Part shown: positions 1 through 61,918 of the stretch, piece after piece
How positions within the stretch are numbered: position 1 is the stretch's first letter
Layout: each line of letters starts with the position of its first letter
Assembly: GCA_001915575.1 (NCBI GenBank)
Contig: MNQT01000016.1
Span: 1-61,918 of the forward strand
Source of the DNA: Bacteroides sp. CAG:1060_57_27
GTDB taxonomy: Bacteria; Bacteroidota; Bacteroidia; Bacteroidales; UBA932
Direction of reading: 5' to 3'
Length of the DNA: 61,918 bases
Made by a program: the position numbers and the translations under genes
Notes under the pieces: generated by a model
Told to the model about the DNA's origin: nothing
The model's database searches: none
What the model saw: only the letters and a program-made list of their open reading frames with translations

Positions 1-120
1 GGCCAAGGGAAAAACTCAATTTCTCAACCCCGAAAGACGAGTTCTTTAAACTTTTGTTGTAATTTTACTTCTTGTTGCACTTGCTCGTTGACTCTACCGC
101 CTGCAATTTTGACGGAAAAA

Positions 121-152
121 TTTGCAAGTCAGAATTTTTTTATGTATTTTTG
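121..152 (+). promoter_or_regulatory. Bacteroidota-type promoter for SPFH gene
   Basis: TTTG at 121-124, 20 bases, then TATTTTTG at 145-152 fits the Bacteroidota sigma-ABfr pattern (TTTG, 19-21 bases, TAnnTTTG). It lies about 30 bases before the ATG at 185. The first 120 bases hold no gene that I can see. Confidence 0.6.
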
Positions 153-184
153 TGATATCATTTTAGTATCAAAAATATATTGTT

Positions 185-1126
185 ATGGTTGCAAATAAGG
201 AAACCCCCTACAAAGGCTTTGCCGGTAACGGATTCGTTGCCCTGGTCCTGCTGCTTGTCTCGTTTGTCGCGAGTGTACTGCTGATTCTCAACTATGCCGA
301 GGGTACTGCCTTTCCAATATGCGGTTCGCTGCTGCTGCTTCTGACCTGCATCTGCTGCGGCGGGCTGACGCGTCTCGAGCCCAACGAGGCGAAGGTCATG
401 GTTTTCTTCGGCAAGTACAGGGGAACCTTCAAGAAGGAAGGCTTTTCGTGGGTCAACCCTCTGATGAGCAAGAAGGGGGTCAACTACCGCGCCCGCAACC
501 TCAATCCCGAGCCTATCAAGGTCAACGACAAGGTGGGCAATCCCGTGATGATAGGAATGGTGCTCGTGTGGCAGCTCGAAGACAGCTACAGGGCGATGTT
601 CGAGATAGACAGCCAGGCCCTTGCGCGCAGCTCCGCCTCCAAGAAGGAGGAACTTGCCCTTCCCGACATATCCGGTGCTTTCGAGAAGTTCGTGCGCATA
701 CAGAGCGACGCGGCCCTGCGTCAGGTGGCGGGCTGCTATGCCTACGACAACCCCTCGTCCGGGAACGAACTTACGCTGCGCAGCAATGCCGACGAGATAA
801 ACGACTCTCTGGTCAAGCTGCTCAACGACCGCCTCTCCATGGCCGGGATGAAAGTGCTCGAGGCTCGCATAAACTATCTCGCATACGCTCCCGAGATTGC
901 GGCCATAATGCTGCGCCGCCAGCAGGCCGACGCCATAATCGCGGCGAGGGAGAAGATAGTGGAGGGTGCGGTGTCAATGGTGAAAATGGCCCTCGACCGC
1001 CTCAAGACCGAGGAGGTCGTGGAACTCGACGAGGAGAGGAAGGCCGCGATGGTCGGCAATCTGCTCGTGGTGCTGTGCGGTGACGAGCCGGCTAGCCCCG
1101 TGATAAATTCAGGCTCGCTGTATTAG
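185..1126 (+). CDS. SPFH/band 7 domain membrane protein
   Basis: 313 residues. Two hydrophobic segments near residues 16-36 and 44-60 anchor it, followed by an SPFH (stomatin/prohibitin) domain from about residue 62 (LEPNEAKVMVFFGKYRGT) to about 240, ending in the alanine-rich region typical of the family (YAPEIAAIMLRRQQADAI). SPFH proteins form membrane scaffolds; the exact role of this subgroup is unknown. The next gene is a tiny ribbon-helix-helix protein only 23 bases downstream, a pairing I recall from other Bacteroidota, and the two probably form one operon ended by the terminator at 1349. The ATG at 185 sits just behind a good promoter. Family assignment is firm, function is not. Confidence 0.88.
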   Translation: MVANKETPYKGFAGNGFVALVLLLVSFVASVLLILNYAEGTAFPICGSLLLLLTCICCGGLTRLEPNEAKVMVFFGKYRGTFKKEGFSWVNPLMSKKGVNYRARNLNPEPIKVNDKVGNPVMIGMVLVWQLEDSYRAMFEIDSQALARSSASKKEELALPDISGAFEKFVRIQSDAALRQVAGCYAYDNPSSGNELTLRSNADEINDSLVKLLNDRLSMAGMKVLEARINYLAYAPEIAAIMLRRQQADAIIAAREKIVEGAVSMVKMALDRLKTEEVVELDEERKAAMVGNLLVVLCGDEPASPVINSGSLY

Positions 1127-1149
1127 TTGTACCGTCTGCGCGTGCGCCT

Positions 1150-1320
1150 ATGCCTAAGGAAAAGGATACTTCTACGAAAAGTTTCGTGCTCCGGGTCGAT
1201 GCCGCGACGATGGATGCGCTGGAGCGTTGGGCTGCGGACGAGTTCCGCAGCATCAACGGCCAGTTGCAGTGGATCATAAACGAAGCCCTGCGCAAGAGTG
1301 GGCGGCTGAAGAAGAAATGA
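1150..1320 (+). CDS. Arc-like ribbon-helix-helix DNA-binding protein
   Basis: 56 residues. The pattern SFVLRVDAATMDALERWA followed by FRSINGQLQWIINEAL matches the Arc/MetJ fold: one beta strand (FVLRV) and two helices, the second starting at the conserved SxNGQ. Such proteins dimerise and place the strand in the DNA major groove. It starts 23 bases after the SPFH gene and both precede one terminator, so it may regulate its own operon; that is inference. The C-terminus is basic (GRLKKK). Nothing looks truncated; this is the usual size for the family. Confidence 0.8.
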   Translation: MPKEKDTSTKSFVLRVDAATMDALERWAADEFRSINGQLQWIINEALRKSGRLKKK

Positions 1321-1348
1321 TATTCCGGTTTTTCTGCCGCGAGGGATT

Positions 1349-1385
1349 CTCTCTGAACCGTATCGGGTTCAGGGAGATTTTTTTT
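1349..1385 (+). terminator. Rho-independent terminator
   Basis: An 11-bp stem CTCTCTGAACC / GGTTCAGGGAG with a 6-base loop, followed by A and eight T. It closes the SPFH and Arc-like genes. Confidence 0.85.
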
Positions 1386-1580
1386 GCAGTCTGAACGGGC
1401 GCAGCCGCTGTGTCCCGAGCCCCGCCTGCGTAACCGCCGCCCATGCAGGCCTTGGAATGCGGCAGACTGGCCGTCGGTGGAAGGACAATATGGGCATCCC
1501 GGGCTGATGTACTCCCGGGATGCGGTGGATTTGGTATTCTGCCTGAAGAATGCCAAATTTGCGCTTAAATTCATACAGAC

Positions 1581-2264
1581 ATGAGGATAGACATACTTAC
1601 AGTAGTGCCCGAACTGCTCGACAGCCCGCTCTCGCACTCGATTGTCGGACGGGCGAGGAAAAAGGGCCTCGTCGAGATAAACGTGCACAATCTCCGGAAA
1701 TACGGCATCGGCCCGAGGAAGAACGTGGACGACTACAGCTACGGCGGCGATGCCGGCATGGTGATGATGATCGAGCCGGTGTACCGTATGGTCGAGGAGC
1801 TCAAGGCCGAAAGGAACTACGACGAAGTCATATATATGTCTCCGGACGGAGAGAGGCTGACGCAGGCAATTGCAAACGAGTTGTCGCTGCACGGGAACAT
1901 CATCATACTGTGCGGGCACTACAAGGGGGTCGACCAGAGGATAAGGGAGCACCTCGTGACGAGGGAGATCTCCGTCGGCGACTATGTGGTAAGCGGCGGA
2001 GAGATTCCGGCCGCACTGCTCGCCGACGCGATAGTGCGCCTGATTCCCGGTGCGCTGAGCGACGAGACCTCTGCCCTGTCGGACAGTTTCCAGGACGACC
2101 TGCTCTCTCCTCCGGTATATACCCGTCCCGCAGATTTCAACGGCTGGAAGGTCCCCGATGTGCTGCTCAGCGGCAATCCCAGGCTGATACAGGCCTGGCA
2201 GGACGAGCAGGCACTCGAGCGCACAAAACAACTGAGGCCGGAGCTAATTAATAAAAAATTTTAA
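1581..2264 (+). CDS. trmD: tRNA (guanine-37-N1)-methyltransferase TrmD
   Basis: 227 residues, the compact Bacteroidota size (E. coli has 255). TrmD uses S-adenosylmethionine to methylate G37 next to the anticodon of tRNAs reading CUN, CCN and CGG codons, preventing +1 frameshifts. Visible family features are the N-terminal [13 protein letters not shown], the YGGDAGMVM segment and the trefoil-knot SAM site ([10 protein letters not shown]...[10 protein letters not shown], about residues 110-140). It is not next to rpsP or rimM as in many other bacteria; it stands alone between a terminator and a repeat-rich noncoding region. The ATG at 1581 begins the conserved core directly. Confidence 0.96.
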
Positions 2265-2304
2265 TAACAGATTTAATTTTTTTGAAATTTTTTCTGAAAA
2301 AATA

Positions 2305-2333
2305 TTGCATATAGAAATTTTTGTGTATCTTTG
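2305..2333 (+). promoter_or_regulatory. Bacteroidota-type promoter with no ORF behind it
   Basis: TTG at 2305-2307, 18 bases, TATCTTTG at 2326-2333, in an AT-rich stretch. No credible protein gene starts within the next kilobase, so the product may be a short RNA ending at the hairpin at 2434-2460. Confidence 0.55.
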
Positions 2334-2339
2334 CTCTCG

Positions 2340-2465
2340 GAAATGAAAACAACTCTACTCTGAACATCTGTTTGGAGACTTCTAACCAACAATAATTAAC
2401 CTTCTATAAGGTAATACACTACTAACTAACCGTAAAGAGCTGCCGTGACGGCAGCTCTTTGTCGT
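2340..2465 (+). ncRNA. Candidate small RNA
   Basis: A good promoter (2305-2333) and a perfect hairpin (2434-2460) bracket about 125 bases with no ORF of note. I do not recognise an RNA family. The stretch contains TTCTAACCAA and TTAACCT, also seen in the leader before ybaK near 40713. This could equally be an untranslated remnant of a lost gene. Confidence 0.35.
2434..2460 (+). terminator. Perfect palindromic hairpin, probable terminator
   Basis: AAAGAGCTGCCGT and its exact complement ACGGCAGCTCTTT are separated by one G (effective loop CGTGACG). The T-run is short and interrupted (TTTGTCGTT), so terminator strength is uncertain. The A/T ends would let it work in both directions. Confidence 0.6.
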
Positions 2466-2596
2466 TCAAGGAGTTACAGGTAAAATACGGTATAATGGTA
2501 TAATTGCCAAAAACGGTTGGTAAAACCCCTATAACTTGTTAAAATCCTGCGATATATGGAAATCAGATGAAACGCTTCCTTTTCCAATGGGTAGCA

Positions 2597-2774
2597 AGCG
2601 GGAAACAGGGAGGTGCCGCGCTGGGAATGGGTGGGTACCATGCCGCCCGAACAGGGAGTACGGGTGCCGCACTGCCCAGTGCGGGAGGTACCACGCTGCC
2701 CGGAATGAGAAGTGCTACGCTGCCGGGAACGGGGCTCCTGTCGGTTACATCCCGGAAAGGAGTTCCGCAATCGC
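2597..2774. repeat. Degenerate tandem repeat, unit about 25 bp
   Basis: About six or seven diverged copies related to GGGAGGTACCACGCTGCCCG plus GAATG follow each other, with GTGCCGCACTGCC, TACCACGCTGCCC and TGCTACGCTGCC as recognisable variants. ORFs across the block do not resemble any protein I know. It runs straight into the 17-bp array at 2775. Confidence 0.6.
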
Positions 2775-2977
2775 TATTGCCAGCTCTACCGGATTGCCAG
2801 GTTGCTGTATTGCCAAGTCTGCCGTATTGACAAGCCTGCTTTTTGCCAAGCCTGCCTGCCGTATTGATAGGCCTACCGGATTGTCAAGTCTGTCGTACTG
2901 CCGTCTGCTGTATTGATAGGCCTGTCGGATTGCCAGATCTGCCGGTTGCTAAGTCTGCTGTATTGCCAGGTCTGTCG
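2775..2977. repeat. Degenerate tandem repeat, 17-bp unit, about 12 copies
   Basis: The consensus is TATTGCCAAGTCTGCCG. Units start at 2775, 2792, 2808, 2825, 2841, 2862, 2879, 2896, 2911, 2928, 2945 and 2961; most are 16-17 bases, with one 21 and one 15. As 17 is not a multiple of three and the units drift, this is noncoding. It is not a CRISPR array, since there are no spacers. Confidence 0.75.
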
Positions 2978-3062
2978 GAAACATGGAGTCTCCCGGGTTT
3001 TCTGCTGATATAGTTACGATGTAAAAACCTGAGAACCGGGTGCTTTTGGAGATATCTAACTG

Positions 3063-3200
3063 TCAATTACTTGCAATTAGTGCAGGTTCGTAAGTCCTGA
3101 GGAACTCCGCGGGCGAGAGCCCTCCGAGCTTGAGCAGTATGCGCTCCTCATTGAAGTACCGCACCGCCTCGTCTATCATCTCGGCGGCCGTGGAAGGTGC
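3063..3200 (-). pseudogene. 3' remnant of an IS3-family transposase
   Basis: Read on the minus strand, this gives a short C-terminal piece including DEAVRYFNEERILLKLGGLS and PAEF before a stop at 3063-3065. This matches the end of the integrase core of IS3/IS150-type transposases (YNxxRxxxKLxGLSPxxy). No start codon, no DDE catalytic residues and no terminal repeats remain, so the element is dead. It sits next to the tandem repeats, a likely dump site between trmD and the lipoprotein gene. Confidence 0.65.
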
Positions 3201-3315
3201 TTTGCCCGGAGCCTGGAGCCTGAAGCTCGCAAGCTTGACGCCCGAAGCCTAAACCTCGAACCTCAACACTCAAACCTCAAAATGTACATTAAACTTTAAG
3301 GCAATTCGGACGCTC

Positions 3316-3348
3316 TTGCGGGATAAATCCGAAAAATCTTTATATTTG
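3316..3348 (+). promoter_or_regulatory. Probable promoter for lipoprotein gene
   Basis: TATATTTG at 3341-3348 is a good -7 box; TTG at 3316-3318 is 22 bases upstream, slightly wide. The ATG follows 58 bases later. Confidence 0.5.
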
Positions 3349-3406
3349 TCGGGAGGCCGTTCAATTTTAAAGCCGGTGTGTTGCCGCTAACTAAAAACCC
3401 GATACA

Positions 3407-4213
3407 ATGAAAAAAGTTACAAGTTTTCTCTGTGCCGTGCTCGTGTGCGCGGCCGCGTCGTTCTTGTCCGGATGCAACAAGGCTCCTGCCCGGGAAGAAC
3501 CGACCGAGCCCGATGTCGAACTTACGATCGGAGATGTCACCGTAGGATACCTCAGGGCGACTGCCGTCCCGAATTCCAAGGTTTCGAGCTATGCTCTCAT
3601 CCTTGCCGCGCAGAATGTGTGGGATATGCAGCTCGGCATGTACGGTACCGAAGAGGATCTCGTGGCGACGCTTATGGAGAACGACCCCTCATGCGTCTAT
3701 ACAGCCGGTGTCGAGGACCAGCTCATAGTGCTTAACGGTTCTCTGGATTTCGACTACTGGCTCGTCCTTGTGATAATGGACGAGGACGGGGAACTCTATG
3801 CGATCGAGAAGAACGCGGTACGCTCGCCTTCTTACACGGAGGGCGCCCCTGAGGCCACGATGACTATCGAGGTCCTCGAGGTGACTCCTACCACCGTGCG
3901 TCTCGTGCATACTCCGGACGAGAATACTATCGGGTATTATACCCTGAACTATACGAAGGCCGAATATGACGCCATGATAGAGATCGCACAGACCGACCCT
4001 TCTATCTCCGAGACCTATCCCGACCCCGAAGACTATGTGATATATTATCTGCGCTGGTCGGGCTGGCGCTGGTTCGAGCGTGAGGACAATGTCTGGGAAG
4101 GCCTCACTCCCGGAACCGAGTATGTCGCCGTAGGCGCGCCCTTCAACGTGAACGGCTTCGAACAGGGGGCCGGAAAGCTTGCCGTCACTCGTTTCGAGAC
4201 GCCTCTGGAATAG
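3407..4213 (+). CDS. Lipoprotein of unknown function
   Basis: 268 residues. The N-terminus is a lipoprotein signal peptide: basic start MKK, hydrophobic core, lipobox LSGC with Cys23 as the lipidated residue, then a charged, proline-rich linker. The mature part seems to hold two beta-sandwich, fibronectin III-like modules (about 36-135 and 145-265): both open with a strand such as VELTIGDVTVGYLRATAVP or TMTIEVLEVTPTTVRLVHTP, and the second ends with LTPGTEYVAVGAPFN, a common Fn3 ending. Similar modules occur in Bacteroidota surface lipoproteins. It has its own promoter and terminator and so is a single-gene unit. I cannot name a substrate or partner. Confidence 0.75.
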   Translation: MKKVTSFLCAVLVCAAASFLSGCNKAPAREEPTEPDVELTIGDVTVGYLRATAVPNSKVSSYALILAAQNVWDMQLGMYGTEEDLVATLMENDPSCVYTAGVEDQLIVLNGSLDFDYWLVLVIMDEDGELYAIEKNAVRSPSYTEGAPEATMTIEVLEVTPTTVRLVHTPDENTIGYYTLNYTKAEYDAMIEIAQTDPSISETYPDPEDYVIYYLRWSGWRWFEREDNVWEGLTPGTEYVAVGAPFNVNGFEQGAGKLAVTRFETPLE

Positions 4214-4247
4214 TTCCCGCGGCGTAAGTGCCCGAAAAGAAATAAAT

Positions 4248-4283
4248 AATCGGCGGCCATTAGATGGCTTGCCGATTTTAATT
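4248..4283 (+). terminator. Rho-independent terminator
   Basis: AATCGGCGGCCAT and ATGGCTTGCCGATT pair around TAG with one bulge, then TTAATTAAAA follows. It ends the lipoprotein gene and lies at the left edge of the acquired-looking cassette. Confidence 0.65.
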
Positions 4284-4446
4284 AAAAAACGGTATAAAAG
4301 GAATGAATTAGAAATAAGCTACCTGTGTAGGTTTCCCTCAAAGAGCGAGGTAATGGCTTGGCGTCAGTTGAAAATTCTGTGATATGCAATAGATTTCGTC
4401 ATATAGCTCATGCCTGTGAAAAGGATACGGAAAAAGCAACCGATTC

Positions 4447-4800
4447 CTATTCCCGTTTCCCATATTTCTTTTCAAACAGCCCCGTATTTTTATTTCCCCA
4501 TTCAATCATTGCGTCTATAATAGGGATTAATGTCATTCCCAAAGCAGTAATGGCATACTCTGAACGCGGAGGCAGTTCTGGATAAATGGCCTTTGACACC
4601 AGCCCGTCCTCCACCAGTTCCTTCAGTTGTAGGTCGAGCACGCGGGGCGTGGCTTCGGGGAATATTTTGTGCAGTTCGCTGGGGCGCAGGGCACGGTGGC
4701 GCAGTTCGTCCAGTATGCATGACTTCCACTTGGAATCAATCAGGCTCATGGTCAGCCTCAGGGGACAGTCCAAATCGACAGGTACCTTTCTTTCGTACAT
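4447..4800 (-). CDS. HxlR-family transcriptional regulator
   Basis: 117 residues, the usual HxlR size. A conserved Cys lies near the N-terminus (DCPLRLTMSLIDSKWKSCIL), followed by the winged helix (LRPSELHKIFPEATPRVLDLQLKELVEDGLV) and the wing (PPRSEYAITALGMTLIPII). HxlR/DUF24 proteins often sense electrophiles or oxidants through that Cys and repress a divergent oxidoreductase gene. Here it faces an NTF2-like gene and two flavodoxin-like reductases, which fits that arrangement. Repeat sequences that could be its operator are present in the shared region (4866-4909). Family assignment is firm; the sensed signal is unknown. Confidence 0.93.
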   Translation of the reverse strand: MYERKVPVDLDCPLRLTMSLIDSKWKSCILDELRHRALRPSELHKIFPEATPRVLDLQLKELVEDGLVSKAIYPELPPRSEYAITALGMTLIPIIDAMIEWGNKNTGLFEKKYGKRE

Positions 4801-4865
4801 GATTCTATCGTTATTGAATATTACTGCTGCAATGATAATATAATATGCCGGAATAAGTATATACC

Positions 4866-4909
4866 GAATAATTTTTCAGTATATGAATAATTTTTCTGTA
4901 CTTGTACAG
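4866..4909. promoter_or_regulatory. Candidate HxlR operator: direct repeats plus palindrome
   Basis: GAATAATTTTTCAGTA (4866-4881) recurs as GAATAATTTTTCTGTA (4885-4900), 19 bases apart. Partly overlapping it is the palindrome CTGTACTTGTACAG (4896-4909), which covers the TTG of the 4902-4932 promoter. A regulator bound here would block the rightward promoter. Confidence 0.5.
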
Positions 4910-4932
4910 ACAGGAGGAATCGCCTACCTTTG
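4902..4932 (+). promoter_or_regulatory. Promoter for NTF2-flavodoxin operon
   Basis: TTG at 4902-4904, 20 bases, TACCTTTG at 4925-4932. This places the transcript start near 4939 and rules out the upstream in-frame start at 4902 for the next gene. Confidence 0.65.
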
Positions 4933-4970
4933 CAGCATCAAAACAGGATAATCAATTAAACACTAGCATC

Positions 4971-5354
4971 ATGAGAGCAACTATCGAAGAGTACAAGGCA
5001 GTGGAAGAGGCTGCCATGAAGTTTGTGAAGAGCGTGGCAGAAGGCAACAGCAAGTATGCCCGCGAGTTGTTCATCGACGAAGCCGTCTTGTTCGGCTATC
5101 TGGACGGAGAACTTGAGCACGGCAGCATCGAGCAGTTCTACCGTAATGTGGACACCGTGGGCGCGGGCAATGACTTCAAGGCACGCATCGACGTGGTGGA
5201 CATAGAAGAAACCCTTGCCGTGGTGCGCGTGCTGGAAGAGAAATGGGGAGGCCGTATCGACTTCACCGACTATTTGCTGCTGATGAAGTTGGACGGCGAA
5301 TGGCGGTGTGTGGCAAAAGCTTGCAATCAGAACTCGAATACCATTCAAAAGTAA
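4971..5354 (+). CDS. NTF2-like (lumazine-binding-like) family protein
   Basis: 127 residues from the ATG at 4971. An in-frame codon at 4902 would give a longer ORF but lies in the promoter. The sequence has the NTF2 cone-fold pattern: N-terminal helices (VEEAAMKFVKSVAEGN, YARELFIDEAVLFGYLDGEL), then a beta sheet with DVVDIEETLAVVRVLEEKW, DFTDYLLLMKLDGEWRCVAK. It resembles the putative lumazine-binding family (PF12893), small stand-alone proteins often encoded beside oxidoreductases. Its role is unknown; it may bind a small redox-related molecule. It is first in an apparent three-gene operon, 12 bases before the flavodoxin-like gene. Confidence 0.82.
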   Translation: MRATIEEYKAVEEAAMKFVKSVAEGNSKYARELFIDEAVLFGYLDGELEHGSIEQFYRNVDTVGAGNDFKARIDVVDIEETLAVVRVLEEKWGGRIDFTDYLLLMKLDGEWRCVAKACNQNSNTIQK

Positions 5355-5366
5355 GGAGAAGGCATC

Positions 5367-5906
5367 ATGAAGATAACAGTCATTACGGGAAGTCCCCGCA
5401 GGCATGGCAACAGCTTTGCCATGACGGACGCATTTATAAGGGAAGCCGAGCAACTGGGTCACACAGTGCAACGCTTTGACGCCGCACTGATGAAGATAGG
5501 CGGCTGCCGTGCCTGCCAGACCTGCTTCAAGACAGGCAGGGCATGTTCGTTCGACGACGATTTCAATCTTATCGCCCCTGCCATCATGGAAGCCGATGCT
5601 GTCGTATTCACCATGCCGACCTACTGGTACTCTATCCCGGCACAGATAAAGGGCGTGATTGACCGTCTGTTCTCATTCGCGGTAGGCGGAAAGGACATCG
5701 CCGGAAAGAAGTGCGGACTGATAGCCTGCTGCGAGGAAGACGATGTGACAGTAATGGACGGCATCCGTATGCCGCTGGAGCGTTCCGCCGCTCTGCTGAA
5801 ATGGGAAATGGCAGGCGAAGTGCTTATTACCGGAGTATTGGACGAGAGGGACATAGAAAAGACGGACGGCTGCAAGCTGGCAGCTGAACTGGCGCATAGA
5901 TTCTGA
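5367..5906 (+). CDS. Flavodoxin-family NAD(P)H-dependent oxidoreductase
   Basis: 179 residues. It begins with an FMN phosphate-binding loop (ITVITGSPRRHGNS), has a Cys-rich motif (GGCRACQTCFKTGRAC) as in iron-sulfur flavoproteins and related NADPH-dependent FMN reductases, and a second flavin contact at TMPTYWYSIPAQIKGVIDRL. Such proteins reduce quinones, nitro compounds or iron-sulfur partners with FMN. It is 12 bases after the NTF2-like gene and 4 before a second flavodoxin-like gene. Control by the divergent HxlR protein is likely from layout. The physiological substrate is unknown. Confidence 0.88.
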   Translation: MKITVITGSPRRHGNSFAMTDAFIREAEQLGHTVQRFDAALMKIGGCRACQTCFKTGRACSFDDDFNLIAPAIMEADAVVFTMPTYWYSIPAQIKGVIDRLFSFAVGGKDIAGKKCGLIACCEEDDVTVMDGIRMPLERSAALLKWEMAGEVLITGVLDERDIEKTDGCKLAAELAHRF

Positions 5907-5910
5907 GTGT

Positions 5911-6543
5911 ATGAAGGTATTATTGATTAACGGCAGCCCGAACCAAACAGGATGCACTTATACTGCCCTGCACGAAGTGGAAACCACCTTGCAGGCGTGC
6001 GGCATAGAAACAGAGCTGTTGTATCTGGGTAAGAAAGCAATAGCTGGCTGTATCGCCTGTGGCAGCTGTTTCCAGACGGGGCATTGCTTTCGCGACGACC
6101 TCGTGCAAGAGATGCAGAAGCGCTTGGACGAGTTCGATGGAATCATCATCGGCTCGCCCGTCTATTACAGCGCACCTGCGGGGCAACTCATTTCGTTCCT
6201 GAACCGTCTGTTCTTCGCCACGGAAAACCGCATGGCAGGCAAACTCGGTGCATCGGTCGTATCATGCCGCCGTGGTGGAGCTTCCGCTACCTTCGAACAG
6301 CTGAACCAGTATTTCACCATTGCCAATATGCCTATCGTTGCATCGCAATACTGGAACTCGGTGCACGGCTTCACACCCGACGACGTGCGCAAGGACAAGG
6401 AAGGCTTGCAAACCATGCGCGTTTTGGGGCAGAACATGGCGTGGCTGCTGAAGTGCATAGAAAGCGGACGGAAGAACGGCATCAACAACCCGATATATGA
6501 ACCGAGGATACGTACGGACTTTATTCAGGACAAATATGAATAA
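5911..6543 (+). CDS. Flavodoxin-family oxidoreductase (second copy)
   Basis: 210 residues, same fold as its upstream neighbour but a diverged sequence. The FMN loop is LLINGSPNQTGCTYTAL, the Cys motif is GCIACGSCFQTGHC, and the flavin-binding turn is IIGSPVYYSAPAGQLISFLNRL. The C-terminal half (QYWNSVHGFTPDDVRKDKEG) extends beyond the first protein. It starts 4 bases after the stop of the previous gene, so the pair is surely co-transcribed. Both probably act on electrophiles or quinones under HxlR control, which is inference from context. Confidence 0.88.
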   Translation: MKVLLINGSPNQTGCTYTALHEVETTLQACGIETELLYLGKKAIAGCIACGSCFQTGHCFRDDLVQEMQKRLDEFDGIIIGSPVYYSAPAGQLISFLNRLFFATENRMAGKLGASVVSCRRGGASATFEQLNQYFTIANMPIVASQYWNSVHGFTPDDVRKDKEGLQTMRVLGQNMAWLLKCIESGRKNGINNPIYEPRIRTDFIQDKYE

Positions 6544-6563
6544 TCAAACCTAATAGAAAAAAA

Positions 6564-6992
6564 TTATGGTCTTTTGAGTAGTAGGGAAGTGTTTCCGGTT
6601 TCCCTGTCATATCCGTGAATTTGTCCAACGGGAGGATCGCAAGAAGTTCTGGCCTGCCCAAAACACAAACTTGCTACCTTCCCGTCGGCATTGTTTCTAA
6701 CCTGATTATGCGGTTCAGCTATCCTCCTCATGGATGAGAACAGCCTGCCGAACTGCTCCTTGAACCATTCGCCAATCAGTTGCCCGTTGATGGCAAGCGC
6801 AAGCCTTGACTTGTCTTTCGTGTCTTTCACCACTTGGGAGCCTGCTTCCTCGGTTTTGAACTTCCGCCTGTGTCCCTCCGAATAGAGACCGCCATGTAGT
6901 CCTTGCCGTAGTCCTGCCCCAATACGTTTTGGAACGCTTTCCAGCCTTCTGCCCGGCTTCCGCGATTTTTCCTCTGACTGCTTAAATCTCAA
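6564..6992 (-). pseudogene. Decayed gene remnant of unknown family
   Basis: The longest open frame gives 142 residues, but protein-like pieces lie in different frames. One frame gives EGWKAFQNVLGQDYGKDYM, the next DKSRLALAINGQLIGEWFKE, a third RPELLAILPLDKFTDMTGKP. That pattern suggests one gene broken by several indels. I do not recognise the family. It lies at the right edge of the HxlR cassette, so it may be what is left of the mobile element that brought it. The call of decay is inference from frame-switching. Confidence 0.4.
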
Positions 6993-7044
6993 TTCCTATT
7001 GCGTTAATCTGCTGATTTTGTCCGATTATTCCATCAATATTTAC

Positions 7045-7052
7045 TATATTTG
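7045..7052 (+). promoter_or_regulatory. Promoter -7 box for DUF349-yidC
   Basis: TATATTTG places the transcript start around 7059. That leaves only about 15 bases before the TTG at 7074, so the ATG at 7104 is the better start for the next gene. No clear -33 element at ideal spacing. Confidence 0.45.
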
Positions 7053-7103
7053 TCGCTTGCAAGATAATTTGCATTGGAAGTTAACAATCATATACCTGAT
7101 ATT

Positions 7104-8894
7104 ATGAGCGAAAACATCATTCCTGATAAGGTCCAGGAGGTTTCGGAGAAGATCCGGGAGACCGTCTCCGATGCGGTGGAAAATGCTGCCGAAGCTGTTG
7201 CCGGTGCTGCCGGCGACGCCGTCGATGCCGTCGAGGATCTTTCAGACAAGACCCTCGCCGAACTGTCCGACCTTTTCGTCAGCATCAAGTCTGCCTCGGA
7301 CAGCATGCTGCGCTCGAAGGAGGCCGAGGCGGTGAAGTCCGCCTTCTACAAGCTTCTTTCCAAGCTCAAGGGTGAGGCCGGGCTGGCTGCGCAGGCCGAG
7401 GGCTCGAAGGACAATCCCTTCGAGGCGGTCGAGCAGAATTTCAAGGCGATGTATGCCGACTACAAGAAGGAGCGTGCCGAATTCAACCGCCAGCAGGAGG
7501 CCCAGAGGGAGGAGAACCTGGCGAAGAAGCAGCAGATAATCGCCGAGCTGAAGGCCCTTGTCGAGGGTCAGGAGGATGTCAGTTCCCAGTTCCCCGCTTT
7601 CCGCGAACTGCAGAACCGCTGGAGGGAGGCCGGTCCCGTACCCGCCAAGTCTTTCAGGGACATCAACGATACCTATCAGTTCTATGTCGAGAAGTTCTAC
7701 GACATGGTACAGATCAACCGCGACCTGCGCGACCTCGACTTCCGCCGCAACCTGGAGGCGAAGGAGGCTTTCTGCGAGACAGCGGAGAAGCTTGCGGAGG
7801 ACGAAAATATCGTGAGCGCCTTCCACGAGCTGCAGAAACTGCACGAGCAGTGGAAGGAATACGGCCCCGTGGCCAAGGAGAAGCGCGAGGAGATATGGAA
7901 CCGCTTCAAGGCCGCCACTTCCATAATCAACAAGAGATATCAGGCCCATTTCGAGACGCTGAAGAAGCAGCATGAGGAGAACCTCGAGAAGAAGCGCGTC
8001 CTGTGCGAGAAGCTCGAGGAGATCGCCGGCCGCGAGATATCCTCTTCCGCCGAGTGGAACGCACTCTCGAAGGAAATCGAGGAGCTCCAGGCCGAGTGGC
8101 GTAAGATAGGTTTCGCCACCAAGAAGGAGAACCAGAGGATATACGACCGCTTCCGTGCCGCATGCGACAAATTCTTCGGGCGCAAGCGCGAGTTCTATGC
8201 CTCCATAAAGGAGAACATGAGCGAGAACCTCGCCAGGAAGCAGGCCATAATCGAGCAGGCCGAGGCGCTGAAGACGAGCACCGAGTGGAAGAAGGCCACC
8301 GACCAGTTCATCGCTCTGCAGAAGCAGTGGAAGGAGATAGGTGCGGTGCCCCGCAAGAAGTCCGAGCAGCTCTGGAAGAGGTTCCGTGCCGCGTGCGACG
8401 AGTTCTTCGCGAACAGGGATGCCAACGCTGCTCCCGAGAACGACTTCTACGGCAACCTCAAGGCCAAGCGCAAGCTCGTCGAGGAGGTGAAGGCATATGA
8501 GCCTTCGCAGGACGAGACCGCCAACGCGGAGCAGATGCGTGCCTTCAACGAGCGCTGGAATTCGATAGGGCATGTTCCCTTCAAGGAGAAGGATGCCGTG
8601 CTCGCCGAGTTCAGGGACGCGATGCAGGAGAAGTTCCCCCTGTTCGCAAGGCAGAGGCCCCAGCGCGGAGGCCGTCCCGCAGTGCGTACCCGCAAGGACA
8701 TGCTGATCGCCAAGTACAACGCGCTCCAGCAGGACATAGCAACTTACGAGAACAACATAGGATTCTTCGCCGCATCGAAGAACAGCTCTCCTCTCATAGA
8801 GCAGATGCGCGCGCGCATCGAGCAGGCAAAGGGCGAGCTCAAGGAACTCGAGATGCAGATCCGTAAAGAAGAAGAGGCAGGAGAAGAGCAATAG
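7104..8894 (+). CDS. DUF349 repeat protein
   Basis: 596 residues from the ATG at 7104; a TTG at 7074 is in frame but too near the promoter. After an Ala-rich helix (about 15-45), the protein is a long charged helical array with five DUF349 repeats, each holding a W and a G-x-V/A-P-like turn: LQNRWREAGPVPAKSF, LHEQWKEYGPVAKEKRE, LQAEWRKIGFATKKENQ, LQKQWKEIGAVPRKKSE and FNERWNSIGHVPFKEKD. The C-terminus is coiled coil. DUF349 proteins are widespread in Bacteroidota and of unknown function. It is 5 bases before yidC, so the two are probably co-transcribed; a link to membrane or envelope processes is only suggested by that. Confidence 0.9.
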   Translation: MSENIIPDKVQEVSEKIRETVSDAVENAAEAVAGAAGDAVDAVEDLSDKTLAELSDLFVSIKSASDSMLRSKEAEAVKSAFYKLLSKLKGEAGLAAQAEGSKDNPFEAVEQNFKAMYADYKKERAEFNRQQEAQREENLAKKQQIIAELKALVEGQEDVSSQFPAFRELQNRWREAGPVPAKSFRDINDTYQFYVEKFYDMVQINRDLRDLDFRRNLEAKEAFCETAEKLAEDENIVSAFHELQKLHEQWKEYGPVAKEKREEIWNRFKAATSIINKRYQAHFETLKKQHEENLEKKRVLCEKLEEIAGREISSSAEWNALSKEIEELQAEWRKIGFATKKENQRIYDRFRAACDKFFGRKREFYASIKENMSENLARKQAIIEQAEALKTSTEWKKATDQFIALQKQWKEIGAVPRKKSEQLWKRFRAACDEFFANRDANAAPENDFYGNLKAKRKLVEEVKAYEPSQDETANAEQMRAFNERWNSIGHVPFKEKDAVLAEFRDAMQEKFPLFARQRPQRGGRPAVRTRKDMLIAKYNALQQDIATYENNIGFFAASKNSSPLIEQMRARIEQAKGELKELEMQIRKEEEAGEEQ

Positions 8895-8899
8895 GGAAG

Positions 8900-10768
8900 A
8901 TGGACAAGAATTCGGTTATAGGATTTACTCTCATAGCGGCGATTTTCATAGGTTTCAGCGTCTACGAGTCGGGCAGGGCCCGCAAGCAGGCTGAATATCT
9001 GGCACAGCAGGATTCGATAGCGAGGGCAAACATGCCCGTGGACGAGATGACGCTCGACCTTACGCAGGAGGGTGCCGCCGGGGCGGCGGCAGCTGCTGCA
9101 TCCGGAAAGTCCGCGCAGGTATATAAGGACACGCTTCTCAATGTTGCGGCGGCACAGGAGGGGAGCATAGTCGCCATAGAGAACTCGAAGATAAGGGTAG
9201 AGTTCAACACCAAGGGCGCCCAGCCGTATTCGGTGAAGGTCAAGGACTATTACAACTACGACAGTACCGACCTCTACCTCTTCAGGCCCGGGCAGGCAGA
9301 CTATTCGCTCAGCATCTATGCCGGCGAGTATATACATACGAGGAACTTCAACTTCCAGGTCGCGCAGCTCAGCGACAGCTGTGTCGTGATGCGGCTGCCC
9401 TTCAGCGGGGGAGGCTACATCGAGCAGCGCTACAGCCTCTCCGAGGACAGCTATATGATGCACAACATGCTGTCCTTCGTGGGGATGGAAGGGGTGATTC
9501 CGAGGAACGTCAACATGTACGACCTCGACTTCAACGTCACTATCCCCCGTATGGAGAAGGGCTACAAGAACGAACTGCAGTACTCCAAGCTCGACTACTA
9601 TTACGAGGGCGACAAGAAGCCCGAGGAGATGGGCCGCGGGCGCAACGCTTCCAAGAGGATCGAATCGAGCCTCGACTGGTTCGCGTTCCAGCAGCAGTTC
9701 TTCTCCGTCATCGTGCATACGCCGCAGCAGTTCGCTTCGGGCGACCTCAGCGTGAACTTCTTCGGCGAGGACGATCCCGACAGGAACCTCATGGCGTGCA
9801 GCGCCAGGATGAGGCTCGACCTGCCGGACGGAGCCGCCTCCAGTGTCGAGACCGAGTTCTATCTCGGCCCCAACCACTTCCAGACGCTCAACAGCTACGA
9901 CAACAAGTACGAGAAGATCATCCCGCTGGGAGGCTGGCTCGTCGGATGGTTCACGCGCTACGCGATCATCCCGATGTTCAACTTCTTCAGCCGCTTCATA
10001 GACAGTTTCGGCCTCATCATCCTGCTGATGACCCTCGTCATCAAGATAGTGGTGTTCCCTCTGACCTACAAGTCCTATGCTTCGTCGGCCAAGATGAGCG
10101 CGCTGCGTCCCGAGATAGAGAAGATCAACGCCCGCTACCCCCATATGGACAACCAGCAGGAGCAGCTCAAGAAGCAGCAGGCCATAATGAACCTCTACAA
10201 GCGGGCCGGTGCGAGCCCTATGGGAGGATGTCTGCCCATGCTGCTGACCTTCCCCATACTCTGGGCGATGTTCCGTTTCTTCCCTGCGTCCATAGAGCTG
10301 CGCCAGCAGCCTTTCCTGTGGTGCGACGACCTGTCGAGCTACGACTCCATAGTGGATTTCGGCTTCAGGGTGCCGCTGCTGGGCGATCATCTCTCGCTCT
10401 TCGCGCTGCTCATGGCCGTGACGATGTGGATCTACGCCAAGTTCACTATGGCCTCCCAGCCGACGGGCAACGACCCCAGCGCCGCTTCGATGCGTTTCAT
10501 GAGCCTCTGGATGATGCCTATAATGATGTTCTTCATCTGTAACAGCATCTCCGCCGCGCTCAGCTACTACTATCTGCTCTCGCAGCTGATATCAATATTC
10601 CAGACCCTTGCTATCCGCAAGTCTATCAAGCAGGAGGATGTGCTGCGCAAGGTCCGCGAGTCCGAGGGCAAGCCCATGCCCAAGAGCAAGTGGCAGCAGA
10701 AGATAGAGGAGATGCAGAAGCTCCAGGAGCAGCAGCTGCGCGAACAGCAGCGCAAGCAGCGCAAATAG
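8900..10768 (+). CDS. yidC: Membrane protein insertase YidC
   Basis: 622 residues, the size of Gram-negative YidC. An N-terminal signal anchor (VIGFTLIAAIFIGFSVYE) is followed by a large periplasmic beta domain (about 70-345), then the Oxa1 core with its helices and cytoplasmic hairpin (IKIVVFPLTYKSYASSAKMS; LRPEIEKINARY). The later helices include GGCLPMLLTFPILWAMFRFF and ALLMAVTMWIYAKF, and the tail is very basic (QQLREQQRKQRK), typical of ribosome-contacting YidC. It inserts inner-membrane proteins alone or with SecYEG. The ATG at 8900 follows the DUF349 stop by 5 bases. Confidence 0.97.
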   Translation: MDKNSVIGFTLIAAIFIGFSVYESGRARKQAEYLAQQDSIARANMPVDEMTLDLTQEGAAGAAAAAASGKSAQVYKDTLLNVAAAQEGSIVAIENSKIRVEFNTKGAQPYSVKVKDYYNYDSTDLYLFRPGQADYSLSIYAGEYIHTRNFNFQVAQLSDSCVVMRLPFSGGGYIEQRYSLSEDSYMMHNMLSFVGMEGVIPRNVNMYDLDFNVTIPRMEKGYKNELQYSKLDYYYEGDKKPEEMGRGRNASKRIESSLDWFAFQQQFFSVIVHTPQQFASGDLSVNFFGEDDPDRNLMACSARMRLDLPDGAASSVETEFYLGPNHFQTLNSYDNKYEKIIPLGGWLVGWFTRYAIIPMFNFFSRFIDSFGLIILLMTLVIKIVVFPLTYKSYASSAKMSALRPEIEKINARYPHMDNQQEQLKKQQAIMNLYKRAGASPMGGCLPMLLTFPILWAMFRFFPASIELRQQPFLWCDDLSSYDSIVDFGFRVPLLGDHLSLFALLMAVTMWIYAKFTMASQPTGNDPSAASMRFMSLWMMPIMMFFICNSISAALSYYYLLSQLISIFQTLAIRKSIKQEDVLRKVRESEGKPMPKSKWQQKIEEMQKLQEQQLREQQRKQRK

Positions 10769-10805
10769 CTTCCCGGGATGGAGACGGAGCAAGAGATTCC
10801 CCAAA

Positions 10806-11483
10806 ATGATTTCGTCCAATATCGAGAATATCCTGAAAGAACTGCCACCGCAAGTCAAGTTGGTGGCAGTTTCGAAATTCCATGCTGCTGACGCTGTATT
10901 GGAGGCTTTGTCCGCCGGTCAGCACAGATTTGCCGAAAGCCGTCCGCAGGAGTTTGCCGCCAAGTTCGAAGCCGTACACGTCGGACATAACGTGCCCAGG
11001 GCAGATGTTGAATGGCATTTCATAGGCCATCTTCAGACCAACAAACTGAAGCTGGTGCTTCCTCATGCCGACCTTGTTCAGTCTGTGGACAGCCTGCACC
11101 TGCTGCAGGCGATAGAAGCATGGGGCAAGGCTGCCTCAAGGACCGTGAACGTGCTGCTTGAACTCCATATCGGTGCAGAGCAGACAAAGCAGGGTTTCGT
11201 TGAAGAGGAGATTCTGGATATCCTTTTCCATGCCGGCAATTATCCTAATGTGCGTTTCTGCGGATTGATGGGTATGGCTACCAACACTGACAATGAAGAC
11301 GATATCCGTGCCGATTTTGCCAGGATTTCACATTTTATGAACTATCTCAGGGATTTGTTCCCTGAACTGGATTCATTCAGGGAGCTTTCAATAGGGATGT
11401 CTGACGACTGGCGTATTGCTGTCGGTTATGGAGCCACGATGGTACGTATAGGTACCGCCATTTTCGGGCCCCGGCAGTATTAA
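10806..11483 (+). CDS. YggS/PLPBP-family pyridoxal phosphate homeostasis protein
   Basis: 225 residues, a single alanine-racemase-like TIM barrel. The PLP lysine is in KLVAVSKFH (near residue 22), and the phosphate-binding end matches the family (LSIGMSDDWRIAVGYGATMV, IGTAIFG). PLPBP proteins bind PLP without known catalysis and keep vitamin B6 and amino-acid pools balanced. The family motif usually reads SMGMSxD; here it is SIGMSDD. The gene seems less GC-rich than yidC before it and may have its own promoter in the short gap. Confidence 0.93.
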   Translation: MISSNIENILKELPPQVKLVAVSKFHAADAVLEALSAGQHRFAESRPQEFAAKFEAVHVGHNVPRADVEWHFIGHLQTNKLKLVLPHADLVQSVDSLHLLQAIEAWGKAASRTVNVLLELHIGAEQTKQGFVEEEILDILFHAGNYPNVRFCGLMGMATNTDNEDDIRADFARISHFMNYLRDLFPELDSFRELSIGMSDDWRIAVGYGATMVRIGTAIFGPRQY

Positions 11484-11538
11484 CTTGCAGATGCCGTGGC
11501 GTGCGGATGGGTGTCAGGAAAAAAATGATCTTAACCTT

Positions 11539-12240
11539 ATGAGAAAACAAGCGTATATGAACTGGAAATTGTTTGCTTTGGCGATGGTGCTCATGACCTC
11601 GTCAATTACTGCGTCTGCCCAGGACAGCAGGTCCGTAATCAGGGATCAGATCAGCGAGTGGGGAAGCTGCCGTAATGTTACACTTACCATGACAGGCGGA
11701 GATCTGGCGTTGAACGGACGGAACAGTTGTGTCTGTCCTGATGTCCCTGTCGGACTGGCTCTTGAACTTGCCACCCTGCAGGAAGATGATGAGTATATTG
11801 ATGACGTGCAGCTGACCGAAGACGGATGCTGGCTTATCTTGTATGGCGACAACGGTTTCGTATGGGAGGAACTTGATCCTGATCTGGAACAGCAACTGCG
11901 TGAATACAATGATGAAGCTGAAGTTGTAACTTCCGTAGCATTCAACGATCAAGGTGAATGGATAGTCATTTCCTCAGACCATGTCTCTGCATCTTCAGAC
12001 GAACTTACTGAATGGATACAGGAAGGAATCGAGAAGTTCGGCCAGCTATGGACAGCCCACATGACCGATGACGCCGTGATGCTCTGTTTCGAGAACGGAT
12101 ATAGGTATAGAGGCGATGTTCCGGAAAATCTGCTGGACACGCTCCGCGAAACCGACATCGATGTCTATCGCGTGAAATTTACCAGCGACGGCAGCTACTT
12201 CATCGCAGATGTCGACGGAACCTACGATTATTACATGTAG
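11539..12240 (+). CDS. Secreted repeat protein of unknown function
   Basis: 233 residues from ATG 11539; an ATG at 11557 (MNWKLFALAMVLMTSSITASAQ) gives a tighter signal peptide and may be the true start. After the cleavage site near SAQ the protein consists of about four diverged repeats of roughly 42 residues. Each has a helix (VPVGLALELATLQ, LDPDLEQQLREYN, LTEWIQEGIEKFG, VPENLLDTLRET) followed by a strand pair with a D/N-x-G turn (VQLTEDGCWLILYGD, VAFNDQGEWIVISSD, VKFTSDGSYFIADVD). I do not know the family. It is acidic, probably periplasmic or surface-exposed, and low in GC like yggS before it. Confidence 0.65.
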   Translation: MRKQAYMNWKLFALAMVLMTSSITASAQDSRSVIRDQISEWGSCRNVTLTMTGGDLALNGRNSCVCPDVPVGLALELATLQEDDEYIDDVQLTEDGCWLILYGDNGFVWEELDPDLEQQLREYNDEAEVVTSVAFNDQGEWIVISSDHVSASSDELTEWIQEGIEKFGQLWTAHMTDDAVMLCFENGYRYRGDVPENLLDTLRETDIDVYRVKFTSDGSYFIADVDGTYDYYM

Positions 12241-12394
12241 CTTCCGAGACTTCCGGAACCTATGCGGTGCCACCGGAAAGCCCGTTCGTGCGGAACTCTA
12301 TACGTCTTCTGCCCATCTGGTTCGCCCTTCAGTGTGGCGTTTTGAACCATATCCTGCTGTTCTTCAAGACTATCCGCATGGCATCAGGCAATCT

Positions 12395-13606
12395 TCAGCA
12401 AGCTCCTTTACCCTCTCCTTTGCCGGTATTGCCGTTTCCATCGAGGGGCAGGCTTGTGCGGGGCATGCTTGCGAGGAGCATGCGTGTCATCGCTCCTGCC
12501 ACTTTTTCTGACGCTCCTCTGCCTCCGAGTGAATGACGTATCTGTTCATAGTCGGAAAGCATCCTTGTCCTGTAGTCCTTGTTTTCCACGAGTGCCCGCA
12601 CTTCGCTGTACAGGGTGTCTGGATTGAAATCATCCTGGATCAGTTCCCTGAATGCTGGCCTGTCTATGCAGAGGTTGCCGAGGGAGATGTATTTGATGCG
12701 CTCCTTGACCTTGAGGATCTTTGCCGCAATCCAGAATGTGAGTGCCGATGTGCTCCATCCGACGACTTGAGGCGTTCCGATCAGTACTGCCTCGAGGGAT
12801 GCGGTTCCGGAATTGATTACGGCGGCACGGGCGAACCTGAGGATGTCATAGGTTTCTCCGAACAGCAGCTTGACATTGCTTCTGCCGCCAATGTAGGGTT
12901 CATAGTCCGAACGGTCACGTGCGGGGGCGCCTGCAATCACGAATTTGTATCCGGAGTATTGGGGAAGGGCGGAAAGCCTGTCCACGAGAGCCATGCATAC
13001 CGGCATCATACGTGATATTTCTGCTTTTCTGGACCCGGCCAGCAGGGCTATATAGTCACCATCGACGGGACGGGAGTAGTTGTGGGAGTCGACGGCATCG
13101 ACGAGAGGATTGCCGTTGTAGACGAACGGTATGCCGGTCTTCCTGAAATAGTCCAGTTCGAAAGGGAATACGGGGAAAAGCATGTCAACCCATGCCTTGA
13201 GTTTCCTGTTGCGCCCTGGACGGGATGCCCAGGTTTTGGGGGCGATGTAGTAGAACACCTTGATTGCTCTGTCGTGGCAGAATCTGGCTATCCTCATGTT
13301 GAATCCCGGATAGTCGATAAGAATCACGACATCAGGCTTCCATCCGATTATGTCCTTCTGGCAGAATCGCAGGTTGGAGAGCAGCTTGAATCCCTTGGCG
13401 AGTACTTCCGCAGCACCCATTACGGCGCCGTCGCGGTAATGCCTGACCAGGCTGTGTTCTCCGCGGCATGCTGCGGCCGCTGCATCCATCATGTCGCCTC
13501 CCCAGTACCTGAGCGATGCTTCGGGGTCGCATTTTACGAGCCCCTTGATCAGGTTGCTTCCATGCAGGTCTCCGGAGGCCTCTCCGGCAATCAGATAATA
13601 GCGCAT
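12395..13606 (-). CDS. lpxB: Lipid-A-disaccharide synthase LpxB
   Basis: 403 residues from the ATG at 13606. The longer ORF starts inside surE and its extra N-terminus is not protein-like. The start MRYYLIAGEASGDLHGSNLI is the hallmark of LpxB; further family segments are VILIDYPGFNMRIARF, YYIAPKTWASRPGRNRKL, and the UDP-binding end INSGTASLEAVLIGTPQVV. LpxB joins UDP-2,3-diacylglucosamine and lipid X to make the lipid A disaccharide on the inner membrane. It overlaps the end of surE by 16 bases, indicating coupled translation. The last roughly 20 residues (SLPLDGNGNTGKGEGKGAC) are low-complexity and unlike the family. Confidence 0.95.
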   Translation of the reverse strand: MRYYLIAGEASGDLHGSNLIKGLVKCDPEASLRYWGGDMMDAAAAACRGEHSLVRHYRDGAVMGAAEVLAKGFKLLSNLRFCQKDIIGWKPDVVILIDYPGFNMRIARFCHDRAIKVFYYIAPKTWASRPGRNRKLKAWVDMLFPVFPFELDYFRKTGIPFVYNGNPLVDAVDSHNYSRPVDGDYIALLAGSRKAEISRMMPVCMALVDRLSALPQYSGYKFVIAGAPARDRSDYEPYIGGRSNVKLLFGETYDILRFARAAVINSGTASLEAVLIGTPQVVGWSTSALTFWIAAKILKVKERIKYISLGNLCIDRPAFRELIQDDFNPDTLYSEVRALVENKDYRTRMLSDYEQIRHSLGGRGASEKVAGAMTRMLLASMPRTSLPLDGNGNTGKGEGKGAC

Positions 13607-14415
13607 AGCCTTTCGTATTCTCCGGAGTCGGTGTTGTCGATGTTGTGTGGAGTGATGGTGATGTAGCCCTGTTCGAGCAGAAGGTGGTCGGCATCGTCCG
13701 GATTCCCGTCGTTGCTCGTGAAGTCGCCGGCCATCACATAGACCTGTTCGTCGGCAAGGCAGGATGCAAGGTATTTCTCGGCATCGGGATCCGGAGTCTT
13801 TCCGATTTCGGAAAGGAACTCCAGATACGGACGGTATTCCCTTTCCCAGTGGGCCTTTCCCATGCGGCACATTCTGACACCCTTGATCCGCTCATGAGGG
13901 ATATAGGGGAAATTGATGTTGTAGAACATTCCGCTGCGGGGTTTGGCCACATCCAGCAGCTTGTCGAGAATCCCGGGAAGCAGGCGGCGTACTGCCGAGA
14001 AGTCAGCATCGGACTTGAACGTGTCGAGACTGACTCCTATTGAGGGAATCCCGTTTACGGCTCCCTCCATTGCCGCTCCGAGCGTGCCCGAATACAGTGC
14101 GGCTGTTGCGGCGTTGCTTCCGTGGTTTATTCCGCTGACGACAAGGTCGGGGACCTGTGGGTGGAAGATGTTGTCTATGCCGAATTTGATGCAGCTTGCC
14201 GGGGTGCCGTCGAGGTACCACCATCTGGCGCCTTCCCTTTCCCCGAGTTCACGCACGGCTATAGGCCTGAGACCCATGCTCACGGCCATGGACATCCCGC
14301 TCTGGGGTTTCTTGGGGGCTACGACAGTGATCCTGCCGTAAGCGGCAAGTATTTCGACCAGCGAGAGCAGGCCTTTTGACATATATCCGTCGTCGTTTGT
14401 GACAAGTATTTTCAT
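13591..14415 (-). CDS. surE: 5'/3'-nucleotidase SurE
   Basis: 274 residues. SurE hydrolyses nucleoside monophosphates using a metal held by the DD pair near the N-terminus (ILVTNDDGYMSKGL); the next metal/substrate motifs are PQSGMSMAVS and VVSGINHGSNAATAALYSGT, all present. The family is usually about 250 residues. surE-lpxB is a gene order I know from Bacteroidota, with the lpxB start inside surE. A TATCTTTG box lies 18-25 bases upstream on the minus strand, in a region shared with the divergent gap gene. Confidence 0.96.
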   Translation of the reverse strand: MKILVTNDDGYMSKGLLSLVEILAAYGRITVVAPKKPQSGMSMAVSMGLRPIAVRELGEREGARWWYLDGTPASCIKFGIDNIFHPQVPDLVVSGINHGSNAATAALYSGTLGAAMEGAVNGIPSIGVSLDTFKSDADFSAVRRLLPGILDKLLDVAKPRSGMFYNINFPYIPHERIKGVRMCRMGKAHWEREYRPYLEFLSEIGKTPDPDAEKYLASCLADEQVYVMAGDFTSNDGNPDDADHLLLEQGYITITPHNIDNTDSGEYERLCAII

Positions 14416-14432
14416 CCTGAGATTTTTTCATG

Positions 14433-14440
14433 CAAAGATA
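14433..14440 (-). promoter_or_regulatory. Promoter -7 box for surE-lpxB
   Basis: TATCTTTG on the minus strand; no clear TTG at the expected distance. It overlaps the region of the divergent gap promoter. Confidence 0.45.
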
Positions 14441-14441
14441 A

Positions 14442-14472
14442 TTGATTTTGAACAGATTTTTTGATAAATTTG
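14442..14472 (+). promoter_or_regulatory. Promoter for gap
   Basis: TTG at 14442-14444, 20 bases, TAAATTTG at 14465-14472; the ATG follows at 14541 after an AT-rich leader suited to high expression. Confidence 0.6.
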
Positions 14473-14531
14473 CACCGCGATTTCCGGGAGGGAATCATTG
14501 ATATGTTTTTAACGCATTTTAATTTTAATAG

Positions 14532-15539
<1,008 letters not shown>

Positions 15540-15564
15540 TTACCCTGTTCGGGTATTCCTATAG

Positions 15565-15596
15565 CGGTTCCGGTTTCGGCCGGAACCGTTTTTTTT
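15565..15596 (+). terminator. Strong Rho-independent terminator after gap
   Basis: CGGTTCCGG / CCGGAACCG with a six-base loop, then eight T. Confidence 0.9.
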
Positions 15597-15708
15597 GTGC
15601 TGCGCCGAATATACTGTGGCACTTCGGGAATGGAAATTAAACAAGTTTATTTCCATTCCTCTCGTTTTCTTCGTATATTCGTGATTCGGAAATAAAAAAT
15701 CGGAAGTT

Positions 15709-16902
15709 ATGAAGAAGTTTGTCATCACGGCTCTCGTACTCTGCGCTGGCGTTGCGGCGTCTGCCCAGAGCCGTAACCCTCTTTCTGAGGCGGAGTTCAC
15801 GTTCACCACGGTCAAGGCCAATCCTGTCACCTCCGTGAAGGACCAGGCCAACAGCGGCACCTGCTGGGCCTATTCGACCATCAGTTTCCTCGAGTCGGAG
15901 GCTATCAGGCTCTGCGGCATAAAGGATACGGCCGACTATCCCGACTTCTCGGAGTTCTTTGTCGTGTCCCATTCCTACATGGACAGGGCCGAGAAGTATG
16001 TGAGGCTCGACGGTAACCTCACCTTCAGCGCAGGTTCCGAAGCCGACGACGTGCTCCATATCGTGAGGGACTACGGCATAGTGCCTCAGGCCGAGATGAC
16101 AGGAATGAACTACGGCACGGCGCTTCCTGCCCAGTCCGAGCTCGACGCCGTTCTCAAGGGATATATCTCTGCGGTGGCCAAGAACCCCAACAGGACCCTC
16201 ACGACTGCGTGGAAGCCCGGTTTCCAGGCTATACTCGACACCTATCTCGGCGAATATCCCGGGACTTTCACCGTGGACGGCAAGGAGTATGACGCCTTCA
16301 GCTACCGCGACGCGATGAAGATAAATGCCGACGACTACATAACCCTCGGCTCCTTCGCATACCAGCCCTACTACGAGTGGGTGCCTCTCGAGGTGTCCGA
16401 CAACTGGAGGTGGGACAATCTCTTCAACATCCCTCTCGACGAGTTCATGGAGGTGCTTGACGACGCTATCATGAACGGTTACACCGTAGCCTGGGGTACC
16501 GATGTCAGCCAGGCCGGCTTCACCCGCGACGGTCTCGGAATCTATCTCGACGTGGAGGCGTCCTCGACGCCCGGTTCGGACCAGGAGCGCTGGGTCGGGA
16601 AGGAGCAGGAAGACACCTCCGCTCCAATAGTCATAGTGGAGAAGGAGGTGTCCGAGCAGAGCCGCCAGGCCGAGTTCGACAACAAGACCATAACCGACGA
16701 CCACGGCATGCATATCTTCGGCATAGCGAAGGACCAGGACGGAAAGAAATACTATATGGTCAAGAACTCCTGGGGAGAGACCGGAAAGTACGACGGCATC
16801 TGGTATGTGACCGAGGCCTTCGTCAAGGCCCAGAGCATGGATATCATGCTGCATAAGTCAGCCCTTCCCAAGGATCTGCAGAAGAAGGCCGGCGTAAGGT
16901 AG
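15709..16902 (+). CDS. Secreted C1-family peptidase (aminopeptidase C/bleomycin-hydrolase type)
   Basis: 397 residues. A signal peptide ends near VAASAQ (about residue 20). Papain-fold catalytic residues are visible: Gln in VKDQANSGTCWAYSTISFLE with Cys at GTCW, His in DDHGMHIFGIAKD and Asn in YYMVKNSWGETG. The long insert between Cys and His and the C-terminal region resemble bleomycin hydrolase/PepC (C1B) more than classic papains. The protein should act in the periplasm or outside the cell. Unlike cytosolic PepC it carries an export signal, a form common in Bacteroidales. pssA starts at the next base after its stop. Confidence 0.88.
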   Translation: MKKFVITALVLCAGVAASAQSRNPLSEAEFTFTTVKANPVTSVKDQANSGTCWAYSTISFLESEAIRLCGIKDTADYPDFSEFFVVSHSYMDRAEKYVRLDGNLTFSAGSEADDVLHIVRDYGIVPQAEMTGMNYGTALPAQSELDAVLKGYISAVAKNPNRTLTTAWKPGFQAILDTYLGEYPGTFTVDGKEYDAFSYRDAMKINADDYITLGSFAYQPYYEWVPLEVSDNWRWDNLFNIPLDEFMEVLDDAIMNGYTVAWGTDVSQAGFTRDGLGIYLDVEASSTPGSDQERWVGKEQEDTSAPIVIVEKEVSEQSRQAEFDNKTITDDHGMHIFGIAKDQDGKKYYMVKNSWGETGKYDGIWYVTEAFVKAQSMDIMLHKSALPKDLQKKAGVR

Positions 16903-17619
16903 ATGTCCCTGCGCAGCTGCATACCTAATTTCATAACCTCGATGAACCTGCTGTGCGGGTCCATCGGGGTGATATTTGCGTTGGACGGCAGCTTCGAGGC
17001 CGCCTTCCTGTTCATGATAGCCGGTGCCGTCTGCGATTTCCTCGACGGATTCGCCGCCAGGTTGCTGGGCGCTTATTCCGATATAGGCAGGGAGCTCGAC
17101 TCGCTTGCCGACGTGGTGACATTCGGCCTGCTGCCTTCGCTGATGTTCTGCCGGCTTTCGTCGATGCTCGGTGAAGACGCCTGGTATGCCTGCATACCTC
17201 TGGTCATGGTGGCATTCAGTGCGCTCAGGCTTGCCAAGTTCAATGTGGACGATTCGCAGGGTACCTTCTTTGCCGGGCTGCCGACTCCGGCAAACGCCCT
17301 GCTGTGCGCATCCCTGTGCTGCTTCACGGTGTCGGGAGGGGCGGAGTTCCTGTTGCGCTGGGCTTCGGGCCCGGTGTTCCTGCCGCTGCTCTCGCTCGTG
17401 CTCAGCCTGCTGCTCGTGAGCCGTATCAGGATGTTCTCGTTCAAGTTCCATAAGGGCGACGCCCGTTCCCTTGCGGCCATGAGGGTCTCGGTGATCGTTC
17501 TGGCGCTGCTGTCCGCTGCCGCATGTGCTCTTTTCGCGCAGCACTGGTCGCTTGCCGTGCTTTCCACGATGCTCTTCTATGTAGTCTCCAACATAATCCT
17601 TTCAATCGCGCGGGTATGA
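16903..17619 (+). CDS. pssA: CDP-diacylglycerol-serine O-phosphatidyltransferase
   Basis: 238 residues, an integral membrane enzyme making phosphatidylserine, the precursor of phosphatidylethanolamine. The CDP-alcohol phosphatidyltransferase signature (DGx2ARx8Gx3Dx3D) is complete in DFLDGFAARLLGAYSDIGRE followed by LDSLAD (about 45-70). Several hydrophobic helices follow. The N-terminal SLRSCIPNFITSMNLLCGS is typical of the PssA subgroup. It begins immediately after the peptidase gene and shares an ATGA with the next one, so it is part of the plus-strand operon. Confidence 0.93.
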   Translation: MSLRSCIPNFITSMNLLCGSIGVIFALDGSFEAAFLFMIAGAVCDFLDGFAARLLGAYSDIGRELDSLADVVTFGLLPSLMFCRLSSMLGEDAWYACIPLVMVAFSALRLAKFNVDDSQGTFFAGLPTPANALLCASLCCFTVSGGAEFLLRWASGPVFLPLLSLVLSLLLVSRIRMFSFKFHKGDARSLAAMRVSVIVLALLSAAACALFAQHWSLAVLSTMLFYVVSNIILSIARV

Positions 17620-18725
17620 AAGCTGTTTCAAAGGTGCTTCTGATATTGTCGGCGGCCTCGGCCATGTGGGCCTGCGACAGATATGTGGGGCCTTCCAGGC
17701 AGACAGTCCCTTATGTGGAATCGGTGCTTGCGGGTTCGGATCAGCATACTCTCGGGCTTCTCGCCGCAAGCCGGGCTCCTCTTCCTTCGGGCTCGATAGT
17801 ATTCATAGGCAGCAGTGCCGACTGCAATGCCTTTGCCGAGGGCTTTGCCGCCTGCGACGAGCGCGACAATGTCGATGCGAGGCCGTTTCCCGACGGACTT
17901 GCCGATTTCGCGGGCGAGACCCTTGTGTGCATATCGGACGACTATACGGTTGATTTCGCAGATACGGCTGCATGCAGGGCTTTCAGGGAAAGGACGGTAC
18001 GCAAGGTGGTTGCCGCGCTGGACACGCTCGCCCATGTGAGCCCTTTCGATCTGGAAGGTCTCATCAGGAAGCCTGCCGCCAAGCTCGTCATACTGGGCGA
18101 CATGGATATGTGTGAATATGGCGGGTTCGATGTGGACACTCTGCTCAGGAGCACTTCGTGCGATATTCCCGTCGTGCATCCCGTCGACCATATGTTCGGC
18201 ACCCTGTTCGACTCGGGCCGCGGCAGGGCGATGAACATCGGGGTGATAGCCGATGTGGACGGCGTCGCCGACAGCCTGCGCTATGTGTCTGCATTCATGC
18301 GCCATGCAGCCCGCAGGGGGCTTTCCGAGGACTCCCGCTGCTTCGTCTTCCCGAGCGCCGCCGAGGGCGACAGCCTGCTCCACAGGCTCGTCCTCTCCTA
18401 TGCCCGTGAGAACCGCAGGCCTCTGGACGCCGTAGTCGTGGACGATTACGGGCTTGATGTTGATTCGCTCAAGAGCGAGCTTGCCGATATGATTTCCGTC
18501 ATGAACGAGAGTTCCATGACCTACGGCCGTTTCCTTGCCAGGGACTTCGTGCTTATGGACGTGTTCGGCGAGGTATGTTCCGCCTGCCATTCGATACTGA
18601 GGGAGCGGAACCTGTTCACGCACGACATAAGCCAGGTGCAGACCGTGTCCTACACGCCGGTCGACCTTCCCGATTCGGACGACGGCTCGATTTTACTGAT
18701 ACCGGTTTCTTATGTACAGAATTAG
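17616..18725 (+). CDS. Possible lipoprotein of unknown function
   Basis: 369 residues from the ATG at 17616, which overlaps the pssA stop as ATGA; a longer upstream ORF is an artefact inside pssA. The N-terminus (AVSKVLLILSAASAMWAC) is a signal peptide with a weak lipobox, MWAC, so Cys20 may be lipidated. The rest is a mixed alpha/beta sequence with segments such as SGSIVFIGSSADC, AAKLVILGDMDMCEYGG and RAMNIGVIADVDGVADSL. I do not recognise a family or catalytic motif. It also overlaps the following exonuclease gene by 14 bases, so the operon is translationally coupled through it. Confidence 0.65.
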   Translation: MKAVSKVLLILSAASAMWACDRYVGPSRQTVPYVESVLAGSDQHTLGLLAASRAPLPSGSIVFIGSSADCNAFAEGFAACDERDNVDARPFPDGLADFAGETLVCISDDYTVDFADTAACRAFRERTVRKVVAALDTLAHVSPFDLEGLIRKPAAKLVILGDMDMCEYGGFDVDTLLRSTSCDIPVVHPVDHMFGTLFDSGRGRAMNIGVIADVDGVADSLRYVSAFMRHAARRGLSEDSRCFVFPSAAEGDSLLHRLVLSYARENRRPLDAVVVDDYGLDVDSLKSELADMISVMNESSMTYGRFLARDFVLMDVFGEVCSACHSILRERNLFTHDISQVQTVSYTPVDLPDSDDGSILLIPVSYVQN

Positions 18726-19371
18726 TATACTGCCAGAAGAAATAGACAGGCTGCCTTACGGGAATTTCCCCGGCCAGATACATGTGATAGAAAAGCCCGG
18801 CCTGGATTATGCCAGGGCGATCGCCTACCTCATGACCCAGAAGATCATAGGCTTCGACACAGAGACGCGCCCCGTGTTCTCTTCGGGGCAGCCGCACAAC
18901 CATGTGGCCCTGCTGCAGCTGTCGGGAGCCGACAGGGCCTTCCTTTTCAGGGTCAACAAGCTCGGTATGCGGACGCTTATGTGCGCCGTGCTTTCCAACA
19001 GGAACATAATCAAGGTGGGCGCTGCCGTCCATGACGACGTCCGCGGCCTGCAATACTATTCCAAGTTCGAGGGCCGCTCCTTCGTGGACCTGCAGAAGAT
19101 AGTCTGCGAGTGGGGCATAAGGGACAAGAGCGTGAAGAAGATGGCCGCCATAATCCTCGGCTGCCGTATCTCGAAGACCCAGCAGCTTTCCAACTGGGAG
19201 GCGAAGGAACTCTCCCAGGCGCAGAAGATGTATGCCGCTACCGACGCATGGATATGCCGGGAGATGTATCTGAAACTCCTCAAGTCCGAAAAGAACCCCC
19301 TGGCTCCCGACCAGCTCAATCCAAAGCAGAATACAGGCAATGATCAAGGTAATACTGAAAAGAAACCGTGA
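18712..19371 (+). CDS. RNase D-like 3'-5' exonuclease (DEDDy)
   Basis: 219 residues, one DEDDy exonuclease domain. Exo I is IIGFDTETRP, Exo II lies in NIIKVGAAVHDDVRGLQYY, and Exo III is YAATDAWICREMY with the Y-x3-D pattern; together they provide four metal-binding acids. There is no HRDC domain, so it is shorter than E. coli RNase D (375 residues) and likely acts as a small RNA or DNA trimming nuclease. It overlaps both neighbours, the previous gene by 14 bases and the methyltransferase gene by 32, so it belongs to the same operon. Confidence 0.9.
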   Translation: MYRISILPEEIDRLPYGNFPGQIHVIEKPGLDYARAIAYLMTQKIIGFDTETRPVFSSGQPHNHVALLQLSGADRAFLFRVNKLGMRTLMCAVLSNRNIIKVGAAVHDDVRGLQYYSKFEGRSFVDLQKIVCEWGIRDKSVKKMAAIILGCRISKTQQLSNWEAKELSQAQKMYAATDAWICREMYLKLLKSEKNPLAPDQLNPKQNTGNDQGNTEKKP

Positions 19372-20572
19372 CGAATCCCTGCGCCGTTTCCACCCCTGGG
19401 TGTTCAGCGGCGCGATAGCCCAGATCCAGGGGACTCCTGCTGAGGGAGACCTGGTGGCCGTACATGACGCCGACGGGAAATACCTTGCCTGCGGGCACTA
19501 TCAGGTCGGCTCTATCGCCGTGAGGATACTTTCGTTCGACGAGGATCCTCAGTCGCCGTCTTTCTGGAAGAACTCCCTCGCGAGGGCGATAGCAGCGCGC
19601 GAGGCCGTGGGGCTCTGCTGCCGCGCTGCCGGTCCGGGGCGTCAGGACGGGGGCGCGCAGGCGCGGACGAACTGTTTCCGCCTGGTACACGGGGAGGGAG
19701 ATTCCCTGCCCGGCCTGATAATCGACTGGTATGACGGAGTATGTGTGCTCCAGGCCCATTCCGTGGGCATGTTCCGCTCCAAGGGCCGTATCTGCGAGGC
19801 CCTGTGCGAACTTCTCGGCGGCTCTCTCAAGGCAGTGTACGACAAGAGTTCCGGCACTGCGCCCTTCAAGGCCGGGCTCGAGCTCGTGGACGGCTACCTC
19901 TACCGCGCCGAAGGCTTCGGTGCGAGCGAGGCTGAGGTCCTCGAGAACGGCCTGCGCTTCCTCGTGAACTGGGAGGAGGGACAGAAGACCGGCTTCTTCC
20001 TCGACCAGAGGGACAACCGCGCCCTTGTAGGAAGGTATGCGCGCGGACGCAGGGTGCTTAACCTTTTCTGCTATACCGGGGGATTCTCGGTGTATGCCGC
20101 CGCCGGCGGGGCTGTCTGCGTGGATTCTGTGGACTCCTCCGCAAAGGCGGTGAAACTGCTGGAACGCAACCTGGAACTCAACCGCTGCGGCGTTTCGTCG
20201 CAGTTGGGCTGCCACTGCACCGACGCCATGGACTTCCTTGCCGCCTCAGAGGAAGGGAAGTATGACATGATGATAGTCGACCCTCCGGCATTCGCAAAGC
20301 ATCGCGGTGCCCTCAGGAACGCCCTCAGGGCTTATCAGAGGCTGAATGCCTCCGCCATATCGAAAGTGGCGCCGGGCGGGTTGATATTTACCTTCAGTTG
20401 TTCGCAGGTGGTGGACAAGGTCACCTTCGCCAACACCGTGTTCTCGGCCGCGGCGCAGACAGGCCGCAGCGTAAGGATACTCGACCGCTTCTGCCAGGGA
20501 GCGGATCATCCGGTCAGCATCTATCATCCCGAGGGGGAGTATCTCAAGGGCCTTCTGCTCTATGTAGAGTAG
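19340..20572 (+). CDS. RlmI-like class I rRNA methyltransferase
   Basis: 410 residues. An N-terminal PUA domain (RFHPWVFSGAIAQIQGTPAE, about 1-75) is followed by a linker domain and a SAM-binding Rossmann domain with motif I VLNLFCYTGGFSVYAAAGGA and motif IV DPPAFAKH. This is the layout of RlmI/RlmK-type 23S rRNA cytosine-5 methyltransferases (E. coli RlmI has 396 residues). The exact target base is not certain. It overlaps the end of the exonuclease gene by 32 bases and is the last gene of the operon, converging on ispG with a 22-base gap. Confidence 0.88.
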   Translation: MIKVILKRNRDESLRRFHPWVFSGAIAQIQGTPAEGDLVAVHDADGKYLACGHYQVGSIAVRILSFDEDPQSPSFWKNSLARAIAAREAVGLCCRAAGPGRQDGGAQARTNCFRLVHGEGDSLPGLIIDWYDGVCVLQAHSVGMFRSKGRICEALCELLGGSLKAVYDKSSGTAPFKAGLELVDGYLYRAEGFGASEAEVLENGLRFLVNWEEGQKTGFFLDQRDNRALVGRYARGRRVLNLFCYTGGFSVYAAAGGAVCVDSVDSSAKAVKLLERNLELNRCGVSSQLGCHCTDAMDFLAASEEGKYDMMIVDPPAFAKHRGALRNALRAYQRLNASAISKVAPGGLIFTFSCSQVVDKVTFANTVFSAAAQTGRSVRILDRFCQGADHPVSIYHPEGEYLKGLLLYVE

Positions 20573-20594
20573 GACGCAGGCGCCTCTCCTGCGC

Positions 20595-21833
20595 TCAGGC
20601 TTCGGCTTCTATGAGTTCCAGCAGCCTGTCTATGGCTTCGCTGTCCGGCACATGGCGCAGCACGGGCTGTCCTTTCCTGTATATGGAGACCCTGCCGCCG
20701 CCCTCGCCCACATAGCCCCAGTCGGCGTCGGCCATTTCTCCGGGGCCGTTGACTATGCATCCCATTACGGCTATCACCATGCCTTTGAGGTGCGAGGTCC
20801 GTGCCTTTACCTCTTCGAATGTCTTCTGAAGGTCGTACATCGTCCTTCCGCATCCGGGGCAGGCTATGTACTCAGGCTTGTAGAAGCGGCGTCTCGAGGC
20901 CTGCATCACTTCGTCGACGAGGTATTCCGACAGTCCGGCGGACTCGGGTATCGCATCTATCTCCCTTTTCAGCAGCTTCGGCCCCCACTTTATCGCCGCG
21001 TCAAGCATCTCGTCCCCTCCCTGCGATGCGTCGGCTCCGTGGAGCGCGAGGTAGCGCGCCACAGGCAGCTCGTTCCCGGGATCTTCGGTGAGCGAGACCC
21101 TGATCGTGTCGCCTATGCCTTCCTGGAGCAGCGAGGCTATTCCTACGCAGGACTTGATCCTGCCGCTGTCGCCGTTTCCGGCCTCGGTGACCCCGACATG
21201 CAGGGGGAAGACCGTGCCGCTCTCCTGCATCATCGCCGCCAGTTCCCTGTACGCCTCCGTCATTACGACGGTGTTGCTGGCCTTGAGAGAGACCACGACG
21301 TTCATGAAGCCTGCACCGGTGCACATGTCCACCCACTCCATGGCGGCAAGGGCCATTGCATGCGGGGTATTGCCGTAGCGGTCGGTGATGTACCTGCCGA
21401 GGGAGCCGTGGTTGAGTCCTATGCGTATCGCGGTGCCGTGCTCCCTGCATACCTCTATCAGGCGTGCGAACTGTTCGCGTGCCTTGTCGTGGTCGGGGTG
21501 GAAGTTGCCGGGATTGATGCGTACCTTCTCGACTATCCCGGCTGCCGCTATCGCGGTCTCGGACGAGAAGTGTATGTCTGCCACCAGCGGTACGGTGCAT
21601 CCCAGCGCGCGCAGGCGCTCGTGTATGTTGCGCAGGTGCGCGATGTCCTGCATGCCCGGGACGGTTATCCTCACGAGCTGCGAGCCTGCCGCGGCGAGCC
21701 TCAGGCACTGGTCTACGGTGGCCTGCTCGTCGGAAGTGTGAGTGTTGCACATGGTCTGTATGACGACGGGGGAGCCCGAGCCTATGCTCAGGGAATCACC
21801 TATCCTGACCTGTACTGTCTTGAGTCTTTCCAT
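20595..21833 (-). CDS. ispG: 4-hydroxy-3-methylbut-2-enyl diphosphate synthase IspG
   Basis: 412 residues. IspG converts MEcPP to HMBPP in the MEP isoprenoid pathway using a 4Fe-4S cluster. The TIM-barrel start (VVIQTMCNTHTSDEQATVDQ), cluster Cys pair ACPGCGRT and third Cys CIVNGPGEMADADWGYVGEG are present. Many Bacteroidota carry a roughly 600-residue form with a large middle domain; E. coli has 372. This one has a middle segment only about 50 residues longer than E. coli (between LTEDPGNELPVARYL and the Cys pair). Its start overlaps the outer-membrane protein gene by 38 bases, so it is the last gene of the minus-strand operon. Confidence 0.95.
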   Translation of the reverse strand: MERLKTVQVRIGDSLSIGSGSPVVIQTMCNTHTSDEQATVDQCLRLAAAGSQLVRITVPGMQDIAHLRNIHERLRALGCTVPLVADIHFSSETAIAAAGIVEKVRINPGNFHPDHDKAREQFARLIEVCREHGTAIRIGLNHGSLGRYITDRYGNTPHAMALAAMEWVDMCTGAGFMNVVVSLKASNTVVMTEAYRELAAMMQESGTVFPLHVGVTEAGNGDSGRIKSCVGIASLLQEGIGDTIRVSLTEDPGNELPVARYLALHGADASQGGDEMLDAAIKWGPKLLKREIDAIPESAGLSEYLVDEVMQASRRRFYKPEYIACPGCGRTMYDLQKTFEEVKARTSHLKGMVIAVMGCIVNGPGEMADADWGYVGEGGGRVSIYRKGQPVLRHVPDSEAIDRLLELIEAEA

Positions 21834-22710
21834 ATACTCTGTCGTATGCTTCTCTGCGCAGTACGGAACGGGTCTTCCCCCTGCGCCTGGTTATCTGGAA
21901 GTGCAGTCCTACCGTGGCATATATGTCCAGCGGATAGGCATATTCGTAGTAGTAGGAACTTGCGTAGTCGGGCTGCTGCAGGCTCGACCACGACCACCTG
22001 ATGTGGCAGTTGAAGTGTATCTCAACCGGGTCGAGCATTATCGCGAATCCCGCCCCGCCCTGGAATCCGTAGTCGAAGCGGTTCTCGTATTCGCGGAACG
22101 AACCGGCCCACTGCGGGTCGAGGTTCTCTCCGCTCCGCTCTATCCCCAGCCTCCAGCCTCCGTATATTCCGGCGTTTATCATCAGCTTCAGGGGCTCGAA
22201 GTCTGCGTGCATCTGAGCCATTGCCGGAATCTCTATGACGCGTATCGAACCCCTCTCGGCCCCGTCGAGATTGTCCACATAGCCGGTCTGGGGATTCGGC
22301 TTGAATCCGAAGCCCTCGTTGCCCAGGGCTACGCCCATGGTGAGTCCGAAGTAGGGGATGAAGCCGAACATCTTGCTGTACTTGGTGTACATGATGCTTA
22401 TGTAGTTGGGCGCGAAGATGTAGGCCCTGTTGTGGCGGCTGGGGCTGTAGTACATGTTTGAGAAGGTCACGCCGTAGTTTATGCCCAGCATCGAGTAGTC
22501 GTTGATCAGCCCGTCGGCGGCCGCGGCGGTGCTGTCTGCCGCGGGAGTCTCCACGACGAAGCTGCTGTCGGGTACCAGAGCCTGTCCTTCCGCCGCAGGA
22601 GCGCCCGGGGCGGCGGGACGGCCGGAGTGCTGCGCGGACAGCATCTGGACTGCCGACAGGGCCAGGATTATCGTTGCCGTCAGATGTTTCATGCCGTTGA
22701 TCCGTTTCAT
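21796..22710 (-). CDS. Outer-membrane beta-barrel protein
   Basis: 304 residues starting at the ATGA overlap with the preceding lipoprotein gene; a second ATG at 22692 is possible. A signal peptide (LTATIILALSAVQMLSAQ) precedes an Ala/Pro-rich linker (about 28-60) and a region of alternating aromatic/polar strands, e.g. SMLGINYGVTFSNMYYSP, KMFGFIPYFGLTMGVALG, LMINAGIYGGWRLGIE and YATVGLHFQI. This fits a small outer-membrane barrel of the porin/OmpW-like type common in Bacteroidota. Function is unknown. It lies between the Ig-like lipoprotein and ispG in one operon. Confidence 0.8.
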   Translation of the reverse strand: MKRINGMKHLTATIILALSAVQMLSAQHSGRPAAPGAPAAEGQALVPDSSFVVETPAADSTAAAADGLINDYSMLGINYGVTFSNMYYSPSRHNRAYIFAPNYISIMYTKYSKMFGFIPYFGLTMGVALGNEGFGFKPNPQTGYVDNLDGAERGSIRVIEIPAMAQMHADFEPLKLMINAGIYGGWRLGIERSGENLDPQWAGSFREYENRFDYGFQGGAGFAIMLDPVEIHFNCHIRWSWSSLQQPDYASSYYYEYAYPLDIYATVGLHFQITRRRGKTRSVLRREAYDRVYGKTQDSTGQDR

Positions 22711-24503
22711 TCCGTTCCGAACAGTTCGGCGATATTTATGGTCTGCACCACTTCGCTGGCAGCCGGTACGCTTATGTATGACTGCTCCTCGAGCTCGTAG
22801 AACATCACCTTTTCGGGCTGCCTGTGCTCGAGCACCGAGCCGGTGTCGACATAGGAGTTGCCGTTGCGGTCTTCCGTGATGCGTATGCTGTACCTGCCCT
22901 CCTTGAGGTAGGGGAAGGTGAGCGTCGTGTCGGAGTCCACCACATAGGTCCTGAGGGTGTTGTCCCTCTTCTCGTTCAGCAGGTCGACTATGTAGCGCGT
23001 GCCCACGCCGCCGAGTTCGGTCACGAGCGTGCTCAGGTTCTGGTCGCTGGGCAGGCTGAAGCTTACTTCGGTGCTGTCGGAGTAGTAGCCGTTGATGTCG
23101 CGGAATGCCTTGTAGGGCACCTTGAGCCGGTATTCATAGCCGGTGAGCAGCTGGCCGTCGGGCCTGAGTATGTAGCGCCTGAGGTTTAGGGAGTCCCTCT
23201 CGAGGGTGAACTTCTGCTCGATTTCCGTCTGCCTCGGGGTTATGGCGGTGAAGCGCACCGAGTCGAACTTCTCGCTGATTATGGGGTAGGAGAACAGGAA
23301 CTCTATTCCGTTCTGCTCCACGGTCTCTGGCGTGGCGGTAACCTTCAGCACGCAGGTGGTGTCGCTCTCGGTGAGCTCGCGCCTCGAGCGCTTCGAATAG
23401 GTGCGCATCTCGTTGGTCAGGGCCAGCCTGATGTTCTCGGTCTGCAGGCTCAGGTCCCCGAGGGAGTCGGTCTTGTAGTAGTCCAGCTCGAGCTTCATAG
23501 TGTCCGGAGCCGCCGAGCGGCTGTTGAGCCATATCTCGAGACTGTCGCGCAGCAGGTTGAACTGCGTGATTATCTGCGAGGCGCGGTATCCCTCTATCTT
23601 CAGCGAGTCTATCATCGCGTAGGGAGCCATGAAACTTATGTAGGCGGAGCGTTCCGAGTTGCGCCCGCGTCCCTTGATCAGCTGGCGCGAGGGGATTTCG
23701 CGGAACAGCTTGAGCTCGTATTCGCTGAACCTCGCCTGGCAGGCAAGCGTGTCGAGCATGTCGTAGCGCAGCATCTCGCGCGTGGTGTCGGATGCCGTCT
23801 GGAACGGCCTGACCGCCGAGTCTGCGAATGCAACGAGTTCCGTCTCCGGGTCGAAGATGTTGTCGTTGTTGTTGTCGAGCACGGCGTAGAGGCGGTAGAG
23901 CGTGTCCTGGATGAACGGCAGGGCGAAGTAGCCCCAGTCGTCGGTCTTGATCGCCGCGTCGGGACGGCTGCGGAATACGGCCGAGTCGGAGAAGTCCTTG
24001 TAGAGCATCACCGTCGCGCCCTTCACCTGTTCCAGAGTGTTGCAGTCGCGCACCGTGCCCGTGATCATCATCGAGTCTATCTTCTGCCCGGTCGAGAACG
24101 CATAGGTGTAGCCTGCGAAGATGTTGCCCTCGTTGACGTCGGCGATTGCGTCGGTGAAGCTCAGCGTGTATGTGGTGTTCGGCTTGAGCGGCTCCTCGAA
24201 GCTGACGAGCAGGTTCTTTCCCTTGATCCTGGATTTGGGCATGGAGCCGAGCGGGGGCGAGAGGAAGATGTTGTTCGGGTTCTCTATGGTCACGTATTCG
24301 TTGAAAGTGAATACGAAGGTCATGCCTTCGAGCGGCACTCCCACGGCGCCGGGAAGGGGACTGATATCGGTGATGTATGGAGGAATCGTGTCCTTGTCCC
24401 CTCCCGATGGAGCCTCGGTGGTGTTGGCGCACGAATGCGTGACGAGCATCGTCGGCAGTATCAGGAGCAGTATGGCGGCTATCATGGGAAGGAATCTTCG
24501 CAT
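22707..24503 (-). CDS. Ig-like (Big_5) domain lipoprotein
   Basis: 598 residues. The signal peptide ends at THSCAN, so Cys26 is likely lipidated. Residues about 38-140 form an SbsA-type Ig-like domain (TIPPYITDISPLPGAVGVPL, TFVFTFNEYVTIENP, TTYTLSFTDAIADVNEGN). A carboxypeptidase-regulatory-like module follows (ITGTVRDCNTLEQVKGATVM, through LYAVLDNNNDNIFDPETE), then more beta-rich sequence. This layout is widespread and conserved in Bacteroidota, usually as a single-copy gene of unknown function. It starts 12 bases after the RelA/SpoT stop and overlaps the next gene by 4. Confidence 0.85.
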   Translation of the reverse strand: MRRFLPMIAAILLLILPTMLVTHSCANTTEAPSGGDKDTIPPYITDISPLPGAVGVPLEGMTFVFTFNEYVTIENPNNIFLSPPLGSMPKSRIKGKNLLVSFEEPLKPNTTYTLSFTDAIADVNEGNIFAGYTYAFSTGQKIDSMMITGTVRDCNTLEQVKGATVMLYKDFSDSAVFRSRPDAAIKTDDWGYFALPFIQDTLYRLYAVLDNNNDNIFDPETELVAFADSAVRPFQTASDTTREMLRYDMLDTLACQARFSEYELKLFREIPSRQLIKGRGRNSERSAYISFMAPYAMIDSLKIEGYRASQIITQFNLLRDSLEIWLNSRSAAPDTMKLELDYYKTDSLGDLSLQTENIRLALTNEMRTYSKRSRRELTESDTTCVLKVTATPETVEQNGIEFLFSYPIISEKFDSVRFTAITPRQTEIEQKFTLERDSLNLRRYILRPDGQLLTGYEYRLKVPYKAFRDINGYYSDSTEVSFSLPSDQNLSTLVTELGGVGTRYIVDLLNEKRDNTLRTYVVDSDTTLTFPYLKEGRYSIRITEDRNGNSYVDTGSVLEHRQPEKVMFYELEEQSYISVPAASEVVQTINIAELFGTE

Positions 24504-24515
24504 TGTCGGAATTCT

Positions 24516-26705
24516 TTAGATGTCTGTCCTTATTACGTCCTGGATGCCGTCTATCATCTTGAGCCCGGCCACTATGTCGTCCATGACGCTCTTGTCTTTC
24601 ACCAGCAGGTCTATGAAGCCTTCGAACACGCCCCCGTCGGTGGAGAGCTGCAGGTTGCGCATGTTGATTCCTAAGGCTTTCGAGATGTAGCTGGAGATTT
24701 CGCTGAGCAGGCCTATGCGGTCTATGCCCTTGAGCGATATGCGTATAGGGTAGTCCTTCTCGGTGGCGCTCCACTGGGGTACGACCACCCTGTTGCCGTA
24801 CTTGCTGGCGAGCTTCTGGGCCTTTTCGCAGGATTTCTTGTGGACTATCACTGTGTCCTCGCCGGCGAGGAAGCCCACGACGGGGTCTCCGGGTATGGGC
24901 TTGCAGCAGTCTGCCATCACATACTTTATGTTGTCCGTGTCTCCCGACTTTATAATGAACTTGCGGCCCTTGGTTGAGTTGTACCTGTCCTCGTCTATGA
25001 TAGCCTTGAACTGCTCCGGCCCGAGTATGCCGAGACCTACCCTGAAGTAGAGTTCGTCGACGTCTCGTATCTGACAGAAGTCAAGGAACTTGCGTATGAG
25101 CTCATTGCTGGTGCGCAGCCCCATGAGGCGTATCCTTTCGTCGAAGATCTGCTCTCCGCGCGTGGAGATGTTGTCCTTCTGGGGGCGGAAGTATTCTATT
25201 ATGCTGTTGCGCGCGCCGCGGGTGCGTACGAACTGGAGCCATTCCATCTTGGGGGTGGCGTTGGCCGCAGTGATTATCTCCACCTGGTCTCCGCCGTGCA
25301 GCACCTGGGAGAGCGGCACGAGCCGCATGTTTATCTTGGCGGCGATCGCGGAGTTGCCAATGTCGGTGTGTATCAGGTATGCGAAGTCCAGGGCGGTGGC
25401 TCCGTTGACTATCGACTTCTGCTCTCCCTTGGGGGTGAACACCACTATCTCGGAGCTGATGAGGTCGTTGTGGATTATGTCGAGCAGCTCCAGGGTGCTG
25501 AGGTCCTTGCTCAGCAGTATCTCCTGCACCTGCGCGAGCCACTTGTCCATTTCGGAGTCGTTCTCGGAGATATAGCCGTCGTTCTTGTATGCCCAGTGCG
25601 CGGCGATTCCCTTCTCGGCTATGTCGTCCATACGGCGGGAGCGTATCTGCACTTCCATCCATACTCCGGCATGGCTCATCAGGGTGCAGTGCAGGGCTTC
25701 GTAGCCGTTGTTCTTGGGCTGGGCTATCCAGTCCCTGCGCCGGGAGGTGTTCTCGCTGTAGAGGCTCGTGACGGTCGCGTATATCAGGTAGGCCTGGTTG
25801 CGCTCGCTCAGCGGGCTGTCCTTCTGGGGTTCGAAGATTATGCGCACGGCGTACAGGTCGAAGATCTGCTCGAAGGGCACGTGCTTGGTGTGCATCTTGT
25901 ACCAGATAGAGTAGGGGGTCTTTATCCTCTTCTTGATAGTGAACCTGAATCCGGCGTCCCTGAGCGCCTTCTCAATGGGGGCGATGAAGTCGTCGATGTC
26001 TTTCGCGCGTGCGGCTATGTTCTTGCTGATGCGTTCGTTTATCTCCCTGTAGGCGTCCGGCTCCTTGTACTTGAGCCAGATGTTCTCCATTTCCGACTTG
26101 ACTCCGTAGAGGCCGAGCCTGTGGGCCAGGGGAATGAAGATGAACATGGTCTCGGAGAGTATCTTGTCCCTCTTGTGCTCGGGCATGAACTCGATTGTAC
26201 GGCAGTTGTGCAGGCGGTCGGCGAGCTTTATGAGCACTACCCTCACGTCGTCGTTGAGGGTCAGCAGTATGCGCTTGAAGTTCTCGGCCTGGAGGCTCTC
26301 GGTGCTGACCGTGGCGCCCTTCCTGTCCTCGTTGTCGAGCACCGTCTTTATCTTGGTGAGCCCGTCGACAAGCAGCGCTATCCTGTCGCCGAAGAGGTTG
26401 CGTATGTCCTCTACCGTATAGTCCGTGTCTTCCACCACGTCGTGCAGCAGTGCGGCGCAGATAGACTTGAAGCCCAGCCCTATCTCGGATACCACTATCT
26501 TCGCCACCTCGATAGGATGCAGCATGTAGGGCTCTCCCGAGCGCCTGCGGACGTTCTTGTGGGCCTGATTGGCGAATTCGAACGACTTCACGACCGTCTG
26601 TATCTCCTCCTCGTTGCGGCATCTGGGCCTTGCAACTTCCATCAGCGATCCGTAGGCCTTGTCGATAAGGCGGTAGTCTTCCTGTGTGAATTCTGAAAAG
26701 CTCAT
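24516..26705 (-). CDS. RelA/SpoT-family (p)ppGpp synthetase/hydrolase
   Basis: 729 residues. Domains in order: HD hydrolase (HPIEVAKIVV, LLHDVVEDTDYTVEDI, about 50-200), ppGpp synthetase (FDLYAVRIIFE, NNGYEALHCTLMSHAGVWME, VQIRSRRMDDIAEKGIAAHW, about 240-380), TGS (VFTPKGEQKSIVNGATALDF, about 400-465), a zinc-finger-like segment with VMADCCKPIPGDPVVGF, and a C-terminal ACT domain. Both HDxxED and the synthetase residues are intact, so it looks bifunctional. It makes and breaks the stringent-response alarmone. It lies 10 bases after the YihY-like gene. Confidence 0.96.
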   Translation of the reverse strand: MSFSEFTQEDYRLIDKAYGSLMEVARPRCRNEEEIQTVVKSFEFANQAHKNVRRRSGEPYMLHPIEVAKIVVSEIGLGFKSICAALLHDVVEDTDYTVEDIRNLFGDRIALLVDGLTKIKTVLDNEDRKGATVSTESLQAENFKRILLTLNDDVRVVLIKLADRLHNCRTIEFMPEHKRDKILSETMFIFIPLAHRLGLYGVKSEMENIWLKYKEPDAYREINERISKNIAARAKDIDDFIAPIEKALRDAGFRFTIKKRIKTPYSIWYKMHTKHVPFEQIFDLYAVRIIFEPQKDSPLSERNQAYLIYATVTSLYSENTSRRRDWIAQPKNNGYEALHCTLMSHAGVWMEVQIRSRRMDDIAEKGIAAHWAYKNDGYISENDSEMDKWLAQVQEILLSKDLSTLELLDIIHNDLISSEIVVFTPKGEQKSIVNGATALDFAYLIHTDIGNSAIAAKINMRLVPLSQVLHGGDQVEIITAANATPKMEWLQFVRTRGARNSIIEYFRPQKDNISTRGEQIFDERIRLMGLRTSNELIRKFLDFCQIRDVDELYFRVGLGILGPEQFKAIIDEDRYNSTKGRKFIIKSGDTDNIKYVMADCCKPIPGDPVVGFLAGEDTVIVHKKSCEKAQKLASKYGNRVVVPQWSATEKDYPIRISLKGIDRIGLLSEISSYISKALGINMRNLQLSTDGGVFEGFIDLLVKDKSVMDDIVAGLKMIDGIQDVIRTDI

Positions 26706-26715
26706 CTCTTCTGTA

Positions 26716-27657
26716 CTAACTGTCCCACTTCTGGGGCCTGTAATTGTCCAAATTCTGGAACCCGTATGTGAGTTCCGCTCCGAATATGATTATCTGCCAG
26801 CTTATGTTCATCCAAATGAGGAACAGGGGAATCGCGGCAATGACTCCGTATGCTATGCTGAGCCTGCCGACGAAAACCTGGGTTTCGAGGTAAAGATACT
26901 GAAAAATAACGAAAACTATAGCGGCGAGCGCTGCCGACTTGACTGCATGGCGGTATCTTACCTTCGTCGCAGGGATGAAGGTGTACATCGCGCTCAGCGT
27001 CAGGACCGATACGGCATAGAGTCCGACGAACGCCAGCAGCCGCGAAAGGAAGTTCAGATCCGCGAGGTCGAGTCCTAACAGGTTGGGGAGCGTGACATGG
27101 TAGGCGATGCCGGCACCGAATATCAGCACTATGAACGGCAGCAGGAACATCACCAGTATGTAGAACCCGAAGCGGGTGTATATCTTGCGCGGAATCTTGC
27201 GTATGTTCCATATGTTGTTGAAGACACGCTCCACCTGGACCATCATCCATATTATCGCCCACAGGAAGAGCAGGGCAGACACAAGCCCGGTGCCTCCGCG
27301 CTCTGCCTCGGCGAGTATTCCCGAAGCCTTCTCGATCATGATCTCGACGAACTCGGGGTTGGCGGGGAATATCTTGTAGAGCACTTCGGTAATCAGGTTG
27401 GAGAGTCCGAGGCCGCCGGTCACCGCGAACATCAGCCCTATCAGGGGCACCAGGGCCAGCATCGCGAAATAGCTCAGTGCCACGCACTGGAAGCCCATGT
27501 GGTTGCGCGTGAAACTGTCCGTGGTAATCCTTATGAGCCGCGTGAGACGGACGAGCCTGGCGTACCATTTCGAGCAGGCCGAGGTGTCTATGCTCCACAG
27601 CCGTTCCGAGAACAGGGCGCCTATGCCCTTGGATATCTTGATCCTGCGCCTTTTCAT
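26716..27657 (-). CDS. YihY/BrkB-family membrane protein
   Basis: 313 residues with about six hydrophobic helices. Family marks include NHMGFQCVALSYFAMLALVP near residue 52, VSALLFLWAIIWMMVQVERV, and RHAVKSAALAAIVFVIFQYL with the end AYGVIAAIPLFLIWMNISWQ. The family was once called RNase BN but is an inner-membrane protein of unknown, possibly transport, function. It begins 3 bases after the ligA stop and precedes the RelA/SpoT gene by 10 bases, so all three share an operon. Confidence 0.9.
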   Translation of the reverse strand: MKRRRIKISKGIGALFSERLWSIDTSACSKWYARLVRLTRLIRITTDSFTRNHMGFQCVALSYFAMLALVPLIGLMFAVTGGLGLSNLITEVLYKIFPANPEFVEIMIEKASGILAEAERGGTGLVSALLFLWAIIWMMVQVERVFNNIWNIRKIPRKIYTRFGFYILVMFLLPFIVLIFGAGIAYHVTLPNLLGLDLADLNFLSRLLAFVGLYAVSVLTLSAMYTFIPATKVRYRHAVKSAALAAIVFVIFQYLYLETQVFVGRLSIAYGVIAAIPLFLIWMNISWQIIIFGAELTYGFQNLDNYRPQKWDS

Positions 27658-27660
27658 GCC

Positions 27661-29748
<2,088 letters not shown>

Positions 29749-29755
29749 TCATTTT

Positions 29756-29787
29756 TTTGTGTTTTACGGCGAGAATGAGTAAATTCG
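29756..29787 (+). promoter_or_regulatory. Promoter for pfk
   Basis: TTTG at 29756-29759, 20 bases, TAAATTCG at 29780-29787, a one-base variant of TAnnTTTG; the start codon is at 29819. Confidence 0.5.
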
Positions 29788-29818
29788 CAAGATTCAAAAA
29801 ATCCATTATTTTACTGCA

Positions 29819-31048
29819 ATGAAAGATTCAATCATCATTCTGTGCGGCGGCGGCCCTGCTCCCGGCATGAACGCCGTGGTATGTTCCGTCGCAAAGACCT
29901 TCCTCAACAACGGCTATAGGGTAATCGGTCTCCACGGAGGCTACAGCGGACTCTTCTCCAAGACTCCCCGCACCGAGGACCTCGACTTCTTCAAGGCCGA
30001 CGCATATTTCAACAGGGGCGGCTGCTACCTCCAGATGAGCCGCTTCAAGCCTACCGACGCAGACTTCGAGGACAACTTCAACCTCGACCTGTTCAGGGAC
30101 AACAACATCAAGCTGCTCGTGACCGTCGGCGGCGACGACACCGCATCTACGGCCAACCGCATCGCCAAGTTCCTCGAGGCCAAGAAGTATCCCATCCGCA
30201 ACATACATGTTCCCAAGACTATCGACGACGACCTTCCCCTGCCCGACAACGCTCCCACCTTCGGCTTCAACTCCGCCAAGGACGAGGGCGCGCACATCGC
30301 GAGGACCATATACGAGGATGCCCGTACTTCCGGCAACTGGCTGCTCATCTCCGCCATGGGCCGCTCGGCAGGACACCTCGCCCTCGGAATAGGCGAGGCT
30401 ACCCACTGCCCGATGACTATCATCCCCGAGATGTTCAACAAGACTGAAATCTCTATCGACAAGATAATAAGGCTCACTCTGTCTGCCATTATCAAGCGTC
30501 AGATCCTCGGCATAGGCTACGGCACCGTGGTGGTTGCCGAGGGCGTGTTCCACGACCTTGCCGCAGACGACATCAAGGCTGCCGGAGTGCATATGACCTA
30601 TGACGAGCACGGACATCCCGAGCTCGGCAAGATCTCCAAGGCCGTCCTCTTCAACGAGCTGCTCGAGAAGGAGATAAAGAAGCTCGGCCTGAAGGTCAAG
30701 ACCCGTCCCGTGGAGATAGGCTACGATGTCCGCTGCCAGGATCCCGTCGCATACGACCTCTCGTACTGCTCCGAGCTCGCCATGGGCGTATATGAGCTCT
30801 ACAGCAGGGGAGAGACAGGATGCATGGTGTACGTGAACGCGTTCGGTGAGGCGAAGCCCCTCTACCTTAAGGACCTGCAGAACGAAGAGGGCAAGATTCC
30901 TCCCCGCAGGGTCGATATCGAAGGCGGTATCGCGAGGAACTACTACTCCCACCTCTGCCACTACATCACTCCTGCGGACTACGAGGCTGCGAAGGCCTAT
31001 GTATCCGATCCGGAGGCATACGACTTCAAGAAGATCCTGGGCTGGTAG
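29819..31048 (+). CDS. Phosphofructokinase, probably pyrophosphate-dependent
   Basis: 409 residues, longer than classic PfkA (about 320). The nucleotide site reads VTVGGDDTAS: the second Asp replaces the Gly of the ATP type GGDGS, the known mark of pyrophosphate use. The catalytic loop is PKTIDDD, with Lys where ATP enzymes have Gly (PGTIDND), again PPi-like, though the usual Asn of TIDND is Asp here. MGRSAGHLALGIG is the fructose-6-phosphate region. It would make reversible fructose-1,6-bisphosphate formation possible and complements the ATP-type PfkA at 41384. PPi specificity is inference from motifs. Confidence 0.9.
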   Translation: MKDSIIILCGGGPAPGMNAVVCSVAKTFLNNGYRVIGLHGGYSGLFSKTPRTEDLDFFKADAYFNRGGCYLQMSRFKPTDADFEDNFNLDLFRDNNIKLLVTVGGDDTASTANRIAKFLEAKKYPIRNIHVPKTIDDDLPLPDNAPTFGFNSAKDEGAHIARTIYEDARTSGNWLLISAMGRSAGHLALGIGEATHCPMTIIPEMFNKTEISIDKIIRLTLSAIIKRQILGIGYGTVVVAEGVFHDLAADDIKAAGVHMTYDEHGHPELGKISKAVLFNELLEKEIKKLGLKVKTRPVEIGYDVRCQDPVAYDLSYCSELAMGVYELYSRGETGCMVYVNAFGEAKPLYLKDLQNEEGKIPPRRVDIEGGIARNYYSHLCHYITPADYEAAKAYVSDPEAYDFKKILGW

Positions 31049-31095
31049 TGATTGCAGGAGCATCCGGGAAGACGGCACGTCTTCCGGCATATATG

Positions 31096-31126
31096 CGGGG
31101 GCCGCACACGCGGCTCCCGTTTCTTT
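31096..31126 (+). terminator. Rho-independent terminator after pfk
   Basis: CGGGGGCCGC / GCGGCTCCCG around ACAC, then TTTCTTT. Confidence 0.7.
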
Positions 31127-31381
31127 GATATCCGGATAATAAAAAAATCATATTTTCCGATGTAGTTAGGAAAATATTTGCTATACATGCATGTTGAAAT
31201 GAAAACGCAAGACAGACCATCCATACCATAAAGGCGTTTTTGTTTCATAAGGCGATATTGTAAGACAAATAATTTAACAACACTAAGACTTTGTTCCAGC
31301 ATTTGGTATCCGCGTAGTGTCTGCGGCCCGTTTTCCGGCGCCGCCCGGCCTTGCGTGCAACAAGTGCATAATTTTTTCCTG
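31127..31381. other. AT-rich noncoding region before the arabinan/xylan cluster
   Basis: No gene is visible. The stretch is AT-rich up to about 31300, then GC-rich. AATATTTG near 31171 is an imperfect -7 box and no clear pair of promoter elements can be given. It presumably holds the promoter of the cluster that begins with the broken GH51 gene. Confidence 0.4.
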
Positions 31382-31861
31382 ATGAAAATAAGATTCCTTC
31401 TGTCGCTTGCAGCGACCGTGGCCGCCGTATCGGCGTATGCCCAGACTACCAATGTTATGAAGCTCCGTGTGAACAGACCCCTGGCACCGGTCCAGCCGAC
31501 CATGTACGGTATCTTCATAGAAGACATCAACTTCGCCGCGGACGGCGGACTTTACGCAGAGCTTGTGAAGAACCGCTCTTTCGAGTTCCCCGACCATCTC
31601 CAAGGATGGCGCGCGGCCGGAAGGTTCGAGCTCAGGGACGATGGCCCGTTCGAACGCAATCCGCATTACCTGAGGCTTTTATATCCAGGGTATCCGCACA
31701 AGTACACCGCTCTCGAGAACGAAGGCTTCTTCGGAATAGGTCTCAAGGAGGGTGCAGACAACCGCCTTGCTGTCGCGGATGCTGCTGCTTCTGGGCGCGC
31801 TTTCGCTATACTCCTGCCAGGATCCATCCAGGGGGACGGGTATCGTCACCATAGATCCTGA
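31382..31861 (+). pseudogene. Truncated GH51 alpha-L-arabinofuranosidase
   Basis: A signal peptide (ends SAYAQ) and about 100 residues of a GH51 N-terminus are clear: MYGIFIEDINFAADGGLYAE, LVKNRSFEFPDHLQGW and FGIGLKEGAD. Family members run to about 500-660 residues, with catalytic Glu residues far downstream. Here, right after KEGAD, at about 31755-31760, the sequence changes into the signal peptide of the next GH43 lipoprotein read in another frame, and the ORF ends at 31861 with nonsense sequence. A deletion thus removed most of GH51 and joined its start to the GH43 gene. No catalytic residue remains. Confidence 0.8.
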
Positions 31862-33338
31862 CGGGGGAGACGGCGGGGACGATGTGCGCATCCCCGACTA
31901 TCCGGACGACTATTCGGAGATAGCCTCCTGGGGAGACAGGGGCAAATGGAACCTCGCGAACGTACACGACCCCAGCGTCGCGTATTACGACGGGTACTAT
32001 TATATGTACTGTACCGATGCCTCGTACGGGAACGAGCATCTCAAGGCCACGAGCGGCGTGCACTTCCAGGGCAGGCGCTCCAAGGATCTCGTGAACTGGA
32101 CCTATGTGCCCGGCCCCATGAACGACGCTCCCGAATGGGTGTCTGACAAACTTGACGAGATACGCTCGGGAATGGGGCTCGACCCCATTCCTGAGGAGTC
32201 GCTGAACTACGGATACTGGGCTCCGGTGGTGCGTACCGTCACCGTGGAGGGGCGCACCGTGCTCAGGATGTACTACTGCATAGTCATTAACAACAGCATC
32301 AAGACCGGTGCATCCGGAGGATTCGACGGCAGCTGGACGGAGAGGGCCTTCATAGGAATGTGCGAGAGTACCGACCCTGCGGACGGAGTCTGGGAGGACA
32401 AGGGCTATGTCGTCTGCTCCTCTTCCGACAAGGGTCCGGACGGCTGGGCACGCAGGAGCGAGTCCTACTGGGAGGATGCCTATTTTTACTACAACGCCAT
32501 AGAACCCAGCTACTATGTCGACGAGAATTCCGGCCGCCACTATCTTGTCTACGGCTCATGGCACAGCGGCTTCGCCCTGCTGGAGCTCGACCCTGTGAGC
32601 GGAAAGCCTCTCGTGGAGCCGGGAGACCCCTGGGCCGACAGCCCCGGGGAGCTTTCGCAGCGCTTCGGGAAACGTATAGCTACCCGTAACGCCGCCTCGC
32701 GCTGGCAGGGGAGCGAGGCTCCGGAACTGATATACAAGGACGGTTACTACTATCTGTTCATGGCCTATGACGCACTCGAAGTGCCATACAACACCCGCGT
32801 GGTGAGGAGTGAAAACATCGAAGGCCCCTATTACGACATCACCGGCCGCGACTGCAGCGCAGGGCAGGGCGACTGGTTCTATGCCTCGCAGGCGCGGCTT
32901 CCTGCCGGCGTGAACGGGAACCAGCACAGCAACGCCTTGATGATGGGGCATGTGCGCCGTCTGGTATGGTGCCCCAGTTCTCCCTCGGAACTTGACGACC
33001 TGTGGCCTGTCGCCCTGCCTGAAAGATATGCGGGCCTTCCCGGCACCAAGGTCACCCGTGATGAGCTCGTAGGCGTCTGGGAGCATATCGACCTCGGCTA
33101 CGATTACGGTGTCCAGCGGAGCTCCGAGGAGCTTTCCCTGAAAGAGGACGGTACTATGGCCGGGGCGCTCGAAGGCAGCTGGAGCTATGACGAGCAGAGC
33201 GGCTACCTTACCCTCGGCGACAGTATAGTGTGTGTGGAGAGGGAGGCGGACTGGGAGGCTTCCCCGCGCCGCAAGACCATAGTCTATGCCGGAATAGGCA
33301 GCGACCCCAGGGTGACCCCCTCTGGGGCAAGAAGGTAA
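31779..33338 (+). CDS. GH43-family arabinanase-like lipoprotein
   Basis: 519 residues from ATG 31779; a GTG at 31752 is in frame but lies at the deletion joint. The lipobox is LYSC. The five-bladed propeller follows: base Asp64 in VHDPSVAYYDGYYYMYCT, a blade with YNAIEPSYYVDENSGRHYLV, and acid Glu313 in GSEAPELIYKDGYYYLFMAY. In the NAIDP motif of related arabinanases the Asp is the pKa modulator; here it is Glu242. A C-terminal beta domain (VGVWEHIDLGYDYGVQRSSE to the end) looks like the add-on seen in arabinan enzymes. It probably trims arabinan at the cell surface. Its native upstream region seems lost. Confidence 0.82.
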   Translation: MLLLLGALSLYSCQDPSRGTGIVTIDPDGGDGGDDVRIPDYPDDYSEIASWGDRGKWNLANVHDPSVAYYDGYYYMYCTDASYGNEHLKATSGVHFQGRRSKDLVNWTYVPGPMNDAPEWVSDKLDEIRSGMGLDPIPEESLNYGYWAPVVRTVTVEGRTVLRMYYCIVINNSIKTGASGGFDGSWTERAFIGMCESTDPADGVWEDKGYVVCSSSDKGPDGWARRSESYWEDAYFYYNAIEPSYYVDENSGRHYLVYGSWHSGFALLELDPVSGKPLVEPGDPWADSPGELSQRFGKRIATRNAASRWQGSEAPELIYKDGYYYLFMAYDALEVPYNTRVVRSENIEGPYYDITGRDCSAGQGDWFYASQARLPAGVNGNQHSNALMMGHVRRLVWCPSSPSELDDLWPVALPERYAGLPGTKVTRDELVGVWEHIDLGYDYGVQRSSEELSLKEDGTMAGALEGSWSYDEQSGYLTLGDSIVCVEREADWEASPRRKTIVYAGIGSDPRVTPSGARR

Positions 33339-33339
33339 G

Positions 33340-34383
33340 ATGAACATGAAAACCGTACTCGGACTGATGCTTTTCGCCGCGGCGCTGCTGCCCGGCGTGA
33401 TCCTCGGGGCTCAGGAGCCCCGTGCGGACGGGTTCGTCTACCCTGACGCCCATGATCCAGTGGCCGCGTACTGCGACGGACGCTATTATGTGATAACCAC
33501 CGGAATGGGCATAATGTCCTCGGACGACCTCGAGCACTGGCGCTTCGAAGGCCGCGTGCTGGAACAGACTCCGCAGTGGGCCCTCGACAAGGGCTTTTCG
33601 GGCATGCCCTGGGCTCCTGACGTGCAGTACTACAACGGACAGTACTATGTCTATTATTCCTATTCGCTCTTCGGCAGGAATGTCTCGGCTATAGGCGTGG
33701 CCACCAACAGGACGCTCGACCCCCGGTCGCCGGAATACCGCTGGACCGACCACGGGATGATAGTCGAGTCCATACCCGGAAGGGACGAATGGAATGCCAT
33801 AGACGCCAATGTCATAGTCGACGAGGACGGTACGGGCTGGCTCTGCTTCGGCTCGCTCTGGAGGGGGATAAAGATGTTCCGCCTCGACGGCTCCCTGCTC
33901 AGGATGGCCGAACCGCAGGAGTGGTATCCGCTCTGCCGCAGGCCGGAGGGTACGGCCAAGGCCGTATCCGGGACGGACGACGGTATAGCGCATGACCCCC
34001 GGGGAAAGGACTTCGACCCCGGCGACGGTGCTGTGGAGGCCCCGTTCATATTCAGGCATGACGGCTGGTATTATCTCTTCGTGTCGTACGACCTCTGCTG
34101 CAGGGGAGAGACCAGCACCTACAAGGTCATGGTGGGAAGGTCCCGGAAGGTTACGGGACCCTACCTCGACAGGGACGGGAAGTCGCTGCTTGAAGGTGCT
34201 GGCACGCTCGTCGTGCAGGGAGACGGGCGCTATTCCGGAGTCGGCCACTATGCGGTGGTGAATTTCGGCGGCAGGGACTATATGTTCATGCACGGCTATG
34301 ACGGAGAGTACGACTACCGTTCGAAGCTGCTCATAAGGGAAATCGTCTGGTCTCCGGACGGCTGGCCCCGGGTAGAGCTGTAG
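33340..34383 (+). CDS. GH43-family arabinanase/arabinofuranosidase
   Basis: 347 residues with a signal peptide ending near ILGAQ. All three GH43 catalytic positions are standard: base Asp39 in YPDAHDPVAAY, pKa-modulating Asp155 in EWNAIDANVIVDEDG, and acid Glu233 in GAVEAPFIFRHDGWYYLFVS. WAPDV near 91-95 is also present. This resembles endo-1,5-alpha-L-arabinanases, hydrolysing the arabinan backbone with inversion. It is one base after the previous gene stop and shares its operon, ended by a terminator at 34415. Confidence 0.88.
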   Translation: MNMKTVLGLMLFAAALLPGVILGAQEPRADGFVYPDAHDPVAAYCDGRYYVITTGMGIMSSDDLEHWRFEGRVLEQTPQWALDKGFSGMPWAPDVQYYNGQYYVYYSYSLFGRNVSAIGVATNRTLDPRSPEYRWTDHGMIVESIPGRDEWNAIDANVIVDEDGTGWLCFGSLWRGIKMFRLDGSLLRMAEPQEWYPLCRRPEGTAKAVSGTDDGIAHDPRGKDFDPGDGAVEAPFIFRHDGWYYLFVSYDLCCRGETSTYKVMVGRSRKVTGPYLDRDGKSLLEGAGTLVVQGDGRYSGVGHYAVVNFGGRDYMFMHGYDGEYDYRSKLLIREIVWSPDGWPRVEL

Positions 34384-34414
34384 GGCTGCCGGATGAGCGA
34401 TGATTGATTTTTGC

Positions 34415-34451
34415 ATGTGCGGAACAAACTTTTGCTCCGCACATTTTTTTT
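34415..34451 (+). terminator. Rho-independent terminator
   Basis: TGTGCGGA / TCCGCACA around a 12-base loop followed by eight T; ends the GH43 genes. Confidence 0.85.
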
Positions 34452-34466
34452 GCAGAGGAAAATCAC

Positions 34467-34474
34467 TATCTTTG
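34467..34474 (+). promoter_or_regulatory. Promoter -7 box for GH3 gene
   Basis: TATCTTTG lies 16 bases behind the terminator T-run and 44 before the ATG. The -33 element is not clear. Confidence 0.5.
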
Positions 34475-34518
34475 AAACTGGCCACAGTGGCTTGAATACA
34501 AACTAATACCCAAATTCT

Positions 34519-37500
34519 ATGCGATTACTGACATTGCTGTACTTGCTGGTCAGCCCGCTCGCGGCTGACGACAGCACACCGATCTACCAGAATCCGAGCT
34601 ATTCCTTCGAGGAGAGGGCCGTGGACCTTGTGTCCCGTCTGACCCTGGAAGAGAAGGAAAGCCTTCTGGGAAACAATATGGCGGCGGTGCCCAGGCTTTC
34701 CGTACGCCAGTACAACCTGTGGAGCGAGGCTCTGCACGGAGTGCTTTCCGGCCCCAATCCCTCTGTAGGGCTCGAGGGTCCCACCTCCTATCCGGGCAGC
34801 GTCGCCCTCGGCTCCAGCTGGGATCCCGACCTGCTCAAGCGGGAGGCATCCGCGATAGCCGACGAGGCCAGGGCGATCTATCAGACAGGCACCAAGGGAC
34901 TTACCTTCTGGTCGCCCGTCGTGGAGCCGGTCCGCGACCCCAGGTGGGGAAGGACGGGCGAGTCGTACGGCGAGGATCCTTTCCTGTCCGCCGTGATGTC
35001 CAGCGCGTTCGTCAGGGGACTGATGGGCGACGACCCCAGGTATCTCAAGGCGGTGCCTACGGCGAAGCACTACTTTGCCAACAACAGTGAGTTCGACCGC
35101 CATGTGAGCAGCTCCGACATGGACAGCCGCGACATGAGGGAGTTCTACCTCTATCCCTACAAGGAACTCATCGAGAACGACGCCCTGCCTTCTATCATGT
35201 CGTCGTACAACGCCGTAAACGGCATCCCGACCTCTGCGGGCACCTTCTATCTCGATACCCTCGCGCGCCGCACATACGGCATGAAGGGCTATGTGACCGG
35301 TGACTGCTCCGCGATCGAGGACATCTACACCGGACACTACTATGTCGAGACTGCCGAGGAGGCAGCGGCTGCCGGTCTCAGGGCCGGAGTCGACAGCGAC
35401 TGCGGAAATGTCTACCAGAGGGCTACGATCGCCGCCTACGAGCAGGGCCTGCTCAGCATGGCCGAGATCGACAGGGCTCTCGTGAACGTGTTCACGATCC
35501 GTATGCGTACGGGCGAGTTCGATCCCGCCCCCATGGTTCCCTATGCCATGTTCCCTCCCGAGACCGTGAACGCCGAGAGGTATCAGGCTCTCGCAATGGA
35601 GGTCGCTACCCGCACTCCGGTGCTCCTCAAGGATGAGACCGTTCCCGGCACTTCTGTCAAGGCCCTTCCCGTGGACCTCTCTACCGTGAAGTCCATAGCC
35701 GTGATAGGTCCCCAGGCAGACGAGGTCGAGCTCGGACCCTACTCCGGCCGTCCCGAGGAGAGCAGCCGCATCTCGCCCTACAAGGGTATAAGCGACTATA
35801 TTGCCGACAAGGGGCTCGACATCGACGTGAAGCTCGCGACCGGCGGCAGCACGAAGAGCAAGAGCAACCTGCTCTATGTGGCATACTTCGAACTTACCAA
35901 GTCTGACGGCAGCACCACCAGGTACGACGCCACCAAGTTCTCGGCCTCGTCCGAGGGTATCACGGTAGGTTCCGGCATGGGCTCCGAGGAGCAGGTGCGT
36001 TCGATTGACGACGGCTCGTGGACCGCATACGAGGGTGTCGATCTCACCGATGTCGACAAGATCACCTTCGGCGTGAACATCCCTACCGAAGGAGGAATCA
36101 TCGAGGCCCGCGTGAATTCCGCAAGCGGCAACCTGCTTTCGACGCTCGAGGCCACCAGGGCTTCCGGCAAGAGGGTAGGCGGCGTATACGGAGCCAGCAC
36201 CCCCATGGAGGCCGATGTGCTCCGTCTCGGACTCAACGGTCCCCAGACCCTCTATCTGGTATATAACGCTCCCCAGGACGAGGAGATCGCTCCCGAGACC
36301 CTCCGCGCTGCCGAGGAGGCCGATGTGGCGTTCGTATTCGTAGGTACCGATGAGAACACCGCCACCGAGGAGGCCGACCGCCTCACCCTCGACCTTCCGG
36401 GCAACCAGGTCGAGCTCATCAAGGCCGTCGCTTCCGTGAATCCCCGCACTATCGTAGTCATGCAGACTCTCGGCTGTGTCGAGGTGGAGGAGTTCAAGGA
36501 CATAGACAATGTCAGCGGTATACTCTGGACCGGATACAACGGACAGGCCCAGGGCGCCGCGATAGCGAAGATACTCTTCGGCGACGTGACTCCGGGCGGA
36601 AAGCTCAATGCCACATGGTACAAGAGCGTGAAGGACCTTCCCCACATCACCGATTATACCCTGCGCGGCGGCGAGGGCAAGAACGGAAGGACGCTGTGGT
36701 ATTTCGACAAGCCCGTATCCTATGAGTTCGGCTACGGCATCTCCTACACCGAGTTCGAATATTCCGACGCCCGCATCAGCAGCAGCGCCATAACTCCCGA
36801 CGACAAGGTTACCGTCAGCGTCGACGTGACCAATGTCGGAGACTATGACGGAGACGAGGTGGTACAGGTCTATGTGTCCACTCCGGAGAGCCCCGCATCG
36901 GCCCAGCGCCCCATAAAGAGGCTCAAGGGCTTCAAGAGGGTTACAATCCCCGTTGGGCAGACCAAGACCGTTGAAATTACGATAGACTGCTCCGACCTCT
37001 GGTTCTGGGATATGGAGGAAGACCGCATCTGCTATGACGGAGGCCGCTACGACTTCGAGATAGGTTCATCGTCCAAGGATATCCGTGCCGTGGTGAGCGC
37101 CGAGATGGACCCCGCGTTCACGCCCGAGCTCAAGGTAGTCGTGGCCGACTGCGGAGCCTCCGTGCTCAGACAGGGCGAGACTGCGAAGACCTCTTTCACA
37201 GCATGCCTCACCGACGATTCGTTCATCGATCCTTCCGAGGCTTCGGTACGCTATGTGAGCAACAATCCCGCCGTGCTGAGCGTGGGCTCTGACGGTGTAG
37301 TCAAGGCCGAGGGCCAGGGTGTCGCCACCGTTACCGTATATGTCGAGTACGAAGGCGTGACGCGCAGCGGCTCCTATGCCGTCAAGGTAATGCCCGACCT
37401 CTCGCTCGCAAGCCTCACCGTAGGCGGCAAGTCCGTCCTCAAGGCCGGCGTCAGCCAGTACTCCGTGCTCGGCAAGGCATCCGCGGCTGCTCCCGAGGTG

Positions 37501-38286
37501 AGAGCAAAGGCTGCCGATCCTTCTCTCGAGCTTGTCGTGGAGCAGGCTGAGGCCGTTCCCGGAACCGCAGTGGTAAGGGTTGTGGACAAGGTGACCTCGG
37601 ATTTCTCGGAGTATGTGGTGAACTTCGGCATCAAGGGAGTCTCCGACGAGTTCAAGGCTTCCGCCCCCGCTTCCGCATGGACTGTCCTCAGGGAGGACAA
37701 GTCCGCGTGGAGCGTAGCTGACGGCGCCCTCAGGCTGACCACTTCCGAGGGAGACATAACCCTTGCGAACAACAACGCGTCGAACCTGTTCCTGCAGAGC
37801 GCGAACACGGACTGGACGGCCGATACCAGGCTCAGCTTCTCTGCCGAGCCCGGCTATCCCGCACAGAACGCCGGTCTGCTGGCATATCAGGACGACGACA
37901 ACTTCGTGAAGCTCTCCTACGGCGTATCCATGTCGCGCAGGGGCCCCGCAGGTGCATCCCTGCAGCTTCTCTGCGAGTCTGACGGATATACCACGGCGAG
38001 CGTGAACGTCAATGTCGAGGGCGTCGAGGACAATACTCTCTGGCTGCGTCTTGTCAAGAGCGGAAGCGAATACACCGCCTACTATTCGGTTGACGGCAGG
38101 AAGTTCGTCGAGGCCGGAAGCGTCAGCACCGTCCTCGAGGATGTCCAGGCCGGACTCATAGCCTGCGACGGTGCCATGCCCGCAATGAACTTCAGGGGCT
38201 TCGGCAGCGGCGCCCAGGCGCCCGAGACCGAGCCTGTGGATGTCGCGTTCGACTACTTCAGGATACGCAGCAGCGCTTCCAGATAG
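34519..38286 (+). CDS. Large multi-domain GH3 glycosidase (xylosidase/arabinofuranosidase type)
   Basis: 1255 residues, well above the usual 750-900. A short signal peptide (LLTLLYLLVSPLAAD) is followed by the GH3 N-terminal barrel with nucleophile Asp262 in GYVTGDCSAIED. The GH3 C-terminal domain is split by a CBM6-like insert at about 425-585 (GSWTAYEGVDLTDVDKITFG, IIEARVNSASGNLLSTLEA, QTLYLVYN). A fibronectin III-like domain (about 765-840), a bacterial Ig-like domain (YVSNNPAVLSVGSDGVVKAE) and a C-terminal concanavalin-like domain of about 200 residues (NAGLLAYQDDDNFVKLSYGV) follow. It likely removes terminal xylose or arabinose and binds the polymer. Confidence 0.9.
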   Translation: MRLLTLLYLLVSPLAADDSTPIYQNPSYSFEERAVDLVSRLTLEEKESLLGNNMAAVPRLSVRQYNLWSEALHGVLSGPNPSVGLEGPTSYPGSVALGSSWDPDLLKREASAIADEARAIYQTGTKGLTFWSPVVEPVRDPRWGRTGESYGEDPFLSAVMSSAFVRGLMGDDPRYLKAVPTAKHYFANNSEFDRHVSSSDMDSRDMREFYLYPYKELIENDALPSIMSSYNAVNGIPTSAGTFYLDTLARRTYGMKGYVTGDCSAIEDIYTGHYYVETAEEAAAAGLRAGVDSDCGNVYQRATIAAYEQGLLSMAEIDRALVNVFTIRMRTGEFDPAPMVPYAMFPPETVNAERYQALAMEVATRTPVLLKDETVPGTSVKALPVDLSTVKSIAVIGPQADEVELGPYSGRPEESSRISPYKGISDYIADKGLDIDVKLATGGSTKSKSNLLYVAYFELTKSDGSTTRYDATKFSASSEGITVGSGMGSEEQVRSIDDGSWTAYEGVDLTDVDKITFGVNIPTEGGIIEARVNSASGNLLSTLEATRASGKRVGGVYGASTPMEADVLRLGLNGPQTLYLVYNAPQDEEIAPETLRAAEEADVAFVFVGTDENTATEEADRLTLDLPGNQVELIKAVASVNPRTIVVMQTLGCVEVEEFKDIDNVSGILWTGYNGQAQGAAIAKILFGDVTPGGKLNATWYKSVKDLPHITDYTLRGGEGKNGRTLWYFDKPVSYEFGYGISYTEFEYSDARISSSAITPDDKVTVSVDVTNVGDYDGDEVVQVYVSTPESPASAQRPIKRLKGFKRVTIPVGQTKTVEITIDCSDLWFWDMEEDRICYDGGRYDFEIGSSSKDIRAVVSAEMDPAFTPELKVVVADCGASVLRQGETAKTSFTACLTDDSFIDPSEASVRYVSNNPAVLSVGSDGVVKAEGQGVATVTVYVEYEGVTRSGSYAVKVMPDLSLASLTVGGKSVLKAGVSQYSVLGKASAAAPEVRAKAADPSLELVVEQAEAVPGTAVVRVVDKVTSDFSEYVVNFGIKGVSDEFKASAPASAWTVLREDKSAWSVADGALRLTTSEGDITLANNNASNLFLQSANTDWTADTRLSFSAEPGYPAQNAGLLAYQDDDNFVKLSYGVSMSRRGPAGASLQLLCESDGYTTASVNVNVEGVEDNTLWLRLVKSGSEYTAYYSVDGRKFVEAGSVSTVLEDVQAGLIACDGAMPAMNFRGFGSGAQAPETEPVDVAFDYFRIRSSASR

Positions 38287-38292
38287 CCGTAT

Positions 38293-39207
38293 ATGCGCGT
38301 AAGACTTGTTTTCTTCATCATGGCTCTGGCCTGGCTCCTCTGCCGGCCGGAGCCTTGCTTTTCGCAGCAGGGGTTCCGCTATGTGGATGTCGCTCCCTTT
38401 GCAGGCGGATTCGCCGTGCTGGATTCAGTCGGTGTGGTGCGTCTGTGTTCTGAAGACGGCGTCCCGGGGGACACGCTGGCCTTCAGCCCCGGCGGCGGAA
38501 AGGTGCTGTCGCTTGCGTCAGTGCAGGATGCGCTCGTTGCGGCCGGAGATTCCGCTCTCGTATGCCTGCTCGACGGACGCTATACGGACATGCGCTATCC
38601 GGGAGGACGGATTGCCGGCATCTGCGGCTTCCGCGGCGCAGTGGCCGCAGTCTCCACCGACGGAACCGTGTATTTCTGGGACAGCCCGTTCTCTGTGCCT
38701 AAGAGGGTTCCTTTCGTCACGAAGGGTCTCCCTGTCGGCATAGCAGGAGGGAGCGAGCTGTGCTGCGCCCTTACCGACAGTTCCGAACTGGTGATAGTCG
38801 ATGCATCCCTGCATGCCGAGGTGTTCGGGTTCAACGAGAACTATTCTGCCTATTACGGAAGCGTGGAGCTGATCTGCGCTGCCGCAGGCGCCGGGTCGCT
38901 GTGTGTAGCCGGCAAGGACGCATCGGGGGAGCCTGTGGCGTATGTGTCCTCTAAGGGGAAGGTCTGGAGCGAGCGGCCTCTGGAATATACTCTCGGCGGC
39001 AGGCCCCATGTCCTGCGCGCGCTGCCTGTCGCCGCGGCCTATAACGCATATTCCGACGAGTTCGTGCTCGTCTGCGACGACGGCACGCTCTTTCATCTTC
39101 CGGCCTGCTCGCACTGCAACTATCCGGAATTCCCCTCGTCTGGCCGTCTTGCCCGTATTGCCTTCAACGGGGAGCGCTATCTCGCTGTCGGCGACAGCCT
39201 TTACTGA
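38293..39207 (+). CDS. Secreted beta-propeller-like protein of unknown function
   Basis: 304 residues. A signal peptide (LVFFIMALAWLLCRPEPCFS) precedes six or so short beta-rich repeats with a hydrophobic strand then a small-residue turn: FAVLDSVGVVRLCSEDG, DALVAAGDSALVCLLDG, GAVAAVSTDGTVYFWDS, ELCCALTDSSELVIVDA, SLCVAGKDASGEPVAYVS and FVLVCDDGTLFHLPA. This reads like a WD40/PQQ-type propeller but no named family is evident. It starts 6 bases after the GH3 stop, so the pair is likely one transcript and it may assist glycan capture. It converges on the TrpB-like gene. Confidence 0.65.
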   Translation: MRVRLVFFIMALAWLLCRPEPCFSQQGFRYVDVAPFAGGFAVLDSVGVVRLCSEDGVPGDTLAFSPGGGKVLSLASVQDALVAAGDSALVCLLDGRYTDMRYPGGRIAGICGFRGAVAAVSTDGTVYFWDSPFSVPKRVPFVTKGLPVGIAGGSELCCALTDSSELVIVDASLHAEVFGFNENYSAYYGSVELICAAAGAGSLCVAGKDASGEPVAYVSSKGKVWSERPLEYTLGGRPHVLRALPVAAAYNAYSDEFVLVCDDGTLFHLPACSHCNYPEFPSSGRLARIAFNGERYLAVGDSLY

Positions 39208-39242
39208 TGCCGGGGCCCGCCGTTTCCTGTCTGGAGCCGGTG

Positions 39243-40559
39243 TCAGAACCCGGGAGCGTCCTGCATCGAGCCGGAGAGATACTGGTCGTATGCGCTCATG
39301 TCCACGAGTCCGTGGCCCGAGAGGTTGAACAGTATCACCTTGCCCTCTCCGCTTTCGCGGCATCTGAGGGCCTCGTCCACCGTAGCGGCTATCGCGTGGC
39401 ATGACTCGGGAGCCGGGATTATCCCTTCCGTCCTTGCGAAAAGGCATCCTGCCCTGAACGAATCGGTCTGCCTTATGTCCACCGCCTCTATCAGTCCGTC
39501 CTTCTTGAGCTGGGATACTATGGCTCCTGCTCCGTGGTAGCGCAGGCCTCCGGCGTGTATGTTGGCAGGCTGGAACTTGTGCCCGAGGGTGTACATCGGT
39601 ATCATTGGCGTATAGCCCGCCTCGTCGCCGTAGTCGTACCCGAACTTTCCCTGTGTAAGCTTGGGGCAGGATGCGGGCTCGGCCGCGATGAACCTCGTGG
39701 CGCGCTCTCCGCTCAGATTGTGCCGCAGGAACGGGAAGGCTATGCCTCCGAAGTTCGAGCCGCCGCCGAGGCATGCTATGACTATGTCGGGATATTCCCC
39801 GGCCAATTCCATCTGTTTTTCGGCCTCGAGCCCTATCACGGTCTGGTGCAGGGAGACATGGCTGAGTACCGAGCCGAGGGCGTACTTGCAGTTAGGAGTC
39901 ATGGTGGCGAGTTCTACCGCCTCGGAGATTGCCGTGCCGAGTGAACCCTGGCAGTTCGGCATGGCGGTGATTATGTCCTTGCCCGCGCGGGTCGACATCG
40001 AGGGGGACGGGGTTACCTGTGCCCCGAAGACCTGCATCATGCTCCTGCGGTAAGGCTTCTGCTCGTAGCTTATCTTGACCTGGTAGACGGCGCATTCGAG
40101 TCCGAACACCTTGCAGGCGTATGAAAGGGCAGCTCCCCACTGGCCGGCTCCCGTCTCCGTGGTGACGTTGGTGACTCCGTCCTGCCTGCAGTAGTAGGCC
40201 TGCGCGAGCGCGGAGTTGAGCTTGTGCGAGCCTATCGGACTCACGCTCTCGTTCTTGAAGTATATGTGGGCAGGCGTGTCCAGCGCCTTTTCAAGGCCGT
40301 ATGCGCGCACCAGAGGAGTGCAGCGGTAGTTCGCATATTTCTCCCGCACCTCGCCCGGGATGTCTATCCACCTGTCGCTGCTGTCGAGCTCCTGGTCTAC
40401 GCAGGCCGTCGCGAACAGGGGATACATGTCTTCCGGAGTGACGGGCTTGTGTGTCTTGGGATTGAGCATGGGCTGCGGCCTGTTCTTCATATCGGCCGTT
40501 ATGTTGTACCACTGCCTGGGGATCTGGTCTTCGGGGAGGAGGTATTTCTTCTGCTTCAT
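39243..40559 (-). CDS. TrpB-like (TrpB2-type) PLP-dependent enzyme
   Basis: 438 residues, of the longer TrpB2 class rather than the 400-residue TrpB1. The PLP lysine is in SPIGSHKLNSALAQAYYC, the glutamate of the indole site in VTTETGAGQWGAALSYACKV, and the phosphate-binding loop in CLGGGSNFGGIAFPFL. TrpB2 enzymes can make tryptophan from indole and serine and are active without TrpA; some salvage indole. No trpA or other trp gene is near. It has its own strong promoter in the 40560-40670 region. Whether it makes tryptophan or acts on another substrate cannot be told here. Confidence 0.92.
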   Translation of the reverse strand: MKQKKYLLPEDQIPRQWYNITADMKNRPQPMLNPKTHKPVTPEDMYPLFATACVDQELDSSDRWIDIPGEVREKYANYRCTPLVRAYGLEKALDTPAHIYFKNESVSPIGSHKLNSALAQAYYCRQDGVTNVTTETGAGQWGAALSYACKVFGLECAVYQVKISYEQKPYRRSMMQVFGAQVTPSPSMSTRAGKDIITAMPNCQGSLGTAISEAVELATMTPNCKYALGSVLSHVSLHQTVIGLEAEKQMELAGEYPDIVIACLGGGSNFGGIAFPFLRHNLSGERATRFIAAEPASCPKLTQGKFGYDYGDEAGYTPMIPMYTLGHKFQPANIHAGGLRYHGAGAIVSQLKKDGLIEAVDIRQTDSFRAGCLFARTEGIIPAPESCHAIAATVDEALRCRESGEGKVILFNLSGHGLVDMSAYDQYLSGSMQDAPGF

Positions 40560-40612
40560 AATATGTGCTGTTTCTGGATAACAGTGTGCGGTCTGTTGTT
40601 TTGCGCGGAAGA

Positions 40613-40642
40613 CAAAGTTAAGTTTTTTATGTTCTTGTGCAA
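40613..40642 (-). promoter_or_regulatory. Promoter for TrpB-like gene
   Basis: On the minus strand TTG (40642-40640), 19 bases, TAACTTTG (40620-40613), a near-perfect Bacteroidota promoter. Confidence 0.7.
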
Positions 40643-40660
40643 TGCCTCGGCATTAATTTG

Positions 40661-40668
40661 TAAATTTG
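40661..40668 (+). promoter_or_regulatory. Promoter -7 box for ybaK
   Basis: TAAATTTG puts the transcript start near 40675, so the hairpin and mini-ORF described next would lie in the ybaK leader. Confidence 0.55.
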
Positions 40669-40679
40669 CCGGAAACAAA

Positions 40680-40709
40680 CTTGGGCCTCGATTCACATCG
40701 AAGCCCAAG
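40680..40709 (+). promoter_or_regulatory. Hairpin in ybaK leader
   Basis: CTTGGGC + TCGA pairs with TCGA + GCCCAAG around TTCACA, with one C/A mismatch, giving 11 pairs near the 5' end of the transcript. It could protect the RNA or take part in attenuation with the mini-ORF at 40731. No T-run follows, so it is not a standard terminator. Confidence 0.55.
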
Positions 40710-40730
40710 CGATTCTAACCAATTTAACCT

Positions 40731-40766
40731 ATGAAAAATCTATTCCGGTTTATTTTATTTCAATAA
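40731..40766 (+). CDS. Possible 11-residue leader peptide before ybaK
   Basis: ATG to TAA gives MKNLFRFILFQ, three Phe in 11 residues, ending 10 bases before the ybaK ATG and not in its frame. The spacing would suit translational coupling. The position behind a promoter and a stable hairpin makes a leader peptide plausible, but the ORF is so short that chance is a real alternative. Confidence 0.35.
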   Translation: MKNLFRFILFQ

Positions 40767-40776
40767 GCGTGCCAAA

Positions 40777-41241
40777 ATGCAGAAAACTAATGTGGCAAGG
40801 CTGCTCGATGCGGCCGGTATCGGATATGAGCTCGTTCCGTATGAATTTACGGAAGACGACCTTTCGGCGCAGCATGTCGCCGCGCAGCTCGGAGAGGATA
40901 TAGAGCAGGTCTTCAAGACCCTGGTGCTGCGCGGCGACCGCAACGGGATCTTCGTCTGCGTGATTCCGGGCGACTTCGAAGTCGACCTGAAGCTTGCGGC
41001 GAGGATCTCGGGCAACAAGAGCTGCGCCATGGTGCATGTGAAGGAGCTTCTCGCACTTACTGGGTATATCCGCGGCGGTTGCTCTCCGATCGGGATGAAG
41101 AAGGCGTATCAGACCTTCATACACGAGTCTGCACTGCTCTACGACCATATCTATGTGAGTGCGGGTATCCGCGGCCTCCAGCTGAAGATAGCCCCCGGGG
41201 ACCTGTTCGCGTATACCGGCGCAGGAATCTATCCCCTCTGA
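40777..41241 (+). CDS. ybaK: Cys-tRNA(Pro)/Cys-tRNA deacylase YbaK
   Basis: 154 residues, the full size of the YbaK/EbsC family. YbaK hydrolyses Cys mischarged on tRNA-Pro in trans. Family marks are the N-terminal TNVARLLDAAGIGYELVPYE, QVFKTLVLRG with the key Lys, and GGCSPIGMKK near residue 100, where the GxxPxG loop binds the tRNA end. The stop is at 41239-41241. It is expressed from its own promoter behind an unusual leader and is convergent with the tRNA-Ala gene. Confidence 0.93.
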   Translation: MQKTNVARLLDAAGIGYELVPYEFTEDDLSAQHVAAQLGEDIEQVFKTLVLRGDRNGIFVCVIPGDFEVDLKLAARISGNKSCAMVHVKELLALTGYIRGGCSPIGMKKAYQTFIHESALLYDHIYVSAGIRGLQLKIAPGDLFAYTGAGIYPL

Positions 41242-41282
41242 AAAAAAACGGAAGGAGGAGACCCTGCGGCCTCCTCCTTCCG
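41241..41282 (-). terminator. Terminator for the minus-strand pfkA-side transcript / tRNA-Ala
   Basis: Read on the minus strand, CGGAAGGAGGAGG pairs with CTCCTCCTTCCG, followed by eight T, just behind the tRNA gene and abutting the ybaK stop. Confidence 0.8.
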
Positions 41283-41285
41283 GTG

Positions 41286-41358
41286 TGGAGCATAGGGGGA
41301 TCGAACCCCTGACCTTCAGATTGCGAACCTGACGCTCTACCAACTGAGCTAATACCCC
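41286..41358 (-). tRNA. tRNA-Ala (anticodon CGC)
   Basis: 73 bases fold into a full cloverleaf: acceptor GGGGTAT / ATGCTCC, D arm GCTC-AGTTGGTA-GAGC, anticodon arm TCAGG-TTCGCAA-TCTGA with anticodon CGC, T arm AGGGG-TTCGATC-CCCCT and discriminator A. The G3-U70 wobble pair, the identity element of alanine tRNA, is present and confirms the assignment. The CCA end is not encoded. It reads GCG codons, fitting a GC-rich genome. It lies 25 bases after the pfkA stop. Confidence 0.93.
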
Positions 41359-41383
41359 GTAGTATGCAGTCCTGCGCCGATGT

Positions 41384-42355
41384 CTATATCGACAGTATGC
41401 TCAGGACATTTATTAGTTCCCTGTCTATGGGCTTGTCGATCTTGATAGCGCGCGATATGGGCACATACGCTATCTGGTCGTTCTTTATGCCTACCATTAT
41501 GTTCCTCTGGCCTTCCTTGAGGGCTTCTATCGAAGCGACTCCGAGACGGCTTGCGAGTATCCTGTCGAATGCGGTGGGTGTGCCTCCGCGCTGCAGGTGT
41601 CCGAGTATCGACACGCGCACCTCGTACTGGGGATATTCCTTGCGCACGCGCTCGGCATAGTGCATCGCGCCTCCGTCGGCCTCCGATACGAGGACTATGC
41701 TGCTGTTCTTGCTCTTGCGTATTCCGCGTCCGATGAAGGTCGCGAGCTGGTCGATGTCGGTGTTGTCCTCGGGGATGATCGCAGCCTCCGCGCCTGCGGC
41801 GATAGCGCTGTTCTGCGCGAGGAACCCCGCGTCCCTTCCCATGACCTCGACAAAGAATATGCGGTCGTGGCTCGTCGCCGTGTCGCGTATCTTGTCGACG
41901 CACTCGACTATCGTGTTGAGAGCCGTGTCGTAGCCTATCGTGGAGTCGGTTCCGTAGAGGTCGTTGTCTATCGTTCCGGGCAGGCCGATTACGGTCACGT
42001 CATGCTCGCTTGCGAGCAACTGTGCTCCGGCAAGCGAACCGTTGCCGCCGATTACTATCAGCGCGTCTATGCCGAACTTGCGGATGTTGGCATATGCCTT
42101 GTCGCGTCCTTCGGGCGTGCGGAACTCGTCGCTGCGCGCCGTCTTGAGTATGGTGCCTCCCCTTTGTATGGTGTTGCTTACATTCTCGTTGGTGAGCTCC
42201 TTTATGTTGCCCATTATCAGGCCTTCCCAGCCGCGGTATATGCCGTAGACCTTCCAGCCTTCGAAAATCGCGGCCCTGGTGACGGCCCTTATGCAGGCGT
42301 TCATGCCGGGCGCGTCGCCTCCGGATGTGAGTACTCCTATGCTTTTAATGTCCAT
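41384..42355 (-). CDS. pfkA: ATP-type 6-phosphofructokinase
   Basis: 323 residues, the standard PfkA size. The start [20 protein letters not shown], catalytic [12 protein letters not shown] (Asp as base), [12 protein letters not shown] and [13 protein letters not shown] are all ATP-type. The exception is the Mg-binding motif: most ATP-type enzymes have GGDGS, but here the codon is AAC, giving IGGNGSLAG. It lies 54 bases after the transporter gene and 25 before the tRNA, on one minus-strand run. Together with the PPi-type enzyme at 29819, the cell has two routes at this glycolytic step. Confidence 0.95.
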
Positions 42356-42409
42356 TTCAGATGAGTAAAACTAGGCAAATATAGCAATATGCCGGGAGCA
42401 ATGCAAGTT

Positions 42410-44008
42410 TCAGACAAGGAATCCTGCCATGAACTGTATGCACAGTATCAGCAGCACCATTGCGATAGGGTAGACCGTGGCGTATGCGACTCCGGGGATG
42501 TTGCTGTCGACCATAGAGTCAGCCGCCGCAAGGCCCGGGGTGCTCGTCATACCTCCGGTGAGCGTACCGAGCAGGTCGAGCATGGACACCTTGAAGCAGA
42601 AGATTCCTATCAGCGAGGCGGCGATGAGCGGCACGAGCGTTATCAAGGCGCCGACTATGAACATCGACCAGCCGCTTTCCTGGAACGTGGCGACGAGGTT
42701 CTGTCCTGCCGAGGTGCCGACCTCTGCGAGGAACAGCAACAGTCCTATCTGTCTGAGGAGCTGGTTCGCAGAGCCGGAGAGGGTCCAGAGTATGGGGCCT
42801 GTCTTGCCTACCGCACTGAGTACGAGCGCGGTGAGAAGTACGCCTCCGGTAAGTCCGGGCGAGAAGCTGATTCCTCCGGGGAAGGTGATGTTGAGCTTGC
42901 CTACCAGCACACCCAGCACGATTCCGAGCGCAATGGGCAGGAAGTCGGTGTCGGAGAGCACTTTCTGGTTGTTGCCGAACAGGTTGGACACGCCCTTTAT
43001 GCCTTCGGTCTCGCCGACCACGGTGAGCTTGTCGCCGAACTTGAGGGCGAGGTCGGGGGAGGGGGTGATGTCGATTCCGCTTCGGCGTACCCTGGTGACC
43101 GTACAGCCGAAGTTCTGCTGGAGGTTGAGGCTGCCGAGGTTCTTTCCGACCATGTCCTTGCGGCTGACGAGTATGGATTCCACGCTCTGCTGCTTGGTGA
43201 GCGGGAGCTCTCCCGAACTGCGCTCGCCGATGAGCATCGACAGCTGGCTCAGGGATTCTTCCGTACCCACGGCCTGCAGCACGTCACCTTCCTTGACCAC
43301 ATATCCGGCGTAGGGCATCAGTATGCGCTCTCCGCTCTTGATGCGCGAGATGACGGCTCCGGTGACGGCGCGTATGCTGAGCTGCGCCAGCGTGCGTCCG
43401 AACACCATTCTGTTTGTCACCTTGAAGGTGCAGGTGCCGAGCTCGGGATACTTGCCCGTGCGCTCCTTCTCTATCCTTTCGGCCTCCTTGTTGAGGTCGA
43501 CCCTGAACAGCTTGGGCAGCAGCTTCACGAACAGTATCACTCCTATGACTCCGAAGGGATAGGCGATACCGTAGGCTATCGAGGCCAGCGACGAGCCGGT
43601 GCTGTCGATTGCCACGGCAAGTCCGGGCGTACTGGTGAGCGCGCCGGCGAGCAGTCCGACTATGCTGGGCGTGTCGAGGTGGAACAGGTATTTCATCGCG
43701 ACGGCGGTCAGGGCCGCGGAACCTATTATTATCGCGGTCAGGATTATGAGCACCTTGCCCTTGCTCCTGAACGAGCTGAAGAATCCGGGACCGGCCTGTA
43801 TGCCTATCGTGAATATGAACAGCACGAGTCCGAGATCTCCGAACTCCTTGGGTATCACCACTCCGAAGTGGCCGAAGGCCAGGGCCACGAATATCACCGC
43901 CGAGATGTCGAGCGACAGCCCCTTTATCTTGACCCTTCCGAGCAGGAAGCCCAGCGCTATTATCACGAACAGCGCGAAGTATGACGACTGTAGCAGTTCT
44001 GCAAACAT
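42410..44008 (-). CDS. AspT/YidE/YbjL-family transporter
   Basis: 532 residues. Two half-repeats of about five membrane helices each (about 5-160 and 375-530; LVIITAIIIGSAALTAVAMK is not repeated, but LVLFIFTIGIQAGPGFFSSF and LLLFLAEVGTSAGQNL are equivalents) flank two cytosolic RCK_C/TrkA-C domains (about 200-350; GERILMPYAGYVVKEGDVLQ, DLALKFGDKLTVVGETEG). This is the layout of the aspartate:alanine exchanger family AspT and E. coli YidE/YbjL. The exact substrate is unknown, probably a dicarboxylate or amino acid. It starts 12 bases after the dipeptidyl-peptidase stop and may import or export peptide breakdown products. Confidence 0.88.
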   Translation of the reverse strand: MFAELLQSSYFALFVIIALGFLLGRVKIKGLSLDISAVIFVALAFGHFGVVIPKEFGDLGLVLFIFTIGIQAGPGFFSSFRSKGKVLIILTAIIIGSAALTAVAMKYLFHLDTPSIVGLLAGALTSTPGLAVAIDSTGSSLASIAYGIAYPFGVIGVILFVKLLPKLFRVDLNKEAERIEKERTGKYPELGTCTFKVTNRMVFGRTLAQLSIRAVTGAVISRIKSGERILMPYAGYVVKEGDVLQAVGTEESLSQLSMLIGERSSGELPLTKQQSVESILVSRKDMVGKNLGSLNLQQNFGCTVTRVRRSGIDITPSPDLALKFGDKLTVVGETEGIKGVSNLFGNNQKVLSDTDFLPIALGIVLGVLVGKLNITFPGGISFSPGLTGGVLLTALVLSAVGKTGPILWTLSGSANQLLRQIGLLLFLAEVGTSAGQNLVATFQESGWSMFIVGALITLVPLIAASLIGIFCFKVSMLDLLGTLTGGMTSTPGLAAADSMVDSNIPGVAYATVYPIAMVLLILCIQFMAGFLV

Positions 44009-44020
44009 GTTTCCGCAGGT

Positions 44021-46027
44021 TTAGAGTGTTGCGTATTTACGGCCGTATTCGAGCATCTGCGCGAGATAGTCGTCGGGATATTCCACCCTGTAGTCGACGA
44101 CCTTGCCGCCCTTCACTACCGGCACTATCTCGGGATTCATGAAGCCGCCGTAAGGCTTGAGTCCGAGGGCGTCGTAGCGTGTCCTCACCTCCTTGTGGAG
44201 CTCCGGGTCTATGTTCACGGCGTAGGTCTCCACGAGCCTGCGGCCGGCCTCGTAGTCGCCCTCTGACTTTATCCTCTGCACTTCCGCGAGGAGCTTCCCG
44301 AACAGGCCGCGCAGCGCCTCGTAGTCGTTGACGACGAAATAGGTCTTGCCGTCGCGCACCCTCTTTTCGATTACATTGTCCTCCAGGCCCTGTTCGTAGC
44401 ACCACTCCGCGATGAGCTTGCGGTTCTGCATGTGGGCCTCCGTGTTCTTGCGTCCGAGCTCGACCCGGCTGAACTGGACCATTATTCCGTTGCGGATGTA
44501 GTTGGCGTACTGGGCCTTGTATGCCTCCGCGTCAGGCAGGATACCGAGCTCCACGAGCTTGGGATCGGCCATGTAGTAGAGTCCGAACAGGTCGGCCCTG
44601 GTCTCCTCGAGCGTCGAGCTGTACTCCTTCAGGGCGTCGGGCGACACTCCGGGCAGCAGCTGTCCGGAGCCGTGTCCGAGGCATTCGTGCAGGTCGGTGT
44701 GTATCTCGTCGGTAATGGAGAGGTATTTCTTGGCTGCCGCTATCTCGGCCTCGTCCCAGGCGAACTCGCTGAGAGTGCTCTTGGGCGACTCCTGAGCGGC
44801 GAGGTCGTAGGCCTTGGTGATGTTGGCTATGGTGACAGACTTGGAACCGTGTTCCTTGCGTATCCAGTCCGCATTGGGAAGGTTGATTCCGATAGGGGTG
44901 GAAGGGTAGCAGTCTCCGCCCAGGGTGGTCGCGTTGATGACCTTGGCGGATATGCCCTTGACATTCTCCTTCCTGAACCTCGGGTCTACGGGCGAGTTGT
45001 CCTCGAACCACTGGGCGTTGGCGCTGAGTATCTCGGTGCGGAGCGAGGCGTCATGGTCCTTGATGTTGACCATGCCCTCCCAGCTTCCCTTGCGTCCGAG
45101 CGGGTCGGTGTAGCTCTCGATGAATCCGTTGATGAAGTCCACGGTGCCGAGCGTGTCCTGCACCCATTCGATGTTGTATCTGTCCCAGGTGCGGAGGTCG
45201 CCCGTCCTGTAATATTCAATGAGGCTGGCGATGTACTGCCTCTGTAGCTCGCTCTCGGCGACGGCCGAGGCCTTCTCGAGCTCCCCTACGATCTTCTCTA
45301 TCGCTGCGGAATAGAGCCCTCCTATCCTGTAGGTCTCCTCCCTTATGGTGCCGTCGGAGTCTTTCACGAGCCTGCTGTTGAGGCCGTACGAGACGGGTTC
45401 GGAGTCGTCGGGGTCTGCAATAGCGGCATAGAACCTGTCGGCCTCCTCCCGCGTCACGCCGTCATAGAAGGTCACTGCTGAGCCGAGCACTATGTCAGAA
45501 CTTGCGTCCGAGGACTTGCGCTGGGGGAAGATGTCGGGATTGTATATTACTTCAAGCAGTTCGTCGGCGTCCGGGGTGCCTGTGGCCTCCATAAGCGACC
45601 TGAAATACTCCCTGCTGCAGGTGGGGAGGATCTTGTCTTCGGCGTAGTGGTGGTGTATTCCGTTGCTGAAGAACACCCTCTTTGCATATACGGTGAACCG
45701 GGAGAACTCGTCGCAGCTGCGGTCGCCGCCGTAGTTTTCGAGTATGTTCTCGAGTGCCTTCCTTATGGGGAGGTTGTAGCTGCAATGCTGGTCCCAGAGT
45801 ATGTCGCGGCCGTATTTCGCCGCTTCGCCGAGGTGGTAGGCGTATTCTTTCTGCTGCAGGCTGAGTTCTTCCCAGCCGGGAATCCTGTAGCGCATTATCT
45901 TGAGATCCGCGAACTCGTCCACCAGATATCTGAAATCCTTGTCCTGCTGTGCCTGCGAGCCTGATCCGCAGGAAACCGTCATCGCGGCCAGTGCTGAAAT
46001 AGCCGTCATTCTGAGAATATTGTTCAT
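44021..46027 (-). CDS. Dipeptidyl peptidase III (M49), lipoprotein form
   Basis: 668 residues from ATG 46027; the upstream in-frame start adds 22 residues that break the signal peptide. The signal peptide ends in TVSCGSG, so Cys is likely lipidated. The zinc site is HECLGHGSGQ (HExxxGH, Bacteroidota form) with the second motif EETRADLFGLYYMADP. M49 enzymes remove dipeptides from the N-terminus of short peptides. The export signal would place it in the periplasm or at the surface. The AspT-type transporter gene follows after 12 bases. The segment 46028-46344 upstream holds a palindrome and the aqpZ leader. Confidence 0.93.
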   Translation of the reverse strand: MNNILRMTAISALAAMTVSCGSGSQAQQDKDFRYLVDEFADLKIMRYRIPGWEELSLQQKEYAYHLGEAAKYGRDILWDQHCSYNLPIRKALENILENYGGDRSCDEFSRFTVYAKRVFFSNGIHHHYAEDKILPTCSREYFRSLMEATGTPDADELLEVIYNPDIFPQRKSSDASSDIVLGSAVTFYDGVTREEADRFYAAIADPDDSEPVSYGLNSRLVKDSDGTIREETYRIGGLYSAAIEKIVGELEKASAVAESELQRQYIASLIEYYRTGDLRTWDRYNIEWVQDTLGTVDFINGFIESYTDPLGRKGSWEGMVNIKDHDASLRTEILSANAQWFEDNSPVDPRFRKENVKGISAKVINATTLGGDCYPSTPIGINLPNADWIRKEHGSKSVTIANITKAYDLAAQESPKSTLSEFAWDEAEIAAAKKYLSITDEIHTDLHECLGHGSGQLLPGVSPDALKEYSSTLEETRADLFGLYYMADPKLVELGILPDAEAYKAQYANYIRNGIMVQFSRVELGRKNTEAHMQNRKLIAEWCYEQGLEDNVIEKRVRDGKTYFVVNDYEALRGLFGKLLAEVQRIKSEGDYEAGRRLVETYAVNIDPELHKEVRTRYDALGLKPYGGFMNPEIVPVVKGGKVVDYRVEYPDDYLAQMLEYGRKYATL

Positions 46028-46067
46028 ATCATAAGGTCTTTGCCGCTGCAAAGATAGAAAATGTTTG

Positions 46068-46255
46068 CGATTATCCGCAATGACGCCCGGCAAGCTATGC
46101 TATGCTGCCCTGTGGTGCCTTGCCCGGCGATATACCCCCTCCGGGGGACATAAACCCTTGAGAACAGTCCCCCGGAGGGGGTATATTGCCGGACAGTCTC
46201 CGCCTTGCAGCCGCGGTGGAGCAGGTGAAGGTGCAGGCGTCATTGCGGATAATCG
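46068..46255. repeat. Nested inverted repeats (possible MITE or bidirectional terminator/cruciform)
   Basis: An outer perfect 20-bp inverted repeat (CGATTATCCGCAATGACGCC at 46068-46087; complement at 46236-46255) encloses an inner 29-bp inverted repeat with two mismatches (46121-46149 and 46167-46195, core TATACCCCCTCCGGGGGAC) around a 17-base loop. No ORF of sense is inside. It lies between the divergent dipeptidyl-peptidase and aquaporin genes. Confidence 0.85.
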
Positions 46256-46344
46256 GAAGAATATTTGCAGAAGCTTTGGTTTTCGTCCTTAACTTTTCTA
46301 AATTTCGGCCAGTCGGACAGTATGTCCCGTTAAATTATGCTGTT

Positions 46345-47004
46345 ATGAAGAACAAGTATCTTGCTGAAGCGCTCGGCACAATGGTGCTGGTGCTTATGGG
46401 CTGCGGCGCGGCCGTGATGAACGGCGGTGCTGTCAGTGTCCCTGCCGTATTGACCATAGCTTTCGCATTCGGTCTGTCCGTCGTGGCAATGGCCTATGCG
46501 ATAGGCCCTGTCTCGGGATGCCACATCAATCCGGCGATTACTCTCGGAGTATGGCTCAGCGGCCGTATGAAGGCAGGCGAGGCATTGGGCTACATGCTCG
46601 CGCAGGTGATCGGAGCGATAGCCGGTTCGGCAGTCCTCTATGCCCTCGTGCACACGGGCGCGGTGGCTGTCGGGGCTACCGAGACAGGAGCGAACTCCTT
46701 TGCGGAGGGCAATCTCGTGCCCGCGCTGATTGCCGAGACGGTGTTTACCTTCATTTTCGTGTTCGTCGTGCTGCGTACCACTGATCCCGAGAACGGGGCC
46801 GGCAACTTCGCCGGACTTGCGATAGGCCTGACGCTTGTGCTCGTGCATATCGTCTGCATACCTGTTACGGGGACTTCGGTGAATCCCGCCCGTTCGATAG
46901 GCCCGGCACTTTTCGAGCAGGGAGAAGCCCTGCGGCAGCTATGGGTGTTCATCGTCGCCCCGCTTGCCGGCGGTGCGCTGGCTGCACTCGCATGCCGGAA
47001 ATAG
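46345..47004 (+). CDS. aqpZ: Aquaporin (AqpZ-like)
   Basis: 219 residues from ATG 46345; a longer ORF runs back through the palindrome and is not protein-like. Six membrane helices with both NPA loops: GCHINPAITLGVWLSGRM near residue 60 and GTSVNPARSIGPALF near residue 180. The aromatic/arginine filter residues (HIN and ARS loops) fit a water channel of the AqpZ type rather than GlpF. It is a lone plus-strand gene converging on the SLC13-type permease gene. Confidence 0.93.
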   Translation: MKNKYLAEALGTMVLVLMGCGAAVMNGGAVSVPAVLTIAFAFGLSVVAMAYAIGPVSGCHINPAITLGVWLSGRMKAGEALGYMLAQVIGAIAGSAVLYALVHTGAVAVGATETGANSFAEGNLVPALIAETVFTFIFVFVVLRTTDPENGAGNFAGLAIGLTLVLVHIVCIPVTGTSVNPARSIGPALFEQGEALRQLWVFIVAPLAGGALAALACRK

Positions 47005-47037
47005 GCGTGCCTGCCTGATACGCCGCGCCGCAGCCTG

Positions 47038-48888
47038 CTAGAACGGGAACAGCAGCGGCAGTACCAGCACCATTACGATTCCCATTATTATCTGCAGCGG
47101 CAGTCCGACCTTTATGTAGTCCATGAAGGTGTACTGCCCTGCGGACATGACCAGTGCGTTGGGCGGAGTCGAGAACGGCGAGGCGAAGCACATGCTCGCA
47201 CCTACGCTCACGGCGAAGAGGAACGGAACCGGGCTCACGCCTATCTGCAGGGCGCTGTGCAGGGCTATCGGAGCCATCAGCAGCGCCGTTACAGTATTGC
47301 TGATGAACATGGTCATCAGTGAAGTGGTGAAGTATATTCCCGCGAGCAGGGCGAGCGGGCCGAACCCTCCAATGCTGCTTACCAGGGTGTTCGAGATGAG
47401 GTCGGATATTCCTGTCTTCTCGAGCGCCTGCGACATCGGCATCATCGCCGCGAACAGCACTATGGTCTCCCAGTTGATAGTCTTGTATGCGGCCTCCATG
47501 TTGCGTACACAGCCGGTCAGGACCATGAGTACCGATGCAATGAGCACTGCCGTCACGGGGGCAATAGGGATGAAGTCGAAGACCATCAGCGCAATCATCA
47601 GCAGCATTATCGCGGCGGCGACAGGCGCCTTGTAGTCCAGCGTGACCTTGGCCGCCTCCTGGAGCGGCTGCCCGAGTACGACCCATTCCTCGTCCTCGTC
47701 CGACAGGCGCGCAATGTCTTTCCAGCTGCCCTGTACGAGCAGCACGTCGCCATCGTGCATGCGCACCTCTCCGATATTCTGAAGCAAGTAGTCGTTCTTG
47801 CGGCGTATGCCGAGCACGTTGAGGCTGAACTTCTCCCTGAAGCCTGCATCCTTCACCGTCAGGTTGTTGAGCCTGGTGGAGGACATAAGCAGCACTTCGG
47901 CGATTCCTATCTCGTAGAAGTCGAGCGGGGCTCCGGACGAATCCTCCGAACTGTGGTTGTCGAGCATCTCGAGCGCATAGTCCCTCACGAATTCATCTAT
48001 CTGCTGCGGAACTCCCGTCAGGTACAGCACATCGTTCGCCTCTATGGGCGTGTCGGGCGTGGAGAACTGCCTCACCGTGTTCATGAAGCGGTTCTGGGCA
48101 TTGCCTCCGCGGCGTATCTCGAGTATGTTGACACCATATTTCTGCCTTACGCCGAGTCCGGCGAGAGTCTTGCCGCATACTTCCGAGCCGTGGGGGACCC
48201 TTGCACGGAAGAGGTTGCTCGAGAGGCTGTATTCGCTTACGAGTTCGTCAAGGCTCTTGCCCGAGCCTCCGGCGGTGCGGGATTTCTGTTTTTTGCTCAG
48301 GAACCACTTGCTCAGCGGCAGCAGTACCAGGATGCCTACCAGCACGCAGATTATGCCCACCGGCAGGAAGGAGAAGAACGAAAGGGGAGCGAAGCCCGCG
48401 TCGGAGAGCGTGTCGCTGATTATAAGGTTGGGCGGGGTACCGATGAGCGTCATCATGCCTCCCATGCTGCTGGCGAAAGCGAGAGGCATCAGCAGGCGGC
48501 TTGAATTGGCGTTTGCGCTCGCGGCCATGCTGACTACGATAGGGAGCATCAGGGCCACGGTGCCGGTGTTGCTGACGAAAGCACCTATGCAGGCTGTGGT
48601 CAGTACCACGAGCAGGAAGAGCCTGAGCTCGCTCTTGCCGGCAAGCTTGAGGATCTTGCTGCTTATCATCTTCGCAAGACCGGTGCGGAATATGCCGCCG
48701 CCCACGATGAACAGCCCCACCATCATTATCACGGTGGAGTTGGAGAAGCCCGAAAGGGCCTCCTCGGGAGTAAGTATCTGGAAGATCACGAGCGCGAGCA
48801 TCGCGCACAGCGCCACGAGATCCGAACGCACCTTCCCGCTGACGAAGAAGATGACGGAGACGAGCAGAATTATGAGTGTTACCAGCAT
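47038..48888 (-). CDS. SLC13/DASS-type permease with RCK_C domains
   Basis: 616 residues. N-terminal membrane helices (LVTLIILLVSVIFFVSGKV, GLFIVGGGIFRTGLAKMISS, SNTGTVALMLPIVVSMA, LIGTPPNLIISDTL) are followed by two TrkA-C/RCK_C domains (about 215-385) and a second membrane half that repeats the SNT/TPPN signature (FISNTVTALLMAPIALHSAL, CFASPFSTPPNALVMSAGQY). The family takes up di- or tricarboxylates, sulfate or similar anions with Na or H. The duplicated SNT...TPPN motif is complete. Substrate unknown. It stands alone on the minus strand between aqpZ and phoU. Confidence 0.88.
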   Translation of the reverse strand: MLVTLIILLVSVIFFVSGKVRSDLVALCAMLALVIFQILTPEEALSGFSNSTVIMMVGLFIVGGGIFRTGLAKMISSKILKLAGKSELRLFLLVVLTTACIGAFVSNTGTVALMLPIVVSMAASANANSSRLLMPLAFASSMGGMMTLIGTPPNLIISDTLSDAGFAPLSFFSFLPVGIICVLVGILVLLPLSKWFLSKKQKSRTAGGSGKSLDELVSEYSLSSNLFRARVPHGSEVCGKTLAGLGVRQKYGVNILEIRRGGNAQNRFMNTVRQFSTPDTPIEANDVLYLTGVPQQIDEFVRDYALEMLDNHSSEDSSGAPLDFYEIGIAEVLLMSSTRLNNLTVKDAGFREKFSLNVLGIRRKNDYLLQNIGEVRMHDGDVLLVQGSWKDIARLSDEDEEWVVLGQPLQEAAKVTLDYKAPVAAAIMLLMIALMVFDFIPIAPVTAVLIASVLMVLTGCVRNMEAAYKTINWETIVLFAAMMPMSQALEKTGISDLISNTLVSSIGGFGPLALLAGIYFTTSLMTMFISNTVTALLMAPIALHSALQIGVSPVPFLFAVSVGASMCFASPFSTPPNALVMSAGQYTFMDYIKVGLPLQIIMGIVMVLVLPLLFPF

Positions 48889-48969
48889 ATCCCGTAAATA
48901 TCGGAAAATGTCTGGAAAAATGCAACTTTCCCGCCAGGCGAAAGCTCAGGGTGAAATTTTACTGAAATC

Positions 48970-49653
48970 TCAGGCGCCCTCCTTGCCCTGCGGATCCTTG
49001 TGCTTCAGGACCTTTGCGTCTATGTAGAACACTATCTCCTCGGCGATGTTTGTCAGGTGGTCGCCTGTCCTTTCGAGCTTGCGTATCACCGCGCCGAGTC
49101 CGAGGCAGAGCGGGATTGATTCCGGATGCTCGCGCGCATAGGCGGCGAGTATGCCGGCCGACGCCCGGTTGATGCGGTCGAGCAGTTCGTCCTTGGGTAC
49201 TACGGCCGTAGCCTTCACGGGATCCTCCTTCCTGAGGGCGTCCTGCAGTTCCTCGAGCATTTCGAGCACGGTCCCGAACATGCTGTCGAGTTCCAGGGCC
49301 GAGAGCAGCTGCGGGTCGATTGCGTCAGCCTCGCAGTCGCGCACGAAGCGTGCGATGCCGTCGGCGTAGTCGCCTATGCGTTCAAGGTCGGAGTTTATCT
49401 TGAGCATCGCGAGCGCGAACCTCAGGTCGACGGCTACGGGGTTGTAGAGCGCGATGAAATCTTCGGCGTCGCTGTCTATCTTCAGTTCGAAGGCGTCCAC
49501 CCTGCGCTCGCGGACTATGATCTGCTGGGCGATGCTGCGGTCCATGCCGAGCACGGCCGCGCGGGACTGTTCCAGCTGGCTGTATACTAGGCTCCACATC
49601 TGGTCGACCTCCAGTCCGAGCTCCTCGAGCTCCGAATCTACGAATTTAACCAT
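48970..49653 (-). CDS. phoU: Phosphate-signalling protein PhoU
   Basis: 227 residues, two three-helix PhoU repeats. The metal-binding E/D-rich motifs are in ALAMLKINSDLERIGDYADG and in LGAVIRKLERTGDHLTNIAE (DxxERxGDh and xLExTGDH). PhoU holds the PhoR sensor inactive when phosphate is plentiful, by contact with PstSCAB. It is the last gene of the pst operon, 49 bases after pstB. Confidence 0.96.
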   Translation of the reverse strand: MVKFVDSELEELGLEVDQMWSLVYSQLEQSRAAVLGMDRSIAQQIIVRERRVDAFELKIDSDAEDFIALYNPVAVDLRFALAMLKINSDLERIGDYADGIARFVRDCEADAIDPQLLSALELDSMFGTVLEMLEELQDALRKEDPVKATAVVPKDELLDRINRASAGILAAYAREHPESIPLCLGLGAVIRKLERTGDHLTNIAEEIVFYIDAKVLKHKDPQGKEGA

Positions 49654-49702
49654 GGTCTTGTAGTTTTACGGTTTGTCTGAATCTCTTGCGCCGGAAGGAC
49701 AA

Positions 49703-50455
49703 TCAGCCGAACCTTCCCGTGATGTAGTTCTGGGTGGCTTCCTTGCCGGGATTGGTGAATATCTTCTTGGTGTCGTCGTACTCTATCATCTCTCCCATGT
49801 AGAAGAAGGCCGTCTTGTCGCTGACGCGCGAGGCCTGCTGCATGTTGTGGGTGACTATGACTATGGTCACCTGCTTCTTCAGTTCGCATATCAGCTCCTC
49901 TATCTTGGCGGTCGAGATAGGGTCGAGAGCCGATGCCGGTTCGTCCATGAGCAGCACGCTCGGAGAGACGGCCATGGCCCTGGCGATGCAGAGGCGCTGC
50001 TGCTGTCCTCCGGAGAGTGCGAACGCGGATTCGGTGAGCTTGTTCTTCACCTCTTCCCACAGTGCCGAGCCGCGCAGGGCCTCCTCGACCCTGTGCCTGA
50101 TGAAGGCCTTGTCCCTGATGCCGTTGACCCTGAGTCCGTAGGCCACGTTGTCGAATATGCTCTTGGGGAAGGGGTTCGGTCTCTGGAACACCATGCCCAC
50201 GTCCTTGCGGAGGCTGTCGACCTCCACCTTGGGGGAATAGATGTCTTCTCCGTCTATCGTTATGGAACCTTCCAGCCTCGCGCCGGGAATCAGGTCGTTC
50301 ATCCTGTTGAACAGGCGCAGGAATGTCGACTTGCCGCAGCCCGACGGGCCTATGAACGCGACTACCGACTTCGCGGGAATGCTCATCGAGATTCCCTTCA
50401 GGGCATGGAAGCTGCCGTAATAGAAGTTGACGTCGTTTGCTTCGATTTTTTCCAT
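49703..50455 (-). CDS. pstB: Phosphate ABC transporter ATP-binding protein PstB
   Basis: 250 residues from ATG 50455; the longer ORF runs back into pstA. Walker A is [14 protein letters not shown], the Q loop follows at [14 protein letters not shown], the ABC signature is [14 protein letters not shown], Walker B is [14 protein letters not shown] and the switch His is [14 protein letters not shown]. These match PstB closely. It drives high-affinity phosphate uptake with PstA and PstC. It starts 23 bases after pstA. Confidence 0.97.
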
Positions 50456-50478
50456 TTTTCCGTTGTACGACTTTGAGA

Positions 50479-51366
50479 TTATTTCATTTTCAGCTTGTTC
50501 TCGAAATATCTGCGCAGCATGCCTGCCAGCAGGTTTATCACGAGCACTATCACTATGAGTACCAGCGCCGTGCCGTAGGCTATGGGCTGCTGGGCGTCGA
50601 TATCCGTGCCGCTGGTCGAGATCACATACAGGTGGTAGGGAAGAGCCATGCACTGGTCGAATATCGACGAGGGCAGCTGGGGGAAGAAGTAGGCTGCGCA
50701 GGTGAAGAGTATGGGCGCCGTCTCTCCCGAGACCCTTCCGAGCGAGAGTATGAGCCCCGTGATTATCCTGGGCATGCCCATGGGGAGCACCACTTTCCAG
50801 ATAGTCTGCAGCTTGGTAGCACCGAGCGCGAGGCTGCCCTCGCGTATGCCGGACGGTATGTCCCTCAGCGCCTCTTCGGTCGTGCGTATCACGAGCGGAA
50901 GCGACAGCAGTCCCAGGGTCAGCGAGCCGGCGAGTATGCTGTCCCCGAATCCGAGGTATTTGACGAACAGCGCCATTCCGAACAGACCGAATACTATCGA
51001 AGGCACTCCGCTGAGGTTGTTGGTCATCATCCTTATGAACTTGACCACCCAGCCGCGCGAGGCGTATTCGTTCATGTAGATTCCGCTCATTATGCCTATA
51101 GGGAACGATACTACCGCGCTTCCGAGCATCAGCAGCAGCGTGCCTACTATCGCGGGGAATATGCCTCCCTCGGTCATCCCGTTCTCGGGAGCCTTCGTGA
51201 GGAAGTCCCAGCTAATGACGCCCGCACCCTTGACTATGATGAAGCCGAGTATAGCGAAGAGCACCAGCACTACTGCGAGGCTCAGTATCCTGAACAGCGC
51301 GAATGCGGCCTTCTGCGTCCTGCGCTTGCGCCTGCCGTATGATTTGGGGTAAGTCTGACTGTCCAT
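50479..51366 (-). CDS. pstA: Phosphate ABC transporter permease PstA
   Basis: 295 residues from ATG 51366; the longer ORF is a shadow in pstC. Six membrane helices and the EAA loop ([20 protein letters not shown]) that contacts PstB are visible, plus [20 protein letters not shown], a PstA/PstC family segment. The very basic N-terminus (GRRKRRTQK) should lie in the cytosol. The gap to pstC is 5 bases. Confidence 0.95.
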
Positions 51367-51371
51367 TTCCG

Positions 51372-52568
51372 TCAATTGTTCCTGGCCTTGTTCCTGGATG
51401 AGATATATTCCACGCACATGTTGATGAAGAAGGTGATGAAGAAGAGTATCACGCCGAGCAGGAAGAGCGCTTGATAGTGGGCTCCTCCGGACGGCGCCTC
51501 TCCGAGTTCCGCGGCTATAGTGGCGGGGATTGTACGCAGCGGTTCGAGTATCGAGCGAGGCATTACGGCGGCGTTGCCGGTGACCATGAGCACCGCCATG
51601 GTCTCGCCGACCGCGCGTCCTATTCCGAGCACCACTCCCGACGCTATGCCCGACATCGACGCCGGGATCACGACCTTGTATATGGTCTGCCATTTCGTGG
51701 CGCCGAGCGCAAGGCTGGCTTCACGTAGGGAGCGCGGACAGCTGCGCATGGCGTCCTCGGCAACGGTGACTATCGTAGGCAGCGCCATTATCGCGAGCAC
51801 CAGGCTGCCTGCGAGCCCGCTCTCTCCTACCGGAAGCCCGAAGGTCTTCTGGAGCATGGGCACTATGACTATCAGTCCGAAGAATCCGTACACGACGGAC
51901 GGGATGCCGTTGAGCAGCTCGATTATGGGCTTCAGCACGCCCCTTACTTTCGGCGATGCCACTTCGGACATGTATATGGCTATGCTGATGCCGAAGGGGA
52001 GGGCGAAAAGTATCGCGAACAGGCTTACCCACAGCGTTCCGAGCAGCAGCGGAAGCATTCCGAACAGGGGTGAGGGCGTTGCCGTGGGGAACCATTCCCT
52101 GCCGCCGAGCACTTCGGCGGCGCTTATCCTGTGCTCGTCCAGGATTTTCACCCCGTCACCGCTGCTTATCATGGACTCCGGGAGGAAAGCTATCATCCCG
52201 GGACTGGATGCTACCAGAGAGCACATCAGCGACTGCGCATGCTCGTACCTTTCGCCCAGCTGCGCTGCGGTGAAGTATTCGTCAGCGTCCTCGAGCCTGA
52301 ACGGGATTATGGCCATGTCCTTGCCGCCCACCTCCTTCCAGTTCGTGACGTCCTCGTCGAATACGGCCTTTATCTGCTCCGCGTCGAGCTCGGTCACGGG
52401 ATTGGAGGCGTTTACTGCGAGCACATAGCCCTTCTCTACCACAGGCTCCCTGAACAGCCCTGCCCCTTCCGTGAACAGGAACCCGATTATGAGCAGTATG
52501 GTCAGGCTGGTGACGAAGCCGCTCGCGGTCAGCAGCCATCTGACGGATTTTTCTAGGAATTTCTTCAT
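51372..52568 (-). CDS. pstC: Phosphate ABC transporter permease PstC with extra periplasmic domain
   Basis: 398 residues, about 80 more than E. coli PstC (319). The membrane part after residue 165 is normal: LLGTLWVSLFAILFALPFGI, ELLNGIPSVVYGFFGLIVIV and EAA loop EDAMRSCPRSLREASLALGA. Between helix 1 (about 15-37) and helix 2 (about 170-190) lies a periplasmic insert in which residues 51-84 match PstS at 20 of 34 positions (NASNPVTELDAEQIKAVF, TNWKEVGGKD). It lacks the serine-rich phosphate loop of PstS. It shares an ATGA with pstS, so both are translated together. Confidence 0.93.
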   Translation of the reverse strand: MKKFLEKSVRWLLTASGFVTSLTILLIIGFLFTEGAGLFREPVVEKGYVLAVNASNPVTELDAEQIKAVFDEDVTNWKEVGGKDMAIIPFRLEDADEYFTAAQLGERYEHAQSLMCSLVASSPGMIAFLPESMISSGDGVKILDEHRISAAEVLGGREWFPTATPSPLFGMLPLLLGTLWVSLFAILFALPFGISIAIYMSEVASPKVRGVLKPIIELLNGIPSVVYGFFGLIVIVPMLQKTFGLPVGESGLAGSLVLAIMALPTIVTVAEDAMRSCPRSLREASLALGATKWQTIYKVVIPASMSGIASGVVLGIGRAVGETMAVLMVTGNAAVMPRSILEPLRTIPATIAAELGEAPSGGAHYQALFLLGVILFFITFFINMCVEYISSRNKARNN

Positions 52569-53413
52569 TTTCCGGATGTTTCCTTGTCGTCTTCCTGTGT
52601 TATGGGGATGAAGCCTTCCTTCAGTACGAGCTGCTGGCCGGTTTCTGACAGGGCATAGTCCAGGAATCCCCGTAGCGTGGCTTCCTTGCTGCTGTCATAG
52701 TAGTAGAGCGGCCTTACGACAGGGTATGACCCGTCGGCTGCGGTCCCTACTGAAGGGTAGGCGTAGTGCAGTCCGCCGTCGTATGACACGGCGAGCGCCT
52801 TGACATATCTGTTCAGGTATGCCAGGCCTATGTATCCTATGGCACCGCGCGTCTGCCTTACCGACTGGATTATGGCTCCTGTGGCCGGCATGGAGAGCAC
52901 GCTGCTCATGTAGTTCTTGTTGTCCAGTACGCTCTCCTTGAAGAATTCGTACGTTCCGGAAGAAGTCTCCCTCGAGTAGACGACTATCCTGCAGTCCTCG
53001 CCTCCTACCTCTTTCCAGTTCGTTATCTTGCCCCTGAAGATCGCCTCGAGCTGCTCTCGCGTGAGGCTGTCGACAGGGTTGGAGGGGTTCACGACTATCG
53101 CCAGCGCGTCGTATGCCACCACGAGCTCGGTGGCGTCGAGACCCAGTTGTGCGAACTTCATGCTCTCGCTGAACTTTATCCGGCGCGAGGACATCGCTAT
53201 GTCGGTGGTGTTCTCCGGAAGGGCCGCAATGCCCACGCCCGAACCTCCGCCGGTCACTATGATTTCGGCCTCCGGGTTTACCAGCAGGTATTGCTCGGCG
53301 AGTTCCTGTGTGAGTGGAAGGAGAGTGTCGCTTCCCTTGATGCGCTGGGCGTTGCAGAGGCTCCCCAGGCAGAGCGAAAAGAGTATGCAGGTTAATGTCT
53401 TCCTTGTCAGCAT
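52565..53413 (-). CDS. pstS: Phosphate-binding protein PstS
   Basis: 282 residues from ATG 53413; the longer ORF adds 14 residues without sense. The signal peptide ends at LCNAQ. The phosphate-binding loops are RIKGSDTLLPLTQE, VTGGGSGVGIAAL and SRETSSGTYEFFKE; the conserved NPSNPVDSLTREQLEAIF and TNWKEVGG follow family norm. It captures phosphate in the periplasm and passes it to PstCA. It is the first gene of pstS-pstC-pstA-pstB-phoU; a Pho-box-like repeat lies about 105-125 bases upstream. Confidence 0.96.
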   Translation of the reverse strand: MLTRKTLTCILFSLCLGSLCNAQRIKGSDTLLPLTQELAEQYLLVNPEAEIIVTGGGSGVGIAALPENTTDIAMSSRRIKFSESMKFAQLGLDATELVVAYDALAIVVNPSNPVDSLTREQLEAIFRGKITNWKEVGGEDCRIVVYSRETSSGTYEFFKESVLDNKNYMSSVLSMPATGAIIQSVRQTRGAIGYIGLAYLNRYVKALAVSYDGGLHYAYPSVGTAADGSYPVVRPLYYYDSSKEATLRGFLDYALSETGQQLVLKEGFIPITQEDDKETSGK

Positions 53414-53518
53414 CGGCTTGCATGGAAAGCCGTCTGGCGGCGTTTCCGGCGGCAAAGGTAGGACTGCCCGGAGTCATATACAAGGGCGGGCACGATTTAT
53501 AATAAATTCTTAATCAGG

Positions 53519-53536
53519 CTGTAACTGTTTTGTAAC
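53519..53536. promoter_or_regulatory. Pho-box-like direct repeat upstream of pstS
   Basis: CTGTAAC, four bases, TTGTAAC: two 7-bp repeats with 11-bp spacing, as in the PhoB site (CTGTCAT, 4 bases, CTGTCAT). It is about 105 bases before the pstS start but in the orientation opposite to that gene. Confidence 0.4.
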
Positions 53537-53611
53537 CGCATGCGTTGGCGTTGCGCTTGCAGACCGCCGCCTTACGCCTGCATTATGGATGTTTTCTTCG
53601 GATATTTATGC

Positions 53612-53619
53612 TAACTTTA
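53612..53619 (+). promoter_or_regulatory. Possible -7 box for hsdR operon
   Basis: TAACTTTA is one base off TAnnTTTG and lies 43 bases before the hsdR ATG; no clear -33 element. Confidence 0.3.
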
Positions 53620-53662
53620 CATCCAGACAAAACGGTAACCGACAGTAACGGATAAGAAGAAT

Positions 53663-56491
53663 ATGGCAGTACAAAGTGAAGCGGCATTGGAAGCCGGACT
53701 TATCGCCACGCTTCGGCAAATGGATTATGAATATGTCCGGATAGCCGAAGAGGACAATCTCCAAGCCAATTTCAAACGGCAGTTGGAGATTCACAACCGT
53801 AAGCGGCTGGCAGAGCACGGCCGTACCGAGTTTACGGAAGAGGAATTTGACAAGATACTCATCTACCTTGAAGGGGGCACACGTTTTGAGAAGGCAAAGA
53901 AACTCCGGGACCTTTATCCGCTTGACACAGCGGACAGCAAACGAATATGGGTAGAGTTTCTTGACTGTCAGCAATGGTGCCAGAATGAATTTCAGGTGTC
54001 CAACCAAATCACAGTGGAAGGGCGAAAGAAATGCCGCTACGATGTGACGATTCTTATAAACGGTCTGCCATTGGTGCAGATTGAGTTGAAACGCCGTGGC
54101 GTGGAACTCAAACAGGCATACGATCAGATACAGCGTTACCACAAGACATCTTTTCACGGTCTGTTTGACTACATCCAACTGTTCGTTATCTCCAACGGTG
54201 TAAACACCCGCTATTTCGCCAATAATCCGAACAGCGGTTACAAGTTTACATTCAACTGGACGGATGCCGCCAATCGTCCGTTCAATGAACTGAATATGTT
54301 TGCCGCTTTCTTTCTGGAGAAATGCACTCTCGGAAAAATCATCGGCAAATATATAGTGCTTCACGAGGGCGACAAGTGTCTCATGGTGCTTCGTCCGTAT
54401 CAGTTCTATGCCGTGGAGAAGATATTGGACAAGGTAAAGAACTCCAACGACAACGGTTATATATGGCATACCACCGGAGCAGGAAAGACATTGACTTCTT
54501 TCAAGGCAGCCCAACTTGTTTCCGAACTGGACGATGTGGACAAGGTGATGTTTGTAGTAGACCGACACGACCTCGACACGCAGACCCAATCGGAATATGA
54601 AGCGTTTGAGCCGGGTGCCGTGGACGGTACGGACAATACGGACGAACTGGTAAAAAGGTTGCAGAGCAATTCCAAGATAATCATCACGACTATCCAGAAA
54701 CTCAATGCTGCAGTCAGCGAGACGTGGTATAGTAACCGGATAGAGGAAATACGGCACTCCCGTATCGTGATGATTTTTGACGAGTGCCACAGAAGCCATT
54801 TCGGGGAAAGTCACAAGAAGATAATGAAATTCTTCGACAATGCCCAGATATTTGGCTTCACGGGTACACCTATCTTTACAGAGAATGCCGTTGACGGGCA
54901 TACTACCAAAGAGATATTCGGCAACTGTCTGCACCAGTATCTTATCAAGGATGCGATTGCCGATGAAAATGTGCTGGGTTTCCTCGTGGAGTATTATCAC
55001 GGCAACGGAGACGTGAAAAATGACGATACTCTCCGCATGGAGGAAATAGCCCGATTCATCCTCAATAATTTCAAAAAGTCAACATTTGACGGTGAGTTTG
55101 ATGCACTGTTTGCCGTGCAGTCCGTACCGATGCTTATCAGTTACTATAAGATTTTCAAGTCTCTCAAGCCGGATATCCGTATCGGAGCTGTATTCACTTA
55201 TGCTGCCAACAGCAGTCAGGACGATGAACAGACCGGGATGAATACGGGACAATTTGCAAATCAAAGCACAGGCGGAGCTGACGAACTGCAAGCCATAATG
55301 GATGATTACAATGAAATGTTCGGCACAGCGTTCACCACTGAGAACTTCCGTGCCTATTACGATGATATCAACCTGCGCATGAAAAAGAAACGGGCAGACA
55401 TGAAACCGCTTGACCTATGCCTTGTCGTGGGTATGTTCCTTACAGGCTTTGACAGCAAGAAACTCAATACACTCTATGTAGACAAGAACCTGGAGTATCA
55501 TGGATTACTGCAAGCGTTCAGCCGAACCAACCGTGTGCTGAATGAGAAAAAGCGTTTCGGCAAGATTATATGTTTCCGCGATTTGAAAAGCAATGTCGAT
55601 ACGGCCATAAAACTGTTCAGCAACTCCGATAACCCCGAGGATATTGTCCGTCCTCCGTTTGAGGAAGTGAAACGTCAATACCGGCAGTTAGCAACGGACT
55701 TCTTGCAGAAATATCCGGAGCCGGGCAGCATTGACCTGTTGCAGAGCGAAAAGGACAAGAAAGACTTTGTGCTGGCTTTCCGTGAGATCATCCGCAAGCA
55801 CGCAGAGATTCAGGTATACGAGGATTACAGCGATGAAGCTGATGATCTTGGTATGACTGAGCAGCAGTTTAACGATTATAAGAGCAAGTACCTTGATATT
55901 ACAGTCGGGTTTATCGAACCTCCGGTAGCACCTTCGGTCGTTGCTGAAGATCCTGTTTCATACGGGAATAGCCAGGGATTGGAAGATATTGATTTCTGCC
56001 TTGAACTTCTGCATAGCGACATCATCAATGTTGCCTATATCCTTGAATTGATTGCCAACCTTGATCCGTACAGCAACGATTATCCTGAGCGTCGTAAGAA
56101 CATTATTGATACGATGATTAAGGATGCCGAAATGCGTAGCAAGGCAAAGCTCATCGACGGCTTCATCCAAAAGAATGTGGATGAGGACAAGGAGAACTTC
56201 ATGGTGCATCGGCAAAAGGCGGACGGCACAAACGAACTGGAAGAACGCCTTAACCGCTATATATCGACCGAACGTGAAAAGGCTGTGAACTCTTTGGCAC
56301 AAGACGAAGGACTTTCCTCGGAAGTGCTCGACCATTATCTGAAAGAGTATGATTATCTCCAAAAAGAACAGCCTGAAATCATACAGCAGGCACTCAAGGA
56401 GAAACACCTCGGACTGATTAAGACCCGAAAGGCTCTTACGAGAATTATGGATAGGTTGGGGAATATAATAAGAACATTTAGTTGGGACTAA
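53663..56491 (+). CDS. hsdR: Type I restriction endonuclease subunit HsdR
   Basis: 942 residues. An N-terminal nuclease domain has the PD-(D/E)xK-like signature in YDVTILINGLPLVQIELKRR (near residue 140); the translocase motor follows with Walker A WHTTGAGKTLTSF, motif II MIFDECHRSHFG, motif III GFTGTPIFTENA and motif VI HGLLQAFSRTNRVLNEKKRF. A helical C-terminus contacts the methylase. Type I enzymes cut DNA at a distance after translocation. Its base use is clearly less GC-rich than the pst operon next door, suggesting acquisition. It is 5 bases before the GIY-YIG gene. Confidence 0.96.
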   Translation: MAVQSEAALEAGLIATLRQMDYEYVRIAEEDNLQANFKRQLEIHNRKRLAEHGRTEFTEEEFDKILIYLEGGTRFEKAKKLRDLYPLDTADSKRIWVEFLDCQQWCQNEFQVSNQITVEGRKKCRYDVTILINGLPLVQIELKRRGVELKQAYDQIQRYHKTSFHGLFDYIQLFVISNGVNTRYFANNPNSGYKFTFNWTDAANRPFNELNMFAAFFLEKCTLGKIIGKYIVLHEGDKCLMVLRPYQFYAVEKILDKVKNSNDNGYIWHTTGAGKTLTSFKAAQLVSELDDVDKVMFVVDRHDLDTQTQSEYEAFEPGAVDGTDNTDELVKRLQSNSKIIITTIQKLNAAVSETWYSNRIEEIRHSRIVMIFDECHRSHFGESHKKIMKFFDNAQIFGFTGTPIFTENAVDGHTTKEIFGNCLHQYLIKDAIADENVLGFLVEYYHGNGDVKNDDTLRMEEIARFILNNFKKSTFDGEFDALFAVQSVPMLISYYKIFKSLKPDIRIGAVFTYAANSSQDDEQTGMNTGQFANQSTGGADELQAIMDDYNEMFGTAFTTENFRAYYDDINLRMKKKRADMKPLDLCLVVGMFLTGFDSKKLNTLYVDKNLEYHGLLQAFSRTNRVLNEKKRFGKIICFRDLKSNVDTAIKLFSNSDNPEDIVRPPFEEVKRQYRQLATDFLQKYPEPGSIDLLQSEKDKKDFVLAFREIIRKHAEIQVYEDYSDEADDLGMTEQQFNDYKSKYLDITVGFIEPPVAPSVVAEDPVSYGNSQGLEDIDFCLELLHSDIINVAYILELIANLDPYSNDYPERRKNIIDTMIKDAEMRSKAKLIDGFIQKNVDEDKENFMVHRQKADGTNELEERLNRYISTEREKAVNSLAQDEGLSSEVLDHYLKEYDYLQKEQPEIIQQALKEKHLGLIKTRKALTRIMDRLGNIIRTFSWD

Positions 56492-56496
56492 AGGAT

Positions 56497-57196
56497 ATGG
56501 ATAAGACAAAAGAACCGGGATATGTGTATATCTTGACCAATCCAAGTTTTCGTGAGGACTGGGTAAAGATTGGTAAAAGTTCACGTCCAGTTGATGTGCG
56601 ATCAAAGGAACTCGACAATACCGCCGTGCCTTTGCCATTTGAGATATATGCAAACCATTAAGACAGTAAAGTACAATGAGGTTGAGAAACACGTCCATAA
56701 AACCATTGACCGTTTGACGGACTTACGCATCCGGCAGAATAGGGAATTTTTCAATGTCGCTCCGCAAATAGCATTGGATATTTTTTATGACATTGCAAAA
56801 ATGATAGAGGATGCCGTTGTCACTGTTTATAAAGACAACAAGCCTGTTGCAAATAATGAAAAGCCGGACGAGCATGTCGATGATCATAAGCGCACAGTCA
56901 GGCGAGGCCGCTTTAAGTTCAGCATGGTAGGTATAAAAATAGGAGAATGCATAACTTTTATGCCCACAAATACAGAGGTAAAAGTTGCCAGTGACGATTC
57001 CATTGAATACGAAGGTCGTATTTACAAGCTTTCTCCTTTTGTCGGCACTTTCATGCCAGAAGACAAGAGAAATACATCCGGAGCTTATCAAGGTGCAAAA
57101 TACTTTTCGTATAAAGGCAAAGTGTTGGATGATTTGCGTAGCGCAATGGAGAATGAAGAGACGGCATCAACAGAAATCATTTATAACATAGAATAG
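56497..57196 (+). pseudogene. GIY-YIG nuclease-like protein, frameshifted
   Basis: The first frame (56497-56661) gives 54 residues with GYVYILTNPSFREDWVKIGK, the start of a GIY-YIG/T5orf172 domain, ending EIYANH-stop. The continuation is in another frame from about 56648: TIKTVKYNEVEKHVHKTIDR, through LRIRQNREFFNVAP, to the end at 57196. Removing one A from the GCAAACC at 56650-56656 would restore EIYA-TIKTVKYNEVE. The C-terminal part (about 75-240) is not one I can name. Similar genes sit inside type I R-M loci. This is either a real inactivation or a sequencing error. Confidence 0.75.
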
Positions 57197-57204
57197 AAAA
57201 TTAT

Positions 57205-58758
57205 ATGAGCGAAGAATTACAGCAGAAACTCCGGGATCAGCTTTGGGAAGTAGCCAATAAGTTGCGCGGCAATATGTCGGCCAGTGATTTCATGTATTTC
57301 ACTTTGGGCTTCATCTTCTATAAATACCTTTCGGAGAAAATAGAGTCATATGCCAACAATGCCTTGGTGGATGACGAAGTGTCATTCAAGGAGCTGTGGA
57401 CTATGGAGGATGAAGATGCCGTCGAACTGCAGGAGGAACTGAAAAAGCAATGTCTGGAGGGTGTCGGCTACTTCATCGAACCGACTTACCTTTTCTCATC
57501 TGTAATAGACCGTATAAAGAAGAAAGAAAACATATTGCCCATTCTTGAACGCTCGTTGAAGCGTATCGAAGACAGTACTTTGGGACATGACAGTGAAGAA
57601 GATTTCGGCGGCCTGTTCTCCGATATTGACCTTGCTTCGCCTAAACTGGGCAAGACGGCAGATGACAAGAATACGCTCGTTAGTAATGTCTTGTTGGCAT
57701 TGGACGATATAAAGTTTGGCGTGGAAGCATCGGAAGAAATAGACATTCTTGGCGATGCCTATGAGTATATGATTGGCCAGTTCGCTGCTGGAGCCGGAAA
57801 GAAAGCCGGGGAGTTTTATACTCCGCAAGAGGTCAGTCAGATATTGGCAGAAATCGTGTCTATCGGTCATGCGCGGCTTCGCAATGTGTATGACCCGACT
57901 TGCGGTAGCGGCTCGTTGCTTCTTCGTGCGGCAAAGGTCGGTCACGCGGTGGATATTTACGGACAAGAGAAGAATCCGACCACTTACAACCTTGCCCGGA
58001 TGAATATGCTGCTGCACGGCATCAAGTTCAGCAACTTCAAGATTGAGAACGGCGACACATTGGAATGGGATGCCTTTGGCGATATGCAGTTTGATGCGGT
58101 AGTGGCAAATCCTCCTTTCTCCGCGGAATGGAGTGCCGCCGACAAGTTCAATAACGATGACCGTTTCAGCAAGGCCGGACGGCTTGCCCCGAAGAAAACT
58201 GCCGACTACGCCTTTATCCTCCACATGATTTACCACTTGAACGAAGGCGGTACAATGGCCTGTGTCGCTCCGCATGGTGTATTGTTCCGTGGTAATGCGG
58301 AGGGGGTAATCCGCCGCTTTCTCATTGAGAAGAAGAACTACATAGATGCTATTATCGGATTGCCTGCCAATATCTTCTATGGTACGAGCATACCGACTTG
58401 CATCCTTGTGTTGAAGAAGTGCCGCAAGGAGGATGACAACATCCTGTTTATCGACGCCAGCAAGGAGTTTGAGAAAGTCAAGACGCAAAACAAGCTCCGT
58501 CCGCAACATATCCGGAAGATTGTGGAAACATATCGTGACCGCAAGGAAGTAGAAAAGTACAGTCATCTTGCCACGCTGCAAGAGGTGGCCGACAACGACT
58601 ATAACCTGAATATCCCTCGCTATGTTGACACCTTTGAGGAAGAAGAGCCGATTGATATCAAGGCAGTAATGGCTGAAATCAAGGAACTGGAGGCCAAACG
58701 TGCCGAACTTGACAAGGAAATAGATGTGTATTTGAAAGAGTTGGGACTGGTTGAATAA
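57205..58758 (+). CDS. hsdM: Type I DNA methyltransferase subunit HsdM
   Basis: 517 residues. An N-terminal helical domain (about 1-150; LWEVANKLRGNMSASDFMYF) precedes the N6-adenine methylase with motif I YDPTCGSGSLLLRAAKVG and catalytic motif IV VVANPPFSAEWSA. The C-terminal helical tail (MAEIKELEAKRAELDKEIDV) contacts HsdS. With HsdS it methylates adenine in the target sequence and with HsdR it makes the full restriction complex. It lies 8 bases after the GIY-YIG gene. Confidence 0.97.
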   Translation: MSEELQQKLRDQLWEVANKLRGNMSASDFMYFTLGFIFYKYLSEKIESYANNALVDDEVSFKELWTMEDEDAVELQEELKKQCLEGVGYFIEPTYLFSSVIDRIKKKENILPILERSLKRIEDSTLGHDSEEDFGGLFSDIDLASPKLGKTADDKNTLVSNVLLALDDIKFGVEASEEIDILGDAYEYMIGQFAAGAGKKAGEFYTPQEVSQILAEIVSIGHARLRNVYDPTCGSGSLLLRAAKVGHAVDIYGQEKNPTTYNLARMNMLLHGIKFSNFKIENGDTLEWDAFGDMQFDAVVANPPFSAEWSAADKFNNDDRFSKAGRLAPKKTADYAFILHMIYHLNEGGTMACVAPHGVLFRGNAEGVIRRFLIEKKNYIDAIIGLPANIFYGTSIPTCILVLKKCRKEDDNILFIDASKEFEKVKTQNKLRPQHIRKIVETYRDRKEVEKYSHLATLQEVADNDYNLNIPRYVDTFEEEEPIDIKAVMAEIKELEAKRAELDKEIDVYLKELGLVE

Positions 58759-58769
58759 AATTGGGAGCA

Positions 58770-59807
58770 ATGGCAAAGCGGTTTGAAATAAGAAACAGTA
58801 CTGCAGAGTTCCTGATATTTGTGCTTGAAGGCAAAGAGGATGGGATTCAAGTGATGTATAAGGACGAAACGATTTGGGCTACGCAAAAAGCGATGGCTCA
58901 ACTATTCGATTGTTCCAGTGATAATATTGGCCTTCATTTGAAAAATATATTCGCATCGGGAGAACTTGTCAAGGATTCAGTTACCGAGAAAAACTCGGCA
59001 ACTGCTTCTGACGGGAAAAACTATCAGACCATGTTCTATAACCTTGATGCCATTATATCTGTCGGTTATAGGGTCAACTCCGTCCGGGCGACACAATTCC
59101 GCCAATGGGCAACATATGTGCTTCGTCAGTTTGCTATCCGGGGCTATGTAATAGACAAAAAGCGAATGGAAAACGGATCGTTCATCGGCGAGGACTATTT
59201 TGAACATTTGCTTGCCGAAATCAGGGAGATAAGGCTGAGTGAACGCCGTTTTTATCAGAAACTTACTGATATTTATGCCACAGCCATTGACTATAACCGT
59301 GATGCTCCGACCACAAAACTGTTCTTTAAGAAAGTCCAGAATAAAATGCACTATGCCGTACACGGTCAGACTGCCGCAGAGTTGATAGTGAACAGAGCCA
59401 ATGCAGAAAAAGAACATATGGGGCTGACTACATGGGAGAATGCTCCTGACGGGAAAATTGTAAAGACTGATGTAGGCATTGCGAAAAACTATCTGAAAGG
59501 CGTAGAACTGGAAGATATGGGACGTTTAGTCAATGCCGTGTTGGATATGGCTGAACGAATGGCACAGCGTCATATACCTATGACTATGGAAGACTGGGCA
59601 AAACGTATCGACATCATTCTTGAAGCCGGAGGGGATTCGGTTCTTCCAGATGCAGGCAAGGTTACGGCTGAGTTTGCAAAGAAATTTGCTGAAACCGAAT
59701 TTGAGAAATACCGCGTCATTCAAGACCGCTTGTTTAGCTCGGATTTTGACCGCTTTAATGACGGTGACAACTTGTTGCCGATTGAAATTGAACCTGATAA
59801 TGAATAG
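58770..59807 (+). CDS. RhuM-family protein
   Basis: 345 residues from ATG 58770. It carries the RhuM family pattern: ETIWATQKAMAQLFDCSSDN, IGLHLKNIFASGEL, GKNYQTMFYNLDAIISVGYR and ATQFRQWATYVLRQFAIRGY, with a C-terminal alpha-helical part. RhuM was first noted in a Salmonella pathogenicity island; its function is unknown, but it often lies in type I R-M operons. A role as an antirestriction or phage-related DNA-binding factor is speculation. It ends in the GTGATTATG that begins hsdS. Confidence 0.85.
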   Translation: MAKRFEIRNSTAEFLIFVLEGKEDGIQVMYKDETIWATQKAMAQLFDCSSDNIGLHLKNIFASGELVKDSVTEKNSATASDGKNYQTMFYNLDAIISVGYRVNSVRATQFRQWATYVLRQFAIRGYVIDKKRMENGSFIGEDYFEHLLAEIREIRLSERRFYQKLTDIYATAIDYNRDAPTTKLFFKKVQNKMHYAVHGQTAAELIVNRANAEKEHMGLTTWENAPDGKIVKTDVGIAKNYLKGVELEDMGRLVNAVLDMAERMAQRHIPMTMEDWAKRIDIILEAGGDSVLPDAGKVTAEFAKKFAETEFEKYRVIQDRLFSSDFDRFNDGDNLLPIEIEPDNE

Positions 59808-59812
59808 TGATT

Positions 59813-61036
59813 ATGGCAGATAATAAAGATAAGAAAGCCCTTAATGTTCCGGATAAGAGAGTGCAGAACGATGCTTGCATCAGTTCTGCCGAACGGGAGG
59901 AACAAGTCACGAAGGCGCGGCCGAAGGGAAATGTTCCGGCTTTGAGATTCCCGGAGTTTACGGATGAATGGAAAGAAGAACAGTTAGACGAAATTGCGGA
60001 ATTATCTAAAGGAGTTGGTATATCCAAAGAACAAATATCGGAAGATGGTGAGCCTTGTATTTTGTATGGTGAACTTTATACCAAATATAAATCTGAAATC
60101 ATCCGTAGAGTGGTAAGCAAAACGAACATTGAATCATCAAATCTCAAACATAGTAAACGAAATGATGTAATTATTCCCTGTTCGGGCGAAACAGCTATAG
60201 ATATAGCTGTCGCTAGGTGCATTCCTTTTGATAACATATTATTGGGAGGTGATTTGAATGTCATCCGCTTACAGAAAGATAATGGCGCGTTTATGGCCTA
60301 TCAGCTAAATGGCAAGCGGAAAATTGATATAGCCAAATTAGCACAAGGTGTATCTGTCGTACACTTATATGGAGAAAATCTGAAAACTATTAAGATTTAT
60401 AATCCATGTTTGCAGGAACAACAGCGGATTGTAAGATTGCTATCTATGCTTGATGAGCGTATCGAGGTGCAGAACAAAATCATTGAGAGGTTAGAAACCT
60501 TAATTAAGGGGATTGTTGAAACTGTTATTTCGTCGCAAAAACCTAATACATTTATAAAAAATTGCCTTGATTGTGATTCATCTACATTGCTGGAAAGTCA
60601 AGTTGCAGAAACTGGAACTTTCCCTGTTTATGGAGCAACTGGTATAAGTGGCTATACAGGAACAGCAAATGTAAACGGTGAATCAATTTTGATAATCAAA
60701 GATGGCTCAGGTGTTGGTACGGTTAAGTTTGTGACTGGAGAATACGACTACATAGGAACCCTCAATAGCTTAACAGCAAAAGATAGCTATTGCTTAAAGT
60801 ACATATACTTTGCCTTACAAGGATTTAGTTTTGAGCCATATAAAACAGGAATGGCGATACCACACATTTATTTTAAGGATTATGGTAGAGCGAAAATCTA
60901 TTGCCCTCCCTATAAGTTGCAAGCTACAATATCGCAGCAACTCACTTGCATTGAAAGCAAAATTGATGTTGAAAAACGGATATTATCTGATCCTGCGCAA
61001 CAGAAATCTTATCTGCTATCACAAATGTTTATATGA
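59813..61036 (+). CDS. hsdS: Type I specificity subunit HsdS (expressed copy)
   Basis: 407 residues from ATG 59813; a GTG at 59807 is in frame. It has an N-terminal target-recognition domain (about 35-195), a central conserved helix (QEQQRIVRLLSMLDERIEVQ; ERLETLIKGIVETV), a second recognition domain (about 245-385) and a C-terminal helix ending LLSQMFI. HsdS chooses the DNA sequence for HsdM and HsdR. The second domain begins just after a 19-bp repeat (60498-60516) that occurs inverted at 61621-61639, so this half can be exchanged with the silent copy on the minus strand. Confidence 0.93.
   Translation: MADNKDKKALNVPDKRVQNDACISSAEREEQVTKARPKGNVPALRFPEFTDEWKEEQLDEIAELSKGVGISKEQISEDGEPCILYGELYTKYKSEIIRRVVSKTNIESSNLKHSKRNDVIIPCSGETAIDIAVARCIPFDNILLGGDLNVIRLQKDNGAFMAYQLNGKRKIDIAKLAQGVSVVHLYGENLKTIKIYNPCLQEQQRIVRLLSMLDERIEVQNKIIERLETLIKGIVETVISSQKPNTFIKNCLDCDSSTLLESQVAETGTFPVYGATGISGYTGTANVNGESILIIKDGSGVGTVKFVTGEYDYIGTLNSLTAKDSYCLKYIYFALQGFSFEPYKTGMAIPHIYFKDYGRAKIYCPPYKLQATISQQLTCIESKIDVEKRILSDPAQQKSYLLSQMFI
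60498..60516 (+). repeat. Inverted repeat, hsdS copy (recombination site)
   Basis: CCTTAATTAAGGGGATTGT, coding for the LIKGI part of the central HsdS helix. The exact reverse complement is at 61621-61639. Bases just outside differ, so the shared stretch is 19 bp. Confidence 0.9.
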
Positions 61037-61643
61037 ACATCTGTGATAATAAAAACTCTTTTTGTTTCTGTAACTTCTTTTGGAATGTTATTTCATTTTC
61101 CAATTTCGCAGACAAAGTAGATAGAAATTTTGCGATTTCATCTTGTTGAGCAAAACATGGGACAGGGCATAGAATGTGATTTATGTCTTTTAGATATGCT
61201 GTTCGCATTGTTCCTTCCGTTACAATTCGTTCAACAGCTTTGGTAAATACTATTGATGTCATAAAATAATATAGAAATTCTACATTTATATTAGCTTTGG
61301 GAACGACACATAATATACCTTGTTTTGTACAAACAGGAAACAGATTTATTGATATTGCTCCAATCGTAGCACCATTGGAATAGATTATAGAATTTGAAGG
61401 AACAATCCAGGCTGATGACTTTTGTAGTCCAAGTTCTGTAATATAATCTTTGCTAGACTTAATATACTTGTTTTGCAAATCATCTATTTTTATAAATGGA
61501 ATAGTCCCGTTATCATAATATTCGGGGATTGATGTTGCAGGAGTTCCACCCTCACCAGCTCGAACATAAATTTCTTTGAATGGGACTTTCGGAAATTTAT
61601 TAGCCGTAAAAATGGAATCTACAATCCCCTTAATTAAGGACAC
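61029..61643 (-). CDS. Silent hsdS 3' half (alternative second target-recognition domain)
   Basis: 204 residues, opened only by a GTG outside the repeat, with no ribosome site or promoter obvious. It reads SLIKGIVDSIFTANKFPKVP, a target-recognition domain (VRAGEGGTPATSIPEYYDNG, GAISINLFPVCTKQGILCVV) and ends KQKEFLLSQMFI, just like the expressed HsdS C-terminus. The two genes converge, and their stops overlap at 61029-61036. Inversion across the 19-bp repeats would place this half behind the N-terminal domain of hsdS and silence the present one. As it stands it is a donor cassette, not an independent gene. Confidence 0.88.
   Translation of the reverse strand: MSLIKGIVDSIFTANKFPKVPFKEIYVRAGEGGTPATSIPEYYDNGTIPFIKIDDLQNKYIKSSKDYITELGLQKSSAWIVPSNSIIYSNGATIGAISINLFPVCTKQGILCVVPKANINVEFLYYFMTSIVFTKAVERIVTEGTMRTAYLKDINHILCPVPCFAQQDEIAKFLSTLSAKLENEITFQKKLQKQKEFLLSQMFI
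61621..61639 (-). repeat. Inverted repeat, silent copy (recombination site)
   Basis: Exact reverse complement of 60498-60516; sits at the 5' end of the silent hsdS half. The segment between the two repeats is about 1.1 kb. Confidence 0.9.
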
Positions 61644-61720
61644 TATTTTAATATTCTACTTAAGAGATATCACATTTGACAATTTAATTGAAATTTTTTT
61701 TCCCATAAGAAAGAAAATTG

Positions 61721-61728
61721 TATTTTTG
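61721..61728 (+). promoter_or_regulatory. Promoter -7 box
   Basis: TATTTTTG in an AT-rich stretch, upstream of the truncated ORF at 61752. Confidence 0.4.
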
Positions 61729-61751
61729 TGAAAAAACATAAACTCGTAAGT

Positions 61752-61826
61752 GTGAATATTATTTCGCGAAAATATTACATCGACAAGATAGAGCATTGGC
61801 TCGGAAGACAGCAGATTATTGCTTAG
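61752..61826 (+). pseudogene. N-terminal stub of an AAA+ ATPase (DUF4143 type)
   Basis: GTG start; 24 residues (NIISRKYYIDKIEHWLGRQQ, then IIA) then TAG. ATPases of this type begin with a similar KRxYYLDKIxxxLGK...IIALxGQRRVGKS, but here the reading stops before the Walker A. The rest of the gene is not found in the 90 bases to the window end. It looks like what is left after an insertion or deletion next to the R-M island. Confidence 0.45.
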
Positions 61827-61842
61827 ATTCAACACCGAAGTG

Positions 61843-61901
61843 CAACAGCGAGGATCCGACGGACCTCGCTGTTGACGGTCTCAAAGTTGTTTCCTTTTTT
61901 T
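61843..61901 (+). terminator. Rho-independent terminator
   Basis: CAACAGCGAGG / CCTCGCTGTTG form a perfect 11-bp stem with a 10-base loop (61843-61874). A T-rich stretch (TTTCC plus nine T) begins about 20 bases later, so it is not an ideal terminator. The last bases of the window (nine T, six G) are low-complexity. Confidence 0.5.
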
Positions 61902-61918
61902 TTGGGGGGCAAGCGCAA

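Follow-up and report, generated by a model that had tools for sequence, protein, structure and literature searches.

A probable inversion switch of sequence specificity in a type I restriction-modification locus of a Bacteroidales genome

Bacteroides fragilis reportedly possesses a phase-variable type I restriction-modification (RM) locus, described by Ben-Assa et al. in 2020 (NAR). Inverting hsdS loci are by now an established phenomenon, as passages of several papers attest (PMC5903667, PMC7394358, PMC11892184), and the paper on the phase-variable type I RM of B. fragilis is cited in passages of PMC12632263 and PMC10939037. The REBASE survey of Atack et al. (2020) found inverting type I RM loci, B. 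fragilis among its matches; as far as the survey's description goes, these resemble the locus reported here in their duplicated variable hsdS genes with inverted repeats (PMC7394358). The survey counted only perfect repeats that were 20 bp or longer, and its authors state that shorter repeats were missed, hence the 19-bp site described below would have been missed as well (PMC7394358). SpnD39III of Streptococcus pneumoniae is alike by description, with hsdS inversion, a locus-encoded recombinase and repeats of 15, 85 and 33 bp, but differs in having six alternative HsdS proteins (PMC7394358). In a defined gut community, the invertons of group 145 are described as overlapping genes for restriction subunit S, and tyrosine recombinases as being enriched in their neighbourhood, a likeness of gene content (PMC11892184).

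One of the related loci collected in this study, from B. fragilis Q1F2 (L068, not necessarily the Ben-Assa locus), follows the relatives' order of hsdM, hsdS, reversed hsdS and tyrosine recombinase. It resembles our locus in its repeat at the central site of hsdS, here 45 bp long, and in a relative of the second target-recognition domain, TRD2a (56%). The HsdM proteins are 79% identical; our locus differs in having a rhuM-family gene before hsdS and in showing only a half cassette.

The window, that is the whole 61,918-nucleotide stretch of DNA analysed (from Bacteroides sp. CAG:1060_57_27), carries hsdR, hsdM and hsdS at one locus, which makes this a type I RM system (Table 1). The + strand order is hsdR, a small gene, hsdM, the rhuM-family gene and hsdS. 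Pfam Methylase_S (PF01420) is matched both by the expressed hsdS and by the silent half, and the most likely start of hsdS is the ATG at 59813, giving 407 aa, the same length as P0001, rather than the GTG at 59807. The region 53663–61643 has a GC content of 43%, as against 57% in positions 1–53455, and the window ends 3,160 bp past hsdM. The window is probably a complete contig, because P0002, which is listed as a protein of the window, lies on a single contig of 61,918 bases. Among 268 genomes belonging to one family, the longest matches to the neighbouring pst genes reach 73–74% identity. Between hsdR and hsdM, the small gene (56498–57196) is broken in the window by a change of frame near 56650 but open throughout (233 aa) in the relative locus L106, and it matches PADLOC PDC-S57 in its second part.

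Table 1. Coordinates of the restriction-modification genes, repeat arms and predicted invertible segment in the window.
Feature	Position	Strand	Evidence
hsdR, restriction subunit, 942 aa	53663..56491	+	Pfam HSDR_N, EcoR124_C, SWI2_SNF2; NCBIfam TIGR00348, 457 bits (cut-off 284.55)
hsdM, N6-adenine methyltransferase subunit, 517 aa	57205..58758	+	Pfam N6_Mtase, HsdM_N; NCBIfam TIGR00497, 470 bits (cut-off 242.75)
rhuM-family gene between hsdM and hsdS	58770..59807	+	Pfam PF13310; PADLOC PDC-S05
Expressed hsdS (407 aa) with TRD1, a conserved central region and TRD2a	59813..61036	+	PF01420 in two stretches; relatives
N-terminal conserved stretch of hsdS (NVPALRFPEF)	59930..59963	+	inverted-repeat site in relatives, common to their reversed full hsdS
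Left arm of 19-bp inverted repeat, within hsdS (LIKGIV)	60498..60516	+	
Right arm of 19-bp inverted repeat, head of silent half	61621..61639	-	
Predicted invertible segment, 1,142 bp	60498..61639	.	in-frame products after inversion
Silent hsdS 3' half with TRD2b, 204 aa from GTG, without 5' part	61029..61643	-	PF01420; dN/dS against L005

An earlier, sequence-only reading of this DNA claimed that a perfect 19-bp repeat lies in the middle of hsdS and, inverted, at the start of the silent half, and CCTTAATTAAGGGGATTGT is indeed exact in both arms. No third copy occurs in the window with up to two mismatches allowed. The repeat is the longest perfect inverted repeat in 59807–61700, where 2,000 first-order Markov sequences with the dinucleotide composition of that region reached a maximum of 16 bp. 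Outside the 19 bp the two hsdS copies are unlike, and the reading frame crosses the repeat in the same phase in each. The window holds three perfect inverted repeats of at least 16 bp, the other two being 20 bp each and located at 46.1–46.3 kb. These form a nested pair (46068–46087/46236–46255 and 46130–46149/46167–46186) upstream of an apparent aquaporin gene, and no other copy of 46068–46255 was found in the window or the fetched relative loci (E 1e-3).

The same reading held that both halves end in LLSQMFI with convergent, overlapping stops, and that inversion would exchange the second target-recognition domain; the first is borne out by the sequence, with stops at 61036 and 61029, and the second by computing the inversion. 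The predicted product reads through the joint in frame (...ERLETLIKGIVDSIFT...) to give an HsdS of 433 aa, counted from the GTG at 59807, with a different TRD2, and a 180-aa silent half is left behind. The locus thus has a variable second hsdS sequence in opposite orientation (61029–61643), sharing with hsdS an inverted repeat, and its TRD2b is unlike TRD2a (11% identical).

As had been noted earlier, no recombinase lies in the window, here on a search that covers the recombinase family of the relatives. No integrase appears among 25 of the 53 Pfam families for the other ORFs of the window (among matches listed). The relative loci, the best 80 of 441 from an HsdM scan, usually begin with hsdM and hsdS, between which an extra gene is common; half cassettes in either orientation frequently follow, then a reversed hsdS, and last a tyrosine recombinase, some 308 aa long and oriented like hsdM. 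This recombinase was found downstream of hsdM in 29/30 loci whose sequence extends 9.9 kb or more past hsdM, in 32/34 with at least 8 kb and in 39/44 with at least 5 kb, leaving out L002, where it matches upstream (with L002, 40/44). All six recombinases tested match Pfam Phage_integrase (PF00589), as do those of L106 and L112, and four that were tested match XerA/C/D models far below the cut-offs. Their starts lie 2,374–8,304 bp past hsdM and, in 31 of the 39 loci, beyond 3,160 bp. In seven of the eight loci with a nearer recombinase, hsdS follows hsdM immediately; in the other one (L024), Ns kept the expressed hsdS from being recovered. The absence of a recombinase from the window therefore says little, since the window stops before the position it takes in 31/39 relatives and since a rhuM gene lies between hsdM and hsdS.

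Other genes also occur beside the hsdS cassettes of relatives (L036, L061, L066, L046, L021, L106, L014 and L010), including Fic, RhuM, AAA_21, DUF7255, IS66 transposase and Mu-type transposase, and inversions may flip some of these intervening genes too. In L106, from the close relative G233, the hsdS copies carry a perfect 558-bp inverted repeat (7031–7588/9347–9904) that runs as far as the central site. The hsdS frame of this locus is broken, and its recombinase is called as an ORF of 249 aa although the tblastn match spans 308 aa.

The window ends 279 bp past the right arm of the repeat, and this tail is unrelated sequence with an apparent ATPase-like gene start, not a reversed hsdS. It begins with AT-rich DNA (27% GC), and its final 93 bp have 52% GC. 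Within it, 32 codons (61728–61823) weakly resemble ATPase-like starts in L122 and L123 (41%, E 0.003–0.007, 2/393 genomes), Pfam gives nothing for these 32 residues, and in our interpretation the frame stops before the expected P-loop. The tail gave only matches of 30–46 bp, in 6/268 genomes, which we take as chance (five of the six loci read). No match to hsdS plus flank was found in a phage collection; in plasmids its single match was partial, with 55% of the length covered at 67% identity, and the tail alone had none. Viral contigs held no exact copy of the 19-bp repeat.

Such a tail could mean that the switch is frozen or orphaned, the reversed hsdS and recombinase having been lost, with the repeat and silent half left as relics or flipped only rarely in trans. 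The 27% GC DNA with its truncated ATPase-like start would fit such a loss, as would a final 93 bp nearer in GC to positions 1–53455 than the 43% of 53663–61643 is. L017 offers a locus of this kind: its hsdS is accompanied by a reversed half and a central repeat of 18 bp, and no recombinase of the relatives' family was found in the 8.4 kb after hsdM. Of the window's own protein, the matches listed include the present form alone. However, the window stops short of where most relatives have their recombinase, and other genes and insertion sequences stand among the silent cassettes of relatives too. The arms of the repeat are moreover identical, and dN in the silent half is far below dS, hence we regard a frozen locus as unlikely. 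We see only a slim chance that the window holds a minimal switch with no recombinase of its own, one hsdS and one silent half served in trans by the recombinase of another inverton, as L017 may be. Were this true, one recombinase would couple restriction specificity to other invertible loci.

The silent half could also be the dead fragment of an hsdS duplication and the repeat a leftover of conserved central coding sequence, with no inversion at all. Some likeness is to be expected of a repeat placed in the conserved centre of HsdS, yet the DNA is identical over 19 bp and the sequences beside it do not resemble each other. The half forms an intact ORF, and against the silent half of L005, the one pair compared, dN is 0.025 and dS 0.32 over 123 codons, with 27 codons changed and only seven of those changes nonsynonymous. 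On this comparison the silent half looks to be under constraint and is probably used at least now and then. The L005 copy is a 94% relative in a silent slot that reads in the opposite direction, and TRD2b has two matches at E 1e-40 in 393 genomes of the order, G004 (91%, the L005 locus) and G476 (45%).

Both domain pairings also occur in full-length proteins among relatives, which we sampled as 240 HsdS proteins, the best 120 of 8000 scored for each of two architectures. Among the matches listed, TRD1 (87–92%) is joined to TRD2a (77–90%) in 33/240 (P0003–P0035), and TRD1 (85–92%) to TRD2b (86–91%) in 17/240 (P0121–P0137); as each set was aimed at one architecture, these counts show that both pairings exist, not how frequent they are. 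In Bacteroides fluxus (L018), a TRD2b relative (70%) is expressed and a TRD2a relative (55%) lies silent and reversed, whereas Paraprevotella clara (L023) has the arrangement of the window (58% and 62%), its hsdS being called in pieces. Judged by sequence, these orthologous loci of two species hold related domain pairs in opposite states, which further argues against a dead fragment and makes that explanation very improbable. It speaks against active switching here that the exact inverted product is absent from the best 120 of 8000 scored, its best match being 90% over 97% of the length, and among the matches listed it reaches 92% over 72% with P0142, while the present HsdS form is on six contigs; a near-identical inverted form could be hidden, because the protein database is clustered at 90%. 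Least credible of all is an artefact of assembly, in which a mixed or switching population gave rise to the inverted half, for although the contig stops 279 bp after the repeat, and that of L006 27 bp after its second repeat copy, hsdS with a reversed half is also found in L006 and L017, and L005 carries its 94% relative of the silent half in a silent slot, in the other direction.

A switch acting by inversion is further supported by the sites of relatives, whose central site has a core pattern of TAAT, 3–4 bases and GG. Perfect inverted repeats of at least 14 bp at this site were counted by eye in 23 of the 39 recombinase-bearing loci (L001, L010, L012, L014, L015, L018, L021, L023, L027, L028, L030, L031, L035, L038, L039, L041, L046, L047, L050, L061, L064, L068 and L071) and were not found in the other 16 by the same count. 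Counting was done by eye because patterns for the central site were not strict enough and took in other sites as well, giving 28/39 and 29/39; the loose pattern gave 0/195 in Markov sequences. Some of the 23, such as L014, L027, L046 and L061, have a repeat that joins two silent cassettes and not the expressed hsdS. L006 has hsdS and a reversed half as in the window, with the repeat CCTTAATTAAGGGGATTCG. The last two bases of the repeat are CG in L006 and GT in the window, matching within each locus, an agreement that could result from exchange at this site. These bases differ within the locus in L018, L021 and L047, so exchange there would lie inside the shorter core.

The switch had been read as having two states. 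Inversion of 60498–61639 does give two products, but two is probably a minimum and probably too few, because the N-terminal stretch 59930–59963 is a repeat site in relatives, which pair it with a reversed full hsdS (repeats of at least 12 bp in 32/39 loci, by a loose pattern). The stretch has no repeat partner in the window; going by relatives, a partner would likely lie past the window end, and if a reversed hsdS exists there, more than two states are likely. Near the start of HsdS, an N-terminal motif is also partly repeated (59843–59860 and 59930–59947, 83% alike); it is single in L005, as if an exchange had occurred there.

An inversion switch is our preferred reading. It would depend on a Xer-like tyrosine recombinase whose gene most likely lies a little beyond the end of the contig, behind a reversed hsdS. 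This enzyme would act at the conserved central site, with strand exchange at the core CCTTAATTAAGGGGATT, which encodes LIKGI. The segment 60498–61639 would flip and TRD2b would take the place of TRD2a in the expressed HsdS, and through this replacement, we propose, HsdM and HsdR would recognise another bipartite sequence. We hold it likely that an adjacent Xer-like recombinase flips the segment at the central site and so swaps TRD2a for TRD2b and the recognition sequence. The repeat, the in-frame products, the low dN/dS of the silent half, the occurrence of both domain pairings among relatives and the place of the recombinase in their loci are what the sequences show; flipping in this strain now, an adjacent recombinase, a change of specificity and any effect on expression are what we infer. 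We judge the locus a real specificity switch of a known kind, and probably a working one.

What is new here is another copy, in a further Bacteroidales lineage, of a kind of switch known from Bacteroides. The switch is short and easily tested, and it illustrates how loci like it escape a search limited to repeats of 20 bp or more. In L001–L003, loci that bear the names Leyella, Bacteroides and Phocaeicola, HsdM is 97–98% identical, hence this switching RM family appears to spread horizontally between genera, and the present locus adds a Bacteroidales lineage to a switching restriction family that appears to move among them.
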